NCBI GenBank assembly: GCA_015486845.1
Contig: WFQU01000040.1
Location: forward strand, 1-57,141
DNA length: 57,141 nucleotides
Reading direction: 5' to 3'
From: Anaerolineae bacterium
GTDB lineage: Bacteria; Chloroflexota; Anaerolineae; JAADDB01
Below are positions 1 through 57,141 of the stretch, one piece after another. Position numbers and translations under genes: made by a program. Each line of letters opens with the position of its first letter. The first letter of the stretch is position 1. Under the pieces are notes generated by a model, which was not told where the DNA came from, did not search any database, and worked only from the letters and a program-made list of their open reading frames with translations.

Positions 1-451
1 CCCGAACCGCTCGACAATCCCCCAGCGCGCCGGCCGAGCGGCGCAGCGTGTAGCGAGTTACAGCACGCAGCCAGGCATTGCGCTGTGCGTCCACCAACAT
101 GTCGGAGCCCCACGACATAGCCACCAACGGCGTATAACCGGTCAGCGCCACTAAGAATGCCGCAGTCTGCACCGGGCCGGCCAACACGACCTGCGGACGC
201 TCGCTGGCCAGCAAACGTCGCAAAGTAAGATAGCGGACTAAATAATCAGGTAACGTGCGCAACGGCCTGTGGTCGCCGATCCAGGAAAGCCGATGCACCC
301 CCCCCGGCAATGCCCGTTCATCCAAACGCCCGGCGGTCAGTCGCAAGTAACTCACATCATAGCCAGCGCTAACAAATGCCTGCAGAAACCGTCGGTCATG
401 GGTCGTATAGCCGCGCGAGAAATAGAGCAACCTTAGGATAGGTCTGTCCAC
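1..451 (-). CDS. Glycosyltransferase, N-terminal part (runs off the left edge)
   Basis: The reading frame continues past the left edge, so only about 150 N-terminal residues are visible. It begins at a GTG (449-451) inside the end of the NeuB-type gene, overlapping it by 19 bases, which suggests translational coupling. The protein opens MDRPILRLLYFSRGYTTHD, the first beta strand and glycine-rich turn of a GT-B glycosyltransferase. Further on come AGPVQTAAFLVAL and a MSWGSDML segment resembling the 'H/S-W-GSD' region of family 4 type enzymes. It would transfer an activated sugar during assembly of the surface glycan encoded by the neighbouring genes. Donor and acceptor cannot be read. The frame is too low in length for automatic listing because it has no stop inside the window. 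Confidence 0.75.
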   Translation of the reverse strand, partial: MDRPILRLLYFSRGYTTHDRRFLQAFVSAGYDVSYLRLTAGRLDERALPGGVHRLSWIGDHRPLRTLPDYLVRYLTLRRLLASERPQVVLAGPVQTAAFLVALTGYTPLVAMSWGSDMLVDAQRNAWLRAVTRYTLRRSAGALGDCRAVR

Positions 452-1500
452 CGCAAATAGTCACCCTGTTTGACCGCACGGCGCAGCGTGTGTCCGACGA
501 CCCGGGGCAAGTCGTACGGGAAAATAGCGTCCAACGGCGCCGGGCGCAGTGGTTCCAGGTCAGAGCGAGCAAGCGTTACCCCGGCCTCCAAATCGCGAGC
601 GGCGCGCAGACAGCGCCGCTGGACCACAACGGTCTCTTGTTCATTCGGCTGCACTTTCTTGTTGCCCGTGCCTAGGGCGCATTCCAATTCTCGGGAGCGG
701 TCCACCATCTCCCGCCAGTCATCCGGGTCCAAAGCGAAACTGTGATCCGGGCCCTCGCGGGTTCGGTCATCCGTGAAATGTTTTTCTACGGCGCGGGCGC
801 CTAAAGCAATTGCGCCTAAAACTGCCGCGTGCCCCGGCGTATGGTCGCTCAACCCCAACACGACGTCGGGATACATCGCCGCGTAAGTGCGCAGGACATT
901 CAACTGCACATAGTGAAAATTCTCCACGCTTCCCGTGTAATTCGTGTTGCATTGCATCAACACCACGGCAGGATTGATCGCCAACACGGCATCCATGGCT
1001 CGCTGCACGTCATCCAGGCTCGACGCACCGGTAGCCAATAGAACCGGCTTACCTTTACGAGCGATATATTCCAACTCCTCGATCCAGGTAATATCCCCCG
1101 AGCCAACTTTGTACGCCGGTACATACGGCTCGAGCAAATCCACCGCACCGAAATCGTAAGGCGAAGAGAAAAAGTCGACGCCCGCTTCATCACAAGCTTC
1201 TTGCAACGCCGGGGTCCATTCCCACGGCAGCGAAGCAGATTGGTAAACTTCGTAAACGGATTTCTTCCACGACGCCTGATGGGAAAGCTGTTGACCCATC
1301 GCCTCGAAGCCCGCTTTACTGACAATCTTAGGCGCCCGAAAATGCTGAAATTTAACGGCATCCGTTCCCGCCGACGCCGCTAAGTGAATCAGTTCCACGG
1401 CGCGCTCAAGTTGTCCGTCATGGTTGGCGCCGATATCCGCGATAAAATAAGTTGGCGCGTCGTCACCGACCCAATGTTGCCCAATCTTAATGCTCGGCAT
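433..1500 (-). CDS. neuB: NeuB/PseI-type nonulosonic acid synthase
   Basis: 355 aa, the usual length for N-acetylneuraminate/legionaminate/pseudaminate synthases, which condense phosphoenolpyruvate with a 6-carbon amino sugar to give a 9-carbon keto-sugar acid. Family landmarks: IADIGANHDG near residue 20, AVKFQ near 50, FFSSPYD near 110, KVGSGDI near 131, LLATGAS near 155, QCNTNYT, GLSDHTPG near 217 and EKHFTDD near 240. Residues about 290-350 form the C-terminal SAF (antifreeze-like) domain. ATG start at 1500, four bases after the reductase stop. A PseB-like dehydratase lies two genes upstream, so a pseudaminic- or legionaminic-type product is more likely than sialic acid, but the aminotransferase, acetyltransferase, nucleotidase and CMP-transferase genes are not in this window. 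Which sugar is made cannot be decided from the sequence. Confidence 0.88.
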   Translation of the reverse strand: MPSIKIGQHWVGDDAPTYFIADIGANHDGQLERAVELIHLAASAGTDAVKFQHFRAPKIVSKAGFEAMGQQLSHQASWKKSVYEVYQSASLPWEWTPALQEACDEAGVDFFSSPYDFGAVDLLEPYVPAYKVGSGDITWIEELEYIARKGKPVLLATGASSLDDVQRAMDAVLAINPAVVLMQCNTNYTGSVENFHYVQLNVLRTYAAMYPDVVLGLSDHTPGHAAVLGAIALGARAVEKHFTDDRTREGPDHSFALDPDDWREMVDRSRELECALGTGNKKVQPNEQETVVVQRRCLRAARDLEAGVTLARSDLEPLRPAPLDAIFPYDLPRVVGHTLRRAVKQGDYLRWTDLS

Positions 1501-1504
1501 GGGA

Positions 1505-2431
1505 TCACACTCCTTTCATTCGTTTCAATTGCCCGGCAAAGCCGGAATCTCGCAGAGCCTTGAAGCGTCGCAGCCCGGATGCCACATCCGGCATTGGCTG
1601 TTCCAAGGCTTTGCTTACTTTTCCCGTTTGCAACGATGTATTCTTCGGACGAGGCGCCAGCAAGCCAGCATCCATCTCAGAAGCCGGATGAACCCGACCT
1701 TGATCTAAACCGAAAATTGCTGCCAATTGGCAGGCAAATTCGTATTTGCTGCACGATTCCGCCCCGGCCACATGATACAAACCGGTGAGCCGGCGTTCCA
1801 ACATATCCAAAATGAGGTCACTCAAATCATTAACAAGAATAGGCGAAAAAGTTACATCGGTAAAGCCGGGTACGACCTGCCCCTGTTCGAGACGACTCAA
1901 TACCCATTCAGCCAGGTTCATCTTATCCACCGCGTTCCAGCCGTAAATGTTCGTGCGCACGATCAAATAGCGTCCACCCGCCGCTTGCACCGCCTCCTCG
2001 CCGGCTTGCTTGCTCCTGGCATACACATTCAACGGCCCCACAGTATCCGTTTCGGCATAATGCCCTCGTGTGCCGTCGAACACAGAATCCGTGGAAATAT
2101 AGACCAGGCCGCTGCCATGAGCGCGACTGACAGCTGCTAAATTGCGCGTCACGCCGACATTGACCGCCCATGTCTCTTCAGGGTGCGTTTCACACCAATC
2201 CACATCCGTCAGCGCGGCACAATGTACAATCCAATCGGGCCGCCAAGCGCGTATAATCATTTTCGTACTGTTTGCATCGGTCAAGTCTGCCACGATTGTT
2301 TCGGCGCCAGGGAAAAATAGCGGGTGTACATGACAAACCGCCGCGACCTCTTTACCCCGTTGCAGGGCAGCCAACACGAAATTAGCACCCAAGAGCCCGC
2401 TGGCTCCGGTTACCAGGATTCTATTTGCCAT
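1505..2431 (-). CDS. RmlD-like NAD(P)-dependent sugar reductase/epimerase (extended SDR)
   Basis: 308 aa, one domain of the RmlD substrate-binding family (dTDP-4-dehydrorhamnose reductase-like). The N-terminus has the Rossmann motif VTGASGLLGAN (residues 7-17), then HCAALTDVD, STDSVFDGT and the catalytic YARSK near residue 137. It probably reduces the 4-keto sugar nucleotide made by a dehydratase. True RmlD enzymes usually sit with rmlA, rmlB and rmlC, none of which is here. Its position directly after the PseB-like dehydratase recalls the dehydratase/reductase pair of UDP-N-acetyl-fucosamine synthesis or a deoxy-amino-sugar branch; that is inference. The gap to the dehydratase stop is seven bases and to neuB four, so all belong to one transcription unit. 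Confidence 0.8.
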   Translation of the reverse strand: MANRILVTGASGLLGANFVLAALQRGKEVAAVCHVHPLFFPGAETIVADLTDANSTKMIIRAWRPDWIVHCAALTDVDWCETHPEETWAVNVGVTRNLAAVSRAHGSGLVYISTDSVFDGTRGHYAETDTVGPLNVYARSKQAGEEAVQAAGGRYLIVRTNIYGWNAVDKMNLAEWVLSRLEQGQVVPGFTDVTFSPILVNDLSDLILDMLERRLTGLYHVAGAESCSKYEFACQLAAIFGLDQGRVHPASEMDAGLLAPRPKNTSLQTGKVSKALEQPMPDVASGLRRFKALRDSGFAGQLKRMKGV

Positions 2432-2438
2432 GCGTTTC

Positions 2439-3422
2439 TCAACCCAAATGGGCTACCATCTCTCGCAACTGATCCGCAGTGAGCCACTGAGAATTCGTAT
2501 CGCTGCCATAGCGGAAACCCTCAGGACATGCTTTGCCGCCATTTCGCCGCTGGTAAGCATTTTGGTCCCAGCCGTGATAAGCCGGCAAAATAACGAAATA
2601 GTCCGCATATTCCAGCGCATTGCGAGCGCCATCCTCGGAAAGCAAGACCTCGTGCAATTTCTCGCCGGGTCGAATACCCACAATTTCCATTTCACAATCC
2701 GGAGCAATAGCTTTAGCCAAGTCCATCAGCCGCATGCTGGGAATCTTCGGCACGAAAATCTCACCGCCTTCCATCTGCGCCAAACTATTGAGCACAAACG
2801 CCACCCCTTGTTCCAGGGTAATCCAAAAGCGGGTCATGCGGGCATCGGTCACAGTGATCTTGCCGCTCTTTTTCTGCCGCAGAAAGAGCGGAATAACACT
2901 GCCACGGCTGCCGACGACATTCCCATACCGCACGCAGCTAAACCGGGTCGGGCCAGAACCGCTGTAAGAATTCGCTTGCACGAACAATTTCTCGGCCACC
3001 AGTTTCGTCGCCCCGTAAAGGTTAATGGGGTTCACCGCTTTGTCCGTGCTCAATGCAATAACTTGCTTGACGCCCCTATCCAGGGCGGCATCGATAACAT
3101 TTCTGGCACCGACAATATTCGTGAGCACCGCTTCGATGGGATTGTATTCACAAGCCGGCACTTGCTTCAATGCGGCTGCGTGAATCACGATATCGACGCC
3201 GTTCAAAGCGCGCCGTAATCGGTCTACATCCCGCACATCGCCAATGAAATAGCGCAAAGCGGGGTGATCGAACCCGGCCACACGCATTTCGTGTTGTTTC
3301 AATTCATCTCTACTGAAAATAATCAGCTTTTTCGGGTGGTAATCCCGCAGAACGACCTCAGTAAACTTTTTGCCGAAAGAACCGGTTCCACCGGTTACCA
3401 ACACGACTTTATCACGAAACAT
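2439..3422 (-). CDS. PseB-like UDP-GlcNAc 4,6-dehydratase (polysaccharide biosynthesis SDR)
   Basis: 327 aa, matching the short soluble dehydratases (PseB/CapE/FnlA type) rather than the long membrane-bound FlaA1-like forms. Signature stretches: VTGGTGSFGKKF (residues 9-20), HAAALKQVP near 83, STDKAVNPINLYGATK near 121 with the catalytic Tyr and Lys, CVRYGNVVGSRGSVIP near 164, MTRFWIT, and RPGEKLHE near 235. The enzyme removes water from UDP-N-acetylglucosamine to give a 4-keto-6-deoxy sugar nucleotide, the first step toward pseudaminic acid or FucNAc-type sugars. The ATG shares a base with the TAA stop of the ABC ATPase gene (TAATG), indicating coupled translation. Confidence 0.87.
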   Translation of the reverse strand: MFRDKVVLVTGGTGSFGKKFTEVVLRDYHPKKLIIFSRDELKQHEMRVAGFDHPALRYFIGDVRDVDRLRRALNGVDIVIHAAALKQVPACEYNPIEAVLTNIVGARNVIDAALDRGVKQVIALSTDKAVNPINLYGATKLVAEKLFVQANSYSGSGPTRFSCVRYGNVVGSRGSVIPLFLRQKKSGKITVTDARMTRFWITLEQGVAFVLNSLAQMEGGEIFVPKIPSMRLMDLAKAIAPDCEMEIVGIRPGEKLHEVLLSEDGARNALEYADYFVILPAYHGWDQNAYQRRNGGKACPEGFRYGSDTNSQWLTADQLREMVAHLG

Positions 3423-4741
3423 TATGTCTCATCCTCTTTTGCTGTAATTGCCCTCTCGAACACAGAAGGCAAGGAAAAATAACCCATCGGATTCGAAGCG
3501 TGAAAATCTAAAGTCTTCATATCCGGATTCGGGTAAATAATCAATGGCGCCGTCAGGTCATCCACCACATCGAATGGTTGGGCCGCCGAGTTGCCTAACC
3601 AGAAATACAACGGATACTCGCCCGGCCGGATGTACACGTCGGGAAATTCCACCACGACCGTACCGGTCGTGCCAGCCGGCATCGGCTCGGCGTAAATCTG
3701 ATGGCGGGCGTTCGTAACAATCTCGGACGTCAGGCCAGAACGCAAAGCGACAGACACCTGCAGTTCCGGCACGTCGGCGAGCAGCCGGTAAGAGAGCCGG
3801 AAACGAATCGTATCCCCCATACGGAAACTGTGGGAACGCTCGCCGCTAACAGCCAAAACCTCAATGCTTGTGAAACGCGCCGCACCCGATCCGCGCCGGT
3901 TAAGCGGATTACGGATGTCGGTTTCAGCATCTACTTCTTGCTGGCGCAGCAGATCACGATAAAACTGCTGAGTCTCACCGGTGGCACCATCGTAAATGAG
4001 TTGTCCATGGCTCAAAAGTATGCTGCGCGCACAAAGATTGCGCACAGCTTGCATGTTATGGCTAACGAACAGCACGGTTCTGCCCTCGCCAGCGACATCG
4101 TGCATTTTGCCCAAACACTTTTTCTGGAAAGCTAAGTCGCCAACAGAAAGCACTTCATCCACTAATAGAATTTCCGGTTCTAAATGGGCAGCCACGGCAA
4201 ACGCCAACCGCACGTACATGCCGCTGGAATAACGTTTGACCGGCGTATCAATGAACCGCTCGACCTCGGCAAAAGCCACAATTTCATCGAACTTACGCTC
4301 GATCTCCGCTTTGCGCATGCCCAAAATAGCGCCGTTCAGAAAGACATTCTCCCGTCCGGTTAGCTCAGGATGAAAGCCGGTGCCCACTTCTAACAGGGAA
4401 CCGACCCGGCCATAAAGGTCCACTTCCCCTTCCGTCGGCTCGGTGATCCGGGAAAGTATTTTCAGCAACGTGCTTTTGCCGGCGCCGTTCCGCCCGATAA
4501 CGCCTATAACTTCGCCCTTTTTCACCTCTAAGGAAACATCTTTAAGCGCCCAGATATACTCACCGTTGCGCCGGGACTGGCCATCATCCTGCCCAAACAA
4601 AGAACGAGCCCGCCGAAAAGGTGCCGCCGCCGCATCGGCTAAAGTATCCCGCAGCGATTTATAGCGAAAAGCCCCTTGAATGCCACTGCCCAGTCGGTAA
4701 CGCTTCCCCAAATCATCGATACGTATCGCAATATCACCCAT
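3422..4741 (-). CDS. wzt: Wzt-type polysaccharide ABC exporter ATPase with C-terminal domain
   Basis: 439 aa from the ATG at 4741. The open frame extends a further 63 codons upstream, but that part lies inside the permease gene in another frame and reads as low-quality sequence. The start chosen gives MGDIAIRIDDLGKRYRLG and sits two bases after the permease stop. The N-terminal 250 residues are an ABC ATPase: Walker A GRNGAGKST near residue 83, signature YSSGMYVRLAFA near 165, Walker B ILLVDEVLSVGD near 188 and the switch His in FVSHNMQ. Residues about 270-439 form the extra beta-rich domain found in O-antigen exporters that recognise a capped glycan end. It energises export of the surface polysaccharide across the cytoplasmic membrane together with the adjacent permease. 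Confidence 0.92.
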   Translation of the reverse strand: MGDIAIRIDDLGKRYRLGSGIQGAFRYKSLRDTLADAAAAPFRRARSLFGQDDGQSRRNGEYIWALKDVSLEVKKGEVIGVIGRNGAGKSTLLKILSRITEPTEGEVDLYGRVGSLLEVGTGFHPELTGRENVFLNGAILGMRKAEIERKFDEIVAFAEVERFIDTPVKRYSSGMYVRLAFAVAAHLEPEILLVDEVLSVGDLAFQKKCLGKMHDVAGEGRTVLFVSHNMQAVRNLCARSILLSHGQLIYDGATGETQQFYRDLLRQQEVDAETDIRNPLNRRGSGAARFTSIEVLAVSGERSHSFRMGDTIRFRLSYRLLADVPELQVSVALRSGLTSEIVTNARHQIYAEPMPAGTTGTVVVEFPDVYIRPGEYPLYFWLGNSAAQPFDVVDDLTAPLIIYPNPDMKTLDFHASNPMGYFSLPSVFERAITAKEDET

Positions 4742-4743
4742 AA

Positions 4744-5619
4744 CTACACCACATCCGCGAATGTTTTTTCCATGCGCCGAAAATAGAATGCGCCACCAAA
4801 TAGCAGCAATAAAGCGGCAAAAGTGGAAACCATCACGACCGGGCCCGGCGCAGTGTGCGTGCCCAATAAAGCCCAGCGGAATCCTTCTACCACGCCGACC
4901 ATCGGATTCAATCCGTACACCGTGCGCCACGGCTCGGATAACATACTGCTGGGGTAAGCAATAGGCGTCGCGAAAAGCCAGAATTGCGTTAGAAAAGGCA
5001 CCACGTAACGAACATCACGATATTGCACGTTGAGCGCAGAGAGCCATAAGCCCACACCTAAAGAGGTGACAAGAGCCAGCAGAAGAAACAACGGCAGCCA
5101 GACGATGTTAATGGTGGGCACAATGCGATAAAAGAGCATCATGCCTAACAAAACAACGAACGCCAAGATGAAATCCACCACGCCGGAAAGAACGGCAGCG
5201 ATAGGCACCACTAACCTCGGGAAATAGATCTTCGTTATCAAGCGGGCACTGCCCACCATGCTACTGGAAGATTGCGTGAGCCCGTTAGCAAAAAAGCTCC
5301 ACGGCACCAAAGCAGCATAAGCGAAAATGGGATAAGGAATGCCATCAGACGGAATGTGCCCCAGGCGGCCAAAAAAGAGGCTAAAGACTACCATGGTGAA
5401 AAACGGCTGAATGATAGCCCAGGCGGCCCCCAAAGCCGTTTGCTTGTAGCGTACTTTAATATCCCGCCAAACTAAAAAATAAAACAGATCCCGATATTCC
5501 CACAGTTCCCGTAAATTAAGGGATGGCCATCCGCCTGAAGGACGAATAACGAGCAGCGGCTTTTCATCTGTTAGCGGCAAAGCGTGCTGTACCGCTATTT
5601 TCTCTTGTACTACCGTCAC
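4744..5619 (-). CDS. wzm: Wzm-type polysaccharide ABC exporter permease
   Basis: About 291 aa with six hydrophobic segments and the ABC-2 membrane fold. I place the start at a GTG (5617-5619), because a GGAG ribosome site lies eight bases before it; an upstream GTG at 5628 has no spaced ribosome site. After a soluble head comes LNLRELWEYRDLFYFLVWRD followed by IKVRYKQTALGAAW, a typical O-antigen exporter amphipathic and first-helix region. Later there are WLSALNVQYRDVRYVVP and the PIAYPSSML and NPMVGVVEGFRW stretches. It forms the membrane channel that pairs with the ATPase gene directly downstream. A perfect hairpin repeat lies 30 bases upstream of the start. Confidence 0.92.
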   Translation of the reverse strand: MTVVQEKIAVQHALPLTDEKPLLVIRPSGGWPSLNLRELWEYRDLFYFLVWRDIKVRYKQTALGAAWAIIQPFFTMVVFSLFFGRLGHIPSDGIPYPIFAYAALVPWSFFANGLTQSSSSMVGSARLITKIYFPRLVVPIAAVLSGVVDFILAFVVLLGMMLFYRIVPTINIVWLPLFLLLALVTSLGVGLWLSALNVQYRDVRYVVPFLTQFWLFATPIAYPSSMLSEPWRTVYGLNPMVGVVEGFRWALLGTHTAPGPVVMVSTFAALLLLFGGAFYFRRMEKTFADVV

Positions 5620-5650
5620 TAATAACACTCCATATCGTTAGCCATCTTTT

Positions 5651-5687
5651 TAAGAAGTTCAACTTCTGCGAGAAGTTGAACTTCTTA
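5651..5687. repeat. Isolated 37-bp palindromic repeat (hairpin of the AGAAGTTCAACTTCT family)
   Basis: Two perfectly complementary 17-base arms (TAAGAAGTTCAACTTCT and its reverse complement) separated by GCG. Each arm is itself a near palindrome (AGAAGTT-C-AACTTCT). It is the only feature between fcl and wzm. The same core opens the longer hairpin elements at 8747, 10816 and 54177, and is cut by the right edge at 57121. As RNA it could act as an intercistronic stem-loop, because both flanking genes read through it on the minus strand. Confidence 0.9.
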
Positions 5688-5712
5688 ACAGACATCCACT
5701 AAGCAAAACTTG

Positions 5713-7847
<2,135 letters not shown>

Positions 7848-9183
7848 TTGAATTTCATCCTCAACAAAACATCAAGAAACACCGATTTCATCATTTTCTG
7901 TAACGGTTCAGCCCTGGCCAAATAGGGCGCAGATTTCACGCAGATGCCTGCGGATAAATCAAAACAGATCAGCAAAAATCGGCGTTTATCCGTACTCTAT
8001 GATTGAGATGGCTTAATAGTCACCATTTCCTAACATTTCTATCGTACATTCCATGAGCCCCCTAAAAAAGGTAATGCCGCTGACGTAACACCATAAAAAA
8101 GCGCTGCGCCCGCCATTTTCCATAAATCGCGCTTAAAGGCACACCCACGGAGCCTATAGCCAAGCCGGCGGCGCGAGTAGACTTCTCACGTCCTCACCTC
8201 AGCAAACAGTATAAATAATTCTCGCCAATGGGGGAGGGGCGCCAGCAGCAACGAAAAATACCCTATATTCCACCCTCAGTGGGAGCAATGGCTACAACCA
8301 AACAAGAGTGACACTGTTGTGAAGAGATAAGCGGAAAAACCGGCAGACACTCTTCGCGAAAGGATATGCTAAAATATAACCGGAACCTTGTCAAATCCAT
8401 AAAAGAGTCACCAGCAATTCCGAATTCAAGGCGAAGCGTAAAAATAGGGGCGAATTAAGCGGTTCGAAACCGCCGCTACATTGGCCAAGCCGCCCTGCGA
8501 CAGCTCCCCATAGTCCGCCCGACAGATTTAGCACCTGTAGCGGCAACTCCAAGTTGCCCAGTGTAAAGACTTGTGTTCGGCCTCTCTGAAAAATTGAACG
8601 CTGATCAACGCTGATGCGCGCTGATCTTCACCGATCTTTTTCTATTTTTTACCTGCGTTTATCAGCGGGTATCTGCGTCATCAGCGTTCTGTTCTTGATA
8701 GAACGCTGATCTCAAATACATTACGCCAGCAATACGAAGATCCTTTAAGAAGTTCAACTTCTTCGAGAAGTTGAACTTCTAATCGACGGCGTTCTCCACC
8801 CGAGCGCACGGGGGTCAAATCCCCGTGCTACATCGCCAAGAAGCCCCCTGAAAGGGGGCTCGTGTTGAACAGCCCCTTGGCAGCGGACGTTACCTTGATG
8901 TACCCCGCCGCCGCGCCGGAATCGAGGCTTTAGCCGGTGGTAGACCCACTAACCCACCTAAAGGCTTAACGCCAGCCGCATTATTTTCAGCCGCTATGGT
9001 GCGCCTGTCTGCGTGCCCGCACAGGCAGGCCGCAGGCCCATGCCGACTCTACTGAAAAACCCTTTTACCGCCGGGAACGCAAAGTGCGCAGAGCAAATAA
9101 TAATGCGTTTGCAACAGGATTTTGCCTTTGCAATCTTTGCTCTTTCTCAGCGTTCTCAGCGATCCCCGCGGTTTTATACCTGC
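7848..9183. other. 1.3-kb gene-free spacer rich in short repeats
   Basis: No convincing coding frame. From 7930 to 7990 and 8590 to 8700 there are degenerate copies of an ACGCAGAT/ACGCTGAT repeat that recurs in other gaps of this window. Small perfect hairpins occur around 8458-8475 (GCGGTT-TCGAA-type stem, followed by GCTACAT) and 8541-8557 (GGCAACT-CCA-AGTTGCC). The segment 8747-9001 is a full copy of the hairpin-chain element listed separately. A purine/pyrimidine-biased stretch before 9180 also shows degenerate CGCAGAG / TCTCAGCG text. The spacer separates the fucose/NeuB cluster from the nucleotide-sugar dehydrogenase. Confidence 0.7.
8747..9001. repeat. Hairpin-chain repeat element, copy 1 (255 bp)
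   Basis: Starts with the AAGAAGTTCAACTTCT palindrome, then a GCACGGGG-GTCAAAT-CCCCGTGC hairpin followed by GCTACAT, an AGCCCCCT-GAA-AGGGGGCT hairpin, and a tail including AATCGAGGCTTTAGCCGG. The copy at 10816-11070 has exactly the same length and about nine identical bases in ten by eye. It codes for nothing recognisable. Confidence 0.88.
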
Positions 9184-10590
9184 TCAGGAAACAACATGGC
9201 GGGTATCCACAATACAGGACGCCAACGGGGCCAACTGTGCCCAGTCATACAGGCTATGATCTGTTGCTACTAAAACACAATCCGCCTCAGCTAACGCCTT
9301 TTCCAAATTCGACTCGGAATGGAAGGCAACGCCGTTGTAAGCGAACTCGGGCACATAAGGATCATGATACCGCACATCAGTGCCTTTTTGGCGCAGTAGC
9401 TCGATAATGTCCAGCGCCGGGGATTCACGCATATCGTCGATATCCTTCTTGTAGGCAACGCCCAACACCAATACCGTGCTCCCTTTAAGCGGTTTGCCGG
9501 CCGCATTCAACGCGTCCTGGACTTTGTCCACCCAGTATTTCGGCATCTCGCTGTTGATTTCGCCGGCCAGTTGGATGAAGCGAGCATTATAGTTGAGTGT
9601 CTTCAATTTCCAGGAGAGGTAATGCGGATCCAGCGGAATACAGTGCCCACCCACGCCGGGGCCGGGCGTGAACTTCATGAAACCGTACGGTTTCGTCGCC
9701 GCCGCCTCGATCACCTCCCACACATCGATGCTCAACTTGTCGCACATCACGGCGGTCTCATTAGCCAAGGCAATGTTTACCGCCCGAAAAGTATTCTCCA
9801 GCAATTTGGTCATCTCCGCCGCGGCGGGAGACGAGACCGGCACCACCCGTTCGATGGTCTGGCTATACAACGCCTTCGCCACCTCCAAACAGTTCGGCGT
9901 CACGCCCCCCACCACTTTCGGCGTATTCTCCACACTGAACTGCGCATTGCCGGGATCAATCCGTTCCGGCGAAAAAGCCAGGAAAAAATCTTGCCCAGGT
10001 GACAAGGTGGTAGGGTGACGGGTAGACTGATCGTCTCCTTGTCTCCCTGTCTCCTTGTCTCTTTGTCCCATCAGCATGGGCAAAAGCAGTTCCTCTGTAG
10101 TCCCCGGATAGGTCGTCGACTCCAGTACCACCAACATGCCGGGATGAAGATGGGCCGCCACAGCCTCCCCGGCAGCGATCAGATAGCGCACGTCTGGATC
10201 CCGGGTCTTGTTCAGCGGCGTAGGCACGCAAATGATGGCGGCATCGCACCGATCCAGCACATCGTAATCGGCGGTAGCGACAAGATGGCCGGGAAGAGGC
10301 ATTACAACACGCCTTGTTTCTCCTTCTCCTTGTCTCCTTACCTCCTTTTCCGTATCGATCTGCGTGAATCTGCGTCCTAACAAAGCCGTCAATCGTTTCG
10401 AAGTCACATCTTGCACGTACGACGCACCCCGGTTAATAGCATCCACCTTTTCCTCGTCCACATCGATGCCGACAACAGGAAAGCCGACCTCGGCAAAAGA
10501 CACCGCCAGCGGCAATCCCACGTAACCCAAGCCAATAATAGCAATAACAGCATTATGATCTTGTATCTTAGCCAAAAGTTGTTTTTTCAC
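9184..10590 (-). CDS. Nucleotide-sugar dehydrogenase (UDP-glucose/UDP-ManNAc DH family) with two in-frame repeat insertions
   Basis: 468 aa from a GTG start. NAD-binding motif IAIIGLGYVGLPLAVSFAE (residues 16-34), then DAAIICVPTPL, VLESTTYPGTTEE, FFLAFSPERIDPGN, KLLENTFRAVNIALANE, GPGVGGHCIPLDPHYLSW with the catalytic Cys, and VLGVAYKKDIDDMRESPA. It oxidises a UDP-sugar twice to the uronic acid; the WbpA/TviB-like subtype (UDP-GlcNAc or UDP-ManNAc) seems likelier than UDP-glucose, but this is not certain. Oddity: residues about 71-93 and 174-197 are not family sequence. Their DNA is short-repeat text of the intergenic kind (see 10000-10070 and 10313-10378), yet the frame is kept and all catalytic motifs are present. 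The gene stands apart from the rest of the glycan cluster. Confidence 0.9.
   Translation of the reverse strand: MKKQLLAKIQDHNAVIAIIGLGYVGLPLAVSFAEVGFPVVGIDVDEEKVDAINRGASYVQDVTSKRLTALLGRRFTQIDTEKEVRRQGEGETRRVVMPLPGHLVATADYDVLDRCDAAIICVPTPLNKTRDPDVRYLIAAGEAVAAHLHPGMLVVLESTTYPGTTEELLLPMLMGQRDKETGRQGDDQSTRHPTTLSPGQDFFLAFSPERIDPGNAQFSVENTPKVVGGVTPNCLEVAKALYSQTIERVVPVSSPAAAEMTKLLENTFRAVNIALANETAVMCDKLSIDVWEVIEAAATKPYGFMKFTPGPGVGGHCIPLDPHYLSWKLKTLNYNARFIQLAGEINSEMPKYWVDKVQDALNAAGKPLKGSTVLVLGVAYKKDIDDMRESPALDIIELLRQKGTDVRYHDPYVPEFAYNGVAFHSESNLEKALAEADCVLVATDHSLYDWAQLAPLASCIVDTRHVVS
10000..10070. repeat. GACAAGGAGACA-type tandem repeat inside the dehydrogenase gene
   Basis: Read on the coding strand it is a chain of GACAAGGA/GACAGGGA heptamer-like units followed by a CACCCTACCACCTTGTCACC-like tract. 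It translates to a charged stretch (GQRDKETGRQGDDQSTRH) placed just before the conserved FFLAFSPERIDPGN block, where relatives have only a short loop. The length keeps the frame. Confidence 0.8.
10313..10378. repeat. CGCAGAT / AAGGAGACAAGG repeat inside the dehydrogenase gene
   Basis: On the coding strand the tract begins GACGCAGATTCACGCAGATC, the same text that occurs in several intergenic regions here, and runs into AGGAGACAAGGAGAAGGAG. It translates to about 23 residues (RFTQIDTEKEVRRQGEGE) between the family's residues 'LLG..' and 'LVATADYDVL', where homologues have no such loop. Confidence 0.8.
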
Positions 10591-11280
10591 AACACACCTC
10601 GTCGAGACAGGAACTATTCATGGTGCCTACAAAGAAAGATATTCCTATCTATAAATATTATTTTCAACCCATATTCCACAAACTTACCTACCTACACTAA
10701 CCAGCAACCCAACAAATTTGCCACCCTCGACACATTTAGTTGTTCTATCCTCCTCTGAAAATAGAACGCAGATTAACGCTGGCTGCGCACGCAGATAAAA
10801 AACTAGGCCTTTTTTAAGAAGTTCAACTTCTTCGAGAAGTTGAACTTCTGTTCGATGGCGTTCTCCGCCCGAGCGCACGGGGGTCAAATCCCCGTGCTAC
10901 GTCGCCAAGAAGCCCCCTAAAAGGGGGCTGGTGTTGAGCAGCCTCTTGGCAGCGGACACAATCTTGACGTACCCTGCCGCCGTACCGGAATCGAGGCTTT
11001 AGCCGGTAGTAGACCCACCAACCCACCTAAAGGCTTGACGCCAGCCGCATTATTTTCAGCCGCTGTGGTGTGCCGTAGGCTCATGATAACTCACTTGTAA
11101 ACAGCCAATATTCAAGCCGTATCTTGGCCAGGCCTGAGCTTGGACAGCCTAAATTACTCTCACGGCGTGTTAAAAATCCCAAAGGAAAAACCCAATGAAA
11201 GATACAAACATAGCATGGCTTCCCTTACCGGAAACATTTTGTAACGCTGTGACCTCGCTTCGCGGCATGGATACCGTTTT
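10591..11280. other. 690-bp gene-free spacer with repeat copies
   Basis: Contains an ACGCAGATTAACGC / CACGCAGATAAAAAA repeat at about 10757-10803 and the complete hairpin-chain element at 10816-11070. The remaining 200 bases before the end of the oxidoreductase gene show no motif, and no coding frame with family-like sequence. Confidence 0.7.
10816..11070. repeat. Hairpin-chain repeat element, copy 2 (255 bp)
   Basis: Same order as copy 1: the AAGAAGTTCAACTTCT palindrome, GCACGGGG/CCCCGTGC hairpin, GCTACGTC, AGCCCCCT-AAA-AGGGGGCT hairpin, and the CGAGGCTTTAGCCGG tail ending in CAGCCGCTGTGGTG. It is in the same orientation as copies 1 and 3. Confidence 0.88.
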
Positions 11281-13191
11281 TCAGGGCAAATTAAGCAGAT
11301 CGGCTACCCAGTCCAAGCCCAATTCGCTTAGTTTACCGCGCTTAGGCCTACCACTGGCCACATCCCAACCGGCCATAGCATAATACCAGTCTTTGGCTTG
11401 TTCTAATTCCGCTTCGCTAACCGCCATGCCGTCTGATTTACCGCCTTTTAGCGGCTGATAAAGCTTAGGCGGCAATTTATCCGCTTCCCGGCCTATTCCC
11501 TCGCGAGCATTGAAAGCGCGCATCATGTTCAACCGGCGCTCGCCGACTTTCATCAGTTCGTACAACGTGACCGGCCAGCCGGTGACAGCTTTAACCGTTT
11601 CAACTAATTGTGCTGTGTCGTACAACTGCCAGGTGGGGCCGAAAACGAATTGACAAACGTTGAGGGTATCCAGCAAACTGTAAACGATCTCAGTGTAATA
11701 GGCGTAGCGCACTTTACCGGGCTGCAGCGAATAGCGCGGCTGTGGCGATTGCAGGTCCAATTCGAGCAAACGCTCAGCATAATAATCAAAAGCGCCGGGC
11801 TGTTCGTACGGGCCGTCGTGTTCACTGGACTGGTGATCAGCGCCAAAGGGATTAACGGCATAAATGAGCGCTAACGATCGTTTCACTTGGGGCATATGCG
11901 CCGGCAGCTCTTGTCGTTTCACTGCCACGACCAACGCCTCGCTGCCCCGACCGATCTGTTCCGCAGCCCGAGCCGAGCCTTCGGCCAGAAGATCGCCAAT
12001 ACCATCCCGCCGGGCGATTTTCTCCGTCAATTGGACCATCGCCGCCGCGTTGCCAAAGTGCAGGTCAAGCCCATCTGTGTCCGCCTGGGTCAGGTAGCCG
12101 TGCTCGTAAGCATCCATAGCCCAGGCAATAGTCGCCCCGGTGCTAATACTGTCCAGGCCAAAGCGGGCGCAAATTTCGTTGGCTTTGGCAATGGCGTTCA
12201 GATCGTTAATGCCGCAGTATGAGCCAAAAGCGGCTGTTGTTTCATACTCGGGACCGCCGTAGCGAGGATCAACTGGCAACGGTCCATCAGGTACGGAGAC
12301 AACTCGCTTGCAACGGATGACACAGGCATAGCAAGTTTCCCGCTTTTGCAGGATCGTTTCGTACATCGTTTCACCACTAATGTCGTTGGCTTGGGCAAAG
12401 AAGCCGCTGCTGTAATTTCGGGTTGGCAAGCCACCTTTGCCGTTTTGGGAATTGATAATCCCGGCGGTGCCGTATTTCCCTAATGACGCCGCATCGGAAT
12501 CCGCAAAATGCTTCACACCCCAGCGAGCTAATTGGGACAGCGCCTCTTTGTCTGCCGATTGGAAAGCAGCCGTGCCGCGCACGACAACTGCCTTGAGGTT
12601 CTTGCTACCCATGACGGCGCCCATTCCAGTGCGCCCGTTAGCATGGCTGGTATCGCTGATGATACTGGCCAGCCTGGCTAACTTTTCGCCGGCCGGGCCA
12701 ATTTGCACAACACGAATTTTCTGGTCGCCGATTTCTAACTTGATTCGGTCTAACGTGTCGCCGGTTTCTAATCCCCACAAATGATCAGCGTCGCGTAGTT
12801 CTGCTTCGCCATCATGCAGCCAGAGGTAAACGGGATGATCGGAACGTCCTCTGATGACGATAGCGTCGAAGCCGGCCGCCTTCATTTCAGCGGGAAAGAA
12901 GCCACCAGATTGCGAATCCCCAATGCCTTCGCTCTGGGGCGATTTAGCCGCGATGGTTAGCCTGCTTTGACCCGAAATGGGTGCACCGGTAATGACGCTC
13001 AAAGCGAGGACCATAATGTTTCCCGGCCCGAGGGGATCAATACCAGCAGGCATTTCGCGCAACAAGTAGTACAACGCCAGCGCGCTGCCGCCCATATACG
13101 TGCGATAAAAGGTTTCTGGTGGTGTTTCAACTATAAGAGAACCGGTAGTTAAATCTACGTGTAAAACACGTCCTGCATAGCCATAAGCCAT
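11281..13191 (-). CDS. aor: Tungsten-dependent aldehyde:ferredoxin oxidoreductase
   Basis: 636 aa, a full-length AOR-family protein. These cytoplasmic enzymes oxidise aldehydes to carboxylic acids with ferredoxin as electron acceptor, using a tungsto-bispterin cofactor and one [4Fe-4S] cluster. Visible features: N-terminal YAGRVLHVDLTTG, the cofactor loop GDSQSGGFF (91-99), IGPAGEKLARLASI near 164, GRTGMGAVMGSKNLKAV near 186-202, the cluster ligands Cys287, Cys290, Cys294 (CYACVIRC) and the fourth ligand Cys513 in DTLNVCQF. An AGGAGG ribosome site precedes the ATG. It stands alone between two spacers, with its own promoter and no dedicated ferredoxin or MoaD-like gene beside it. The aldehyde used cannot be told from sequence. 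A tungstate-binding protein gene at 40.7 kb is a plausible functional partner. Confidence 0.95.
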   Translation of the reverse strand: MAYGYAGRVLHVDLTTGSLIVETPPETFYRTYMGGSALALYYLLREMPAGIDPLGPGNIMVLALSVITGAPISGQSRLTIAAKSPQSEGIGDSQSGGFFPAEMKAAGFDAIVIRGRSDHPVYLWLHDGEAELRDADHLWGLETGDTLDRIKLEIGDQKIRVVQIGPAGEKLARLASIISDTSHANGRTGMGAVMGSKNLKAVVVRGTAAFQSADKEALSQLARWGVKHFADSDAASLGKYGTAGIINSQNGKGGLPTRNYSSGFFAQANDISGETMYETILQKRETCYACVIRCKRVVSVPDGPLPVDPRYGGPEYETTAAFGSYCGINDLNAIAKANEICARFGLDSISTGATIAWAMDAYEHGYLTQADTDGLDLHFGNAAAMVQLTEKIARRDGIGDLLAEGSARAAEQIGRGSEALVVAVKRQELPAHMPQVKRSLALIYAVNPFGADHQSSEHDGPYEQPGAFDYYAERLLELDLQSPQPRYSLQPGKVRYAYYTEIVYSLLDTLNVCQFVFGPTWQLYDTAQLVETVKAVTGWPVTLYELMKVGERRLNMMRAFNAREGIGREADKLPPKLYQPLKGGKSDGMAVSEAELEQAKDWYYAMAGWDVASGRPKRGKLSELGLDWVADLLNLP

Positions 13192-13259
13192 AGTGATGAT
13201 CCTCCTGATTACGCGTTTAACGTGACAACAGCGACACGCCGGTGAGATAACAGGTCAAC

Positions 13260-13289
13260 ATTATACCACGGCCTATCCTTGGTGTTCAA
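13260..13289 (-). promoter_or_regulatory. Promoter for the aldehyde:ferredoxin oxidoreductase
   Basis: TTGAAC (13284-13289), an 18-base spacer and a perfect TATAAT (13260-13265) on the minus strand. The predicted transcript start is about 60 bases before the ATG. Confidence 0.7.
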
Positions 13290-13726
13290 GCCACCCGTCA
13301 CCGAGACAGCATTTCCAAATAGGTCAATTCGAGCCGGGCAACGCCAAGTTATGGCCATGAATTAGCCTGCGTCCAGCAGTTGAAACCTCGTCACCCTTAC
13401 TAAATCGGATTAAAACGGATCTGTTTCATGGAGATTGCCGCAACTTCATGCGTCAGATTATGGTATGATATAAAAAAGGCTTTCCTGAAAAAAGTCTTCT
13501 TACCACAGAGCTCGCGGAGAACGCAGAGATAAAAACAGCTATTTCGGAGGAGTCATCATGAGCCTTCGGCCTGCCTGTGCGAGCACGCAGACAGGCGCAC
13601 CACAGCAGATGAAAATGCCCACTATCCCCCAACCTTGGGGGGAGCAACACACCCCCAGAATTGGGGGATAGTGGGCTATTTAGCCCAGCGACTAAAAGTC
13701 ACGGCAATATCTACAAAATCGCCCTA

Positions 13727-13791
13727 CGGCGATTAGCTTGCAACCTGCGCAGGCAGGTTTCGCAGTTGTAGCAGCGATTTCTAATCGCCGG
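13727..13791. repeat. CGGCGATTAG palindromic element, copy 1
   Basis: A 65-base unit with perfect terminal inverted repeats CGGCGATTAG and CTAATCGCCG and an internal AACCTGC-GCAG-GCAGGTT palindrome. Further copies lie at 30774, 31023 and 56893. Each is followed by TGCGTTGA(T/C)CTGCG(T/C)CCCAT-type text. Confidence 0.88.
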
Positions 13792-13931
13792 ACCATTGTT
13801 TTTTTTATCTGCGTGCGTAGCCTGCGTTGATCTGCGTCCCATTTTTATTTTCAGAGGAGAATACTCGTTAAAATCCTATTATTTCTCTCTCTGCGTCCTC
13901 TGTGCTCTCGGCGGCGAACCTTTTTGCAGTA

Positions 13932-13979
13932 AAATCAAAAAAGGCCTCCGAAAGGTATGCTTTTTTCGGAAGCCTTTCC
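13932..13979 (-). terminator. Rho-independent terminator after the PEP-CTERM gene
   Basis: On the minus strand a 14-base stem (AAAGGCTTCCGAAA against TTTCGGAGGCCTTT, one G-T pair, 13940-13953 and 13964-13977) is followed by a run of T. It closes the 14.0-21.8 kb unit. Confidence 0.8.
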
Positions 13980-14000
13980 AGTATCTGCATGAAAACGACG

Positions 14001-14231
14001 TTAGCGACGCATACGAGAGCGCCCGTAAGCGAGCACTCCGACTAAGCCGGTGCCTAACAAAAGCAACGTGGCCGGTTCCGGCACAGGTACCGGCGTGGCC
14101 GTGGGCAAGATATTGGGTGTCGGCACGGGTGTGCCGGGCGTCGGCGTGGGGGTCATGCCGGCAAAGGCAGGCAACACAAAAACCATCACGAGCAGTACTA
14201 ATAACAAGGAAACGGAAAAGAACTTGCGCAT
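14001..14231 (-). CDS. Small secreted protein with PEP-CTERM sorting signal
   Basis: 76 aa. An AAAGGAGG ribosome site six bases before the ATG makes this a real gene despite its size. Residues 1-24 are a signal peptide (KFF then a long hydrophobic run ending AFA). Residues 26-50 are Pro/Thr-rich. Then comes VPEPATLLLLGTGLVGVLA, the PEP motif at 51-53 with a transmembrane segment (54-70) and the basic tail RSRMRR. That three-part ending is the PEP-CTERM signal recognised by exosortases, which cleave and anchor exported proteins. No exosortase gene lies in the window. Almost nothing remains after removal of the signal and sorting domains, so the mature peptide would be about 25-30 residues, perhaps a glycosylated spacer. 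It follows the SdrD-like gene by 72 bases. Confidence 0.82.
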   Translation of the reverse strand: MRKFFSVSLLLVLLVMVFVLPAFAGMTPTPTPGTPVPTPNILPTATPVPVPEPATLLLLGTGLVGVLAYGRSRMRR

Positions 14232-14258
14232 GAAAATCCTCCTTTATTGAGCAATGTT

Positions 14259-14288
14259 GTTGGCCGGGAAAACATTTCCCCGGCCAAC
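14259..14288 (-). terminator. Hairpin between SdrD-like and PEP-CTERM genes
   Basis: Perfect 10-base stem (GTTGGCCGGG / CCCGGCCAAC, 14259-14268 and 14279-14288) beginning 15 bases after the stop of the large gene. No T-run follows, so it may attenuate or stabilise rather than fully terminate, leaving some read-through into the small gene. Confidence 0.55.
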
Positions 14289-14303
14289 TGTAACCACATC
14301 ATT

Positions 14304-17300
14304 CTACCACTGCGTCGCTAACGGCACAAACGCTTGATACGGTTGGCCGTGATACATATTGGTCTGGGTAACCGCGACTTCCACAGGGCCGTGCATTGCT
14401 CTCTTGCCACCAAACTCTACATCCTCTAACCAGTACCAATACGTTTGGCCTGAAGCAACACCACTATCCGTGAATGTGTAATCGTGCCCGACCACGCTTT
14501 GTCCTTGGCCGGGGATCAATATGTCATTCAGTTTCACAGCCGCGGTAGGATTATTGACCGTTGCACGATAAACATTAAAACCCCAGTTGTCAAACTCAGC
14601 GCTAGTCGTCCAGCGCAGCAGAATATCGCCGTTCACCGGTGCTGCCGTGAAGGCGCTAAGTGTCACCGCCGTGGGTGGCGCAATCGTGTACGTCACGCTA
14701 TCACTGGCCGGATCAGCGGTTTGTCCATCAGCAGATTTGGCGCCGCTCACGGTGGCCGTGTTCACACTATTTTCCACCGCCAGTTCAGCGTGCAAAACAA
14801 TCCGAACCGTGATACTATCGCCGACAGCCAGCGGCGAAGAAGCTAAATTCGTCCACGTCAGCGTGCCGCTACCTGTGCTATCCGGCGCTGGATTGGCCGA
14901 GACGAAAGAAGCTACGCTGCTACCGAACTGGTCGGAAAGCGGCACCATGCTCAAAGACAATTCGCCACTATTGGTAATGATAACAGTAAACGTGAAATTG
15001 TCACCGACTTCGATGGCACCATCAACAGGATCGGTCAATTGTTTACTCACCATCACAGCCGGTTGCGCATAGCCCCAAAAACCGAAATCAGCATGGCCGA
15101 TTTGCCCTGGCTGCGTCAGCGAGACAGGTATTGTTGTCGTCGTTGTTGGCGTGGCGCCAACCGGCAAAGCGGCATCGGCCGGGTCAACTTTCACCACATA
15201 ATCGCCTAACGGCAACCCCACAAACGTATAACTACCGTTGCTATCTGTGACTACACATGAAAGCGCTGTGCCTGGATCAGCAGCTGCATAGAGACAAACC
15301 GTCACGCCAGGAAGCAGTGATTCGCCAGAATCATAAACACCATTCTGGTTCGCGTCGCCGAAAACGACGCCAGTAACGCTGGCCAATGGCTGATAGCCGA
15401 AATCAGCAGCCAAGTTAATACCGTTAGTCGGCAAATCCACCAACAGCGGATTGCTGCCGCCGGTCAACGTGTAGCCGGTCAGTACCTGGTTGGCATCGGT
15501 CACCGTCACGCAATACTTGTCCGGCGTGGCCAAATTCTCGAACAGATAATGCCCGTTGGCATCCGTTGTCGTCGTCATCACCGCGCTGTCATCCGCTGTG
15601 CCACAAAGCGCATCTGCACCGGCTGTGGAGAGCGCAATCGTCACATTGCCGATGCCTGGCTCGCCGGTATCTTGCACGCCGTCGCCGTTCGCATCGTTCC
15701 AAACCGTGTCGCCGATGGCGCCTGGCTGTGGTTGGTAGTAGCCAAAGTCCGCATCCAAATTGACGCCGTTGGCCGGCAAATCCACCAACAGCGGATTGCT
15801 GCCACCGGTCAAGACATATTGATCCAAAACGTGATTAACATCGGTCACAGTCACACAATATTTAGCCGGCGTGGCCAAATTCTCAAACAGATAATGTCCG
15901 TTGGCATTCGTTGTCGTCGTCATCACAGCACTATCGTCCGCCGTGCCGCAAAGCGCGTCCGCACCGGCGGTGGAGAGTGCTAACGTCACATTGCCGATGC
16001 CTGGCTCACCGGGATCCTGCACGCCATTGCCGTTGGCGTCGTTCCACACCGTGTCGCCGATGGCGCCGGGTATGGGCTGGTGATAGCCGAAATCCGCGTC
16101 CAGGTTGACGCCGTTCGCCGGCAAATCCACCAGCAGCGGATTGCTGCCGCCGGTTAACGTGTAGCCGGTCAATACCTGGTTGTCGTCGGTCACCGTCACA
16201 CAGTATTTCTCCGGCGTGGCCAAATTCTCGAACAGATAATGTCCGTTAGCGTCCGTTGTCGTGGTCATCACCGCGCTGTCATCCGCCGTGCCGCAAAGCG
16301 CATCCGCACCGGCTGTGGATAGTGCAATCGTCACATTGCCGATGCCCGGTTCACTGAACTGCTGTGTACCATCGCCATTTGCATCGTTCCACACCGTGTC
16401 GCCGATGGCGCCCGGCGTGGGTTGGTGATAGCCGAAATCCGCATCCAGGTCGATGCCACCCAACAACAAATCCACCAATAACGGGCTGCTTCCGCCCGTC
16501 AAGGTATAGCCGGTAAGCACGCTATTGTCGTCGGTCACGGCCACGCAATACTTTTCCGGCACAGCCAGGTTATCGAACAGGTAATGGCCACTGGCGTTGG
16601 TCGTCGTGGTCATCACAGTCGTGCCGTCGTCAGCCGTGCCACAAACAGCGTCGGCACCGGCCGTGAACAGCGCTAACGTCACATTGCCGATGCCCGGCTC
16701 GCCGGGATCCTGCACGCCGTTGCTGTTCAAATCGTTCCACACCGTGTCACCGATGGCGCCGGGTATAGGTTGGTGATAGCCAAAATCCGCATCCAGGTTG
16801 ACGCCGCCCGCCGGCAAATCTACCAGCAGTGGATTGCTGCCGCCGGTCAGCACGTAAACTGCCAACACGCTGTTGTCATCAGTCACCGTGACACAGTATT
16901 TCTCCGGCGTGGCCAGACTGTCGAAGAAATAGCGGCCATTGGCGGTGGTTGTCGTCGTCATGACCGTTGTGCCGTCGTCCGCCGTGCCGCAAAGCGCATC
17001 CGCGCCGGCGGTGGACAATGCCAAAGTCACATTGCCAATGCCCGGCTCGCCGGGATCCTGCACGCCGTTGCTGTTCAAATCGTTCCACACGGTGTCACCG
17101 ATGGCGCCGGGCGTGGGCTGGTAGTAGCCGAAATCCGCGTCCAAATAAACCGTTTCCACCGGCATGTTCACCAATTGCGGGTTGTTGCCGCCGGTCAGGA
17201 TTTCGTCGGTGAGGACGTGGTTACTGTCCGTGACCATCACGCAGTAGTTGCCGGGAATGGTCATGCTGGAGAAAAGATAATGGCCATTGGCATCCGTCGT

Positions 17301-18902
17301 TTGTGTGCCCACCAGTTGATCATCCGCCGTACCGCAAAGTGCGTCGGCGCCGGCATCGTAAAGGGCCACGGTCACATTGGCAATGCCAGGCTCCGTCGGG
17401 TCTTGCACGCCGTCGCCGTTCAGGTCTTGCCAAACCGTGTCGCCGATCACCGAAGGTTGATAGACATCGGTGAAATCGGTGGCCACGTTATTGGTCGGAT
17501 CATCGCCGGATGTCGGCGTGCTGATCTCGGCCCGGTTAATGATGGTTGTCGTGCCGGGATCGAAGAACGGATCCAGCTTGAAGCTCACCAGGATATTGCC
17601 GTCAGCCCCGGCCGCCAGGTCGCCCAGATCGCAGACCACATTGCCACCGGCTGCAATGCAATTGCCTTGATCAGGCGTAGCATTGAGCAGCGTGCCATGT
17701 GCTGGTAACGTATCGGTAACCGATACATTCGTAGCTAAACCTAACCCTGTGTTGGCATAATGCACCGTATAGGTTAAGACATCACCCGGCGCGGCTAAAT
17801 CCACATGGTCGGTCTTCGTGATGGTCAGTTCCGGAGGCGGCAACTGGCTTTTCACCACGCCCCCGGTCCAGGCCCCGGAATCGCCGGCCGGCCAAGGCAG
17901 CGCATCCGTCGCGGGCGGGGATTCCATTTGGAGAGCCACCCACGTGGCATTAGCGGGCACCGTCAACGTCATGTTCACCGTGGACCATTCAGCACCATCG
18001 TAGCCGCCTGTATAACTAGTCAAAGGCGCTTGCGTCGCGGGGAAACAAGGCGGAGACATATTGAATAAGTTGTGGCCAATCTGAATGCCACCGTTCACAC
18101 CGTGGCTCGCAGGATAAGTTTCCACTAATTTATCCGGTGTAGTGCCGGTGCCGCTGGCTGCCCACAGGTCTAAGGGGCGACAATAACCATAAACAAGCCC
18201 CATGTGACCGGCGCCAGCAAAACTAATGGCCATATTCACATCATGCTCGGCGGGCATCGGAGCAATATCAAAGGTATGCACAGCGGTCAATGGCCCACCA
18301 TCGTAGTTAGAGGCAGCCGCCCACCAGATATAGTCGGCACCGTAATAAGGCTGAATAGACACAGGATGGTGACAAGCCCCGGTGCTATAAATAACCACCA
18401 GTGATGCACCGTTACGCTGTGGATCGCCGTTTGGATTCGCACCGGTCACCGGCAACGGGTACCATTCCCCCACGTGATACGTGTGGGTACCTTCCACTAC
18501 CAGATTAGCGCCATTAGGTCCGACGTCAGCAACCCATTGATACCACGGAGAACGTGAAGAGGAGATCGTCGAATAGTCTGTCCTCTGACCAGTGACGGTT
18601 GTGCCATCGACTTCCAATGTCGTGGTGTTGGGGTTACCAGGGTCATTGGTGTCATTCACACCTTCCCAAATCAACCAGGCGTCCACCACTTGACCTGGCA
18701 CATTCAACGTCACGTTCCCCCAACCATCCCAAAGGGAAACACCACCAATCGCATAATCATAGCATCCTTCCTTGGGGTAATTCGCCATGACAGGGAAAAT
18801 AGCGGAATCAGCCCGGGCAGGAACGGTTCCTTGCGCAACCATGAACAATGACAATAAGAGTAACACCGTAAACAACCAAACTTTCGAGTGACGACTGAAC
18901 AT
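14304..18902 (-). CDS. Large secreted SdrD-B repeat surface protein
   Basis: 1532 aa with a signal peptide (residues 1-31). Residues about 32-350 form a DUF3344-like adhesin head (KEGCYDYAIGGVSLWDGWGN, VSFAGAGHMGLVYGYC region). A DUF11 domain follows near 355-475 (LTITKTDHVDLAAPGDVLTY). Then come seven SdrD-B/Cna-B-type domains of about 115 residues, each beginning GAIGDTVWND.N.(N/D)GVQD and ending LDADFGY; the calcium-binding-like DxNxDGxxD loops are visible. A second DUF11-like domain and a C-terminal FN3-like module (ILLRWTTSAEFDNWGFNVY) complete it. It ends YQAFVPLATQW. Such proteins form long, protease-resistant stalks on the outside of the cell. A good AAGGAGA ribosome site lies seven bases before the ATG. 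Lies 68 bases after the C25 peptidase, likely same transcript. Confidence 0.9.
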   Translation of the reverse strand: MFSRHSKVWLFTVLLLLSLFMVAQGTVPARADSAIFPVMANYPKEGCYDYAIGGVSLWDGWGNVTLNVPGQVVDAWLIWEGVNDTNDPGNPNTTTLEVDGTTVTGQRTDYSTISSSRSPWYQWVADVGPNGANLVVEGTHTYHVGEWYPLPVTGANPNGDPQRNGASLVVIYSTGACHHPVSIQPYYGADYIWWAAASNYDGGPLTAVHTFDIAPMPAEHDVNMAISFAGAGHMGLVYGYCRPLDLWAASGTGTTPDKLVETYPASHGVNGGIQIGHNLFNMSPPCFPATQAPLTSYTGGYDGAEWSTVNMTLTVPANATWVALQMESPPATDALPWPAGDSGAWTGGVVKSQLPPPELTITKTDHVDLAAPGDVLTYTVHYANTGLGLATNVSVTDTLPAHGTLLNATPDQGNCIAAGGNVVCDLGDLAAGADGNILVSFKLDPFFDPGTTTIINRAEISTPTSGDDPTNNVATDFTDVYQPSVIGDTVWQDLNGDGVQDPTEPGIANVTVALYDAGADALCGTADDQLVGTQTTDANGHYLFSSMTIPGNYCVMVTDSNHVLTDEILTGGNNPQLVNMPVETVYLDADFGYYQPTPGAIGDTVWNDLNSNGVQDPGEPGIGNVTLALSTAGADALCGTADDGTTVMTTTTTANGRYFFDSLATPEKYCVTVTDDNSVLAVYVLTGGSNPLLVDLPAGGVNLDADFGYHQPIPGAIGDTVWNDLNSNGVQDPGEPGIGNVTLALFTAGADAVCGTADDGTTVMTTTTNASGHYLFDNLAVPEKYCVAVTDDNSVLTGYTLTGGSSPLLVDLLLGGIDLDADFGYHQPTPGAIGDTVWNDANGDGTQQFSEPGIGNVTIALSTAGADALCGTADDSAVMTTTTDANGHYLFENLATPEKYCVTVTDDNQVLTGYTLTGGSNPLLVDLPANGVNLDADFGYHQPIPGAIGDTVWNDANGNGVQDPGEPGIGNVTLALSTAGADALCGTADDSAVMTTTTNANGHYLFENLATPAKYCVTVTDVNHVLDQYVLTGGSNPLLVDLPANGVNLDADFGYYQPQPGAIGDTVWNDANGDGVQDTGEPGIGNVTIALSTAGADALCGTADDSAVMTTTTDANGHYLFENLATPDKYCVTVTDANQVLTGYTLTGGSNPLLVDLPTNGINLAADFGYQPLASVTGVVFGDANQNGVYDSGESLLPGVTVCLYAAADPGTALSCVVTDSNGSYTFVGLPLGDYVVKVDPADAALPVGATPTTTTTIPVSLTQPGQIGHADFGFWGYAQPAVMVSKQLTDPVDGAIEVGDNFTFTVIITNSGELSLSMVPLSDQFGSSVASFVSANPAPDSTGSGTLTWTNLASSPLAVGDSITVRIVLHAELAVENSVNTATVSGAKSADGQTADPASDSVTYTIAPPTAVTLSAFTAAPVNGDILLRWTTSAEFDNWGFNVYRATVNNPTAAVKLNDILIPGQGQSVVGHDYTFTDSGVASGQTYWYWLEDVEFGGKRAMHGPVEVAVTQTNMYHGQPYQAFVPLATQW
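15387..17454. repeat. Six tandem ~345-bp repeats inside the SdrD-like gene
   Basis: Domain boundaries (the GAIGDTVW codons) fall near 15722, 16067, 16412, 16760, 17108 and 17454, a period of 345-348 bases. The three units nearest the gene's 3' end are almost identical in DNA over long stretches; the most upstream is the most diverged. This is typical of recent duplication or gene conversion and is a likely site of assembly collapse. Confidence 0.92.
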
Positions 18903-18970
18903 AGAAATATCTCCTTTTACACACGCAACACCGGCTAAAACAGAACCGGGACACTAACAAACAAATCGCG

Positions 18971-21799
18971 CTAACGGATATATGCAGGCAAAAAGAACGG
19001 TCGTAAAGCAGACGGTACCGGTAATTCTAACCCTGGATCGCCTATAATTAGATAAGTATCCAAAAGAAATGTATATTGATCCGTTTTAGACAAAAGGTTC
19101 ACCTCCCCTGCCAATGTCAATGGCCCTATTTCCGTTTCACCGCCAAATAGTGCGGCATAGAAACCTTGCTGTAAAAAGCGATGTCCGCTGGCCACTGCCA
19201 ATCCGGAGGAAGACCAACTGCCAATGGTGCCCCCACCGGCATGCGTCAATAACGCTTCATCCAAAGCCGGGTGTTCCGGATGCTGGAAATAGCCGGTAAA
19301 ACAGGTCATAGCCAACAAAAAGGGCAAGCGATGCCCATTGTGCAGTGCCGGAACATCATTCAAGTGAAAAGCATTTTCCTCCATCCACTGCCAGTAAGAA
19401 CTGTGGCCAACATAATCGAAGATGAATCCACCCTCATTCCAGGCCTGATGGACGCGCTGGCGCAGCTCGTCTGCCGAGGCGATATGCCCGGGCAAACCGG
19501 AACTACCTGCCCAAGGATCATAATACAAACGCTGCACCGCTAACGCCGGCGGAATCTGGTGGCCAGCAGAAAGTTCGGCGTGGGCCGAAAAATCGCCAGC
19601 TTCATCCTCATTGCCAGCCGCGTCACGAAAATTATCGGCGATAAAAGTGATGCGGCGCTGCCACGTAGCCGGCGTGCGCGTCGCCTCGTAGCGGATGATC
19701 TTCCCTACCACCATGCGCAACTCGTCCACATTGGCCACCGGCAAGCGCCCGATGAAGAAATCAGGAATGTTGTCATCCCCACTCACTGTCGCCAACCGAT
19801 TATCGCTGGCCGTCTCCCCCAACCAGGGATCCACATTGGCCAAATAAGGTGGTAAAATATTAGACGGATGCCACCCGTAATAGTCACGGAAATCATAGCT
19901 GCCATCTCCCACCAGAAGTACATCGCGCAACAGAGGCGCCTGCCAATGCTGATAAGCCGTTGTCAAAAAGATGCGCAGCGCCTCAGGATCCACCCGGCCA
20001 AAGCTGAACTCGTCGTAAATATCCTGCAAGGCTACCAACTGCACCCGCAAGCCAGCCGCTTCCCGCCATCGCCACAGGGGAAGCAGCGCCGGCCAAAAGC
20101 TCCGCGGCGCAATCATTAGATAATCGGCCTGATTGGAACTAGCCGCCAAATGAGACGGCGTGTCCAGGACAATCTTCGCCGGCCTGTCAAACGCGTTGCA
20201 AGGCCAAAGTTGATAGCGCACCGCCATTGTTCCCTCATCAGCAAAGCGGAACCAACCGTGTGCCGTATCCTGCCCTCCATGCAATAAGAGCTGCGCTGCT
20301 TCAGCATCAGTCACATCCCAAAGGCAAACGGGATCATGGCTGCTGGTACGCACCTGGTAAAGCCGTTGTCCGGCATCGCCGGTCCAGCCTAGCCGGTCAT
20401 CCTGCGCCGACAACTCGCCCCGATATCCCACTTGAAAAGAGGATAGATAAACGCCATCGGGCGGATTACCGCGATCAGCACTGCGTAATGTAAGTTGGTT
20501 GCCAGTGGCACGCAAGAAATTGCTGGCAAAACGAGCACTGTACAAATAATTTGTCTTGCCGCTCCAGGTCGCTACCCCCAAATTGTGGCCGTTCAGCGCT
20601 ATGTGCACCCCGTGCGGCGAATCGGTATAGCCGGTGAAGTGCACGCTTACGTCGCCCTGGTGGGGCCAGGTAACCAAGCCGGGCAGTGCAAACGCAAAAG
20701 TCTGTGTCGGGTAAGGCGGAAACTCCAGCGGGCGCAAATCAATGCTAAACCAATGATCACCATCCGGCCCGGGCAACTGACTGTCGTAGATCTTTTTATG
20801 CACCCAACTGAAATGGTCGCGGCTGGAAGAAGTTACCGTCGTACCGATTGGCGTAACGTCCCGCGTCCCCATGCGCAATCCGGCGGATTGGGCCACGACC
20901 AACCAATATACGTCCGCCGCCTGATAACGGGATGGTTGCGGCGCTGCGTAAAATCGGAAAGCATCGCCGGCGTCCAACCGGCCATCCGCCTGTCCCACGC
21001 CCCAAATGGCCACCTGCCGCTGACCGTGCCAAAGCTGTACCCGGGCCGGGTCGATGGTGGCAATATCCCAGCCGGCCTCTTGTAAATCGTTGGCGGTGAC
21101 TTGGTACACACCGGCGTGATCAATGGTCAAGCGTAGACTGCCAGCCGTCTGCGCCCAGCGATTCACTCGCGGCTGCGGCACCTGACGGGGCCAGGGGCCG
21201 CGAGTTGGTTCAGCAACCAAATCAGCACTGTTAGCCACGTAATGAGAGAGCGTTTGCCCCCAAATGTCCGACGGAGGTGGGCCGGTCACGGTTGGCAACC
21301 GCAAAGTGACATCCACATGCCGGGCGACAATCCAAGCTTGTTGCAAGCCATCCCAATGGGAAGGGTGCACGACAAGCCGGGCCAGCCGATAACCACGCAG
21401 ATAACCGACCTCCCGCACTTCAGCCCACGGTGAGCGAGCCAGAATTCGAGCGGCTGGCCGGTGCTTTACCGACGAGATAACGGGGGCCGGGGCATACAAC
21501 ATGCGCAATGTCCGGCCGTGACTTTCTAATTCGACTTGCCCCCCCGCCGGCAACCAAAAGAGGCGCTGCCAGCCGGGCAAAGTGCGTACTGCATTGTCCG
21601 TTAGCTTTGTTAAAGTGCTGCCCAAGATAGGTGATTGCTGTAATATCTGCCTATCAGCCTGGGTCAAAACGAATTTCCAGTGGTAAACATAGCTGGGGGG
21701 CATGGAAGCCGTTGCAGGAAGGCACACTTGCAAGAGTAGAACCGTGGCTACCAGCACAGACAGCCATCGTGACCCATGTCTCTTTGCCAGATTAAGCAA
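18971..21799 (-). CDS. Secreted C25 (gingipain-like) cysteine peptidase
   Basis: About 942 aa. The frame opens at a GTG (21805), but the GAGG ribosome site leaves only two bases before it; the TTG at 21799, eight bases from GAGG, fits better and is used here. A signal peptide covers about the first 33 residues. The first half is beta-rich, with WQAP-type propeptide and jelly-roll-like sequence. The second half is the C25 catalytic domain: DVLLVGDGSYDFRDYYG, DFFIGRLPV, then the His in FDYVGHSS (about residue 799) and the Cys in LLAMTCFTG (about 833), the catalytic pair. It ends LRPFFLPAYIR. C25 enzymes cleave after Arg or Lys, and relatives such as PorU process exported proteins. Its neighbour is a repeat protein and a PEP-CTERM protein, so processing of surface proteins is a reasonable guess. 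Confidence 0.9.
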   Translation of the reverse strand: MLNLAKRHGSRWLSVLVATVLLLQVCLPATASMPPSYVYHWKFVLTQADRQILQQSPILGSTLTKLTDNAVRTLPGWQRLFWLPAGGQVELESHGRTLRMLYAPAPVISSVKHRPAARILARSPWAEVREVGYLRGYRLARLVVHPSHWDGLQQAWIVARHVDVTLRLPTVTGPPPSDIWGQTLSHYVANSADLVAEPTRGPWPRQVPQPRVNRWAQTAGSLRLTIDHAGVYQVTANDLQEAGWDIATIDPARVQLWHGQRQVAIWGVGQADGRLDAGDAFRFYAAPQPSRYQAADVYWLVVAQSAGLRMGTRDVTPIGTTVTSSSRDHFSWVHKKIYDSQLPGPDGDHWFSIDLRPLEFPPYPTQTFAFALPGLVTWPHQGDVSVHFTGYTDSPHGVHIALNGHNLGVATWSGKTNYLYSARFASNFLRATGNQLTLRSADRGNPPDGVYLSSFQVGYRGELSAQDDRLGWTGDAGQRLYQVRTSSHDPVCLWDVTDAEAAQLLLHGGQDTAHGWFRFADEGTMAVRYQLWPCNAFDRPAKIVLDTPSHLAASSNQADYLMIAPRSFWPALLPLWRWREAAGLRVQLVALQDIYDEFSFGRVDPEALRIFLTTAYQHWQAPLLRDVLLVGDGSYDFRDYYGWHPSNILPPYLANVDPWLGETASDNRLATVSGDDNIPDFFIGRLPVANVDELRMVVGKIIRYEATRTPATWQRRITFIADNFRDAAGNEDEAGDFSAHAELSAGHQIPPALAVQRLYYDPWAGSSGLPGHIASADELRQRVHQAWNEGGFIFDYVGHSSYWQWMEENAFHLNDVPALHNGHRLPFLLAMTCFTGYFQHPEHPALDEALLTHAGGGTIGSWSSSGLAVASGHRFLQQGFYAALFGGETEIGPLTLAGEVNLLSKTDQYTFLLDTYLIIGDPGLELPVPSALRPFFLPAYIR

Positions 21800-21917
21800 A
21801 CACACCCCCTCGGTTCTGTGCTGAGCTACACGTTACTCGCCAATTTTTACTTGAACAATGAAGCTGTGACCGCCACGAATTTTTACGGGTAAGCTTGACA
21901 TTCCGCAAATTTCCTTA

Positions 21918-21946
21918 AGTATAACAGAAAATGAAGTGGCTGTCAA
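21918..21946 (-). promoter_or_regulatory. Strong sigma-70-type promoter for the peptidase/SdrD/PEP-CTERM unit
   Basis: Perfect TTGACA (21941-21946), 17-base spacer, TATACT (21918-21923). It leaves an untranslated leader of about 110 bases before the TTG start of the peptidase. Confidence 0.82.
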
Positions 21947-22008
21947 TCCTTTTTTGCGTCACCATGATGATAAATTATTCATGTATCGTCGCAGGGGAAA
22001 TCGGCCGG

Positions 22009-22629
22009 TCACTCAGTTTTGTTGCGAAGCACTTGCACCATATCGTTGGCTGTTGTGAAACAATATGCCGGCATGCCAATGCCGCGAGCCGCTTCTGTGT
22101 TGCGCGTTTTGTCGTCCACCAACAGGCATTGCTCCGGCGGCACGCCGAGCCGCGAGGCGGTCAACCGGAGTATAGCTGGGTCTGGCTTGCGCATGCCGAC
22201 CAACGCGGAAATGACAATGGCATCGAAAGTGGCGTAAAGCGACCAATCCTCCTGCAGGTGGCGCAGGAGGGAAGGCAGAGCATTGCTGCAGAGCGCGACG
22301 GGGTAATGTCGGCTCAAAGCAACAACAATTTGTACCATTTCGGCGTCCAGCGGCTGGCCGTGGAAATTGTCGTCCCGCAGCACACTAAACTCCGCCGGTA
22401 AGCGTTCGGCCCAACGGTCAGCACCAATGGCGTGCCAATAGGCCGGCGGGGTCATGCGCCCGGTGGAGACCGCTTCCCAGGCCGGGCCGCTGAAAAGCGC
22501 GTAGCGGAGCGTTTCCGGCGGCAAACCAAGCTGTCGGTCGTAAGCCAAAAGACGCTCGTTGCGTGCTTCCTCCGACGCCAACACGCCGCCAAAATCGAAA
22601 ATGAAGCCCCGAATCTCGTGATCAGTCAC
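22009..22629 (-). CDS. HAD-superfamily hydrolase
   Basis: 206 aa from a GTG that overlaps the stop of the UbiD-family gene as GTGACTGA; a GTG 17 codons further upstream is possible but would overlap by 59 bases. HAD motifs: FIFDFGGVL near residue 10 (nucleophile Asp; the second Asp is replaced by Gly, as in the YihX/epoxide-hydrolase-like branch), VALCSN near 105, the Lys in GMRKPDPAI near 140 and LLVDDKTRNTEAA near 165. Helical cap after motif I. It should be a phosphatase or dehalogenase on a small substrate; the substrate is not known. Its position as last gene after mevalonate kinase and the decarboxylase makes a role on a prenyl or mevalonate phosphate worth testing, but that is speculative. 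Confidence 0.83.
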   Translation of the reverse strand: MTDHEIRGFIFDFGGVLASEEARNERLLAYDRQLGLPPETLRYALFSGPAWEAVSTGRMTPPAYWHAIGADRWAERLPAEFSVLRDDNFHGQPLDAEMVQIVVALSRHYPVALCSNALPSLLRHLQEDWSLYATFDAIVISALVGMRKPDPAILRLTASRLGVPPEQCLLVDDKTRNTEAARGIGMPAYCFTTANDMVQVLRNKTE

Positions 22630-24019
22630 GGTCTTGGCCTCGCTTGCCGGGATTGTCTTCGAGGTCGGCCGCTGCCACACGCTCTACTTTGTACGATGAT
22701 AGTTCGGCTTTGGGGAAAGAGAGGCGCCGGAACGGCCGCATGGCCGGCGGCTTGTTTCCTTTCCACGGCACGGTAGCGTCTAACGCCATCTTTGCGCCCC
22801 GCGCTTTCTTCCCCGGCACGTGTTGGGCGGAAGGGTCTAATGAACTGGAGGGCCGGTCCGGCCAGACTTGCAAATCACGGTCCGCCTGAAAACGGGTCGC
22901 GATGGCCCATTCCACCATGTCGGCATTAAACAGGTCGACATCATCATCCACCACCACCACGTGCTTCAGCGATGGATGGCCGCGGAACGCCGCTTCCCCC
23001 GCCCGTACTCCCGCGTCGGCATCAGTTTTGTGAATTTGCACCACCGCGTGCAGCCAGGAAGCACCGCCGGGGGTGATGTAAACATGGCGGCAGTCCGCCA
23101 CAGTCGCTACGGCGGCGCAGATGGTGGGCTCTTTGGGCAGGCCCATTAACAGTTGATGCTCCCATCCGCCGGGGAGCAACGCCTGGTAAATAGGCCGCCG
23201 CCGGTGGTAAACGCGGTCGATGACAAGGATCGGTTGTTGGCGCACGACGTCCAGCGTGCCGGTCAAATCGACGAACGGCCCTTCCAGCGCCAAACGCTGC
23301 TGCAACCGGCCTTCCAGGATAATCTCAGCCGCCCACGGCACGGCGACGCCGTTGCGGCAGCGCACCATGGGGGTGGGTGCCAAAGCTTGGGCAAGGCTCA
23401 TTTCGTCCACGCCGGGAGGCGGCCCCATGGACGCGGCCAACAGAATGTGCGGCGGCAAGCCGATGGCGACGGCGACAGGAAGGTCATCCGGCGCGGCATG
23501 CCGCCAGGCGGTGTGCGTGGTGCGCTGTTCCACCAGGCGCGCCACGAAATGGCGCTCATCCAGCTGCAGCAAACGGTGAAAGCTGGCATTAGGGCCGGTT
23601 TGGGGATCAGCGAGGAAGAGCACCCCCGCGGTGACATACGGCCCGGCGTCGTTTTCCCAGTAGGTCAGCACCGGCAAGCGACGCAAATCCACCGTTGGCT
23701 CTGCCACTTCCTGCCAGGGCGCTTCCACGACGAACGGCGGCGACACCGGTGCGGCCAGCGCGTCGACCAAACGGTGCAACAGTTCGTCCGGAGGCATGCC
23801 TATAGCTGATGCCAGATAGCTCCGCCGGGAGACGATGCCGGCCGTCACCCGGTAAGCACTGCCGGCAACCTCTTCCAGCAGAACCGGATGTTCGTCCAGC
23901 GTCGCAATGAGCGCGGCGGCCTCTAGGCGCGCAGAAACCGGCTGTGCCACGCGACGGAGTTCGTTTTGGGCGGCCAACATGTCCAGGAATGTGCGCAAAG
24001 TCGGGATGGGATCAGACAT
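22622..24019 (-). CDS. UbiD-family prenyl-FMN-dependent decarboxylase
   Basis: 465 aa from the ATG at 24019 (MSDPIPTLRTFLDML); the frame continues 17 codons upstream into the kinase gene and that part is rejected. UbiD enzymes decarboxylate unsaturated acids with prenylated FMN made by UbiX. Visible family segments: LRRVAQPVS, YVTAGVLF, AIGLPPHILLAASM, EIILEGRL, GPFVDLTGTLD, LLMGLPKEPTICAAV near residue 310, VYITPGGASWLHAVVQI, and VVVDDDVDLFNADMVEWAIA near 375 followed by TRFQADRDL. The start overlaps the mevalonate kinase stop by eight bases. In archaea a UbiD homologue decarboxylates trans-anhydromevalonate 5-phosphate in a modified mevalonate pathway; the coupling with a mevalonate kinase makes that the leading hypothesis here. 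The alternative is ordinary aromatic-acid decarboxylation. Confidence 0.85.
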   Translation of the reverse strand: MSDPIPTLRTFLDMLAAQNELRRVAQPVSARLEAAALIATLDEHPVLLEEVAGSAYRVTAGIVSRRSYLASAIGMPPDELLHRLVDALAAPVSPPFVVEAPWQEVAEPTVDLRRLPVLTYWENDAGPYVTAGVLFLADPQTGPNASFHRLLQLDERHFVARLVEQRTTHTAWRHAAPDDLPVAVAIGLPPHILLAASMGPPPGVDEMSLAQALAPTPMVRCRNGVAVPWAAEIILEGRLQQRLALEGPFVDLTGTLDVVRQQPILVIDRVYHRRRPIYQALLPGGWEHQLLMGLPKEPTICAAVATVADCRHVYITPGGASWLHAVVQIHKTDADAGVRAGEAAFRGHPSLKHVVVVDDDVDLFNADMVEWAIATRFQADRDLQVWPDRPSSSLDPSAQHVPGKKARGAKMALDATVPWKGNKPPAMRPFRRLSFPKAELSSYKVERVAAADLEDNPGKRGQDRD

Positions 24020-24956
24020 GATCTGTTTCGGCCTCCGTCGGGATGTGTGTGATGATGGTGCGCACGGCACCGGCCCGGCGCATGGCGGCAGCTACCTGCT
24101 CCGCACTTCCCGGCTCGACCAGCGCCAAACAGTTGCCGCCCAAACCGCCGCCGCAGAGCTTGGCGCCCAATGCGCCGGCAGCGCGCGCCGCAGCAAGCAA
24201 GCGTTCCAGCGCCGGGTGCGAGACGCCCATGGCGGCCAATAAAGTCTGGTTGTCGTCCAACAGCCGGCCGACGCCGGTCAAGGTTCCGGTGGTCAGACGG
24301 CGGTAGACCTGGTAAACGATCTCTCCCACTTCGGTAAAGTACTTTTCATACTGACGAGGAGCCTGCTGCCACCGTCGGCGCACGCCGGCCACGGCCTCTT
24401 TCGTCGCGCCGGGCACACCGCTGTCGGCGATGACGAGGGTGAACGGCACGGCGGTGTGGAACGGGCGGGGCGGTGCGCCTTTCTGGAACCAAAGCGGCCG
24501 GCCGTAGGCGATGACATTGTTGTCGATGCCGCTGGGAGTGCCGTGCCACAGTTCCTCGCCCCGATAGACCAATGCTGAAACGTCGGCCGGGAGCAATGTC
24601 ACGCCGAAATAGCGCGCCAAAGCCCGCACCAGCGCCGTCGCCACCGCCGCGCTGCTGCCCATGCCGCTGGCGATGGGTATGGTCGAGCGGATGGTCAGCC
24701 GAACCTGCGGAGGTTCGACGTGGAGCGCTTCCAGCGTCATCCGGGCTACCAGCGCCAAAGGTTGGTTCGCCGGCGCATTTTCCAGCGTGAAGCGCTGGGT
24801 GATATCCGGCAAATCAATTGTGAACCGCTGCCCCGGCGTTTCGCTTATTTTGGCCCGCGCCCGTTCCTGGAAAACCGGCAAAGCAATGGCCGGGCGTCCG
24901 TAGACAACCGCGTGCTCGCCACAAAGGATCACTTTCCCCGACGCAGTAGCAAACAT
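24012..24956 (-). CDS. mvk: Mevalonate kinase (GHMP family)
   Basis: 314 aa. Of the possible starts, ATG 24956 (MFATASGKVILCGEHAVVYG) has a GAAGAGAG ribosome site inside the short leader expected from the -10 box at 24981; ATG 24974 is the alternative. The GHMP motifs are clear: GEHAVVYGRPAIALP near residue 13, the ATP loop IPIASGMGSSAAVATAL near 103, GTPSGIDNNVIAYG near 153 with the catalytic Asp, and the third motif LCGGGLGGNCLAL near 277. The enzyme phosphorylates mevalonate on O-5. Mevalonate kinases are unusual in bacteria but known in Chloroflexota such as Roseiflexus. No phosphomevalonate kinase or diphosphomevalonate decarboxylase lies nearby; a UbiD-family gene does. Confidence 0.92.
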   Translation of the reverse strand: MFATASGKVILCGEHAVVYGRPAIALPVFQERARAKISETPGQRFTIDLPDITQRFTLENAPANQPLALVARMTLEALHVEPPQVRLTIRSTIPIASGMGSSAAVATALVRALARYFGVTLLPADVSALVYRGEELWHGTPSGIDNNVIAYGRPLWFQKGAPPRPFHTAVPFTLVIADSGVPGATKEAVAGVRRRWQQAPRQYEKYFTEVGEIVYQVYRRLTTGTLTGVGRLLDDNQTLLAAMGVSHPALERLLAAARAAGALGAKLCGGGLGGNCLALVEPGSAEQVAAAMRRAGAVRTIITHIPTEAETDHV

Positions 24957-24980
24957 CTTTTCTCTCTTCACCATGCCTTT

Positions 24981-24989
24981 AGTATAACA
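24981..24989 (-). promoter_or_regulatory. Extended -10 promoter element before mevalonate kinase
   Basis: TATACT (24981-24986) preceded by TGT, an extended -10. No good -35 box is seen. The start would lie at about 24974, so the transcript leader for the chosen ATG is only about 18 bases, and the upstream ATG would be nearly leaderless. Confidence 0.5.
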
Positions 24990-25225
24990 CAAATTACGTT
25001 TCTCGTGGGATTCGTCGGGGAACTTTGGTCCACCACAACGGACAAGATGATACGTATTACGCACTATGTGATGCCTCATTGGCGTGAGAAATTGTTCTGT
25101 CATGGCGAGCGAAGCGCACTAATCTTCAACGCCGTAGCAGGAGATTACTTGGCCCCAATAAGGGGCACGCTGGCATCGCTTTGCTCCTCGCAATAACAAA
25201 TAGCAAGAAACTCGTGCGCTATGTA

Positions 25226-25876
25226 CTAGCGCAAATCACTAATGGCGGGAGAGACCATCGGGTTATGCCGTTTTTCCTCGCCCACAGTGGTGGGGCCCTT
25301 GTGCCCCGGCCAAATGCGATAATCGTCCGGCAAGGTGAAAATCTGCTGTTGGATGCTGCGCACCAGCGTGTCGTAATCGCCGCCTGGAAAATCTGTGCGC
25401 CCCACTGCGCCGTGGAAGATCAAATCGCCGCTGAAAAGCTGGCGACCGGCGTGGTGGACAAAGGTCACTGAGCCGGGGGAGTGCCCCGGCGTGAAGCGAA
25501 TCTCCAGCTTTTCCCGGCCAAACGCAATCTCGCCCTCGCCGGGCAAATAGCGATCAACGTGGGCCGCCGGGCCGGGATCGCGCATGGTCCATTTCTGCAT
25601 GGATTCCCGCGCCCGCAGCAAGAACGGCTCGTCGAACTTGTGCAGGAGAAAAGGTGCACTGGTTGCTTCCTGCAAAAAACGGGCGGCCATCACGTGGTCG
25701 AAATGGCCGTGGGTCGCCAAAATGTAACGCAGCGTGGCGTTTTCCTCCTCCAAAACGGCCAAAATAGCGTCGCCAAAATCGCCCGGATCGATAACGACCG
25801 CCTTGCGAGTCGCCTGGCAGATTAGGACGTAGCAATTAGACCGCAATAATCCTACCGTCAAATGCCTTAAAATCAT
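25226..25876 (-). CDS. Metallo-beta-lactamase-fold hydrolase (glyoxalase II-like)
   Basis: 216 aa from ATG 25876 (MILRHLTVGLLRSNCYVL), two bases after the MFS transporter stop; 39 upstream codons in the frame lie inside that gene and are excluded. Metal-binding signature ILATHGHFDHV near residue 55 (THxHxDH type), His in FTPGHSPGSVTFVH near 134, Asp in LFSGDLIFHGAVGRTDFPGGD near 153, and His in IWPGHKGPTTVGEEKRHNP near 196. The GDxxFxxxxGRxD and pGHG-like motifs place it with the YcbL/glyoxalase II-like group that hydrolyses thioesters such as S-lactoylglutathione analogues. The real substrate is unknown. It is the last gene of the upstream run; 270 bases then separate it from mvk. Confidence 0.88.
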   Translation of the reverse strand: MILRHLTVGLLRSNCYVLICQATRKAVVIDPGDFGDAILAVLEEENATLRYILATHGHFDHVMAARFLQEATSAPFLLHKFDEPFLLRARESMQKWTMRDPGPAAHVDRYLPGEGEIAFGREKLEIRFTPGHSPGSVTFVHHAGRQLFSGDLIFHGAVGRTDFPGGDYDTLVRSIQQQIFTLPDDYRIWPGHKGPTTVGEEKRHNPMVSPAISDLR

Positions 25877-25878
25877 CC

Positions 25879-27240
25879 TTACTTGCTCCTTTTTCGGGTT
25901 GTCAATGGCCGGCGATGCAAATTGTACAGGGTGAAAACAGCGAAAAGTATAAGCAGAATACCAATGCCCAACATAATTAGCGGAATGCCCCACAAGTCAG
26001 CCATGATGCCGATGAGCAACATGGGCGGCAAGCCAATCAGGTTGTTCATCATGAACCGGACGGCAAAAACACGGCCCTGTAACGCTTGGGGGGATTCCTC
26101 TTGCAACATCGTTTGCCCAACGATGCTCACCGCAGACATGGCCATCCCTAAAGTCGTGCTGACGGCCGCAACGCTTACCAACAAAGGAAAACCGGTCAGG
26201 AGTCGGGCCATCCAGCCGAATGAGGCAAAACTGAGACCGATAATCAACATGCTAATGCCATTGGTCTTGGCCCGGGGCAGGTGATGGCCGAAACGTCCCA
26301 TGATCAGTGTCATGAAGAGCAATCCCACGCCGGCGGGGGCAAAAACGAGCACGCTGTCTTCCGGCCGCAATCCCAACACCCGCACGGCGAAACCGGGTGC
26401 CAACATGCCCAAAATCATGATCAAAGCAGACATCGTTGACATGTAAACAACGCCTAACAGAACAGCCCTGGTGTGTGCCACAAAGTGCCAACCGGCCTTC
26501 ACTTCCTGCCAGGTCTCGGCCCAGCCACTTTGGAAAGAATAGAGTGCTTCTTTCAGATTTTGTTTGCCAGTGTGGGCAGCCGGAATGCGCCCAACAGCGT
26601 AAGCAGCGATTAAATAGAGTCCTGAGATGAAGACAAATGTGGCCGATAAACCGAAAATCTTGATAATAAGCGGGGCTAAAATGATCATACCCATGACCTG
26701 CGCCAGCGAAGAGGTCATGCTGAAAAGCGAGTTAGCCGTCATAAGCTGATTATCCTTCACTAATAACGGGATCGTAGCCGATTCCGCCGGCGCGTAGAAC
26801 TGGCTGATGATGGCCATGAGGAAAGTGATAGTATAAATGGCCAAAAGTAAATGGGTGCCATGCCAATAGGCCAGCAAATAAAGGTAACTCAGCACGAACA
26901 AAGCGCGAGCAATGTTCGAACCAAACAGGATATATTTTTTCGGTAAACGATCGGCAATAACCCCAGAGGCAGGGCTAAAGAAAAGCCCAGGCAAACTGAA
27001 CGCCATGATCATCAAGCCCATTTGGGTACTACTACCGGTGATTTTCTCGATGAGCACCATTTGAGCAAAATGGATGCCATATTGGGAGGTTTGAGCCAAC
27101 ACTTGGGCGATCCATAAGCGCTGAAAAACACGGTTTTGCAGGACCGGGCCGAAGCCTTTTTCTATGTGAGGGGTGGCCGAGGATAACCCGTCACTGTCCA
27201 TCTCCATCGTGGGCAACGGTAACGGTTTTATATCACTCAT
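25879..27240 (-). CDS. MFS transporter, DHA3/EntS-like exporter
   Basis: 453 aa with about twelve hydrophobic segments after an N-terminal cytoplasmic tail of about 35 residues. Family marks: FQRLWIAQVLAQTSQYG near the first helix, GVIADRLPKKYILFGSNIARAL between helices 2 and 3 (the MFS loop), IISQFYAPAESATIPLLV near 140, and GQTMLQEESPQALQGRVFA near 380. The last is typical of the MFS_3/EntS group, which exports siderophores or drugs. A large soluble loop (about residues 215-245) separates the two halves. Start ATG overlaps the DUF951 gene by four bases (ATGA). The substrate cannot be inferred. Confidence 0.88.
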   Translation of the reverse strand: MSDIKPLPLPTMEMDSDGLSSATPHIEKGFGPVLQNRVFQRLWIAQVLAQTSQYGIHFAQMVLIEKITGSSTQMGLMIMAFSLPGLFFSPASGVIADRLPKKYILFGSNIARALFVLSYLYLLAYWHGTHLLLAIYTITFLMAIISQFYAPAESATIPLLVKDNQLMTANSLFSMTSSLAQVMGMIILAPLIIKIFGLSATFVFISGLYLIAAYAVGRIPAAHTGKQNLKEALYSFQSGWAETWQEVKAGWHFVAHTRAVLLGVVYMSTMSALIMILGMLAPGFAVRVLGLRPEDSVLVFAPAGVGLLFMTLIMGRFGHHLPRAKTNGISMLIIGLSFASFGWMARLLTGFPLLVSVAAVSTTLGMAMSAVSIVGQTMLQEESPQALQGRVFAVRFMMNNLIGLPPMLLIGIMADLWGIPLIMLGIGILLILFAVFTLYNLHRRPLTTRKRSK

Positions 27241-27458
27241 AAAGCTGTTGTGTCCTGCCCATCCGTCGCATTAGCCCGCCGCACTACTTGCTTAACCGCT
27301 TTCTCGAAGGCGCTGCGCGTCAACATGATTTTATGATGGCATCCTAAACAGCGCAGCCCCACATCAGTGCCGGTGCGAACGACTTCCCATTCGTAGCTGC
27401 CACAAGGGTGTTTCTTGCGTAGGCGCACGATGTCGCCGGGATGAATCACAGTTGGCAT
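27237..27458 (-). CDS. DUF951 small Cys-rich protein
   Basis: 73 aa from ATG 27458 (MPTVIHPGDIVRLRKKHPCG). The longer open frame runs 37 codons into the alpha/beta hydrolase gene and is rejected, because the chosen start lies two bases after that gene's stop. DUF951 proteins are about 65 residues with a small beta-barrel-like fold and conserved HPCG..W.V.R.G.D...C..C; here the cysteines are 19, 37 and 40, suggesting zinc binding. The function of the family is not known; in other bacteria it often sits near chromosome partition, ychF or mechanosensitive channel genes. The last four bases overlap the MFS gene. Confidence 0.87.
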   Translation of the reverse strand: MPTVIHPGDIVRLRKKHPCGSYEWEVVRTGTDVGLRCLGCHHKIMLTRSAFEKAVKQVVRRANATDGQDTTAL

Positions 27459-27460
27459 GA

Positions 27461-28255
27461 CTAAGCACCCCCCGCCGGCAAATAATCTTGCAGCCAATGC
27501 AAAGTCAACTGGAAAGCTTCTTCTTCCCAAACGTGGGCGCTGTACGTGTGATCCGCACCTTCGATCCAATAGCGAGCGGTGCGTTCTGGTCCCGCTGCCG
27601 CCAGATAGCGGTCGGCGTGGCCCGGCGGTACGGATCCATCACGGGTACCATGCAAAATGAGCACAGGACCGTGATAACGCTCGATGCTTGCCAAAGGTTG
27701 TACGCTCTCTAAAGTAGCTAAGAAGTCAGGTCCTAACAAGAGGCCGCCTACATCAAAAGTACCGTCTGCTTGCCGGCCCAGCGGCGGCGGGATTGTCGCC
27801 AAGTCGGCCGCCGATTTATGGAAGAGTTCCTGCAAATCCGCTACGGCGGACCAAAGCAACAACGCGGCGACCCGGCGGTCCTCCCCGGCCACGCTGGCGG
27901 CCACTGCACCGCCGAGACTCAGTCCGAGCAAAGCTACGCGCTCAGGATCCACACCTGGTTGCCGGCGTAGCCAGGCCAACGCCGTCTGGGCATCGTCAAT
28001 TTCGGCGGGAATGGTCATCTCCTGAAAAGCACCTTCGCTTTCCCCGGAGCCACGGAAATCGAAACGCATGGCAAAATAACCGGCCGCGGCCAGCCGCCGG
28101 GCCATTTTGACGAAAAGGAAATGGCTCTCCATGCGGCTGCCGGTGAATCCGTGCAACATGACCAGTGCCGGTCGGCGTCCCGATTGCGCAGGCGCGTGCA
28201 ACATGCCGGCCAGGCGCTGACCTCGATTTTGAAAAGTTATCGCTGTTTCTACCAC
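27461..28255 (-). CDS. Alpha/beta hydrolase (serine esterase/peptidase-like)
   Basis: 264 aa from a GTG start with a GGAG ribosome site nine bases upstream. Alpha/beta-hydrolase fold: oxyanion strand LVMLHGFTGSRMESHFLF near residue 32, AMRFDFRGSGESEG near 63, nucleophile elbow LLGLSLGGAVA with Ser near 112, acid Asp in LILHGTRDGSVPP near 205, and catalytic His in IEGADHTYSAHVWEE near 239. The FTGSRMESHF and DFRGSGESEG stretches are typical of the cinnamoyl-esterase/YqkD-like group that cleaves acyl esters. Natural substrate unknown. Followed two bases later by DUF951. Confidence 0.87.
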   Translation of the reverse strand: MVETAITFQNRGQRLAGMLHAPAQSGRRPALVMLHGFTGSRMESHFLFVKMARRLAAAGYFAMRFDFRGSGESEGAFQEMTIPAEIDDAQTALAWLRRQPGVDPERVALLGLSLGGAVAASVAGEDRRVAALLLWSAVADLQELFHKSAADLATIPPPLGRQADGTFDVGGLLLGPDFLATLESVQPLASIERYHGPVLILHGTRDGSVPPGHADRYLAAAGPERTARYWIEGADHTYSAHVWEEEAFQLTLHWLQDYLPAGGA

Positions 28256-28294
28256 ACGTATTCATCTCCATCGTCGGTACAAGGCGCAACAAGC

Positions 28295-29275
28295 TCAGAC
28301 ATCGTACACTTCGGGATTGACACAGAAAGGCAGGCGCTCACCGCACAAGCCGGCCAACAAATTTTCTGCCGCTAAGCGGGCCATTTGGTCACGCGTCGCC
28401 ACCGTCGCGCTGCCAATATGTGGCGTAACGATGATATTATCCAAAGTCAGCAATGGATGGTCGGCCGGTAACGGTTCCGGATTGGTCACGTCCAGCGCTG
28501 CATAAGCGATGACGCTGTCACGCAGCGCCCGGTATAGTGCCATGCTGTCCACAATTTTTCCTCGAGCCGTGTTCACCAAGATGGCCGTACGCTTCATTTT
28601 GTGCAGCGCCGTATCGTCGATGAGCCGTTCCGTTTCTGCCACAAGCGGCGTGTGCACGCTGACGAAATCCGACTGCGCCAAAAGCGTGTCCAAACTCACC
28701 AGTTCGGCGCCCAACCGGTCCGCCTGTGGGTGTGGATGCCGGTTGTGGTACAAAATACGGCAATCGAAACCTGCACAACGCCGGGCCAACGCGTAGCCGA
28801 TGCGGCCCATGCCGATGATGCCAATACTGCTGCCATGCACCGCGGCGCCTAAGAAGCCCAACGGCATCCAGGTGTGCCATTGGGCGGTACGCACAAAGCG
28901 ATCCGCTTCCAGCAAACGCCGTGCCGCGGCCATCAACAAGGCAAAAGCGAGGTCGGCCGTTGCTTCCGTCAACACACCAGGGGTATTACCCACCGGAATG
29001 CTGCGGCGATTGCACGCTGCAATGTCCACATTGTCGTAGCCCACGGCGAAATTGCTTACCACTTTGAGTTGCGGCCCGGCTGCTTCCAGCAGCGCACCAT
29101 CCACCCGGTCTGTCAACAAAGTGAGCAATCCGTCTGCACCCGCCACCCAGGATAGTGCAGTAGCTCGCGGCATGGGCATCTCCTCCGGCCAAACTCGCAC
29201 ATCGGCAGCAGCACGCAGTAATGACAAGCCGGCTTCGGGAATGCGACGCATTACCACAACGTGAGGCTTGCTCAT
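28295..29275 (-). CDS. D-2-hydroxyacid dehydrogenase (glyoxylate/hydroxypyruvate reductase-like)
   Basis: 326 aa, two-domain D-isomer 2-hydroxyacid dehydrogenase. NAD(P)-binding GIIGMGRIGYALARR near residue 152, HNRHPHP at the cofactor-selecting position (Arg after Asn suggests NADP use), catalytic Arg in LVNTARGKIVD near 234, Glu in DVTNPEPLPADHPLL near 266 and His in VTPHIGSATVATR near 282. FAVGYDNVDIAACNRRSIPVGNTPGVLTEATADLA fits the GyaR/GRHPR group, which reduces glyoxylate or hydroxypyruvate. It starts as ATGA on the stop of the second HTH-Hfq-like gene, so translation is coupled to that regulator-like protein. Confidence 0.9.
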   Translation of the reverse strand: MSKPHVVVMRRIPEAGLSLLRAAADVRVWPEEMPMPRATALSWVAGADGLLTLLTDRVDGALLEAAGPQLKVVSNFAVGYDNVDIAACNRRSIPVGNTPGVLTEATADLAFALLMAAARRLLEADRFVRTAQWHTWMPLGFLGAAVHGSSIGIIGMGRIGYALARRCAGFDCRILYHNRHPHPQADRLGAELVSLDTLLAQSDFVSVHTPLVAETERLIDDTALHKMKRTAILVNTARGKIVDSMALYRALRDSVIAYAALDVTNPEPLPADHPLLTLDNIIVTPHIGSATVATRDQMARLAAENLLAGLCGERLPFCVNPEVYDV

Positions 29276-29709
29276 ACAGTCTCCTCCGCTGGCGGCGTAA
29301 AAGGTTCCCCGGCCAGGCTCCAGCGTTCCACAGTATGCCGCTGCACGACTACTTCCGTACCATCTTCTCGAGCAAGCAGAAGGGCTCCCAGATCAAACCA
29401 ACGCACGGTACCGACGAATGTTTCGCCGGAGGCTAATTCGAACTGAGATAGAGCTCCTGTTTCTACCACTTTTCGCAAGAAAAATGTGAGCGCCCGACGC
29501 GACCAGGGTTGACGCCAGGTTACTTCCGCCCAAGGAACACCGTAAAACGCAGCCAGTTTGTGCAATGCATCCTCATCATACATTGGCCGATAGCGTTGCT
29601 CTAATTGTCGCAAAAAAGATCCTGGCACGCCAGTAGCCTCGCTGACCTCTAAGAAAGAGATACCCCCATTTACTGCTCGCAGATAGCGAAAATAGTCATT
29701 ATTGCTCAT
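29272..29709 (-). CDS. Helix-turn-helix protein with C-terminal Hfq/LSm-like domain (short form)
   Basis: 145 aa from ATG 29709 (MSNNDYFRYLRAVNGG), overlapping the end of the partner gene by 11 bases. Residues about 6-60 read as a degenerate XRE-type helix-turn-helix (FLEVSEATGVPGSFLRQLEQ, then YDEDALHKLAAFYGV). Residues 76-131 (TFFLRKVVETGALSQFEL, then VGTVRWFDLGALLLAR and VVVQRHTVERW) follow the Hfq pattern: N-terminal helix, five-strand Sm fold with the G-x-I-x-x-F-D-x-x-x-h-h-L Sm1 signature and a (K/R)-H Sm2 end. Hfq proteins form RNA-binding rings. A single chain with both domains would connect DNA binding and RNA binding; I know of no described function. It is followed immediately by the reductase gene. 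Confidence 0.72.
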   Translation of the reverse strand: MSNNDYFRYLRAVNGGISFLEVSEATGVPGSFLRQLEQRYRPMYDEDALHKLAAFYGVPWAEVTWRQPWSRRALTFFLRKVVETGALSQFELASGETFVGTVRWFDLGALLLAREDGTEVVVQRHTVERWSLAGEPFTPPAEETV

Positions 29710-30421
29710 CGCTTTGCTCCAGCAAGCAACGATAGTATGAAATGGCCAGTTTATTGATGGAAACCTGTTCCCCCGCCTCATTTTCTATCACAATTTGATA
29801 AGGGCCAAAGCCTACCAACAGCCCGCTAAGCGTTGTGCCGTCGAACAGAACAATGCGTAACGACGCTTTCCCATCCTGGCAGGCCTGCAAAAAGTTCAAC
29901 TCGAACTTATCCACGCTTTCGGGCAAATATGGGCGTTGCATGTTTTGTTCATGTTCCTTAGATCGTTGTTGCGCGATTGCCTGCTGAAGGTCGTTCAAGA
30001 GCCGGCTGGCTTCTTTCTGGCTCAAGGTGCTGACAGGTTTACCTAACTGTTCTTGCAATGCTTCGGCGGACCGGTCCAATCGTTTCAATAACCGATCGAT
30101 CTGTTCAATTTGCGTTTCCCGAATAGGTGGCAAAGGTCGTGGTTTCTTGGGCGCCGCCGCTTTCTTGGCAGGGCGGCGTGGTTTGCTATGCCCCCGCGCT
30201 TTCTTTGGGGCAGCTTTCCGTTGCAAAGGTGGATCAGAACGAATCTTGATTTCCCATTCCTCCACGTAAAGTGCTTTAGCCAGCCTCCCTAAATCATTGA
30301 ATGGGATCTCCTGGCTTCCCTGTTCGTAAGAATGAATCATTTGTGCCGACACACCGGAGCGAGCAGCTAACTGGCTAACAGATAAACCTTTCCGCTTGCG
30401 AATTTCCCATAAATTATACAT
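29699..30421 (-). CDS. XRE-type helix-turn-helix protein with C-terminal Hfq-like domain (long form)
   Basis: 240 aa from ATG 30421, chosen because GGGAGAG lies seven bases upstream and a promoter sits 70 bases away. Residues 5-56 are a canonical XRE helix-turn-helix (LSVSQLAARSGVSAQMIHS then YEQGSQEIP). Residues 61-98 are a Lys/Pro/Ala-rich basic linker. Residues 101-160 look like a coiled coil. Residues 173-230 match Hfq: KFELNFLQACQDGKAS, LRIVLFDGTTLSG, LLVGFGPYQIVIEN and INKLAIS line up without gaps with the Hfq helix and Sm1 and with YKHAIS of Sm2. The His of Sm2 is Leu here. A possible DNA- and RNA-binding regulator, head of a run of ten minus-strand genes. A basic DNA-binding protein with a coincidental beta barrel remains possible. 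Confidence 0.78.
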   Translation of the reverse strand: MYNLWEIRKRKGLSVSQLAARSGVSAQMIHSYEQGSQEIPFNDLGRLAKALYVEEWEIKIRSDPPLQRKAAPKKARGHSKPRRPAKKAAAPKKPRPLPPIRETQIEQIDRLLKRLDRSAEALQEQLGKPVSTLSQKEASRLLNDLQQAIAQQRSKEHEQNMQRPYLPESVDKFELNFLQACQDGKASLRIVLFDGTTLSGLLVGFGPYQIVIENEAGEQVSINKLAISYYRCLLEQSDEQ

Positions 30422-30469
30422 CGTTCTCTCCCTTTGAGTGGCAAAAACCAACGAATCAGTGTCTGTCTT

Positions 30470-30483
30470 ACCCTTGAAAGGGT
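30470..30483. promoter_or_regulatory. Operator-like dyad at the start of the HTH-Hfq transcript
   Basis: Perfect 6-2-6 palindrome ACCCTT-GA-AAGGGT, centred five bases downstream of the expected transcript start of the long HTH-Hfq gene. XRE-type regulators often bind such dyads to repress their own gene. Autoregulation is inference. Confidence 0.45.
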
Positions 30484-30488
30484 GTTTC

Positions 30489-30518
30489 ATCATATAACAA
30501 GATATCTCTTTCTGTCAA
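30489..30518 (-). promoter_or_regulatory. Promoter for the HTH-Hfq gene pair
   Basis: Perfect TTGACA (30513-30518), 18-base spacer and TATGAT (30489-30494) on the minus strand. It heads a largely overlapping run of genes and is divergent from the tRNA-Leu promoter 64 bases away. Confidence 0.8.
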
Positions 30519-30581
30519 CTACTTTTTATCCAACTCAATAATCCCAAATGCGGCAATGCGGTAAGTCCAGGTGAGGTACGT

Positions 30582-30610
30582 TTGACAAAACGTGCCTTTG
30601 GTGTTAAAGT
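30582..30610 (+). promoter_or_regulatory. Promoter for tRNA-Leu
   Basis: TTGACA (30582-30587), 17-base spacer, TAAAGT (30605-30610); transcription would begin about five bases before the tRNA. Confidence 0.65.
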
Positions 30611-30621
30611 GTCATGTGTGA

Positions 30622-30706
30622 GCCGGAGTGGCGGAACAGGGAGACGCGCTGCGTTCAGGGCGCAGTGGGCGCTACGCCCGTGTGGGTTCGAATCCCACCT
30701 TCGGCA
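30622..30706 (+). tRNA. tRNA-Leu (anticodon CAG)
   Basis: 85 nt. Acceptor stem GCCGGAG pairs with CTTCGGC (one G-T), discriminator A, no encoded CCA. Anticodon arm CTGCG-TTCAGGG-CGCAG gives anticodon CAG. The long variable arm (GTGGGCGCTACGCCC) and GTTCGAAT T-loop confirm a class II tRNA. Confidence 0.95.
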
Positions 30707-30773
30707 TACTACAGCAGTGGAAATAGCCATAATACGTATTTCGTATTACGGCAACATCTGCAAAATCACCCTA

Positions 30774-30839
30774 CGGCGATTAGCATGCAACCTGCGCAGG
30801 CAGGTTTCGCAGCTGTGGCAGCGATTTCCAATCGCCGGG
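30774..30839. repeat. CGGCGATTAG palindromic element, copy 2
   Basis: CGGCGATTAGCATGCAACC at one end and CAATCGCCGG at the other, with the internal AACCTGC/GCAGGTT palindrome. It is followed by GCGTTGACCTGCGTCCCATT, then directly by a reversed hairpin-chain element. Confidence 0.85.
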
Positions 30840-30872
30840 CGTGCGTAGCTTGCGTTGACCTGCGTCCCATTC

Positions 30873-31020
30873 CGGTGCGCCGGCCCCTTGCCGCCCCGGC
30901 GGCGGGGTACATCAAGGTAGGGTCCTCTGCCAAGAGGCTGCTTAACACCAGCCCCTTTCTAAGGGGCTTATCACTTACGTAGCACGGGGATTTGCCCCCC
31001 GTGCGCTCGGGCGGAGAACG
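30873..31020. repeat. Hairpin-chain repeat element, reverse orientation, shortened
   Basis: Reverse complement of the 8747/10816 type: a Gly/Pro-codon-like GCCGCC-rich start, CCTCTGCCAAGAGGCTG, an AGCCCC-TTTCTAA-GGGGCT hairpin, GTAGCACGGGG-ATTTGCC-CCCCGTGC and CGGGCGGAGAACG. The AGAAGTTCAACTTCT palindrome is missing; another CGGCGATTAG copy begins where it should be. Confidence 0.82.
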
Positions 31021-31022
31021 CT

Positions 31023-31119
31023 GGCGATTAGCATGCAACCTGCGCAGGTAGGTTTCGCAGCTGTGGCAGCGATTTCCAATCGCCGGGCGTGCGTAGCTTG
31101 CGTTGATCTGCGTCCCATT
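31023..31119. repeat. CGGCGATTAG palindromic element, copy 3 with its CTGCGT tail
   Basis: Almost identical to copy 2, 250 bases away, in the same direction. Its tail TTGATCTGCGTCCCATTTTA leads to within 20 bases of the ribosome site of the FtsB-like gene, so the element supplies part of that gene's leader. Confidence 0.85.
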
Positions 31120-31140
31120 TTATTTTCAAGGAAGGTTCTC

Positions 31141-31527
31141 ATGAAGAGGTTACCATCTTCTCACCAGAGACGTTTCTCTATGACACCAGTGACACTCTTC
31201 CTCTTAGGTTTTTCATTTTTAGTTATCGTATTCACTTACCAAATCGGCCGGAATTTGAAAGACATTCACGATTGGCGAGCGAAGATCACTAAAGAACAGC
31301 ATCTTTATGCACAAGAAGAAACGCGTAAAGATGATCTGGAACGGCTGGAAAGAGCTGCTATAGATTCGAGCGCCATGCTCCGTTATTTAAAACGGCAATT
31401 CGGTTATCTGCAACCCGGGGAAACCTTATACCGGGCACCAGATTCGGCTTCATTATCAGATGCATCACGATCTGCTGCGCCGACACTCTGGCAAGCGTTG
31501 TTTACTGGTAAGCGCGCCTCCCCGTAA
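31141..31527 (+). CDS. FtsB/DivIC-like septum formation protein
   Basis: 128 aa from ATG 31141, seven bases after AAGGAAGG. The frame is open for another 36 codons upstream, but that is translated repeat DNA. Residues 16-36 form one transmembrane helix (PVTLFLLGFSFLVIVFTYQI), residues 40-75 a coiled coil rich in Lys, Glu and Gln, and residues 82-98 the LKRQFGYLQPGETLYR stretch resembling the FtsB/DivIC ending 'R..(F/Y)GY..PGE..Y'. These small bitopic proteins join FtsL and FtsQ in the division complex. A disordered Ser/Ala-rich tail follows. The assignment rests on architecture and the short motif, so it is moderately sure. It sits alone between tRNA genes. Confidence 0.65.
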   Translation: MKRLPSSHQRRFSMTPVTLFLLGFSFLVIVFTYQIGRNLKDIHDWRAKITKEQHLYAQEETRKDDLERLERAAIDSSAMLRYLKRQFGYLQPGETLYRAPDSASLSDASRSAAPTLWQALFTGKRASP

Positions 31528-31589
31528 CACAACCTGCCGGCATACATGTCAAGCTGCTGTTTTCCGCAACGATTCAGCACGCTGGATGT

Positions 31590-31618
31590 TTGACAGTTAT
31601 TTATCTTAGCGCTATAAT
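31590..31618 (+). promoter_or_regulatory. Consensus promoter for the two methionine tRNAs
   Basis: TTGACA (31590-31595), 17-base spacer, TATAAT (31613-31618): a perfect sigma-70-type promoter 12 bases before the initiator tRNA. Confidence 0.88.
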
Positions 31619-31629
31619 GTTCATTGTGA

Positions 31630-31701
31630 TGCGGGGTGGAGCAGTGGCAGCTCGTCGGGCTCATAACCCGAAGGTCGGAGGTTCGAATCCTTCCCCCGCT
31701 A
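31630..31701 (+). tRNA. Initiator tRNA-fMet (anticodon CAT)
   Basis: Acceptor GCGGGG/CCCCGC with an unpaired first position (T opposite T), discriminator A, no encoded CCA. The anticodon stem TCGGG-CTCATAA-CCCGA carries the three G-C pairs, and position 1-72 is mismatched; both are bacterial initiator hallmarks. The D-arm GAGC-AGTGGCA-GCTC and GTTCGAAT T-loop are normal. Confidence 0.92.
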
Positions 31702-31710
31702 CTTTTTTTG

Positions 31711-31783
31711 GGCGGCGTAGCTCAGTCGGTAGAGCAAACGGCTCATAATCGTTGGGTCACAGGTTCAAGTCCTGTCGCCGCCA
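31711..31783 (+). tRNA. Elongator tRNA-Met (anticodon CAT)
   Basis: 73 nt. GGCGGCG pairs fully with CGCCGCC, discriminator A. Anticodon arm AACGG-CTCATAA-TCGTT, anticodon CAT. The GGGTCACAGGTTCAAGTCC variable/T-arm text resembles elongator tRNA-Met rather than tRNA-Ile2, though a lysidine-modified Ile2 cannot be fully excluded. Nine bases after tRNA-fMet, so co-transcribed. Confidence 0.9.
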
Positions 31784-31788
31784 CTTTC

Positions 31789-31815
31789 AGCCGGGGAAAT
31801 TCCCCGGCTTTTTTT
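31789..31815 (+). terminator. Rho-independent terminator of the tRNA-Met unit
   Basis: Nine-base stem AGCCGGGGA / TCCCCGGCT with a three-base loop, directly followed by TTTTTT. Confidence 0.92.
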
Positions 31816-31873
31816 AATGACCTGTTTCCTCTATATAATACCCACCAGTCGCCTCGCCGCGGCTTCGCGATGG

Positions 31874-33544
31874 CTACAGCCCGGTGGGTGCGCTGTACTC
31901 ACCGAAAACCCGGCGCAGCACAGCATGGATTTCGCCCAAAGTCGCGTAAGCCTGCACCGCCTCCAATAAGACCGGCATCAGGGGAGCATTTGGCTCACGA
32001 GCGGCCTCTTCTACTGCGGCTAAAGTGCGTTGCACCTTTTCTGGATTCCTATGTGTCTTGAGGGCTTGCAGCCGCGCTACCTGTCGTTGCTGCACGGCAG
32101 GATCAACCCGCAGTAAACTCTCCGGCCGGTGTTCCTTATCATCCTGGAAACGATTAACACCCACTACGATCTGCTCGGCCTGCTCTACAGCTCGTTGGGC
32201 ACGATAAGCACTTTCCTGAATTTCGCTCTGCATGAATCCCGTTTCGATAGCACGCAGCGCGCCGCCCATGGCGTCAATACGCTGGATGTAAGCCATAGCC
32301 CGGCGCTCCACTTCGTTGGTGAGATGTTCCACATAATAACTACCGGCTAACGGATCGATACTTTCCGCCACGCCGGATTCGTAAGCGATGATTTGCTGCG
32401 TGCGCAGCGCCACTTCTACCGACGCTTCGCTGGGCAGCGCCAATGCCTCGTCCATGGAATTGGTGTGCAAGCTTTGCGTGCCTCCCAGCACCGCCGCCAG
32501 CGCCTGCAAAGTGACCCGGACGACATTATTCTGTGGCTGTTGGGCCGTCAGCGCGGAGCCGGCGGTCTGGGTGTGGAAACGCAATTTCATCGCTTTGACA
32601 TCGGTCACCCCGAAACGCTCTTTCATGATACGGCTCCAGATGCGCCGCGCGGCGCGAAACTTGGCAATTTCCTCGAAGAGATTATTGTGGGCGTTGAAGA
32701 AAAAAGAGATCTGCCGGGCAAAACGGTTCACGTCCAGGCCGGCGTCGATGGCCGCCTGCACGTAAGCGATGCCGTTGCTGAGGGTGAAAGCCAATTCCTG
32801 CACGGCGTTGCTGCCCGCTTCGCGAATGTGATAGCCGCTGACGCTGATGCTGTTCCAGTGCGGAATATGTTCCGTGGTATAGCGAAAGATATCCACGGTA
32901 AGCCGAAGCGACGGCCGGGGCGGGAAAATATAAGTGCCCCTGGCGATATACTCCTTGAGAATGTCATTCTGCACCGTGCCCCGCAGTCTATCTTCGGAAA
33001 TGCCTTGTTGTTTGCCCACTGCGATGACCATCGCCAAGAGCACTGCAGCCGGCGCGTTGATGGTCATGGAGATGCTTACTTTGTCCAGGGGAATCTGGTC
33101 CAGCAGGCGTTCCATATCCGCCAGTGAGGAAATGGCCACCCCGACTTTGCCCACTTCGCCGGCCGCCAACGGGTGGTCGGAGTCGTAGCCCAATTGCGTG
33201 GGCAAATCGAATGCCACGGAGAGCCCGGTTTGGCCTTGGGCTAACAAATAGCGGTAGCGGGCGTTGGATTCCTCGGCGGTGGCATAGCCGGCGTACTGGC
33301 GCATGGTCCAGAAACGCCCCCGGTACATGGTGGGCTGCACACCGCGGGTGAACGGGTATTGGCCCGGGAAACCAAGGTCATGGGCGTAATCCACCGGCAC
33401 CTCCGGCGGTGTAAGCAGGCGGGGTTGCGGAATACCGGATGCGGTCTGAAACACTTTCTCTCGCTCCGGTGCTTTCTTCAGTAGTGGCTCTAAGATGTTT
33501 TCCTGCCACGCCTGGCGCTGCCGGTGTAAATTATCATCAGTCAT
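31874..33544 (-). CDS. mutA: Methylmalonyl-CoA mutase, catalytic (large) subunit
   Basis: 556 aa, the length of stand-alone mutase catalytic subunits, with no C-terminal B12-binding domain. It interconverts methylmalonyl-CoA and succinyl-CoA with adenosylcobalamin. Conserved blocks: [17 protein letters not shown] near residue 71, [20 protein letters not shown] near 93, the [13 protein letters not shown] block near 112, [21 protein letters not shown] near 190 and [16 protein letters not shown] near 230. Tyr in the first block and Arg in ARGTYI are the residues that distinguish methylmalonyl- from isobutyryl-CoA mutase. A separate small B12-binding subunit must be encoded elsewhere. It follows the biotin carrier gene by 38 bases, so carboxylase and mutase form one propionyl-CoA unit. 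Confidence 0.93.
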
Positions 33545-33582
33545 AAAATATCATTCGCCTTTCGTATTACTGGCCAGCACGC

Positions 33583-34070
<488 letters not shown>

Positions 34071-34074
<4 letters not shown>

Positions 34075-35570
34075 AGCGACCACCTTCCACCGCGCCCGGC
34101 CCAGCGCCATAATGAGCTTTCCCTTTTTTGCGGACGTTGCAAGACAGCGTTCTGGCGGCCCCGTTCGTGGGCAAGTACCGCAGCCAAGAGCACAGCAGCT
34201 TCTTCATATTCCGGCGGTAGGGGCGTGTCTTCTGGATGAAAACGCTCTTCCAGGAAAGTCGTATCCAATGTGCCCCACATGAATTGGGAGCTCTCCATGA
34301 TCTGAATGTGCAGCGGAATAGAACTTTGGATGCCGGCAATTTGATACTCGCTCAATGCCCTGCGCATGCGCAAAATAGCTTGTGCCCTGGTCTCCCCCCA
34401 AACAATCACTTTAGCGACCATGGGGTCGTAATAAAGCGAGACTTCCATGCCGCTGTACAGGCTGCTTTCCACACGCACCCCCGGCCCGGTGGGTTCTTTC
34501 AAAGCGATAATCTTGCCGGAAGAAGGCAAAAAATGGCTATACGGATCTTCAGCCGTGATGCGACATTCGATGGCCCATCCCTGAATGCGGATATCTTCCT
34601 GTTTGTAACGCAAAGGCCGACCGTTGGCGATGGCTAACTGTTCCTTGACAATGTCTATACCCGTGACCATCTCGGTAACCGGATGTTCTACTTGCAATCG
34701 GGTGTTCATTTCCAGGAAATAGAAGTTTTTGTCCTTGTCCAGCAAAAATTCCACCGTGCCGGCATTGGTGTAGCCGGTCGCTTGCGCCGCCGCAACCGCC
34801 GTTGCGCCCATCCTGGCGCGCAGTTCCGGCGTCACCGCCACAGAAGGTGCCTCTTCCACCAGTTTTTGGTGACGGCGTTGAATGGAACATTCCCTTTCGC
34901 CTAAATAGATAACATGACCATGTTGGTCCGCTAGAATCTGGATTTCTACATGGCGGGCATTGCGCAATAGCTTTTCCAAGTAAATAGTGTCGTCGCCGAA
35001 AGCACCCATCGCCTCTCGCCGGGCCGCGGCCAAAGCGGATCGCATCTCCTCGGCGCTGTGCACCGCACGCATTCCTTTGCCGCCACCGCCAGCAGCAGCT
35101 TTGATAAGCAACGGGTAGCCGATCTCCTCGGCACGGCGCAGCGCTTCCTCATCCGCCAGTCCCTCTTCCGTGCCGGGAACCACCGGCACGCCGGCAGCGA
35201 TCATCGTTTTACGGGCTGCGACTTTATTGCCCATGAGCCGGATCGCTTCCGGCGGCGGGCCGATAAAAATGAGCCCGGCATCGACACAAGCTTGCGCGAA
35301 ATCGGCATTTTCGGCCAAGAAACCATAGCCGGGATGAATAGCATCAACGCCGGCTTGCTTCGCAACTTCTATGATGCGGTCTATTCGCAAATAACTTTCT
35401 CGGGAAGGCGCTGGCCCAATGTGATAAGCCTCATCGGCATAGCGCACGTGCAAAGCTGTCCGGTCGGCATCTGAATAAACGGCCACGGTTTGCAGCCCGC
35501 GTTCTTCGCACGCTCGCAGGACTCGGATGGCAATTTCACCTCGGTTTGCGACTAATACTTTTTTGAACAT
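34071..35570 (-). CDS. accC: Biotin carboxylase subunit of an acyl-CoA carboxylase
   Basis: 499 aa. Carboxylates biotin with ATP and bicarbonate. N-terminal VLVANRGEIAIRVLRACEE, ATP-grasp glycine loop AAAGGGGKGMRAV near residue 160, YLEKLLRNARHVEIQILAD near 198, ERECSIQRRHQKLVEEAPS near 225, FLEMNTRLQVEHPVTE near 283, ECRITAEDP near 330 and KVIVWGETRAQAILRM near 395. The C-terminal 50 residues (ERGRQNAVLQRPQKRESS) go beyond the usual ~450 residues and are basic. Starts from an ATG with GAGGA just upstream. Its partners are the carrier (coupled, downstream) and the carboxyltransferase gene upstream. Whether acetyl- or propionyl-CoA is the true substrate is judged from the mutase neighbour. Confidence 0.93.
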
Positions 35571-35747
35571 TTTTCCTCTATTTTATGTAGACTAATGCAC
35601 AGCGTCGGATGACATCTATCCATTGCCGCCTCTGATGGCGTTTGGCTATCGGCTATCGGCTCACAGCTAATGGCCTTTCTTTCTCCCGGCCACGCCGCAT
35701 TCCGCGCCTAGACTCTGCCCGTCGCGCCAACACGCCTTGGCGAGACT

Positions 35748-37298
35748 TTATAGCGGGATATTGCCGTGCTTCTTGGGCGGATTCTGATCCCGTTTGGTGC
35801 GCAAAATTTCCAACGCGCTGATCAGGCGAGGGCGGGTCTCTTTCGGTTCGATAACATCATCGACGAAACCGCGGCTGGCAGCGATATACGGATTGGCGAA
35901 CTTTTGCCGATATTCTTCGACGAGCTTAGCTTTTTCGGCGTCGGCGTCTTCCGCTTGGCTTAACTGGTGGCGGAAGATGATTTTGACAGCGCCGTCTGGC
36001 CCCATGACGGCAATCTCGGCCGTAGGCCAGGCCAAATTCAGGTCGCCGCGCAAATGTTTGCTGCTCATCACGTCGTAAGCGCCGCCGTAAGCTTTGCGGG
36101 TGATAACAGTGAGCTTAGGCACGGTGGCCTCGGCATAAGCAAAAAGTAGTTTAGCCCCATTGCGAATGATACCGCCGTGTTCTTGTACTAAGCCGGGCAT
36201 AAAGCCCGGCACGTCCTCGAAAGTTACGATGGGGATGTTGAAAGCATCGCAGAAACGAATGAAGCGGGCTGCTTTGACGCTGGCATTGATATCCAGAACG
36301 CCCGCTAAAATGGCCGGCTGGTTGGCAATAATGCCGACGACATGGCCGCCCAAGCGGGCAAAGCCGACCAGAATATTTTGGGCAAAATGCTGGTGCACTT
36401 CGAAAAAGATGCCGTCATCGACCACGTGCTGGATGACTTCTTTCATGTCGTACGGCTTGTTCGGGTTTTCCGGCACGATGTCGTTGAGCGCTTCGTCCTC
36501 GCGCAGCGGATCGTCCGTCGGCTCACGATAGGGCGGTTCTTCCATGTTATTCTGGGGCAAATAGCTGAGGAGTTGTTGGGCCAAAAAGATGGCATCTTCT
36601 TCGTTTTCCGCCGCGAAATGCGCCACACCACTTTCGCTGGCATGCGTCCAGGCGCCACCCAGCTCTTCGAACGTGACCTCTTCGTGCGTGACGGTCTTGA
36701 CCACTTCCGGGCCCGTGACAAACATGTGGCTGGTTTGCTTGACCATGATGATGAAATCAGTGATGGCCGGCGAATAAACAGCCCCGCCGGCACACGGGCC
36801 AGCGATCAGCGAAATCTGGGGCACCACACCGGAAGCCAGCGTGTTGCGCAGGAAGATGTCGGCGTAGCCGCCCAGCGAAATGACCCCTTCCTGAATGCGA
36901 GCGCCGCCGGAATCATTGACGCCGATGACCGGTATGCCCGTTTTCATGGCTGAATCCAGTATTTTACATATTTTCTTGGCGTGCGCAGCGGAAAGGGAAC
37001 CGCCGAAGACGGTAAAATCCTGGGAATAGACGTAAACAGGCCTACCATCAATGGTGCCATAGCCTGTCACCACGCCGTCGCCCAAAGGGCGGTTGTTTTC
37101 TAAGCCAAAATCATGAATCTGGTGCGTGACAAAAGCGTCTATTTCCTGGAAACTGCCTTTGTCCATGAGTAAGTCTAAACGCTCACGGGCTGTGAGTTTC
37201 CCTTTTTTGTGCTGTTGTTCGACGCGCTTTTCGCCTCCCCCTAAACGGGTTTGCTCGCGCATTTCGTGGAGCTTCTCGATTTTTTCCTCGTTGGACAC
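35748..37298 (-). CDS. pccB: Propionyl-CoA carboxylase, carboxyltransferase (beta) subunit
   Basis: 516 aa from a GTG (37298) with GGGAGGG six bases upstream; the TTG at 37313 is inside that ribosome site. Fused alpha/beta carboxyltransferase domains: [17 protein letters not shown] near residue 33, [13 protein letters not shown] near 92, [14 protein letters not shown] near 124, [17 protein letters not shown] near 158, [14 protein letters not shown] near 192, [20 protein letters not shown] near 355 and [21 protein letters not shown] near 391. The enzyme moves CO2 from biotin to propionyl-CoA to make methylmalonyl-CoA. First gene of the carboxylase-mutase unit; an intergenic gap of 177 bases separates it from accC. 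Confidence 0.94.
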
Positions 37299-37977
37299 AC
37301 TGCCCTCCCTCAAAACTAACTGACGCAGAGCCGCTGAGATGCAGCCAAAAGCTAATTAGAACGCAGATTAACCCAGGCTCCGCACGCAGATAAAAAATAA
37401 TGGTCAAAAATCAGCTTGCTAACAACGCGCGGCGATCCTCCTTTGGAGCAGAAACGCTACGGCTCTGGAGTCGAGGCTTTAGCCGGGATTAACGCTGCCA
37501 AGCTGCCTAATGGCTTAATTCCGATCACCGCAAACCCGCCCAGGGCTAAAGCCGCCGGGCTACACCAAGCTCAAGCCCCTTGAAGCGGGCTGCACATCAG
37601 CCCCTTTCAAGGGGCTTGCCTTTTTCCATAGCACGGAGCTTTGAGCTCCGCGCTCACCCGGACAACATCGCTACCGCCGACCTGCATCGGCAACAGCTCG
37701 CCCGGGGCTAAAGCCGCCGGGCTACATCAAGCTCAAGCCCGCTAAACCGGGCTGCACATCAGCCCCTTTCAAGGGGCTTGCCTTTTTTCGTAGCACGGAG
37801 GTTTGAGCTCCGTGTGCTCACCCGGACAACGATTTTTTTGCCGCTGTTTCGGGCTGTAGTGGAAACGACACGCTCTCACCAAGACATCAAGTATTAAAAC
37901 CGCCCGAGCACGCAATGGTTACGGGCAGGGAGCGGTCATCCGCGACACCAAAGCATCCTGGCCCGACCGGTGTGTTT
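37299..37977. other. Gene-free spacer with two tandem hairpin-repeat units
   Basis: No coding frame. An ACGCAGATTAACCC / CACGCAGATAAAAAA repeat occupies 37352-37400. Two direct ~137-bp units lie at 37537-37673 and 37699-37835, each with GGGCTAAAGCC, GCCGGGCTACA, an AGCCCCTTTCAAGGGGCT hairpin and a CACGGAG-type hairpin ending ACCCGGACAAC. Separates the carboxylase unit from the dehydrogenase pair. Confidence 0.75.
37537..37835. repeat. Two tandem hairpin-repeat units
   Basis: Units start at 37537 and 37699. Differences include GCACGGAG-CTTTGAG-CTCCGCGC in the first and GCACGGAG-GTTTGAG-CTCCGTGT in the second: the outer stem pairs change but pairing survives. A third unit of the same type lies at 54413-54536. 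Confidence 0.85.
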
Positions 37978-39018
37978 TCAGGGCGCAACGCGCAACAAAA
38001 CCTTACCGATCTGCTTACCTTGAAGCATGCGTTCTAAAGCTTGTCGATATGCTTCTAACGGATAAATTCTGTCGATGACCGGTCGCAATTTGTCAGCCCA
38101 CACTAAATTCATCACCCGCACGAATTCGCTCTGGCTACCCATAGTGGAACCAATAATACTAATCTGCTTGCTGAAAATAACACGGATATCAGCGTTACTC
38201 TTGGGCCCGGTGGTCGCACCGACGGTCACCAAGCGCCCGCCTTTTGCCAAAGCCCGCAAGCTAAGGGGGAAAGTCGCCTTGCCTACATTATCCACCACGA
38301 CATCCACGCCCCGACGGCCGGTGGCGGCATAAAGTTGTTTGCTCCACCCCGCGTCATGATAGTCGAAAACGGCGGCGGCACCTAACTCGCGGGCTTTGCT
38401 TGCTTTTGCTTCGTTCCCGGCCAGAGCGAAAACGGTAGCCCCGGCCAACTTAGCAATCTGTATCGCAGCGCTGTTCACGCCGCCCCCGCTACCCACCACC
38501 AGCACCGACTCCCCCGCTTGCAGTCTAGCACGGGTGATTAGCATGCGCCAGGCGGTGACGAACACCAACGGCGCCGCGGCGGCCGTCTCGTCGCTGATCT
38601 GTGCCGGCACGGCGATCAAATTACGGGCCGGCACACTGGCATACTCGGCGTAAACGCCTCGTACGTGTTCGCCCAAAATGCGGAAGGTCCGACAAAGGGA
38701 ATGTTCACCGCGCAGGCAAAACTCGCAGTGGCCGCACCAGATACCAGGGTTGGCAGTCACCCGCTGGCCGATTTGCCAGCCGCTGACCTGCTCCCCCACG
38801 GCCGCGATGTCGCCCACCATGTCCGAGCCGGGGATGTGCGGCATTTCCAAATTTAACCCTTTCCACCCCCGGCGCACGAAATCGTCCAGCCGGTTCAGCG
38901 CGGCCATGCGCACCCGCACCAAAACCTCGTCCGGAGCGATTTCCGGCACCGGCATGTCGTCGACCACTTCCAAAACGTCCAAACTCGGGCTGTGTTGGCG
39001 GAAAATGACAGCTCTCAT
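37978..39018 (-). CDS. Zinc-type medium-chain dehydrogenase/reductase (alcohol dehydrogenase-like)
   Basis: 346 aa MDR protein. Substrate domain opens MRAVIFRQHSPSLDVLEVVD. The structural-zinc cysteines are CGHCEFCLRGEHSLC near residue 95-109. The usual catalytic-zinc Cys is replaced: the first position reads ALNRLDDFVRRG, giving Asn where alcohol dehydrogenases have Cys, so catalytic zinc binding is doubtful; the HIPGSDMVGDI motif has Asp in place of Glu. NAD(P) site VLVVGSGGGVNSAAIQIAK near 170 and GGRLVTVGATTG near 262. Probably reduces or oxidises an alcohol, enoyl-CoA or quinone. Seven bases after the acyl-CoA dehydrogenase stop, so co-transcribed and perhaps part of acyl-CoA breakdown. 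Confidence 0.87.
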   Translation of the reverse strand: MRAVIFRQHSPSLDVLEVVDDMPVPEIAPDEVLVRVRMAALNRLDDFVRRGWKGLNLEMPHIPGSDMVGDIAAVGEQVSGWQIGQRVTANPGIWCGHCEFCLRGEHSLCRTFRILGEHVRGVYAEYASVPARNLIAVPAQISDETAAAAPLVFVTAWRMLITRARLQAGESVLVVGSGGGVNSAAIQIAKLAGATVFALAGNEAKASKARELGAAAVFDYHDAGWSKQLYAATGRRGVDVVVDNVGKATFPLSLRALAKGGRLVTVGATTGPKSNADIRVIFSKQISIIGSTMGSQSEFVRVMNLVWADKLRPVIDRIYPLEAYRQALERMLQGKQIGKVLLRVAP

Positions 39019-39025
39019 GGCGGCC

Positions 39026-40195
39026 TCAGCGCAATTTCAATTCGTTGCGGGCGATCACCAAGCGCTGGATCTCCGAAGTGCCTTCGTAAATTTCTGTGAT
39101 TTTCGCGTCTCGGAAATAGCGTTCCAACGGCATTTCTTTGCTGTAGCCCATGCCGCCGTGGATCTGGATCGTCTGGTGGGTGCAGAACATGGCGGTTTCG
39201 CTGGCGAAAAGCTTGGCCATAGCCGCCTCGGTGGTGAAACGGGCACCGGTTGTCTTGCTGGCTTCTTTGCCCAAAGCCGCTTGATAAATCAACAGACGGC
39301 TGGCTTCGATGCGGGTCTTCATGTCAGCAATCTTCCACATGATCCCCTCGAACTGGCCGATTTTCTTGCCGAAGGCCTCCCGCTGGCGGGCCCACTCGAT
39401 GGCCGCCGCGTAGGCCGCTTCGGCTACGCCCAACGCCTGCGAAGCAATGCCGATGCGCCCAGCGTCCAAGACAGTCATGGCAATCTTGAAGCCCTGTCCC
39501 GGCTTGCCTATCATGTTCTCCACCGACACCTTGTAATTATCGAACAGGATTTCGCTGGTAGCAGAAGCACGAATGCCCAATTTCGGTTCTACTTTGCCTC
39601 GCTCGAAGCCAGGCCGGTCCGTATCGATGATGAATGCAGAAACGCCACGGTGCTTGGGCTTGGCGTTTGGATCGGTAACAGTGAACAGGACAATGTAATC
39701 GGCCACCGGCCCGCCGGTGACCCAGCTTTTGCGTCCGTTGATGGTGTAATAACTGCCGTCGTCGCTGAGCACAGCCCGGGAACGCATGGTACCCGCGTCC
39801 GAGCCAGACATGGGCTCGGTGAGGGAATACGCCCCGATTTTGCGCCCGCTGGCCACATCCGCCAAATACTTCCTTTTTTGCGCCTCCGTGCCGAAATGGA
39901 GCAGCCCGTAGTTGAAAAGGGAGTTGTTCACTGACATGATGGTGCTGGTGGCGACATCCGCCTTGGCGACTTCCTCCATGGCCAGGACATAAGAAAGGGT
40001 GTCCATGCCGGCGCCTTCGTATTCCTCCGGCGTTTCGATACCCATTAGCCCCATTGTGCCCATTTTCCGGATGATTGGCAGCGGAAATTCACCAACCTCG
40101 TCGTAATGGGTCGCTACTGGCGCAATTTCTTTCTGCGCAAAATCACGAACCATCTCTTGAATCATCTGCTGCTCTTCTGTAAGCTGTAAATCCAT
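39026..40195 (-). CDS. Acyl-CoA dehydrogenase (short/branched-chain type)
   Basis: 389 aa, standard FAD acyl-CoA dehydrogenase. AAGGAGG seven bases before ATG. N-terminal helical domain (LTEEQQMIQEMVRDFAQKEI), middle strand domain with SLTEPMSGSDAGTMRSRAV near 128, IGRKSWVTGGP-like NGRKSWVTGG near 157, and C-terminal helical domain with IQIHGGMGYSKEMPLERYF near 350 and catalytic Glu in TEIYEGTSEIQRLVIAR near 376. The first-step enzyme of beta-oxidation, making trans-2-enoyl-CoA and passing electrons to electron-transfer flavoprotein. The Glu in YEGTSEIQ position suits short-chain/butyryl-type enzymes; chain length cannot be fixed. Likely contributes propionyl-CoA to the carboxylase-mutase unit. 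Confidence 0.93.
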   Translation of the reverse strand: MDLQLTEEQQMIQEMVRDFAQKEIAPVATHYDEVGEFPLPIIRKMGTMGLMGIETPEEYEGAGMDTLSYVLAMEEVAKADVATSTIMSVNNSLFNYGLLHFGTEAQKRKYLADVASGRKIGAYSLTEPMSGSDAGTMRSRAVLSDDGSYYTINGRKSWVTGGPVADYIVLFTVTDPNAKPKHRGVSAFIIDTDRPGFERGKVEPKLGIRASATSEILFDNYKVSVENMIGKPGQGFKIAMTVLDAGRIGIASQALGVAEAAYAAAIEWARQREAFGKKIGQFEGIMWKIADMKTRIEASRLLIYQAALGKEASKTTGARFTTEAAMAKLFASETAMFCTHQTIQIHGGMGYSKEMPLERYFRDAKITEIYEGTSEIQRLVIARNELKLR

Positions 40196-40623
40196 GGATA
40201 AACCTCCTTGTTTGTATATTGAAATTACTCATCGCCTGTTTCGATGTCTATATGTGTGTATGATGTTACTCGCTGTGTGGGTAGATTGAAATGAAACATA
40301 GTCATTTTACTACTGATAGCCAAAATTTGACCAATTTTGCCGCTTCGTGACAGTGATTGCAAGGTCCCCTAACTGAGACAAAATAGAATCCAAAAATCCA
40401 ACGCCAGGTCACAAAGAGGAAAAGGCGCAATTTTTTATTATTTTCTTCTTCGGATCAAGCCAGTACCAGCGATGTTTGTGCCTTCAGGTAAGTCCACCTG
40501 CCTCGCCTATATCTATCTGAAGATGTTCTTCCCTACGTCAATGCGCATGGGTATCAACTTGGTTCTGGATTTACTGTTAGCCTTTGTGTCACAATCAGAA
40601 TCACTGGAAAGGTTCTGTCTAAT
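40196..40623. other. Divergent spacer without recognisable gene
   Basis: AT-rich region between the minus-strand acyl-CoA dehydrogenase and plus-strand wtpA. One weak plus-strand open frame (40472-40705) has no ribosome site or family-like sequence. No repeat element is present, unlike other gaps. Confidence 0.6.
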
Positions 40624-40651
40624 TTGCTCTTTCTGGCGGTGGAGCTATAAT
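40624..40651 (+). promoter_or_regulatory. Promoter for wtpA
   Basis: Perfect TATAAT at 40646-40651; a weak TTGCTC (40624-40629) 16 bases upstream. The expected start (about 40658) is at the edge of the palindrome at 40659. Confidence 0.65.
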
Positions 40652-40658
40652 GTGCATG

Positions 40659-40681
40659 CGTTATGCTACATAAGCATAACG
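40659..40681. promoter_or_regulatory. ModE-like palindrome before wtpA
   Basis: Perfect 9-base inverted repeat CGTTATGCT-ACATA-AGCATAACG. The outer half-sites CGTTAT and ATAACG are 11 bases apart, close to the molybdate-responsive ModE operator as I recall it (CGTTAT...ATAACG, spacing about 12). It starts at +1 of the wtpA transcript, where a bound repressor would block transcription. A regulator gene is not in the window. Confidence 0.6.
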
Positions 40682-40707
40682 ACTTTTCTCCAAGGAGGTA
40701 CTTAGTA

Positions 40708-41685
40708 ATGCATCGTGTTCGTTTTCTTTTAGTTCCAATCTTGTTATTGGCTTTATTGTTGACTTCTTGTTCTGCACAGCAAGCAACAGTGCAGAAGAAA
40801 ACTTTGTCGGGCACGCTGAAAATCATGCATGCCGGCAGTCTTTCTTTGCCCATGCAACAGATGGCTAATGCTTTCTCGACCGCTCATCCCGGCGTGAAGG
40901 TGGAACGTGTCGCTGCGGGCAGTCGATCACTCATTAGGAAGGTCACTGAATTAGGCGCCAAGACGGATGTAATGGCCTCGGCAGATTATCGACTTATCCC
41001 CAAAATGATGTATCCTGATTATGCTAATTGGACAGCACGCTTTGCCAGTAATCGCATGATCATTGCTTTCACCGACCAGAGTAAATTCGCTAATGAGATT
41101 AAGAGCGATAACTGGTATGAAATTTTGCAGCGTCCCGGCGTTCGTTTTGGCCATTCTGATCCTGATGCTGACCCGTGTGGCTATCGCACTTTAATGGTTT
41201 GGCAATTGGCCGAGTCGTATTACCAACACCCTGGTTTGTATAAGAAGCTGGATGCAGCCTGCCCGGCCGAGAATGTGCGCCCGAAAGCGATCGAGTTATT
41301 AGCTCTGTTGGAATCAGGTGAGTTGGATTACGCTTTTGAGTACCAGTCTGTGGCCGTACAGCACGGTTTGCGTTATATCAACCTGCCGGTGCAGATCGAT
41401 CTTTCCGATGCGAAATACGCTGACGCGTATGCTAAAGCAGTCGTGCAATTATCTGGCTCGGCGCCGGGCAAGAAGGTGGCCATGCACGGTGCGCCCATCG
41501 TCTACGGTGTGACAATTCCAAAGAACGCACCGCACCCGCAACTGGCAGCCGCATTCCTCGCTTTCATGTTAGGTCCGGATGGACAGCAAATTCTGCAAAA
41601 GAACGGCCAGCCACCTATTGTGCCGGCCAAAGTGGATCAGATGGATAAAGTGCCGGCCGTTGTGCAGCCATTATTACAAAAATAG
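40708..41685 (+). CDS. wtpA: Tungstate/molybdate-binding lipoprotein (WtpA/ModA-like)
   Basis: 325 aa from ATG 40708, nine bases after AAGGAGG. Signal peptide with lipobox LLTSC (Cys21), so a membrane-anchored substrate-binding protein. After TLSGTLKIMHAGSLSLPM comes VERVAAGSRSLIRKVTELGAKTDVMASADYRLIP, the anion-binding Ser and 'A-S-A-D-Y' stretch typical of the WtpA (tungstate) rather than classical ModA group. Then SDPDADPCGYRTLMVWQLAESYY, ELDYAFEYQSVAVQHGLRYI and the C-terminal GAPIVYGVTIPKNAPHPQLAAAFLAFMLGPDGQQIL. It captures tungstate or molybdate for an ABC importer; no permease or ATPase follows, which is unusual. A tungsten oxidoreductase gene at 11.3 kb is a likely consumer. Confidence 0.9.
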   Translation: MHRVRFLLVPILLLALLLTSCSAQQATVQKKTLSGTLKIMHAGSLSLPMQQMANAFSTAHPGVKVERVAAGSRSLIRKVTELGAKTDVMASADYRLIPKMMYPDYANWTARFASNRMIIAFTDQSKFANEIKSDNWYEILQRPGVRFGHSDPDADPCGYRTLMVWQLAESYYQHPGLYKKLDAACPAENVRPKAIELLALLESGELDYAFEYQSVAVQHGLRYINLPVQIDLSDAKYADAYAKAVVQLSGSAPGKKVAMHGAPIVYGVTIPKNAPHPQLAAAFLAFMLGPDGQQILQKNGQPPIVPAKVDQMDKVPAVVQPLLQK

Positions 41686-41695
41686 GCCCTCGTAC

Positions 41696-41729
41696 AAGAC
41701 CTTCCAGGTTTTTAGATCTGGAAGGTCTT
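41696..41729 (+). terminator. Terminator hairpin after wtpA
   Basis: Perfect 12-base stem AAGACCTTCCAG / CTGGAAGGTCTT (41696-41707, 41718-41729) eleven bases after the stop, followed by CTCTATTT. The T-run is weak. Confidence 0.65.
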
Positions 41730-41837
41730 CTCTATTTGGTTGACAGCAAGGAACCTCTTGTGCTACGCTATCCACATTGATGCCCGGCGCTTTCCCGGCT
41801 GCAACACGTTGGACAGTTCGATATCAGGAGGTTACCC

Positions 41838-43511
41838 ATGTTCGCCCGTTGCTGCGTTCTGATGCTCGCTTCGTTGTCGGTCCTTGTCGCGGGCTGCGCC
41901 CGCCCCACGCCGGCCATCACATCCATCGCTATACTTGCTCAAACCGCCACAGCCATTCCTACTGAGACCGTCACGCCAACGACCACGCCAATGCCAACCG
42001 CCACGCCGACAGACACGGCTACTCTAATGCCAACCCAGACGCCAACCACTATGCCGACGACCATTCCCACCGCCACGTCGTTCCCCACGCCAACCGTTTC
42101 CCCTACCGACACCTGGACGGCAACGGCGACAGCCACCGCAACGGCGACACCTATCCCAACTGCGGCACCGACGCCAACCCCGGCGGTGAGCGCTTTCACA
42201 AGCAGCATCAATATCCCCACTTACCCCTACGCCCGCTACCTGCAGGATGCTTCAGACCCGGCGCATCACAATTTCCCGCTGAAGCTTTTTGACCGGGCCG
42301 CTTACGACGCTGCTTCTCCAAAGCCGGCTCCCCACAAGTACCGGCTCATCGTGCTGCAAAACAAGTACCTGCGGTTAACTTTTCTACCGGATTTGGGCGG
42401 CCGTTTGTACCAGTGTGTTTTTCGTTCCACTGGGCACAACGAATTCTACCAAAATCCGGTCATCAAGCCGACGCACTGGGGGCCAACGCCGGCGGAAGGC
42501 GCACCGACCGGCGCAAACTGGTGGCTGGCCGTTGGCGGTTTGGAGTGGGGTTTGCCGATAGAAGAACACGGCTATGCCTGGGGTGTCCCCTGGCAGGCGC
42601 AGGTGGGGCGCAATGGGCAAAGCCGTTGGATCATGTTACGCTACGCACCCGCCGGGCAGATACAAACGACGATTTCTGTCCGCCTCAATGCCAGTGAATC
42701 AGCCTTCCACGTCAGTGTCTACTTGCACAATCCCACGGGACAGCCGCTGTTGTACAAATTCTGGGACAACGCAATGTTGGCACCCGGGGCGGGCAACACG
42801 CCTTCGCCGGGATTACAGTTCTTGTTGCCGGCCAACCAGGTAGAAATTCACTCCACCAATGATCCCGGGCTGCCGGGCGGGGGTAATCTGATCCCATGGC
42901 CTGTTTACCATGGTCGCGATCTGAGTTATCCCGCTAACTGGCACGGCTGGCTGGGCGCGTTCGCCCGTCCGGCGCTGGCGGACTGGGCGGCGGCTTATGA
43001 TCATCAAAAGGAAGAAGGCATTGTACGCACTTTCGAGCGAGAGAAAACGCGCGGCGTCAAGCTGTTTGGCTTCGGGCATGCCATCTCGCCGGACAACTGG
43101 ACGGACGACCGATCAAATTATGTAGAATTGCATGGCGGCGTAGCCGAGACCTTTGACAATACGGCGACCTTGCCGGCAGGCACGACATTTTCCTGGACGG
43201 AAACCTGGTTCCCCGTGGCGAAAATCGGCGGCATCGTGGCCGCATCCCCTTTAGGTGCCCTGAATTTCTGGCGGAAACAGGACCGGCTACACGTGCGGCT
43301 GCAAACGACACGAGCAACGAAAGGATCGTTGCGGATTACATTAGCCGGTCAACCGCTATTGCAACGCGATGGAGTGACCATCTTCCCGGCCCGGCCTTTG
43401 GCGCTGGATCTGCTCTTGCCAGCCGACCGTCCCGCCCGCGGCGAGATCATCGTCACCTACCGCGTCGCCGCCAGAACAATCAGTGGCCGGGCCACGCTAA
43501 ACTTGCATTGA
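41838..43511 (+). CDS. Secreted lipoprotein: Thr/Pro-rich linker and DUF5107 domain
   Basis: 557 aa from ATG with AGGAGG eight bases upstream. Lipobox VLVAGC (Cys20). Residues about 30-120 are a Thr/Pro/Ala low-complexity stalk (TPTDTATLMPTQTPTTMP-like) that could be O-glycosylated. From about 150 to the end the sequence reads as the DUF5107 beta-sandwich: LQNKYLRLTFLPDLGGRLYQ, EFYQNPVIKPTHWGP, GGLEWGLPIEEHGYAWGVPW and a VYLHNPTGQPLLYKFWDNAM stretch, resembling aldose-epimerase-like and glycoside-handling proteins. Its exact activity is unknown; carbohydrate binding or hydrolysis outside the cell is likely. Stands alone behind wtpA. Confidence 0.82.
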   Translation: MFARCCVLMLASLSVLVAGCARPTPAITSIAILAQTATAIPTETVTPTTTPMPTATPTDTATLMPTQTPTTMPTTIPTATSFPTPTVSPTDTWTATATATATATPIPTAAPTPTPAVSAFTSSINIPTYPYARYLQDASDPAHHNFPLKLFDRAAYDAASPKPAPHKYRLIVLQNKYLRLTFLPDLGGRLYQCVFRSTGHNEFYQNPVIKPTHWGPTPAEGAPTGANWWLAVGGLEWGLPIEEHGYAWGVPWQAQVGRNGQSRWIMLRYAPAGQIQTTISVRLNASESAFHVSVYLHNPTGQPLLYKFWDNAMLAPGAGNTPSPGLQFLLPANQVEIHSTNDPGLPGGGNLIPWPVYHGRDLSYPANWHGWLGAFARPALADWAAAYDHQKEEGIVRTFEREKTRGVKLFGFGHAISPDNWTDDRSNYVELHGGVAETFDNTATLPAGTTFSWTETWFPVAKIGGIVAASPLGALNFWRKQDRLHVRLQTTRATKGSLRITLAGQPLLQRDGVTIFPARPLALDLLLPADRPARGEIIVTYRVAARTISGRATLNLH

Positions 43512-43655
43512 ACCGTCCAAAACAGTAGCATTCTCCAGATGGGAAATATGAGAGGTGCTATGGGACCTACGGCATACCACAGCGGGTAAAAATAAGATCA
43601 ACGTGCATCAGCGTTTGTCAGTGTTCTATTTTTAGGGTCATCAGGAGCAAATTCT

Positions 43656-44960
43656 TTGTCGAAACGAAAGATAATCATCGGGCACTTAATCCGGCGACGC
43701 TGGCGCGGCCCGAATTGGCAGCGATTGTTGCTAATCGGGTTCGTGTTGGTGTTTGGCTTTTCCATCATTGGGATCGGCGCCGCGGCCGGCTGGCAAAGTG
43801 GCATGCACGCCAAGCAAACAGTCCGTAAGGTAGAAGCAGCACACCATTATCACTTAGGCGTGCAAGCTTTGGCGGCGGGGAATCGCTCTTTAGCCATAGC
43901 AGAATTTCGCCATGTGCTGGAATTAGAACCGAACTATCAAGAAGCCAGTGATCAGTTACGCCATTTATTAGCTGCTACGCCGGTACGGCCTTCGCCGACG
44001 CCGCTGCCGAAGCAAGTGGAACAAGCGGTGTTGGCGCAATTGTTGCAACAAGCGGAAGAAGCCTATCAGCGCGGCGATTTAGTCAGAGCAAGCCAGCAAT
44101 TGCAACAGATCCAGGTAGCAGCGCCGGGCTTTCGGCCTGTGGAAGCAGCGCGGCTGGGCTACAAAATCGCTTTCCAGCAAGGTATGGACGCTGTCAAGCG
44201 CGGCGAGATGGAATTAGCCATCCGTTTTTTTCAAGAAGCACTACGTTGGCAGCCACATGATCCAGCCGCTACGAAACAACTCTCTTTAGCCAGCCGTTAC
44301 CAACAGGGCTTGTTGTACTGGTATGCTGACTGGGGGAAAGGGATCGAGATATTCAGCGCGTTGTATCGGGAAGCGCCGCATTATCGAGACGTCGCCGATC
44401 GCTTGCTGGAAGCCTTGATCAAGGGAGGGCGGCAAGCAATGCAGCATAAACAATACTGTTTAGCGGATAAACGCCTGCAAACCGCGTTGCAATTGCACCA
44501 GGATCAGATGTTGCGCCAAGAAGCCAAGCAGGCCCATAATTTATGCATCCATCCTCCTACTATGACACCGACAGTAACGCCAACGGTGACGCCAACGCAG
44601 CTAACCGTGACGCCGGTACCGACGGTAACACCGCTCCCTACCGCCCCGGCAACGCCTTCGGCCACGCCAACCGCCACCACAACGCCGACCGTTGCCACAA
44701 AAATAGGCACCACGCCTACAACAACGGCCACTGCCAGCGCGACCAAGACGTCCCGGCCAACCAATGCGCCGACTGCGTCAGTCACACCCACGCCAACCGC
44801 GCCCCGTTTGCCGCTAACGGCTACGCCCACGCCATTGCCCCCCACGGCAACACCAACTGTACGGCCCTCGGCAACGCCTCAGCCGCCGTCCCCCACGCCC
44901 ACGCCGCAGCCGACAGCGACAACAGCATTACCAACGCCGACCCGGACGAGCAGCACATGA
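43656..44960 (+). CDS. TPR-repeat membrane protein with Thr/Pro-rich C-terminal tail
   Basis: 434 aa from a TTG start with AGGAGCA nine bases upstream. Residues 1-22 are basic, residues 23-47 one transmembrane helix (RLLLIGFVLVFGFSIIGIGA). Residues 55-310 hold TPR-like helix pairs (YHLGVQALAAGNRSLAIAEF, AYQRGDLVRASQQLQQIQ, GMDAVKRGEMELAIRFFQEA). Residues about 312-434 are almost entirely Thr, Pro, Ala and Val, like other external proteins in this window; the topology is probably inside-N, outside-C. Binding partners cannot be inferred. The stop overlaps the start of the glutamate racemase as ATGA, so the two are coupled, hinting at a role in cell-wall growth. Confidence 0.85.
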   Translation: MSKRKIIIGHLIRRRWRGPNWQRLLLIGFVLVFGFSIIGIGAAAGWQSGMHAKQTVRKVEAAHHYHLGVQALAAGNRSLAIAEFRHVLELEPNYQEASDQLRHLLAATPVRPSPTPLPKQVEQAVLAQLLQQAEEAYQRGDLVRASQQLQQIQVAAPGFRPVEAARLGYKIAFQQGMDAVKRGEMELAIRFFQEALRWQPHDPAATKQLSLASRYQQGLLYWYADWGKGIEIFSALYREAPHYRDVADRLLEALIKGGRQAMQHKQYCLADKRLQTALQLHQDQMLRQEAKQAHNLCIHPPTMTPTVTPTVTPTQLTVTPVPTVTPLPTAPATPSATPTATTTPTVATKIGTTPTTTATASATKTSRPTNAPTASVTPTPTAPRLPLTATPTPLPPTATPTVRPSATPQPPSPTPTPQPTATTALPTPTRTSST

Positions 44961-45841
44961 CCGGGCGCGGCGCTTTGATCGGCTTGTTCGATTCCGGCAT
45001 TGGCGGGCTGAGCGTTTGGCGGGCTGTGCAACACGCCTTGCCGGAAGCATCGCTGTTTTACGTGGCGGATCAAGCTTATTGCCCGTACGGGGAGCGTTCC
45101 CAGGCGGAAATTACAGCCCGAGCGCTCGCTATCACGACTTACCTGCAGGCTGCCGACGCCGATTTGATCGTAGTGGCCTGCAATACAGCCACCGCAGCGG
45201 CGCTGGACGCGTTGCGCCAGCGCTGGCCCGACTATCCTTTCGTCGGCATCGAGCCGGCGGTGAAACCGGCAGCGCTGGAAAGTCGCACCGGGCAGATTGC
45301 CGTCCTGGCGACGCGCAGCACGCTGCGAGCGCCCCGTTTCCAGCGTTTGGTGGATCGCTTCGGCCGGGAAGTCACACTGCACTACGTGGTCGGTGAAGGC
45401 TTAGTTGAACTGGTAGAAGCAGGCCAATTAGACGGCCCGGCAGTACGCCGACAACTCCGCACGATCTTGGCATCTCTGCCGCCCGAGACAGATCATGTCG
45501 TGTTAGGTTGCACGCACTACCCCTTTTTGCAGCCCACCCTGGCAAAAATGTTAAACCCCGACGTGCGCATTGTCGACCCGGCTCCAGCCGTAGCCCGGCG
45601 GGTGCACTTTTTGTGGCAACAAATGATCTCGTCGGAAACGACGCGCCCCCCGACGTGGCGCTTTGTAACTACCGGCCTCGAATCGCCTTTCCGCCGATTA
45701 GTGACCCGGCTGGTTGGCGATACATTCGCCGGCCGGGATGTTTACATCAGCGCCGGCACCATCCGCGACACTGATTTCGCACCCATCCAGCGTGACCCCC
45801 AACAAGCACAGCCTTTCGATGCGGCGGGGCGCGTCGGCTAA
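44957..45841 (+). CDS. murI: Glutamate racemase
   Basis: 294 aa from ATG 44957, which overlaps the TPR gene stop as ATGA. The frame is open far upstream, but that is the other-frame reading of the Thr/Pro tail. The enzyme supplies D-glutamate for peptidoglycan. Motifs: GLFDSGIGGLSVWRA (residues 9-23), DQAYCPYGERS near 38, catalytic Cys75 in VVACNTATAAALDALR and catalytic Cys185 in LGCTHYPFLQPTL. The catalytic body ends near residue 270; the last ~30 residues (FAPIQRDPQQAQPFDAAGRV) are unlike the family and overlap the convergent DUF2344 gene by 144 bases. Normal function is expected. Confidence 0.95.
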   Translation: MTGRGALIGLFDSGIGGLSVWRAVQHALPEASLFYVADQAYCPYGERSQAEITARALAITTYLQAADADLIVVACNTATAAALDALRQRWPDYPFVGIEPAVKPAALESRTGQIAVLATRSTLRAPRFQRLVDRFGREVTLHYVVGEGLVELVEAGQLDGPAVRRQLRTILASLPPETDHVVLGCTHYPFLQPTLAKMLNPDVRIVDPAPAVARRVHFLWQQMISSETTRPPTWRFVTTGLESPFRRLVTRLVGDTFAGRDVYISAGTIRDTDFAPIQRDPQQAQPFDAAGRVG

Positions 45842-46447
45842 CTGCAATGCTTGTAACAACGCGTCCGGCCGGCCGGTAGAGCCAGTTTCGCTCTGCAGCC
45901 GGGCGAAGAAAGCATAACCATCTTCTTCCCGGCCTAAAAAGCGCACCTCCTGGATGAGGGGTCGCAGATTGTAGCGCACAACCCCTTTCTTGCGCCGCCG
46001 AGTGAGAAAAATTTCCGCACTGGCCAACAGTGCTTCCAGTTGAGCCCGGAACGCTGTTGCCGTTGCATCGCTTTCTACCCAGATGCGATACATCGCGCCG
46101 CGTACTTGCGTTTGCAGCGCCGGTGCACGCAACGGCACTTCAAACACGGCCCGCACGTGCAGGCCGCGGGGCAACATAGGTTGCAAACGTCTCGCCACGT
46201 CGTCCGGTTGCTGCGGCGGGCTGAGCCACACATCCATCAGTTCTGCACGGCCGCTAACCCCCACCGGCAGCGCCGAGGCGAAATGTATTTTCGGCTGCGG
46301 ATGGAAGCCTTGCGAGTAGAGAACTGGCAGCCCAGCCCGGCGCAAAGCCCGTTCCCACACGCTGGCCAAATCGAGATGGCCAACATATTTAATGGAACCT
46401 TCGGTGCTGAAAGTCACTCGCAAACGCTGGCGTTTCCTCTGGCTCAT
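45698..46447 (-). CDS. DUF2344 (TIGR03936) radical-SAM-linked protein
   Basis: 249 aa. These proteins always accompany a TIGR03960 radical-SAM protein, often as a fusion; here both genes are adjacent and overlap by four bases. Family marks: VTFSTEGSIKYVGHLDLASVWERALRRAGLPV near residue 11, YSQGFHPQPKIHFASALPVGVSG near 44, and a C-terminal RIERLCLLGV strand. The family function is not established; the N-terminal region resembles small ferredoxin-like/Trm-type RNA-binding folds, and in many bacteria the pair lies next to RNase G and L21/L27. The last ~25 residues (ISVADGAGADVNIPAGEC) extend past the usual end and lie opposite the end of murI. Confidence 0.88.
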   Translation of the reverse strand: MSQRKRQRLRVTFSTEGSIKYVGHLDLASVWERALRRAGLPVLYSQGFHPQPKIHFASALPVGVSGRAELMDVWLSPPQQPDDVARRLQPMLPRGLHVRAVFEVPLRAPALQTQVRGAMYRIWVESDATATAFRAQLEALLASAEIFLTRRRKKGVVRYNLRPLIQEVRFLGREEDGYAFFARLQSETGSTGRPDALLQALQLADAPRRIERLCLLGVTLDGCEISVADGAGADVNIPAGECIANQPGH

Positions 46448-48528
46448 GGCGTTTCCTCCCCGATGGCTTGCAGTCGGCTGAGCCGCTGCGGACGCCGGGT
46501 TGTATTCGCTTGCTCCGGCGACATTTCTGGGTTAAAGTACATCGGAACGGCATGGGCGCTCACCGGCTGGTGCGCTTTACCACGACCCAAGGCCGGACAA
46601 CCCCAGGCATCATCAGGCGCCTGCCGCCGCTCCCGCCGGTAATGGCTGAGGATACCACAGGAGTAACAATGTTCGTGGCAATCATCGACGACCCCGCCGG
46701 CCAGTGCCAACCGGTATTGTTCCTGCAAAAAAGATTTATCGACGCCCACATGAATATGATCCCAGGGCAGTAGTTCGTCTAAATCCCGGGGCCGGCGGGC
46801 GTACCAATCCGGATCAAGACCGTGCTCGGCAAAAGCTTGTTGCCACGCCACGTCGTTGAACTGGTCTTCCCAGGCGTCGAAGCGCGCCCCGAGTTCCCAG
46901 GCGCGCTGGATGACGTCAGAGAGCCGCCGGTCTCCGCGGCTGAGGAATGCTTCCATCAGCGTTTCGCGAGGATCGTTCCAGTTCAAGTGGAAAGCACTTC
47001 CGCCGAGCCGATGTTGCAAGTAGGCAATTTGTGCCCGAATCTCCGTTTCGTCCGCCATCGCCACCCACTGGAAAGGCGTGTGCGGCTTGGGTACCAATGT
47101 GCTGATCGTCAGACGCACTTTTGCTTTGTGCCCCAAATAGTGCTTGCCAACATGCCAAACCTGATGCGCCAAATCGGCGATGGCCTCCACATCTGCCATA
47201 GTCTGGGTAGGATGGCCAATCATGAAATAGAGCTTGATGGTCGTCCAGCCGCGGCTATAAACCTGGTCCGCTACAGCAAGCAACGCTTCGGTGGAAATCG
47301 GCTTGTTGATCACGTCCCGCAGCCGATCTGTAGCTGCTTCCGGGGCAAAAGTAAACCCAGAGCGGCGCCTTCCTTGCGCCAAAGTCTCCATCAATTGTAC
47401 CGAAAAGGACTCGATGCGCAGCGACGGGAGGGCAATGCTGATATTTTGGTCGGCGTATTTGGCTACCACCGCCTGGGTAAGCTCACCGATGCGGCTGTAA
47501 TCGGACGCGCTGAGAGAGAGAAACGATATTTCCTCATAGCCGGTGCTATCGATGATCTCGTCCACGGCGCGCAGTACTTCGTCCAACGGGCGTTCCCGCA
47601 CCGGCCGGAAGATGATCCCGGCCTGACAGAAGCGGCAACCACGGGTGCAACCACGTTGGATTTCAACTGAGGGACGGTTATGGATGGTTTTGATGTTCGG
47701 CACGATGTAGCGCGTCAGCGGCGGCGGCAGGATAGCCATGATGCGTTTTTGCACCGGCAGAGCAGCATCCTTTTCGTAGCCGGGCTTAATCCGAATATCG
47801 CGCACCCGCCCGTCAGCGTAATAACGCACATCGTACAGCGCCGGAACGTATAGTCCGGGAATGTGCGCCAAGCTGCGCAAGAGAATGTCCTTGGTCGTGC
47901 GCAGTTGTGCCCCGCCGGGATGCCATCCCACGCGCGGCCGGATGTCGAATTTACGCCGCCACGTTTCGTAACTACGCATGATGTCTAAAACACCTTCTTC
48001 CCCCTCGCCGATGAAAAAAGCGTCGAAAAAGGCGTGCATCGGCTCCGGGTTGAGGCCAGCGCTGCCGCCGGCAACCACCAACGGCCAGCTCGCGTCCCGG
48101 TCCGCGGCCCGCAGCGGGAAGCCGGCCAAATCTAACGCCGAGAGTACATTGGTGAAAAGCTGTTCGTAAGGCAATGTTACACCAATGACATCGAAATTTC
48201 CCAGCGGCTGGAAACTTTCCAGGGAGTAAAGAGGGATACCGCGTTGCCGCATTTCCGCTTCCATGTCCACCCAGGGCAAGAAAGCGCGCTCGGCTAACAT
48301 ATTAGCCTGTTCGTTGACAATGTCATAGAGGATCATCATGCCCAAATTGGACATGCCGATTTCGTAGGTGTCAGGGAAAAGTAGGACTAACCGACTGGAA
48401 ATTTCATCCCAGTTTTTCTGGATGCTGTTGACTTCGCCGCCGACGTAGCGTGCCGGCTGGCGTACCCGAAAGAGAAAACGGTCTAATGCGCGCCAGATGG
48501 CTTCTGGCGTGTCAATTGAATGGTGCAC
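46444..48528 (-). CDS. TIGR03960-type B12-binding-like/radical SAM protein
   Basis: 694 aa from a GTG (48528) with AAAGGAG seven bases upstream; the open frame continues 94 codons further but that includes tRNA-like sequence. Residues about 20-200 are a B12-binding-like (degenerate) domain starting RQPARYVGGEVNSIQKNW, with LFPDTYEIGMSNLGMMILY. The radical SAM core begins near 285: the cluster ligands are Cys294, Cys298 and Cys301 in RGCTRGCRFCQAG. FLSLSASDYSRIGELT, SFTFAPEAATDRLRDVINK and TIKLYFMIGHPTQT match the family. The tail includes a Cys-rich HEHCYSCGILSH stretch. Its substrate is unknown; the pair with DUF2344 may modify tRNA or ribosomes. Confidence 0.9.
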   Translation of the reverse strand: MHHSIDTPEAIWRALDRFLFRVRQPARYVGGEVNSIQKNWDEISSRLVLLFPDTYEIGMSNLGMMILYDIVNEQANMLAERAFLPWVDMEAEMRQRGIPLYSLESFQPLGNFDVIGVTLPYEQLFTNVLSALDLAGFPLRAADRDASWPLVVAGGSAGLNPEPMHAFFDAFFIGEGEEGVLDIMRSYETWRRKFDIRPRVGWHPGGAQLRTTKDILLRSLAHIPGLYVPALYDVRYYADGRVRDIRIKPGYEKDAALPVQKRIMAILPPPLTRYIVPNIKTIHNRPSVEIQRGCTRGCRFCQAGIIFRPVRERPLDEVLRAVDEIIDSTGYEEISFLSLSASDYSRIGELTQAVVAKYADQNISIALPSLRIESFSVQLMETLAQGRRRSGFTFAPEAATDRLRDVINKPISTEALLAVADQVYSRGWTTIKLYFMIGHPTQTMADVEAIADLAHQVWHVGKHYLGHKAKVRLTISTLVPKPHTPFQWVAMADETEIRAQIAYLQHRLGGSAFHLNWNDPRETLMEAFLSRGDRRLSDVIQRAWELGARFDAWEDQFNDVAWQQAFAEHGLDPDWYARRPRDLDELLPWDHIHVGVDKSFLQEQYRLALAGGVVDDCHEHCYSCGILSHYRRERRQAPDDAWGCPALGRGKAHQPVSAHAVPMYFNPEMSPEQANTTRRPQRLSRLQAIGEETP

Positions 48529-48544
48529 GAACCAACTCCTTTTA

Positions 48545-48578
48545 CCCGGCCATGCCGGGGCGGGATTTGAACCCGCTG
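48545..48578 (-). other. tRNA 3'-end-like fragment with an adjacent hairpin
   Basis: On the minus strand CAGCGGGTTCAAATCCCGC forms a perfect T-arm (GCGGG-TTCAAAT-CCCGC) followed by CCCGGCA like an acceptor 3' strand. No matching 5' half (TGCCGGG, D-arm, anticodon arm) is found upstream, so it is not a tRNA gene. A CCCGGC-ATG-GCCGGG hairpin (48545-48559) overlaps its end. It lies in the leader of the radical-SAM gene. Confidence 0.5.
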
Positions 48579-48601
48579 TATGTAGTGTTTCTATTTGGTC
48601 A

Positions 48602-48631
48602 AGTATACGCCACATCGGAATAGTGAGCCAA
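48602..48631 (-). promoter_or_regulatory. Possible promoter for the radical-SAM/DUF2344 genes
   Basis: TTGGCT (48626-48631), 18-base spacer, TATACT (48602-48607) on the minus strand, about 75 bases before the GTG. The leader would contain the T-arm-like fragment. Confidence 0.55.
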
Positions 48632-48658
48632 TTTTTGGTGGGCCTGTTTTTGTGGGAA

Positions 48659-48688
48659 TTGACAAGTTTCGTGCATCTGTGTAATAAT
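48659..48688 (+). promoter_or_regulatory. Promoter for the Rpn-family gene
   Basis: Perfect TTGACA (48659-48664), 18-base spacer, AATAAT (48683-48688), divergent from the radical-SAM promoter. Confidence 0.6.
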
Positions 48689-48759
48689 TCGGTGGGTGTC
48701 GTGGGAGGCACGATGGCGTTGGTTTTTATAAAAACGGTCGGCCGGGGAGAAAAACTGTC

Positions 48760-49812
48760 ATGGAAAACCATCAGCAGGGGGAAGAAGGGAATGGTGTAGC
48801 GAACCCACACGACAAGTTCTTTCGGGAAGTGCTTTCCCGGCAGGAGATAGCCAGCAGCTTTTTACAACACTATTTGCCGGCCGAGGTGGTGCAATTATTA
48901 GACGTTTCAGCACCGGAAATCTGCAAGGATTCTTTTGTCGATCCAGAATTGCGCACCCATTTTTCAGATTTATTGTACCGGGTACCTTTCCGCGCCGGCG
49001 GCGGGATGTTCGTCTACATTCTCTTCGAACACAAAAGTTACCCGGACCGGTTAGTAGCTTTTCAGATGCTACGCTATATGGTGCGCATCTGGGAACATGG
49101 TCTGCGCCAGAATGAGAGTATCATGCCTATCATGCCGGTGGTCGTCTATCACGGGACGGCGCGCTGGAGTGTGGGCCTGAATTTCAGTGACTTGATAACG
49201 GCGCCGCCGGCGTTGAAGCCGTTTTTGCCCGATTACCGATATTGGTTATGTGACCTTTCGCAATACGAAGATGACGAGATCAAGACCGAGATCATGTTAG
49301 GCGCGGCATTGCTGGCCATGAAATATATCATGCGGTCCGATCTCAATGAACATTTAGTGGATATTATAGGATTGATGCATGAGTTAGCGCTACGAGAGAC
49401 AGGATTAGAATTCCTGGAAACAGCACTGCGCTATTTGTCACAAGCAACTAACCAGGTGACTGAAGAACAGTTGCGGGAAGCGCTGGAAACAGTTTTCCCG
49501 GAAGGAGAGACATTGATGGGAACTATTGCCGAGAAATGGGTAGAACAGGGCTTGCAGCAGGGCTTGCAGCAGGGCTTGCAGCAGGGCTTGCAGGCAGGAG
49601 AGCAAAAGGGAGAACGGAAAGGGCTATTGGAAGGAATCCGATTGGGCTTGGAGATCCGCTTTGGTGTGGAAGGTGCAAAATTGTTGCCAAAGATTTACAA
49701 AATCCAAGACATTACGCTTTTGTACACGATATTGGACGCGCTGCGAACGGCTAAGCAGTTGGACGAGATCAGCGCCGTGATGCAATCGTATGACACGCCA
49801 CAGGAGGCATGA
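48760..49812 (+). CDS. Rpn-family PD-(D/E)XK nuclease (recombination-promoting, 'transposase_31')
   Basis: 350 aa with GGGGAG nine bases before ATG. Opening NPHDKFFREVLSRQEIASSFLQHYLP is the family's N-terminal signature. The nuclease core shows Asp70 (HFSDLLYRV) and the Glu90-x-Lys92 pair (YILFEHKSYPD). It is related to E. coli RpnA-E, which cleave DNA and stimulate RecA-independent recombination; some relatives act in phage defence. Residues about 262-280 are GLQQ repeated four times, from a perfect 12-bp repeat (listed separately), followed by a coiled C-terminal part (GERKGLLEGIRLGLEIRFG). Such QG-rich repeat tails and their variable number are common in this family. A single gene between convergent and divergent neighbours. 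Confidence 0.9.
   Translation: MENHQQGEEGNGVANPHDKFFREVLSRQEIASSFLQHYLPAEVVQLLDVSAPEICKDSFVDPELRTHFSDLLYRVPFRAGGGMFVYILFEHKSYPDRLVAFQMLRYMVRIWEHGLRQNESIMPIMPVVVYHGTARWSVGLNFSDLITAPPALKPFLPDYRYWLCDLSQYEDDEIKTEIMLGAALLAMKYIMRSDLNEHLVDIIGLMHELALRETGLEFLETALRYLSQATNQVTEEQLREALETVFPEGETLMGTIAEKWVEQGLQQGLQQGLQQGLQAGEQKGERKGLLEGIRLGLEIRFGVEGAKLLPKIYKIQDITLLYTILDALRTAKQLDEISAVMQSYDTPQEA
49546..49593 (+). repeat. 12-bp tandem repeat, four perfect copies
   Basis: CAGGGCTTGCAG repeated four times without change, coding for four Gln-Gly-Leu-Gln units in the Rpn-family protein. Copy number could vary by slippage in steps that keep the frame. Confidence 0.95.
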
Positions 49813-49860
49813 TGCGGCTTACGGAGAGATTGACACGCCATAAGCCGTCTGGCAAATGAG

Positions 49861-49892
49861 AAAAGGCGACACGGTACAACGTGTCGCCTTTT
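49861..49892. terminator. Bidirectional terminator between the Rpn gene and groEL
   Basis: 13-base perfect stem AAAAGGCGACACG / CGTGTCGCCTTTT with a six-base loop, flanked by T-runs on both strands, so it can end transcripts from either side. Confidence 0.85.
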
Positions 49893-49956
49893 TGTTTGCT
49901 TTCTGTGTGCTGCGCTCATCCCAAGGATATTGCCCGGCACAACGAATAAAGACTTT

Positions 49957-51636
<1,680 letters not shown>

Positions 51637-51691
51637 TCAAAAAGTAAATACTGTTTCCAATCACTTGTCTGTCTGCTGTCTGTCTGTTTTT

Positions 51692-51718
51692 TTAGCACTC
51701 TCTCTGTAAGAGTGCCAA
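51692..51718 (-). promoter_or_regulatory. CIRCE operator (HrcA site) before groEL
   Basis: TTAGCACTC-N9-GAGTGCCAA on the plus strand, matching the CIRCE consensus TTAGCACTC-N9-GAGTGCTAA at all but one base. It lies just downstream of the -10 box, the usual position for HrcA repression. Confidence 0.95.
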
Positions 51719-51726
51719 CAACGCTT

Positions 51727-51754
51727 ATTATATCCACCTCAATACTGGATGCAA
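51727..51754 (-). promoter_or_regulatory. Promoter for groEL
   Basis: TTGCAT (51749-51754), 16-base spacer and perfect TATAAT (51727-51732), immediately upstream of CIRCE. Confidence 0.85.
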
Positions 51755-51820
51755 AATCCGGATTGTAGTTTCACGTTTTTTGTTAGATTTTCGTCTGAGT
51801 GGTGAATAGCGGCGTGGGGA

Positions 51821-54046
51821 TCAATCCGGGGCGTGCCCGGGGTTGATAATCAGCTTATCCAAAGCACGCACTGTGCAGAATGGCACGAAGCCGGCTCGGT
51901 GCGATCTAGCATAAGCATCGTCGATATGTGTTGGCGTAGTTGCGTAGTCCACCGTCAGCACCAGTTTGCCGGCGTTACGGAATGATGCCAAGTATTGCTC
52001 TAATGTCTGTGTCACTACCGGCGGCGTCACCACGTCGTCCGCATTGTAGCCGTAATAGATGTCCTCCTGGCCAATGCCGTCCACGCTGTGCAGGTAAGCC
52101 GGGATGATTGTGGCTAACTCCGGCGCATTCTGTGGAAAGATCAGGAAATTCGGATCCCGGCGGCGGGCATAAGCTCGAATAGCCGCCACGAAGTCGACCA
52201 TTTCCTGTGCCGCGCTGGCCCGTCCCTGATCCTGGTAATATTCGTAAGCATCGATAATATCTAAATAAGCGCCGTCGAAGCCGGCGTCCAAAAGACGGTC
52301 AACGTAACGAAAGACAATGCCTTGCCAGGCCGGATCCCAATAGTGGACTTTGTAGTTGCCCGGCCAGTTGGGATTCTCGTCGTCCAGCCAGGCCGGATTG
52401 CCTGGGTGCCACCCTTTCTGCCAGTAAAAACGATAATCCTCGGCCTCGCCGATACTCATGTAAGCTAAGACGACCTTGTTGCCGCCAGCACTGTGCCGCA
52501 GAGTTTGAATCTGTGCGGCGCTAAAGGCACCCTCATCACCATCGTCCGCCGAATAGTCAATAATTACTAAGTCGTAAGCCGTCTTACCGATGGCGGTCAG
52601 GTCAATATTTTGCAGTTGGTAGAGGAAATCGTTGACCGAGACAAGTTTAGATGGGCTGATAGTGGCTAACACGCGCGGCAAATAGCTTTTCCGCCGCGCG
52701 AAAGTGGAAGGTCGCACCTGATTACGTTGCCAATGCGTTTTGATGCTCCTGATCAGGGCACTGTCGCTGACATCCATGTGGTGAGTTGGGTCCAGGCCGT
52801 GCCGGAAGTTGAAAGCGTCGACATCTGCCTGGAGCGGTGGCCAGGAGGATTTCCACAACCAGAGCGCGTAGTTCATGCCGCGTGTTTCGAACAGGTTCAT
52901 TTCATCATCCATGAAGTTGGCCACGCCTGGCTGCCAGCGCATAGCGCCGAATTCGTTGGCCGCCACCGGCACTTGATGGGTGCGTGTGAAAGTGTCGACG
53001 GGCGATAGCCATTGGTACAGCCAAGCCCGATCGAAGTTTTCGGCCGTGCCGTCGTCATCGGTGTCGAAATGCCCCGGGTAACTATTTTTCAGGTTGGGCG
53101 GTTTCTGGTGTGTATAGGCCATCGGTGCGTACTGGTGCACAGTATATACTGTGTGCGGATCACCGGTAGGCTGCAAATAGGGCAGCCAATCGATAGCGCT
53201 GTACCCCATCCCGCCGATCAGAAGCGGCGTAGTTGCGTCGACTTGCCGGATAGCAGCCGAAATGCGGGGGTAAAGCTGGTTCCAATCGTAGAGCGTGCCA
53301 CTGTACGTTCTGTAAAAAGCCGCCGGATCCCAAGCATCCAACGGCTGGCCGGCCGGATAGCTGCCCACTTCGTTGCTGTTGGGCTCGCACATCAGATCGT
53401 AGCCGACAACTATTGGGTTATCCTTGTAACGGCTCGCCGCATAGCGCCACATGGCCACCCAGGCATTCTGGGCGGCTTGATCGCCCCACACTTGATTGTT
53501 GTAATAAGCGGGATTGAACCAACCATTTTGTGGGTCGCTGGCAGTATCTTCGCCCCAAAACGCCCAGAATTCGCTGCGCCCCGGCCCGGTGCGGAAAGTG
53601 ATCACGGCAAAAAGATCTGCTTTGGCGGCCATAGCCAGTAGCTTGTCCAAATTACTTTGCACGGCCGTATCCAAAGTGTACGGTGGTGTTTCCCGGAAGA
53701 GGCCAGGATGCGAAATGTTGACGTAGTTCGCGCCCAGGGCTGCCAGGTGATCGAAATCGACCTGGGTGTAGGGCGGCCCGACCGGCCCCGGCCCCATGAA
53801 AGTGGGACCGTCCAACGCCGGGTAAATGCGGCGCTGGTAAATGTTGGCGCCACGTAATTGTGTGCCATGGTTCCACAGCGCCCACTTGGCGTCGCTAGTT
53901 ATCCGCGTTGCCGGCTGCTGGGTCGCCGTCGTTGCCGGTACCATCGCGACCGGGGTGTTCGTCCAGGCCGGCGAGGATGGTTCCGCTGGGCCCACACAAG
54001 CCAGCAACAGGCACAGGGATAACAGTAACGAGAACAAATGAGCCAT
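51821..54046 (-). CDS. Secreted lipoprotein: GH5-like glycosidase fused to GH114/TM1410-like domain
   Basis: 741 aa, AGAGGAG before ATG. Lipobox LLAC (Cys17), then a short Pro/Thr linker. Residues about 60-430 read as a GH5 (cellulase-type) barrel: RGANIYQRRIYP, FDHLAALGANYVNISHPGL, the acid/base Glu221 in YDLMCEPNSNEVGS and the nucleophile Glu365 in VAANEFGAMRW. Residues about 462-735 match the GH114/TM1410 fold: YDLVIIDYSADDGD, MSIGEAEDYRFYW, NPNWPGNYKVHYWDPAW, FDGAYLDIIDAYEYY and DGIGQEDIYYGYN. GH114 enzymes such as the fungal endo-alpha-1,4-polygalactosaminidase and PelA-type hydrolases cut galactosamine-rich polymers. The fusion would act on a host or own exopolysaccharide. Alone; repeats follow its start. 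Confidence 0.87.
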   Translation of the reverse strand: MAHLFSLLLSLCLLLACVGPAEPSSPAWTNTPVAMVPATTATQQPATRITSDAKWALWNHGTQLRGANIYQRRIYPALDGPTFMGPGPVGPPYTQVDFDHLAALGANYVNISHPGLFRETPPYTLDTAVQSNLDKLLAMAAKADLFAVITFRTGPGRSEFWAFWGEDTASDPQNGWFNPAYYNNQVWGDQAAQNAWVAMWRYAASRYKDNPIVVGYDLMCEPNSNEVGSYPAGQPLDAWDPAAFYRTYSGTLYDWNQLYPRISAAIRQVDATTPLLIGGMGYSAIDWLPYLQPTGDPHTVYTVHQYAPMAYTHQKPPNLKNSYPGHFDTDDDGTAENFDRAWLYQWLSPVDTFTRTHQVPVAANEFGAMRWQPGVANFMDDEMNLFETRGMNYALWLWKSSWPPLQADVDAFNFRHGLDPTHHMDVSDSALIRSIKTHWQRNQVRPSTFARRKSYLPRVLATISPSKLVSVNDFLYQLQNIDLTAIGKTAYDLVIIDYSADDGDEGAFSAAQIQTLRHSAGGNKVVLAYMSIGEAEDYRFYWQKGWHPGNPAWLDDENPNWPGNYKVHYWDPAWQGIVFRYVDRLLDAGFDGAYLDIIDAYEYYQDQGRASAAQEMVDFVAAIRAYARRRDPNFLIFPQNAPELATIIPAYLHSVDGIGQEDIYYGYNADDVVTPPVVTQTLEQYLASFRNAGKLVLTVDYATTPTHIDDAYARSHRAGFVPFCTVRALDKLIINPGHAPD

Positions 54047-54176
54047 GTTTATCTCCTCTGAAAGTAAGACCTCTCCCCTGAAAATAGAACGCAGATAAAC
54101 GCAGGCTGCGCACGCAGATAAAAAACCAGATCAAAAAAACTTGTTTCATTACGGCATCACGACCACAGTCCCTTTT

Positions 54177-54408
54177 AGAAGTTCAACTTCTTGAAGAAGT
54201 TGAACTTCTATTCGCCGGCGTTCTCCGCCCGAGCGCACGGGGGTCAAATCCCCGTGCTACGTCGTCAAGAACCCCCCTGAAAGGGGGCTGATGTTGAACA
54301 GCCTCTTTGCAGTGAGCGTTACCTTGACGTACCCCGCTGCCGCGCCGGAATCGAGGCTTTAGCCGGTGGTAGACCCACCAACCCACCTAAAGGCTTGACG
54401 CCAGCCAC
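54177..54408. repeat. Hairpin-chain repeat element, copy 3
   Basis: Begins AGAAGTTCAACTTCT-TGA-AGAAGTTGAACTTCT. The usual GCACGGGG/CCCCGTGC hairpin, GCTACGTC and an AGGGGGCT stem follow. Same direction as copies 1 and 2, slightly shorter at the 3' end. Confidence 0.87.
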
Positions 54409-54412
54409 GCCA

Positions 54413-54536
54413 TGCCCGGGGCCAAAAGCAGCCGGGCTACATCAAGCCTAAGCCCGCTCAAGCGGGCTGCTTCACCTCAGCCCCCTTCAGGGGGCGCCTC
54501 ATCATGTAACACGGAGCTTTGAGCTCCGTGCGCCCC
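54413..54536. repeat. Hairpin-repeat unit of the 37.5-kb type, third copy
   Basis: GCCGGGCTACATCAAGCC, AGCCCGCTCAAGCGGGCT, AGCCCCCTTCAGGGGGC and AACACGGAGCTTTGAGCTCC make a series of three stems. It directly follows copy 3 of the hairpin-chain element. Confidence 0.83.
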
Positions 54537-54637
54537 TGGAAATAGTCCCCGGCAGACAGGCCGTAGGTCTACTCCAACTTTTCTTGTAAAATCTTTGCCC
54601 CTTGGTGTCGACCTCTCTTTTTTAAATGCAGCATAAC

Positions 54638-56308
54638 CTACTTTTTGCGGCAGACCGTCAATAGAAAGAGCCCCATCGTGCTGCTGCCAGCGATACCCAA
54701 AATGGCCAGCCAGGTGACAATGTTCCACGGCCAAACGAAATCGGCAGCGGGGAGGATAATAGCGGTGGCGATTATCAGTGCTGCCGTCAACAAGCTAAGC
54801 GCTAAGCGGTTAACGGCCTTTTCGCCACGTTGTGCTAATTGATCTGCGTCTTGCAATTGAAAGCGTGCTTCTAACCGTCCATGTTCCAACTGATCCAACA
54901 ATGCGTAGATGCGTTGGGGCAAAACTAATAACAGGTCGCCCCACGCCTCGGCGTTGTGTAGCGCCTTCTCCCCCAGTGCCCGCGGCGAAGTGAATTGGTG
55001 CACTACTTGCCGGGCATACGGCTTGGCCACCGCGAACATGTCGAAATCAGGGTCCAATTTCAGCCCCATGCCTTCCATCATGGCCAGCGTTTTGCCTAAA
55101 AGCCATAAGTCGGTGGGCAAATGTAGATGGTGTCGGAAAGCGAGAGGCCATATCTCGGCAACTACTGCTTGGGCACGGATATCCTTGAGCGGCATGGATC
55201 GATATTCCTGCAGAAGGCGGTTGACATCCCGGCGCAACGCGGGCCGATTCACAGCACCACTGATATAGCCCATGCGCAACATCTGTTCCACCACGCCGTC
55301 CGCATCTGCGTTGACTGCAGCGAAGAGCAACCGGGCTAATTCTTCCCGCAAATAGCGATCTAAATGGCCGACTAAACCAAAATCCATAGCGCCGATGACT
55401 TCTCCCGGCATAACTAAGAAATTGCCGGGGTGTGGGTCGGCGTGGAAAAAACCGTCCACCAGCACTTCTTTGATGATAATGCGAGCGCTGTGCCGGGCGA
55501 TTGCTTTGCTATCCATGCCGGCGGCTTGGATACCTTCTAGATCATCGATTTTCACACCGGTAAGGCGTTCCAGGGTCAACACGCGTCCACTGCTATACGC
55601 CCAATAGACTTTGGGAATGTATAAGTGTTCTTCTCGCGAGAAATTACGGCGGAATCGATCCGTATTATGTCCTTCCCGGCGGTAATCCAGCTCAGCCCGC
55701 AATGTGCTGGCGAAATCCTCGGCAATCTCAACGAAATCATAAAGCTCGCCCCACGTTGTTTTCTGTTGAGCTAAATGAGCTAATTCGTGAAGGATGCTCA
55801 GGTCTTCTTCGATGCCAGGCAAGGTGCCCGGTCGCTGCACTTTGACCACAACGCGTTCGCCGCTGGGCAAAACGGCGCCGTGCACCTGGGCTAAGGAGGC
55901 AGCAGCCAGCGGCGCTTCCTCGAATTCACGGAAAAGGAGGTGGGCCGGCCAACCGAATTCTTGTTCGATCACGCTGAAAATCTGTTCCACCGGAATCGGC
56001 GGTGCTTGATCTTGCAATAAGGAAAGCGCCTTGATATACGCCGGCGGCAGTAAATCCGGCCGGGTGCTGAGAATTTGCCCCAATTTGATGAACGTTGGTC
56101 CCAGCGCTTCTAACAGCTTACGCAACCGTTGCGGCGTGCTCAGCGCCTGGCCAGTCCGTCTCTTACGCACAAAACGAGCCGGCGGCGCTAATAGTGGTAC
56201 CAGTTCCAACTGATCCACTAATTCGTCGAAGCCATAGCGCACCAAAAGTTGAACGATTTCACGAAAGCGGTGTAAATGACGATAACGCTGCCACGGTGTT
56301 GGTATCAT
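54638..56308 (-). CDS. ubiB: UbiB/ABC1-type atypical kinase
   Basis: 556 aa from ATG 56308 (MIPTPWQRYRHLHRF), with AGGA eight bases upstream; the TTG two codons earlier is an alternative. ABC1/ADCK atypical kinases are linked to quinone synthesis. Motifs: the KxGQ helix FIKLGQILSTRPDLLP near residue 74, the Ala-rich loop AAASLAQVHGA near 135, VVVKVQRPG near 155, the Glu in RAELDYRREG near 210, DGFFHADPHPGNFLV near 290 and the AMDFG Asp near 309. Two transmembrane segments at the C-terminus (about 500-520 and 525-550) anchor it in the membrane. Genes for ubiquinone are absent; a menaquinone or other lipid role is likelier in this lineage. Confidence 0.92.
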   Translation of the reverse strand: MIPTPWQRYRHLHRFREIVQLLVRYGFDELVDQLELVPLLAPPARFVRKRRTGQALSTPQRLRKLLEALGPTFIKLGQILSTRPDLLPPAYIKALSLLQDQAPPIPVEQIFSVIEQEFGWPAHLLFREFEEAPLAAASLAQVHGAVLPSGERVVVKVQRPGTLPGIEEDLSILHELAHLAQQKTTWGELYDFVEIAEDFASTLRAELDYRREGHNTDRFRRNFSREEHLYIPKVYWAYSSGRVLTLERLTGVKIDDLEGIQAAGMDSKAIARHSARIIIKEVLVDGFFHADPHPGNFLVMPGEVIGAMDFGLVGHLDRYLREELARLLFAAVNADADGVVEQMLRMGYISGAVNRPALRRDVNRLLQEYRSMPLKDIRAQAVVAEIWPLAFRHHLHLPTDLWLLGKTLAMMEGMGLKLDPDFDMFAVAKPYARQVVHQFTSPRALGEKALHNAEAWGDLLLVLPQRIYALLDQLEHGRLEARFQLQDADQLAQRGEKAVNRLALSLLTAALIIATAIILPAADFVWPWNIVTWLAILGIAGSSTMGLFLLTVCRKK

Positions 56309-56784
56309 AAGCAAATCCTGTCAAGATGAACATCAAAAACGCGAGCCGAACACACTGAACGGCTGTTTTGGCATCACGCCAACGCGTTGTGCTACACACT
56401 ATCTTAACAGAATTTGGCTTGTCTGAAAATTCTTTGTGACAGGAAGCTCGGGAGAAGCCACGTTCCATGACCGACAGCGGACAGGCAGAGAACGTCTATC
56501 AGGGACAATGTAAGGGCCTTGGCTGCGCCGGATATAGTTCGTTGCGGGCTATCACTTTCTACCGCCGCGCTGCTATCCACCGCCATCCTGGCGGCAAACA
56601 GTTCTGACATATCGTCGGCGGCTCGAGTTCGGACCAGTTCGATGCTATGCACTAGTGTGAACCAGGCCCAAGAACAGAAATCATTCGTATTACTGGTGAG
56701 AGCGGCTTGCCTAAGCAGCGACCAATGACCTATTTAATTCGTTTTACCGTCTTAGCTGGGGGAACACTTTTCGGAAGGGTTGGC

Positions 56785-56804
56785 GGGGAACCGTACGGTT
56801 CCCC
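56785..56804. repeat. Perfect 20-bp palindrome
   Basis: GGGGAACCGT and its exact complement, with GGC and GCC flanks almost extending it. No gene borders it. It may be a cruciform-forming site, recognition site of a restriction or partition protein, or hairpin; nothing decides between them. Confidence 0.8.
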
Positions 56805-56892
56805 TGCCGGGAGCTCTAGGGCACTGCCCTCGAAAGAGAAAAAGGCGGCGAGATTATCTTTTGGTCAAGCATCGCCCATAGGCAAAGTAATG

Positions 56893-57141
56893 CTACGGCA
56901 ATTAGCATGTAACCTGCGCAGGCAGGTTTTGCAGTTATAGCAGCGATTTCTAATCGCCGGGCGAAGCAACATGCGCTGACCTGCGCCCCATTCCGGTGCG
57001 CCGGCCCCTTGCCGCCGCGGCGGCGAGGTACGTCCAGGTAATGTCCTCTGCCAAGAGGCTAATCATTTACGTAGCACGGAGCTTTGAGCTCCGTGCGCTA
57101 AGTCGGCCAACCCCGTCAATTAGAAGTTCAACTTCTTCGAG
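56893..57141. repeat. CGGCGATTAG element joined to a reversed hairpin-chain element
   Basis: CGGCAATTAGCATGTAACC...TAATCGCCGG (56896-56960), then GCGCTGACCTGCGCCCCATT and the reversed chain (CCTCTGCCAAGAGGCTA, GTAGCACGGAG-CTTTGAG-CTCCGTGC, AGAAGTTCAACTTCTTCGAG). The order and joints are the same as at 30774-31020, so the two parts move or are kept as one composite. Confidence 0.85.

What the first reader, a model, noticed from the sequence alone, without database searches (positions are those of the whole stretch)
22009..24956. Mevalonate kinase coupled to a UbiD-family decarboxylase: possible bacterial archaeal-type mevalonate branch
Seen: mvk and the UbiD-family gene overlap by 8 bases, and the HAD gene overlaps the latter. 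Known: in many archaea phosphomevalonate is dehydrated by an aconitase-like enzyme (AcnX) and decarboxylated by a UbiD homologue, then phosphorylated by isopentenyl phosphate kinase; some Chloroflexota use another alternative route. Inference: the UbiD homologue may be trans-anhydromevalonate-phosphate decarboxylase. The HAD protein's part is unknown. The route needs AcnX-like subunits and isopentenyl phosphate kinase, not in this window.
Basis: partly seen in the sequence, partly recalled or inferred. Interest (0 to 1): 0.62.

Follow-up and report, generated by a model that had tools for sequence, protein, structure and literature searches.

The report
Archaeal-type mevalonate pathway in a bacterium
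This Chloroflexota bacterium carries every gene sought for the archaeal way of making isoprenoid building blocks, and the gene beside its mevalonate kinase is almost certainly the pathway's special decarboxylase; the route was known from one relative, but here it turns up in about half of the sampled genomes of the class.

Summary
Window 24012-24956(-) encodes mevalonate kinase; 22622-24019(-) encodes a UbiD-fold protein overlapping it by 8 bp. The rest of the archaeal (anhydromevalonate) route lies elsewhere in the same 98%-complete genome: AcnX large subunit, AcnX small subunit overlapping isopentenyl phosphate kinase, HMG-CoA reductase beside archaeal-type HMG-CoA synthase, and UbiX. Phosphomevalonate kinase, (di)phosphomevalonate decarboxylase, IspE and DXR were not found. 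The UbiD protein forms one family with archaeal homologues that sit in MVK-UbiD-AcnX-IPK operons; the genome's two other UbiDs fall far outside. All 13 large-subunit site positions taken from T. kodakarensis AcnX are conserved. Across 150 genomes of the class, UbiD and AcnX occur together (66; p=3e-31) and largely replace the decarboxylase (p=1e-20); DXR is absent from all. The HAD gene is not conserved next to UbiD and is probably incidental. The route is already published for one Chloroflexota bacterium (Ca. Promineifilum breve, Kanno et al. 2024, not readable here), so this is a new member of a known kind. Possibly new: how widespread it is, switching within one family, and two unlike AcnX dehydratases paired with one decarboxylase family. 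No enzyme activity was measured.

The parts
24012..24956 (-). mevalonate kinase (MVK), 314 aa; ATG at 24956, an in-frame ATG at 24974 is an alternative start
   Evidence: TIGR00549 E 3e-73, over cut-off; closest solved structures are mevalonate kinases; one of only two GHMP kinases found in the genome, the other galactokinase-like
22622..24019 (-). [quoted passage not shown] overlaps MVK by 8 bp
   Evidence: UbiD N, middle and C domains; groups with archaeal and Chloroflexota homologues linked to AcnX, IPK, MVK and UbiX; 30 family-invariant positions absent from both paralogues, UbiD-type N144/R149 and E246-GPF kept
22009..22680 (-). HAD-IA family hydrolase ORF, overlapping the UbiD gene; function in the pathway not supported
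   Evidence: TIGR01509 over cut-off; no motif-matching HAD ORF near AMPD in any other locus; nearest relatives have a ThpR-like gene there

Best explanation
The window holds the mevalonate kinase and anhydromevalonate phosphate decarboxylase steps of a complete archaeal-type mevalonate pathway in a bacterium (Chloroflexota, Anaerolineae-like). Inferred route: archaeal-type HMG-CoA synthase and HMG-CoA reductase make mevalonate; MVK (24012-24956) phosphorylates it to mevalonate 5-phosphate; the two-subunit AcnX enzyme (phosphomevalonate dehydratase) removes water through an iron-sulfur cluster to give trans-anhydromevalonate 5-phosphate; the UbiD protein (22622-24019), using prenylated FMN made by UbiX, removes CO2 to give isopentenyl phosphate; isopentenyl phosphate kinase makes isopentenyl diphosphate. 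Shown here: gene content, orthology, gene order, catalytic-site conservation, co-occurrence and mutual replacement. Inferred: the activities and the prenyl-FMN dependence. The HAD gene is treated as incidental.
For: Gene set in one 97.87%-complete genome: AcnX-L 453 bits, AcnX-S, IPK over the NF040647 cut-off and overlapping AcnX-S by 4 bp, HMGR and archaeal-type HMGS adjacent and over cut-off, UbiX. No rival route found: only MVK and a galactokinase-like protein among GHMP kinases, no TIGR01240 match, no DXR in the genome or the class sample. UbiD family: members at 42% identity or more separate cleanly from other UbiDs at 37% or less; archaeal members sit in MVK-UbiD-AcnXL-AcnXS(-IPK) operons and some Chloroflexota in UbiX-UbiD-AcnXL-AcnXS-IPK runs; tree. 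AcnX-L keeps all 13 cluster and mevalonate-5-phosphate site positions of TkAcnX, unlike the hydroxyproline enzyme. AMPD with AcnX in 66 of 150, Fisher p 3e-31; AMPD against MDD/PMD p 1e-20.
Against: No activity was measured. No biochemically characterised AMPD sequence was available for the tree, so orthology rests on archaeal loci identified by operon context. The genes lie on four contigs besides the window's own, so the genome has no single operon; binning error is possible, though contamination is estimated at 0.92% and relatives show the same set. Ten of 150 genomes seem to carry both AMPD and a TIGR01240 decarboxylase, and nine have AMPD or AcnX without the other, so the pattern is not absolute. 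Isopentenyl diphosphate isomerase was not searched for.
Confidence: 0.94

Rival explanations
1. The UbiD protein is an ordinary aromatic-acid, furan or menaquinone-pathway decarboxylase that happens to lie next to MVK.
For: It has a generic UbiD fold, and its best match among solved structures is 6h6x/6h6v (227 bits), a UbiD-type decarboxylase of a different function.
Against: The same genome has a separate menaquinone-type UbiD over the TIGR03701 cut-off (C129) and a third UbiD (C76) that matches 6h6x better, 288 bits. The window protein is only 26-30% identical to those two and is linked to MVK, AcnX and IPK across bacteria and archaea.
Confidence: 0.03
2. Isoprenoids are made by a classical, haloarchaeal-type or Thermoplasma-type mevalonate branch, or by the DXP route, and the UbiD/AcnX genes do something else.
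For: About half of the class sample, including three members of the window's own family, carry a TIGR01240 decarboxylase instead.
Against: The window's genome has no TIGR01240 match, no GHMP kinase besides MVK and a galactokinase-like protein and no DXR. AcnX and IPK are present. Mevalonate-3-kinase and MVA3,5BP decarboxylase were not searched directly, but would be expected among GHMP or TIGR01240 relatives.
Confidence: 0.02
3. The HAD protein is a functional part of the branch, for example a phosphatase acting on isopentenyl phosphate or related intermediates, translationally coupled to the UbiD gene.
For: Its ORF overlaps the UbiD gene in the window; a 27%-identity HAD match lies between UbiD and AcnX-L in one archaeal locus, L093.
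Against: No other locus, including the 72-73% identical nearest relatives, has a motif-matching HAD ORF near AMPD. No step of the route needs a phosphatase (established pathway knowledge).
Confidence: 0.06

Closest known systems
Archaeal (anhydromevalonate) mevalonate pathway, Aeropyrum pernix (Hayakawa et al. 2018, cited in PMC11052028)
   Same: MVK, two-subunit AcnX type II, UbiD-family decarboxylase, UbiX and IPK all present; MVK-UbiD gene order as in archaeal operons
   Different: Bacterial host; genes spread over five contigs, with only MVK-UbiD, AcnXS-IPK and HMGR-HMGS adjacent
Archaeal mevalonate pathway in Ca. Promineifilum breve, Chloroflexota (Kanno et al. 2024, doi 10.1128/aem.01106-24; title from PMC13001223, paper not held)
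   Same: Same phylum and same pathway; Promineifilum sp. UbiD proteins are 50-54% identical to the window's and belong to the same family
   Different: The Promineifilum sp. loci seen here carry an AcnX large subunit of another lineage (mean 33% to the archaeal type), while the window's genome has the archaeal-like one, 45% to T. kodakarensis. Whether Ca. P. breve itself has that type was not checked
Haloarchaea-type mevalonate pathway of other Chloroflexota (Dellas et al. 2013, cited in PMC13001223; PMC11052028)
   Same: Shares MVK and, by published accounts, isopentenyl phosphate as intermediate and IPK
   Different: Uses a GHMP-family phosphomevalonate decarboxylase, for which this genome has no match; TIGR01240 cannot by itself tell that enzyme from the classical one
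UbiD-type menaquinone decarboxylase (TIGR03701) and 6h6x-type UbiD
   Same: Same UbiD fold and core residues
   Different: Below the TIGR03701 cut-off (149 against 496 bits); 30 positions invariant in AMPD differ in the genome's own two paralogues

Membership tests
Archaeal (anhydromevalonate) mevalonate pathway | Phosphomevalonate dehydratase: AcnX type II large and small subunits | tested here: met
   AcnX-L on C106, AcnX-S on C140; best solved matches 7cnr chains A and B
Archaeal (anhydromevalonate) mevalonate pathway | Cluster cysteines and mevalonate-5-phosphate-site residues of TkAcnX | tested here: met
   All 13 large-subunit positions identical; AtAcnX hydroxyproline enzyme differs at five. 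Small-subunit S and V also kept in the alignment, allowing a one-residue numbering offset
Archaeal (anhydromevalonate) mevalonate pathway | Anhydromevalonate phosphate decarboxylase (UbiD family) orthologous to the archaeal one | tested here: met
   Same family by tree, identity gap and operon linkage; no biochemically characterised AMPD sequence was in the tree
Archaeal (anhydromevalonate) mevalonate pathway | UbiX prenyltransferase for the prenyl-FMN cofactor | tested here: met
   One PF02441 protein, UbiX-like by reading, on C114; UbiX adjacent to AMPD in relatives L048, L073, L093 and L104
Archaeal (anhydromevalonate) mevalonate pathway | Isopentenyl phosphate kinase | tested here: met
   NF040647 166.7 bits, cut-off 120
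Archaeal (anhydromevalonate) mevalonate pathway | No phosphomevalonate kinase or (di)phosphomevalonate decarboxylase | tested here: met
   limited by 97.87% completeness
Archaeal (anhydromevalonate) mevalonate pathway | Enzyme activities on mevalonate 5-phosphate and anhydromevalonate phosphate | not testable with these tools
   Needs biochemistry
Menaquinone-type UbiD decarboxylase (TIGR03701) | Score over the curated cut-off | tested here: not met
   149 against 495.9 bits; the C129 paralogue scores 618
Classical or haloarchaea-type mevalonate branch | GHMP-family (di)phosphomevalonate decarboxylase | tested here: not met
   No TIGR01240 match in the genome
DXP (MEP) pathway | DXP reductoisomerase and IspE | tested here: not met
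   No PF02670 match in the genome or in 150 class genomes; no IspE among GHMP kinases
Any mevalonate pathway ending in IPP and DMAPP | IPP isomerase | not tested

The most novel reading that the evidence does not exclude
The archaeal mevalonate route is a mainstream bacterial pathway in this Chloroflexota class, exchanged repeatedly for the decarboxylase route even within one family, and it exists in two assemblies: one AMPD family paired either with an archaeal-like AcnX (as in the window's genome) or with an AcnX as distant from the archaeal type as the hydroxyproline enzyme is (Promineifilum loci), meaning that the dehydratase was replaced while the decarboxylase was kept.
Probability: 0.6. 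Interest if true: 0.55.

Novelty: new member of a known kind. Interest (0 to 1): 0.42.

Why it matters
The anhydromevalonate route was described as unique to archaea (PMC10040528) and then shown in one Chloroflexota bacterium. Here the UbiD/AcnX pair appears in about 44% of 150 sampled genomes of one bacterial class, mostly in place of the decarboxylase, and no DXP reductoisomerase was found in any of them. That makes the class a natural test bed for how one essential pathway replaces another, and offers many bacterial enzymes for comparing the two AcnX lineages.

Tried and rejected
First hmmscan calls failed on a wrong MVK start. Kanno et al. 2024 is not held and further paper searches gave no survey of the route across Chloroflexota. 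Considered and rejected: menaquinone or aromatic decarboxylase (the other two UbiDs fit these better), HAD as a pathway enzyme (not conserved), AcnX as hydroxyproline dehydratase (45% identity to TkAcnX against 36% to AtAcnX, site residues differ; NF051439 far below cut-off, 303.6 against 700). No structure was predicted because fold membership was not in doubt.

Full report
Observation. MVK spans 24012-24956(-), the UbiD-family gene 22622-24019(-), overlap exactly 8 bp; the HAD ORF spans 22009-22680(-). Families are confirmed by NCBIfam and Pfam: TIGR00549 over its cut-off for MVK, TIGR00148 and the three UbiD domains for the second, HAD-IA for the third.

The rest of the pathway. The window is contig C40 of a 3.28-Mb genome in 182 contigs, 97.87% complete, 0.92% contaminated. 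Elsewhere in it are the AcnX large subunit (C106, 453 bits), the AcnX small subunit (C140) whose ORF overlaps the IPK gene by 4 bp (NF040647 over cut-off), HMG-CoA reductase next to an archaeal-type HMG-CoA synthase (C101; TIGR00748 547 bits) and a UbiX-like protein beside a gene that reads like a menaquinone-type methyltransferase (C114). Note that TIGR00532, the HMGR model passed, is named 'degradative', after the NAD-type class. The only GHMP kinases found are MVK and a protein read as galactokinase, so phosphomevalonate kinase and IspE were not seen; TIGR01240 (diphosphomevalonate decarboxylase, which also rings for Haloferax volcanii) has no match; DXR has none.

Which UbiD is the decarboxylase? 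The genome has three. C129 is over the cut-off of the menaquinone decarboxylase model (617.6 against 495.9 bits). C76 lies beside ABC-transporter permease and ATPase genes (by reading) and is closer to structure 6h6x than the window's protein is (288 against 227 bits). The window's protein is 26% and 30% identical to them. In 150 genomes of the class, matches fall into two sets: 42-73% identity, and 37% or less apart from short fragments. Neighbourhoods of the close set show MVK directly upstream in many loci, UbiD-AcnXL(-AcnXS) in L038, L040, L045 and L049, and UbiX-UbiD-AcnXL-AcnXS in L048.

Link to archaea. A scan of named genomes with the family alignment brought Chloroflexota and archaeal loci: Bathyarchaeota, Thermoplasmata, Methanomicrobia, Diapherotrites, Undinarchaeales, at 45-51% identity. 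In Bathyarchaeota the order is MVK-UbiD-AcnXL-AcnXS-(IPK); Thermoplasmata and Methanomicrobia share MVK-UbiD-AcnXL-AcnXS where the contig is long enough; Undinarchaeales and one Diapherotrites locus have UbiX directly before UbiD. In the tree (quick method, SH-aLRT only) the family is separated from both paralogues by a starred branch, archaeal rows group in two clades, and the window's protein sits with L021/L050 (99*) inside a Chloroflexota clade (95*) that also contains the Promineifilum sequences. Two Chloroflexota rows (L049, L075) are not placed firmly. The paralogues are very long branches, so the root is unsure. Thirty positions are at least 97% invariant in 110 family members and differ in both paralogues, while core UbiD positions such as N144, R149 and E246-G-P-F are shared. 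That N144/R149/E246/D251 correspond to the known UbiD active-site residues is from general knowledge of the family and was not mapped onto a structure here.

Dehydratase site. Watanabe et al. 2021 (PMC8184944) list the cluster and mevalonate-5-phosphate contacts of T. kodakarensis AcnX; a study of the A. pernix enzyme (PMC10040528) showed three conserved cysteines needed for a [4Fe-4S] cluster. The window genome's AcnX-L has the same residue at all 13 large-subunit positions checked (A47, G48, V49, S50, N53, N79, C110, E129, S131, C283, C342, K361, Y365), whereas the hydroxyproline enzyme differs at 47, 49, 50, 53 and 131. Identity is 45% to TkAcnX and 36% to AtAcnX. The authors note that purified TkAcnX itself showed no activity; the A. 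pernix enzyme did.

Distribution. In the same 150 genomes: AMPD 71, AcnX 70, TIGR01240 decarboxylase 79, DXR 0. AMPD and AcnX together in 66, Fisher p 3e-31; AMPD and decarboxylase together in only 10, p 1e-20. These tests treat genomes as independent, which they are not, so the p-values overstate the case; the sample was drawn evenly across many families, which limits but does not remove this. The AMPD set was chosen by identity of 42% or more, fragments included. In the window's own family, G000 and G125 have AMPD and AcnX and no decarboxylase, G016, G081 and G105 the reverse, and G052 none of the three.

Two dehydratases. Promineifilum sp. and allied loci carry an AcnX large subunit only 33% identical on average to the archaeal type and to the other Chloroflexota (the hydroxyproline enzyme is equally far from the archaeal type), although their AMPD is 52-57% identical to the same groups; in the AcnX tree they stand on a branch of 4.95 (with a long-branch warning). 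They keep the three cysteines but have S47, T53 and N131. The simplest reading is that this lineage uses another AcnX subclass; fast evolution of the same gene is not excluded. Function of that AcnX rests on its position beside AMPD and, from memory of its abstract, on Kanno et al. 2024.

HAD gene. Its ORF overlaps the UbiD gene in the window, but the nearest relatives (72-73% identity) have a ThpR-like gene there, and a motif scan found no HAD ORF near AMPD elsewhere. One archaeal locus, L093, gave a 27% tblastn match to HAD in that place, which fails the motif and was not followed up.

Novelty. The pathway is known in archaea (Hayakawa et al. 2018) and was reported in a Chloroflexota bacterium (Kanno et al. 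2024, title read in the reference list of PMC13001223; paper not held). This is therefore a new member of a known kind. The wide occurrence in the class, the within-family switch and the two AcnX lineages were not found in the papers that could be read, but that is not proof that they are unreported. No activity was measured; the function is inferred from orthology, context and site conservation.

Noticed in passing
window 29272-29781(-) and 29699-30493(-): Two neighbouring genes each join a helix-turn-helix domain to an Hfq-like (Sm-like) region (PF17209/PF21979 weak, below cut-off): possible DNA-binding and RNA-binding fusion regulators.
   Followed up: no
G001, G002, G013, G021, G040, G063, G072, G091, G129, G143 (class sample): Ten genomes carry both the AMPD-type UbiD and a TIGR01240 decarboxylase, including three from one genus code (g5), so both routes may coexist there.
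   Followed up: partly
L076, L084, L086, L091, L095, L097, L113, L123, L126: Promineifilum-type loci have an AcnX large subunit of a different lineage from the archaeal-like one, next to or near an ordinary AMPD.
   Followed up: partly
G003, G041, G073, G099, G119, G138 (family f4) and G068, G115, G134 (family f36): TIGR01240 matches of only about 105-121 bits, below cut-off, suggesting a different decarboxylase type, while other f36 genomes have AMPD.
   Followed up: no
L021, L023, L024, L025, L030, L033, L035, L037, L039, L043, L047, L050, L051, L053 and others: A ThpR-like (RNA 2',3'-cyclic phosphodiesterase-like) gene follows AMPD in many Chloroflexota, with no evident link to isoprenoids.
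   Followed up: no
window 18971-21805(-) and 14304-18902(-): A C25-family peptidase next to a 1532-aa protein with seven SdrD-B-like repeats: secretion or surface-protein pair by look.
   Followed up: no
L093 2064-2618: A 27%-identity tblastn match to the window HAD lies between UbiD and AcnX-L in a Diapherotrites-labelled locus.
   Followed up: partly
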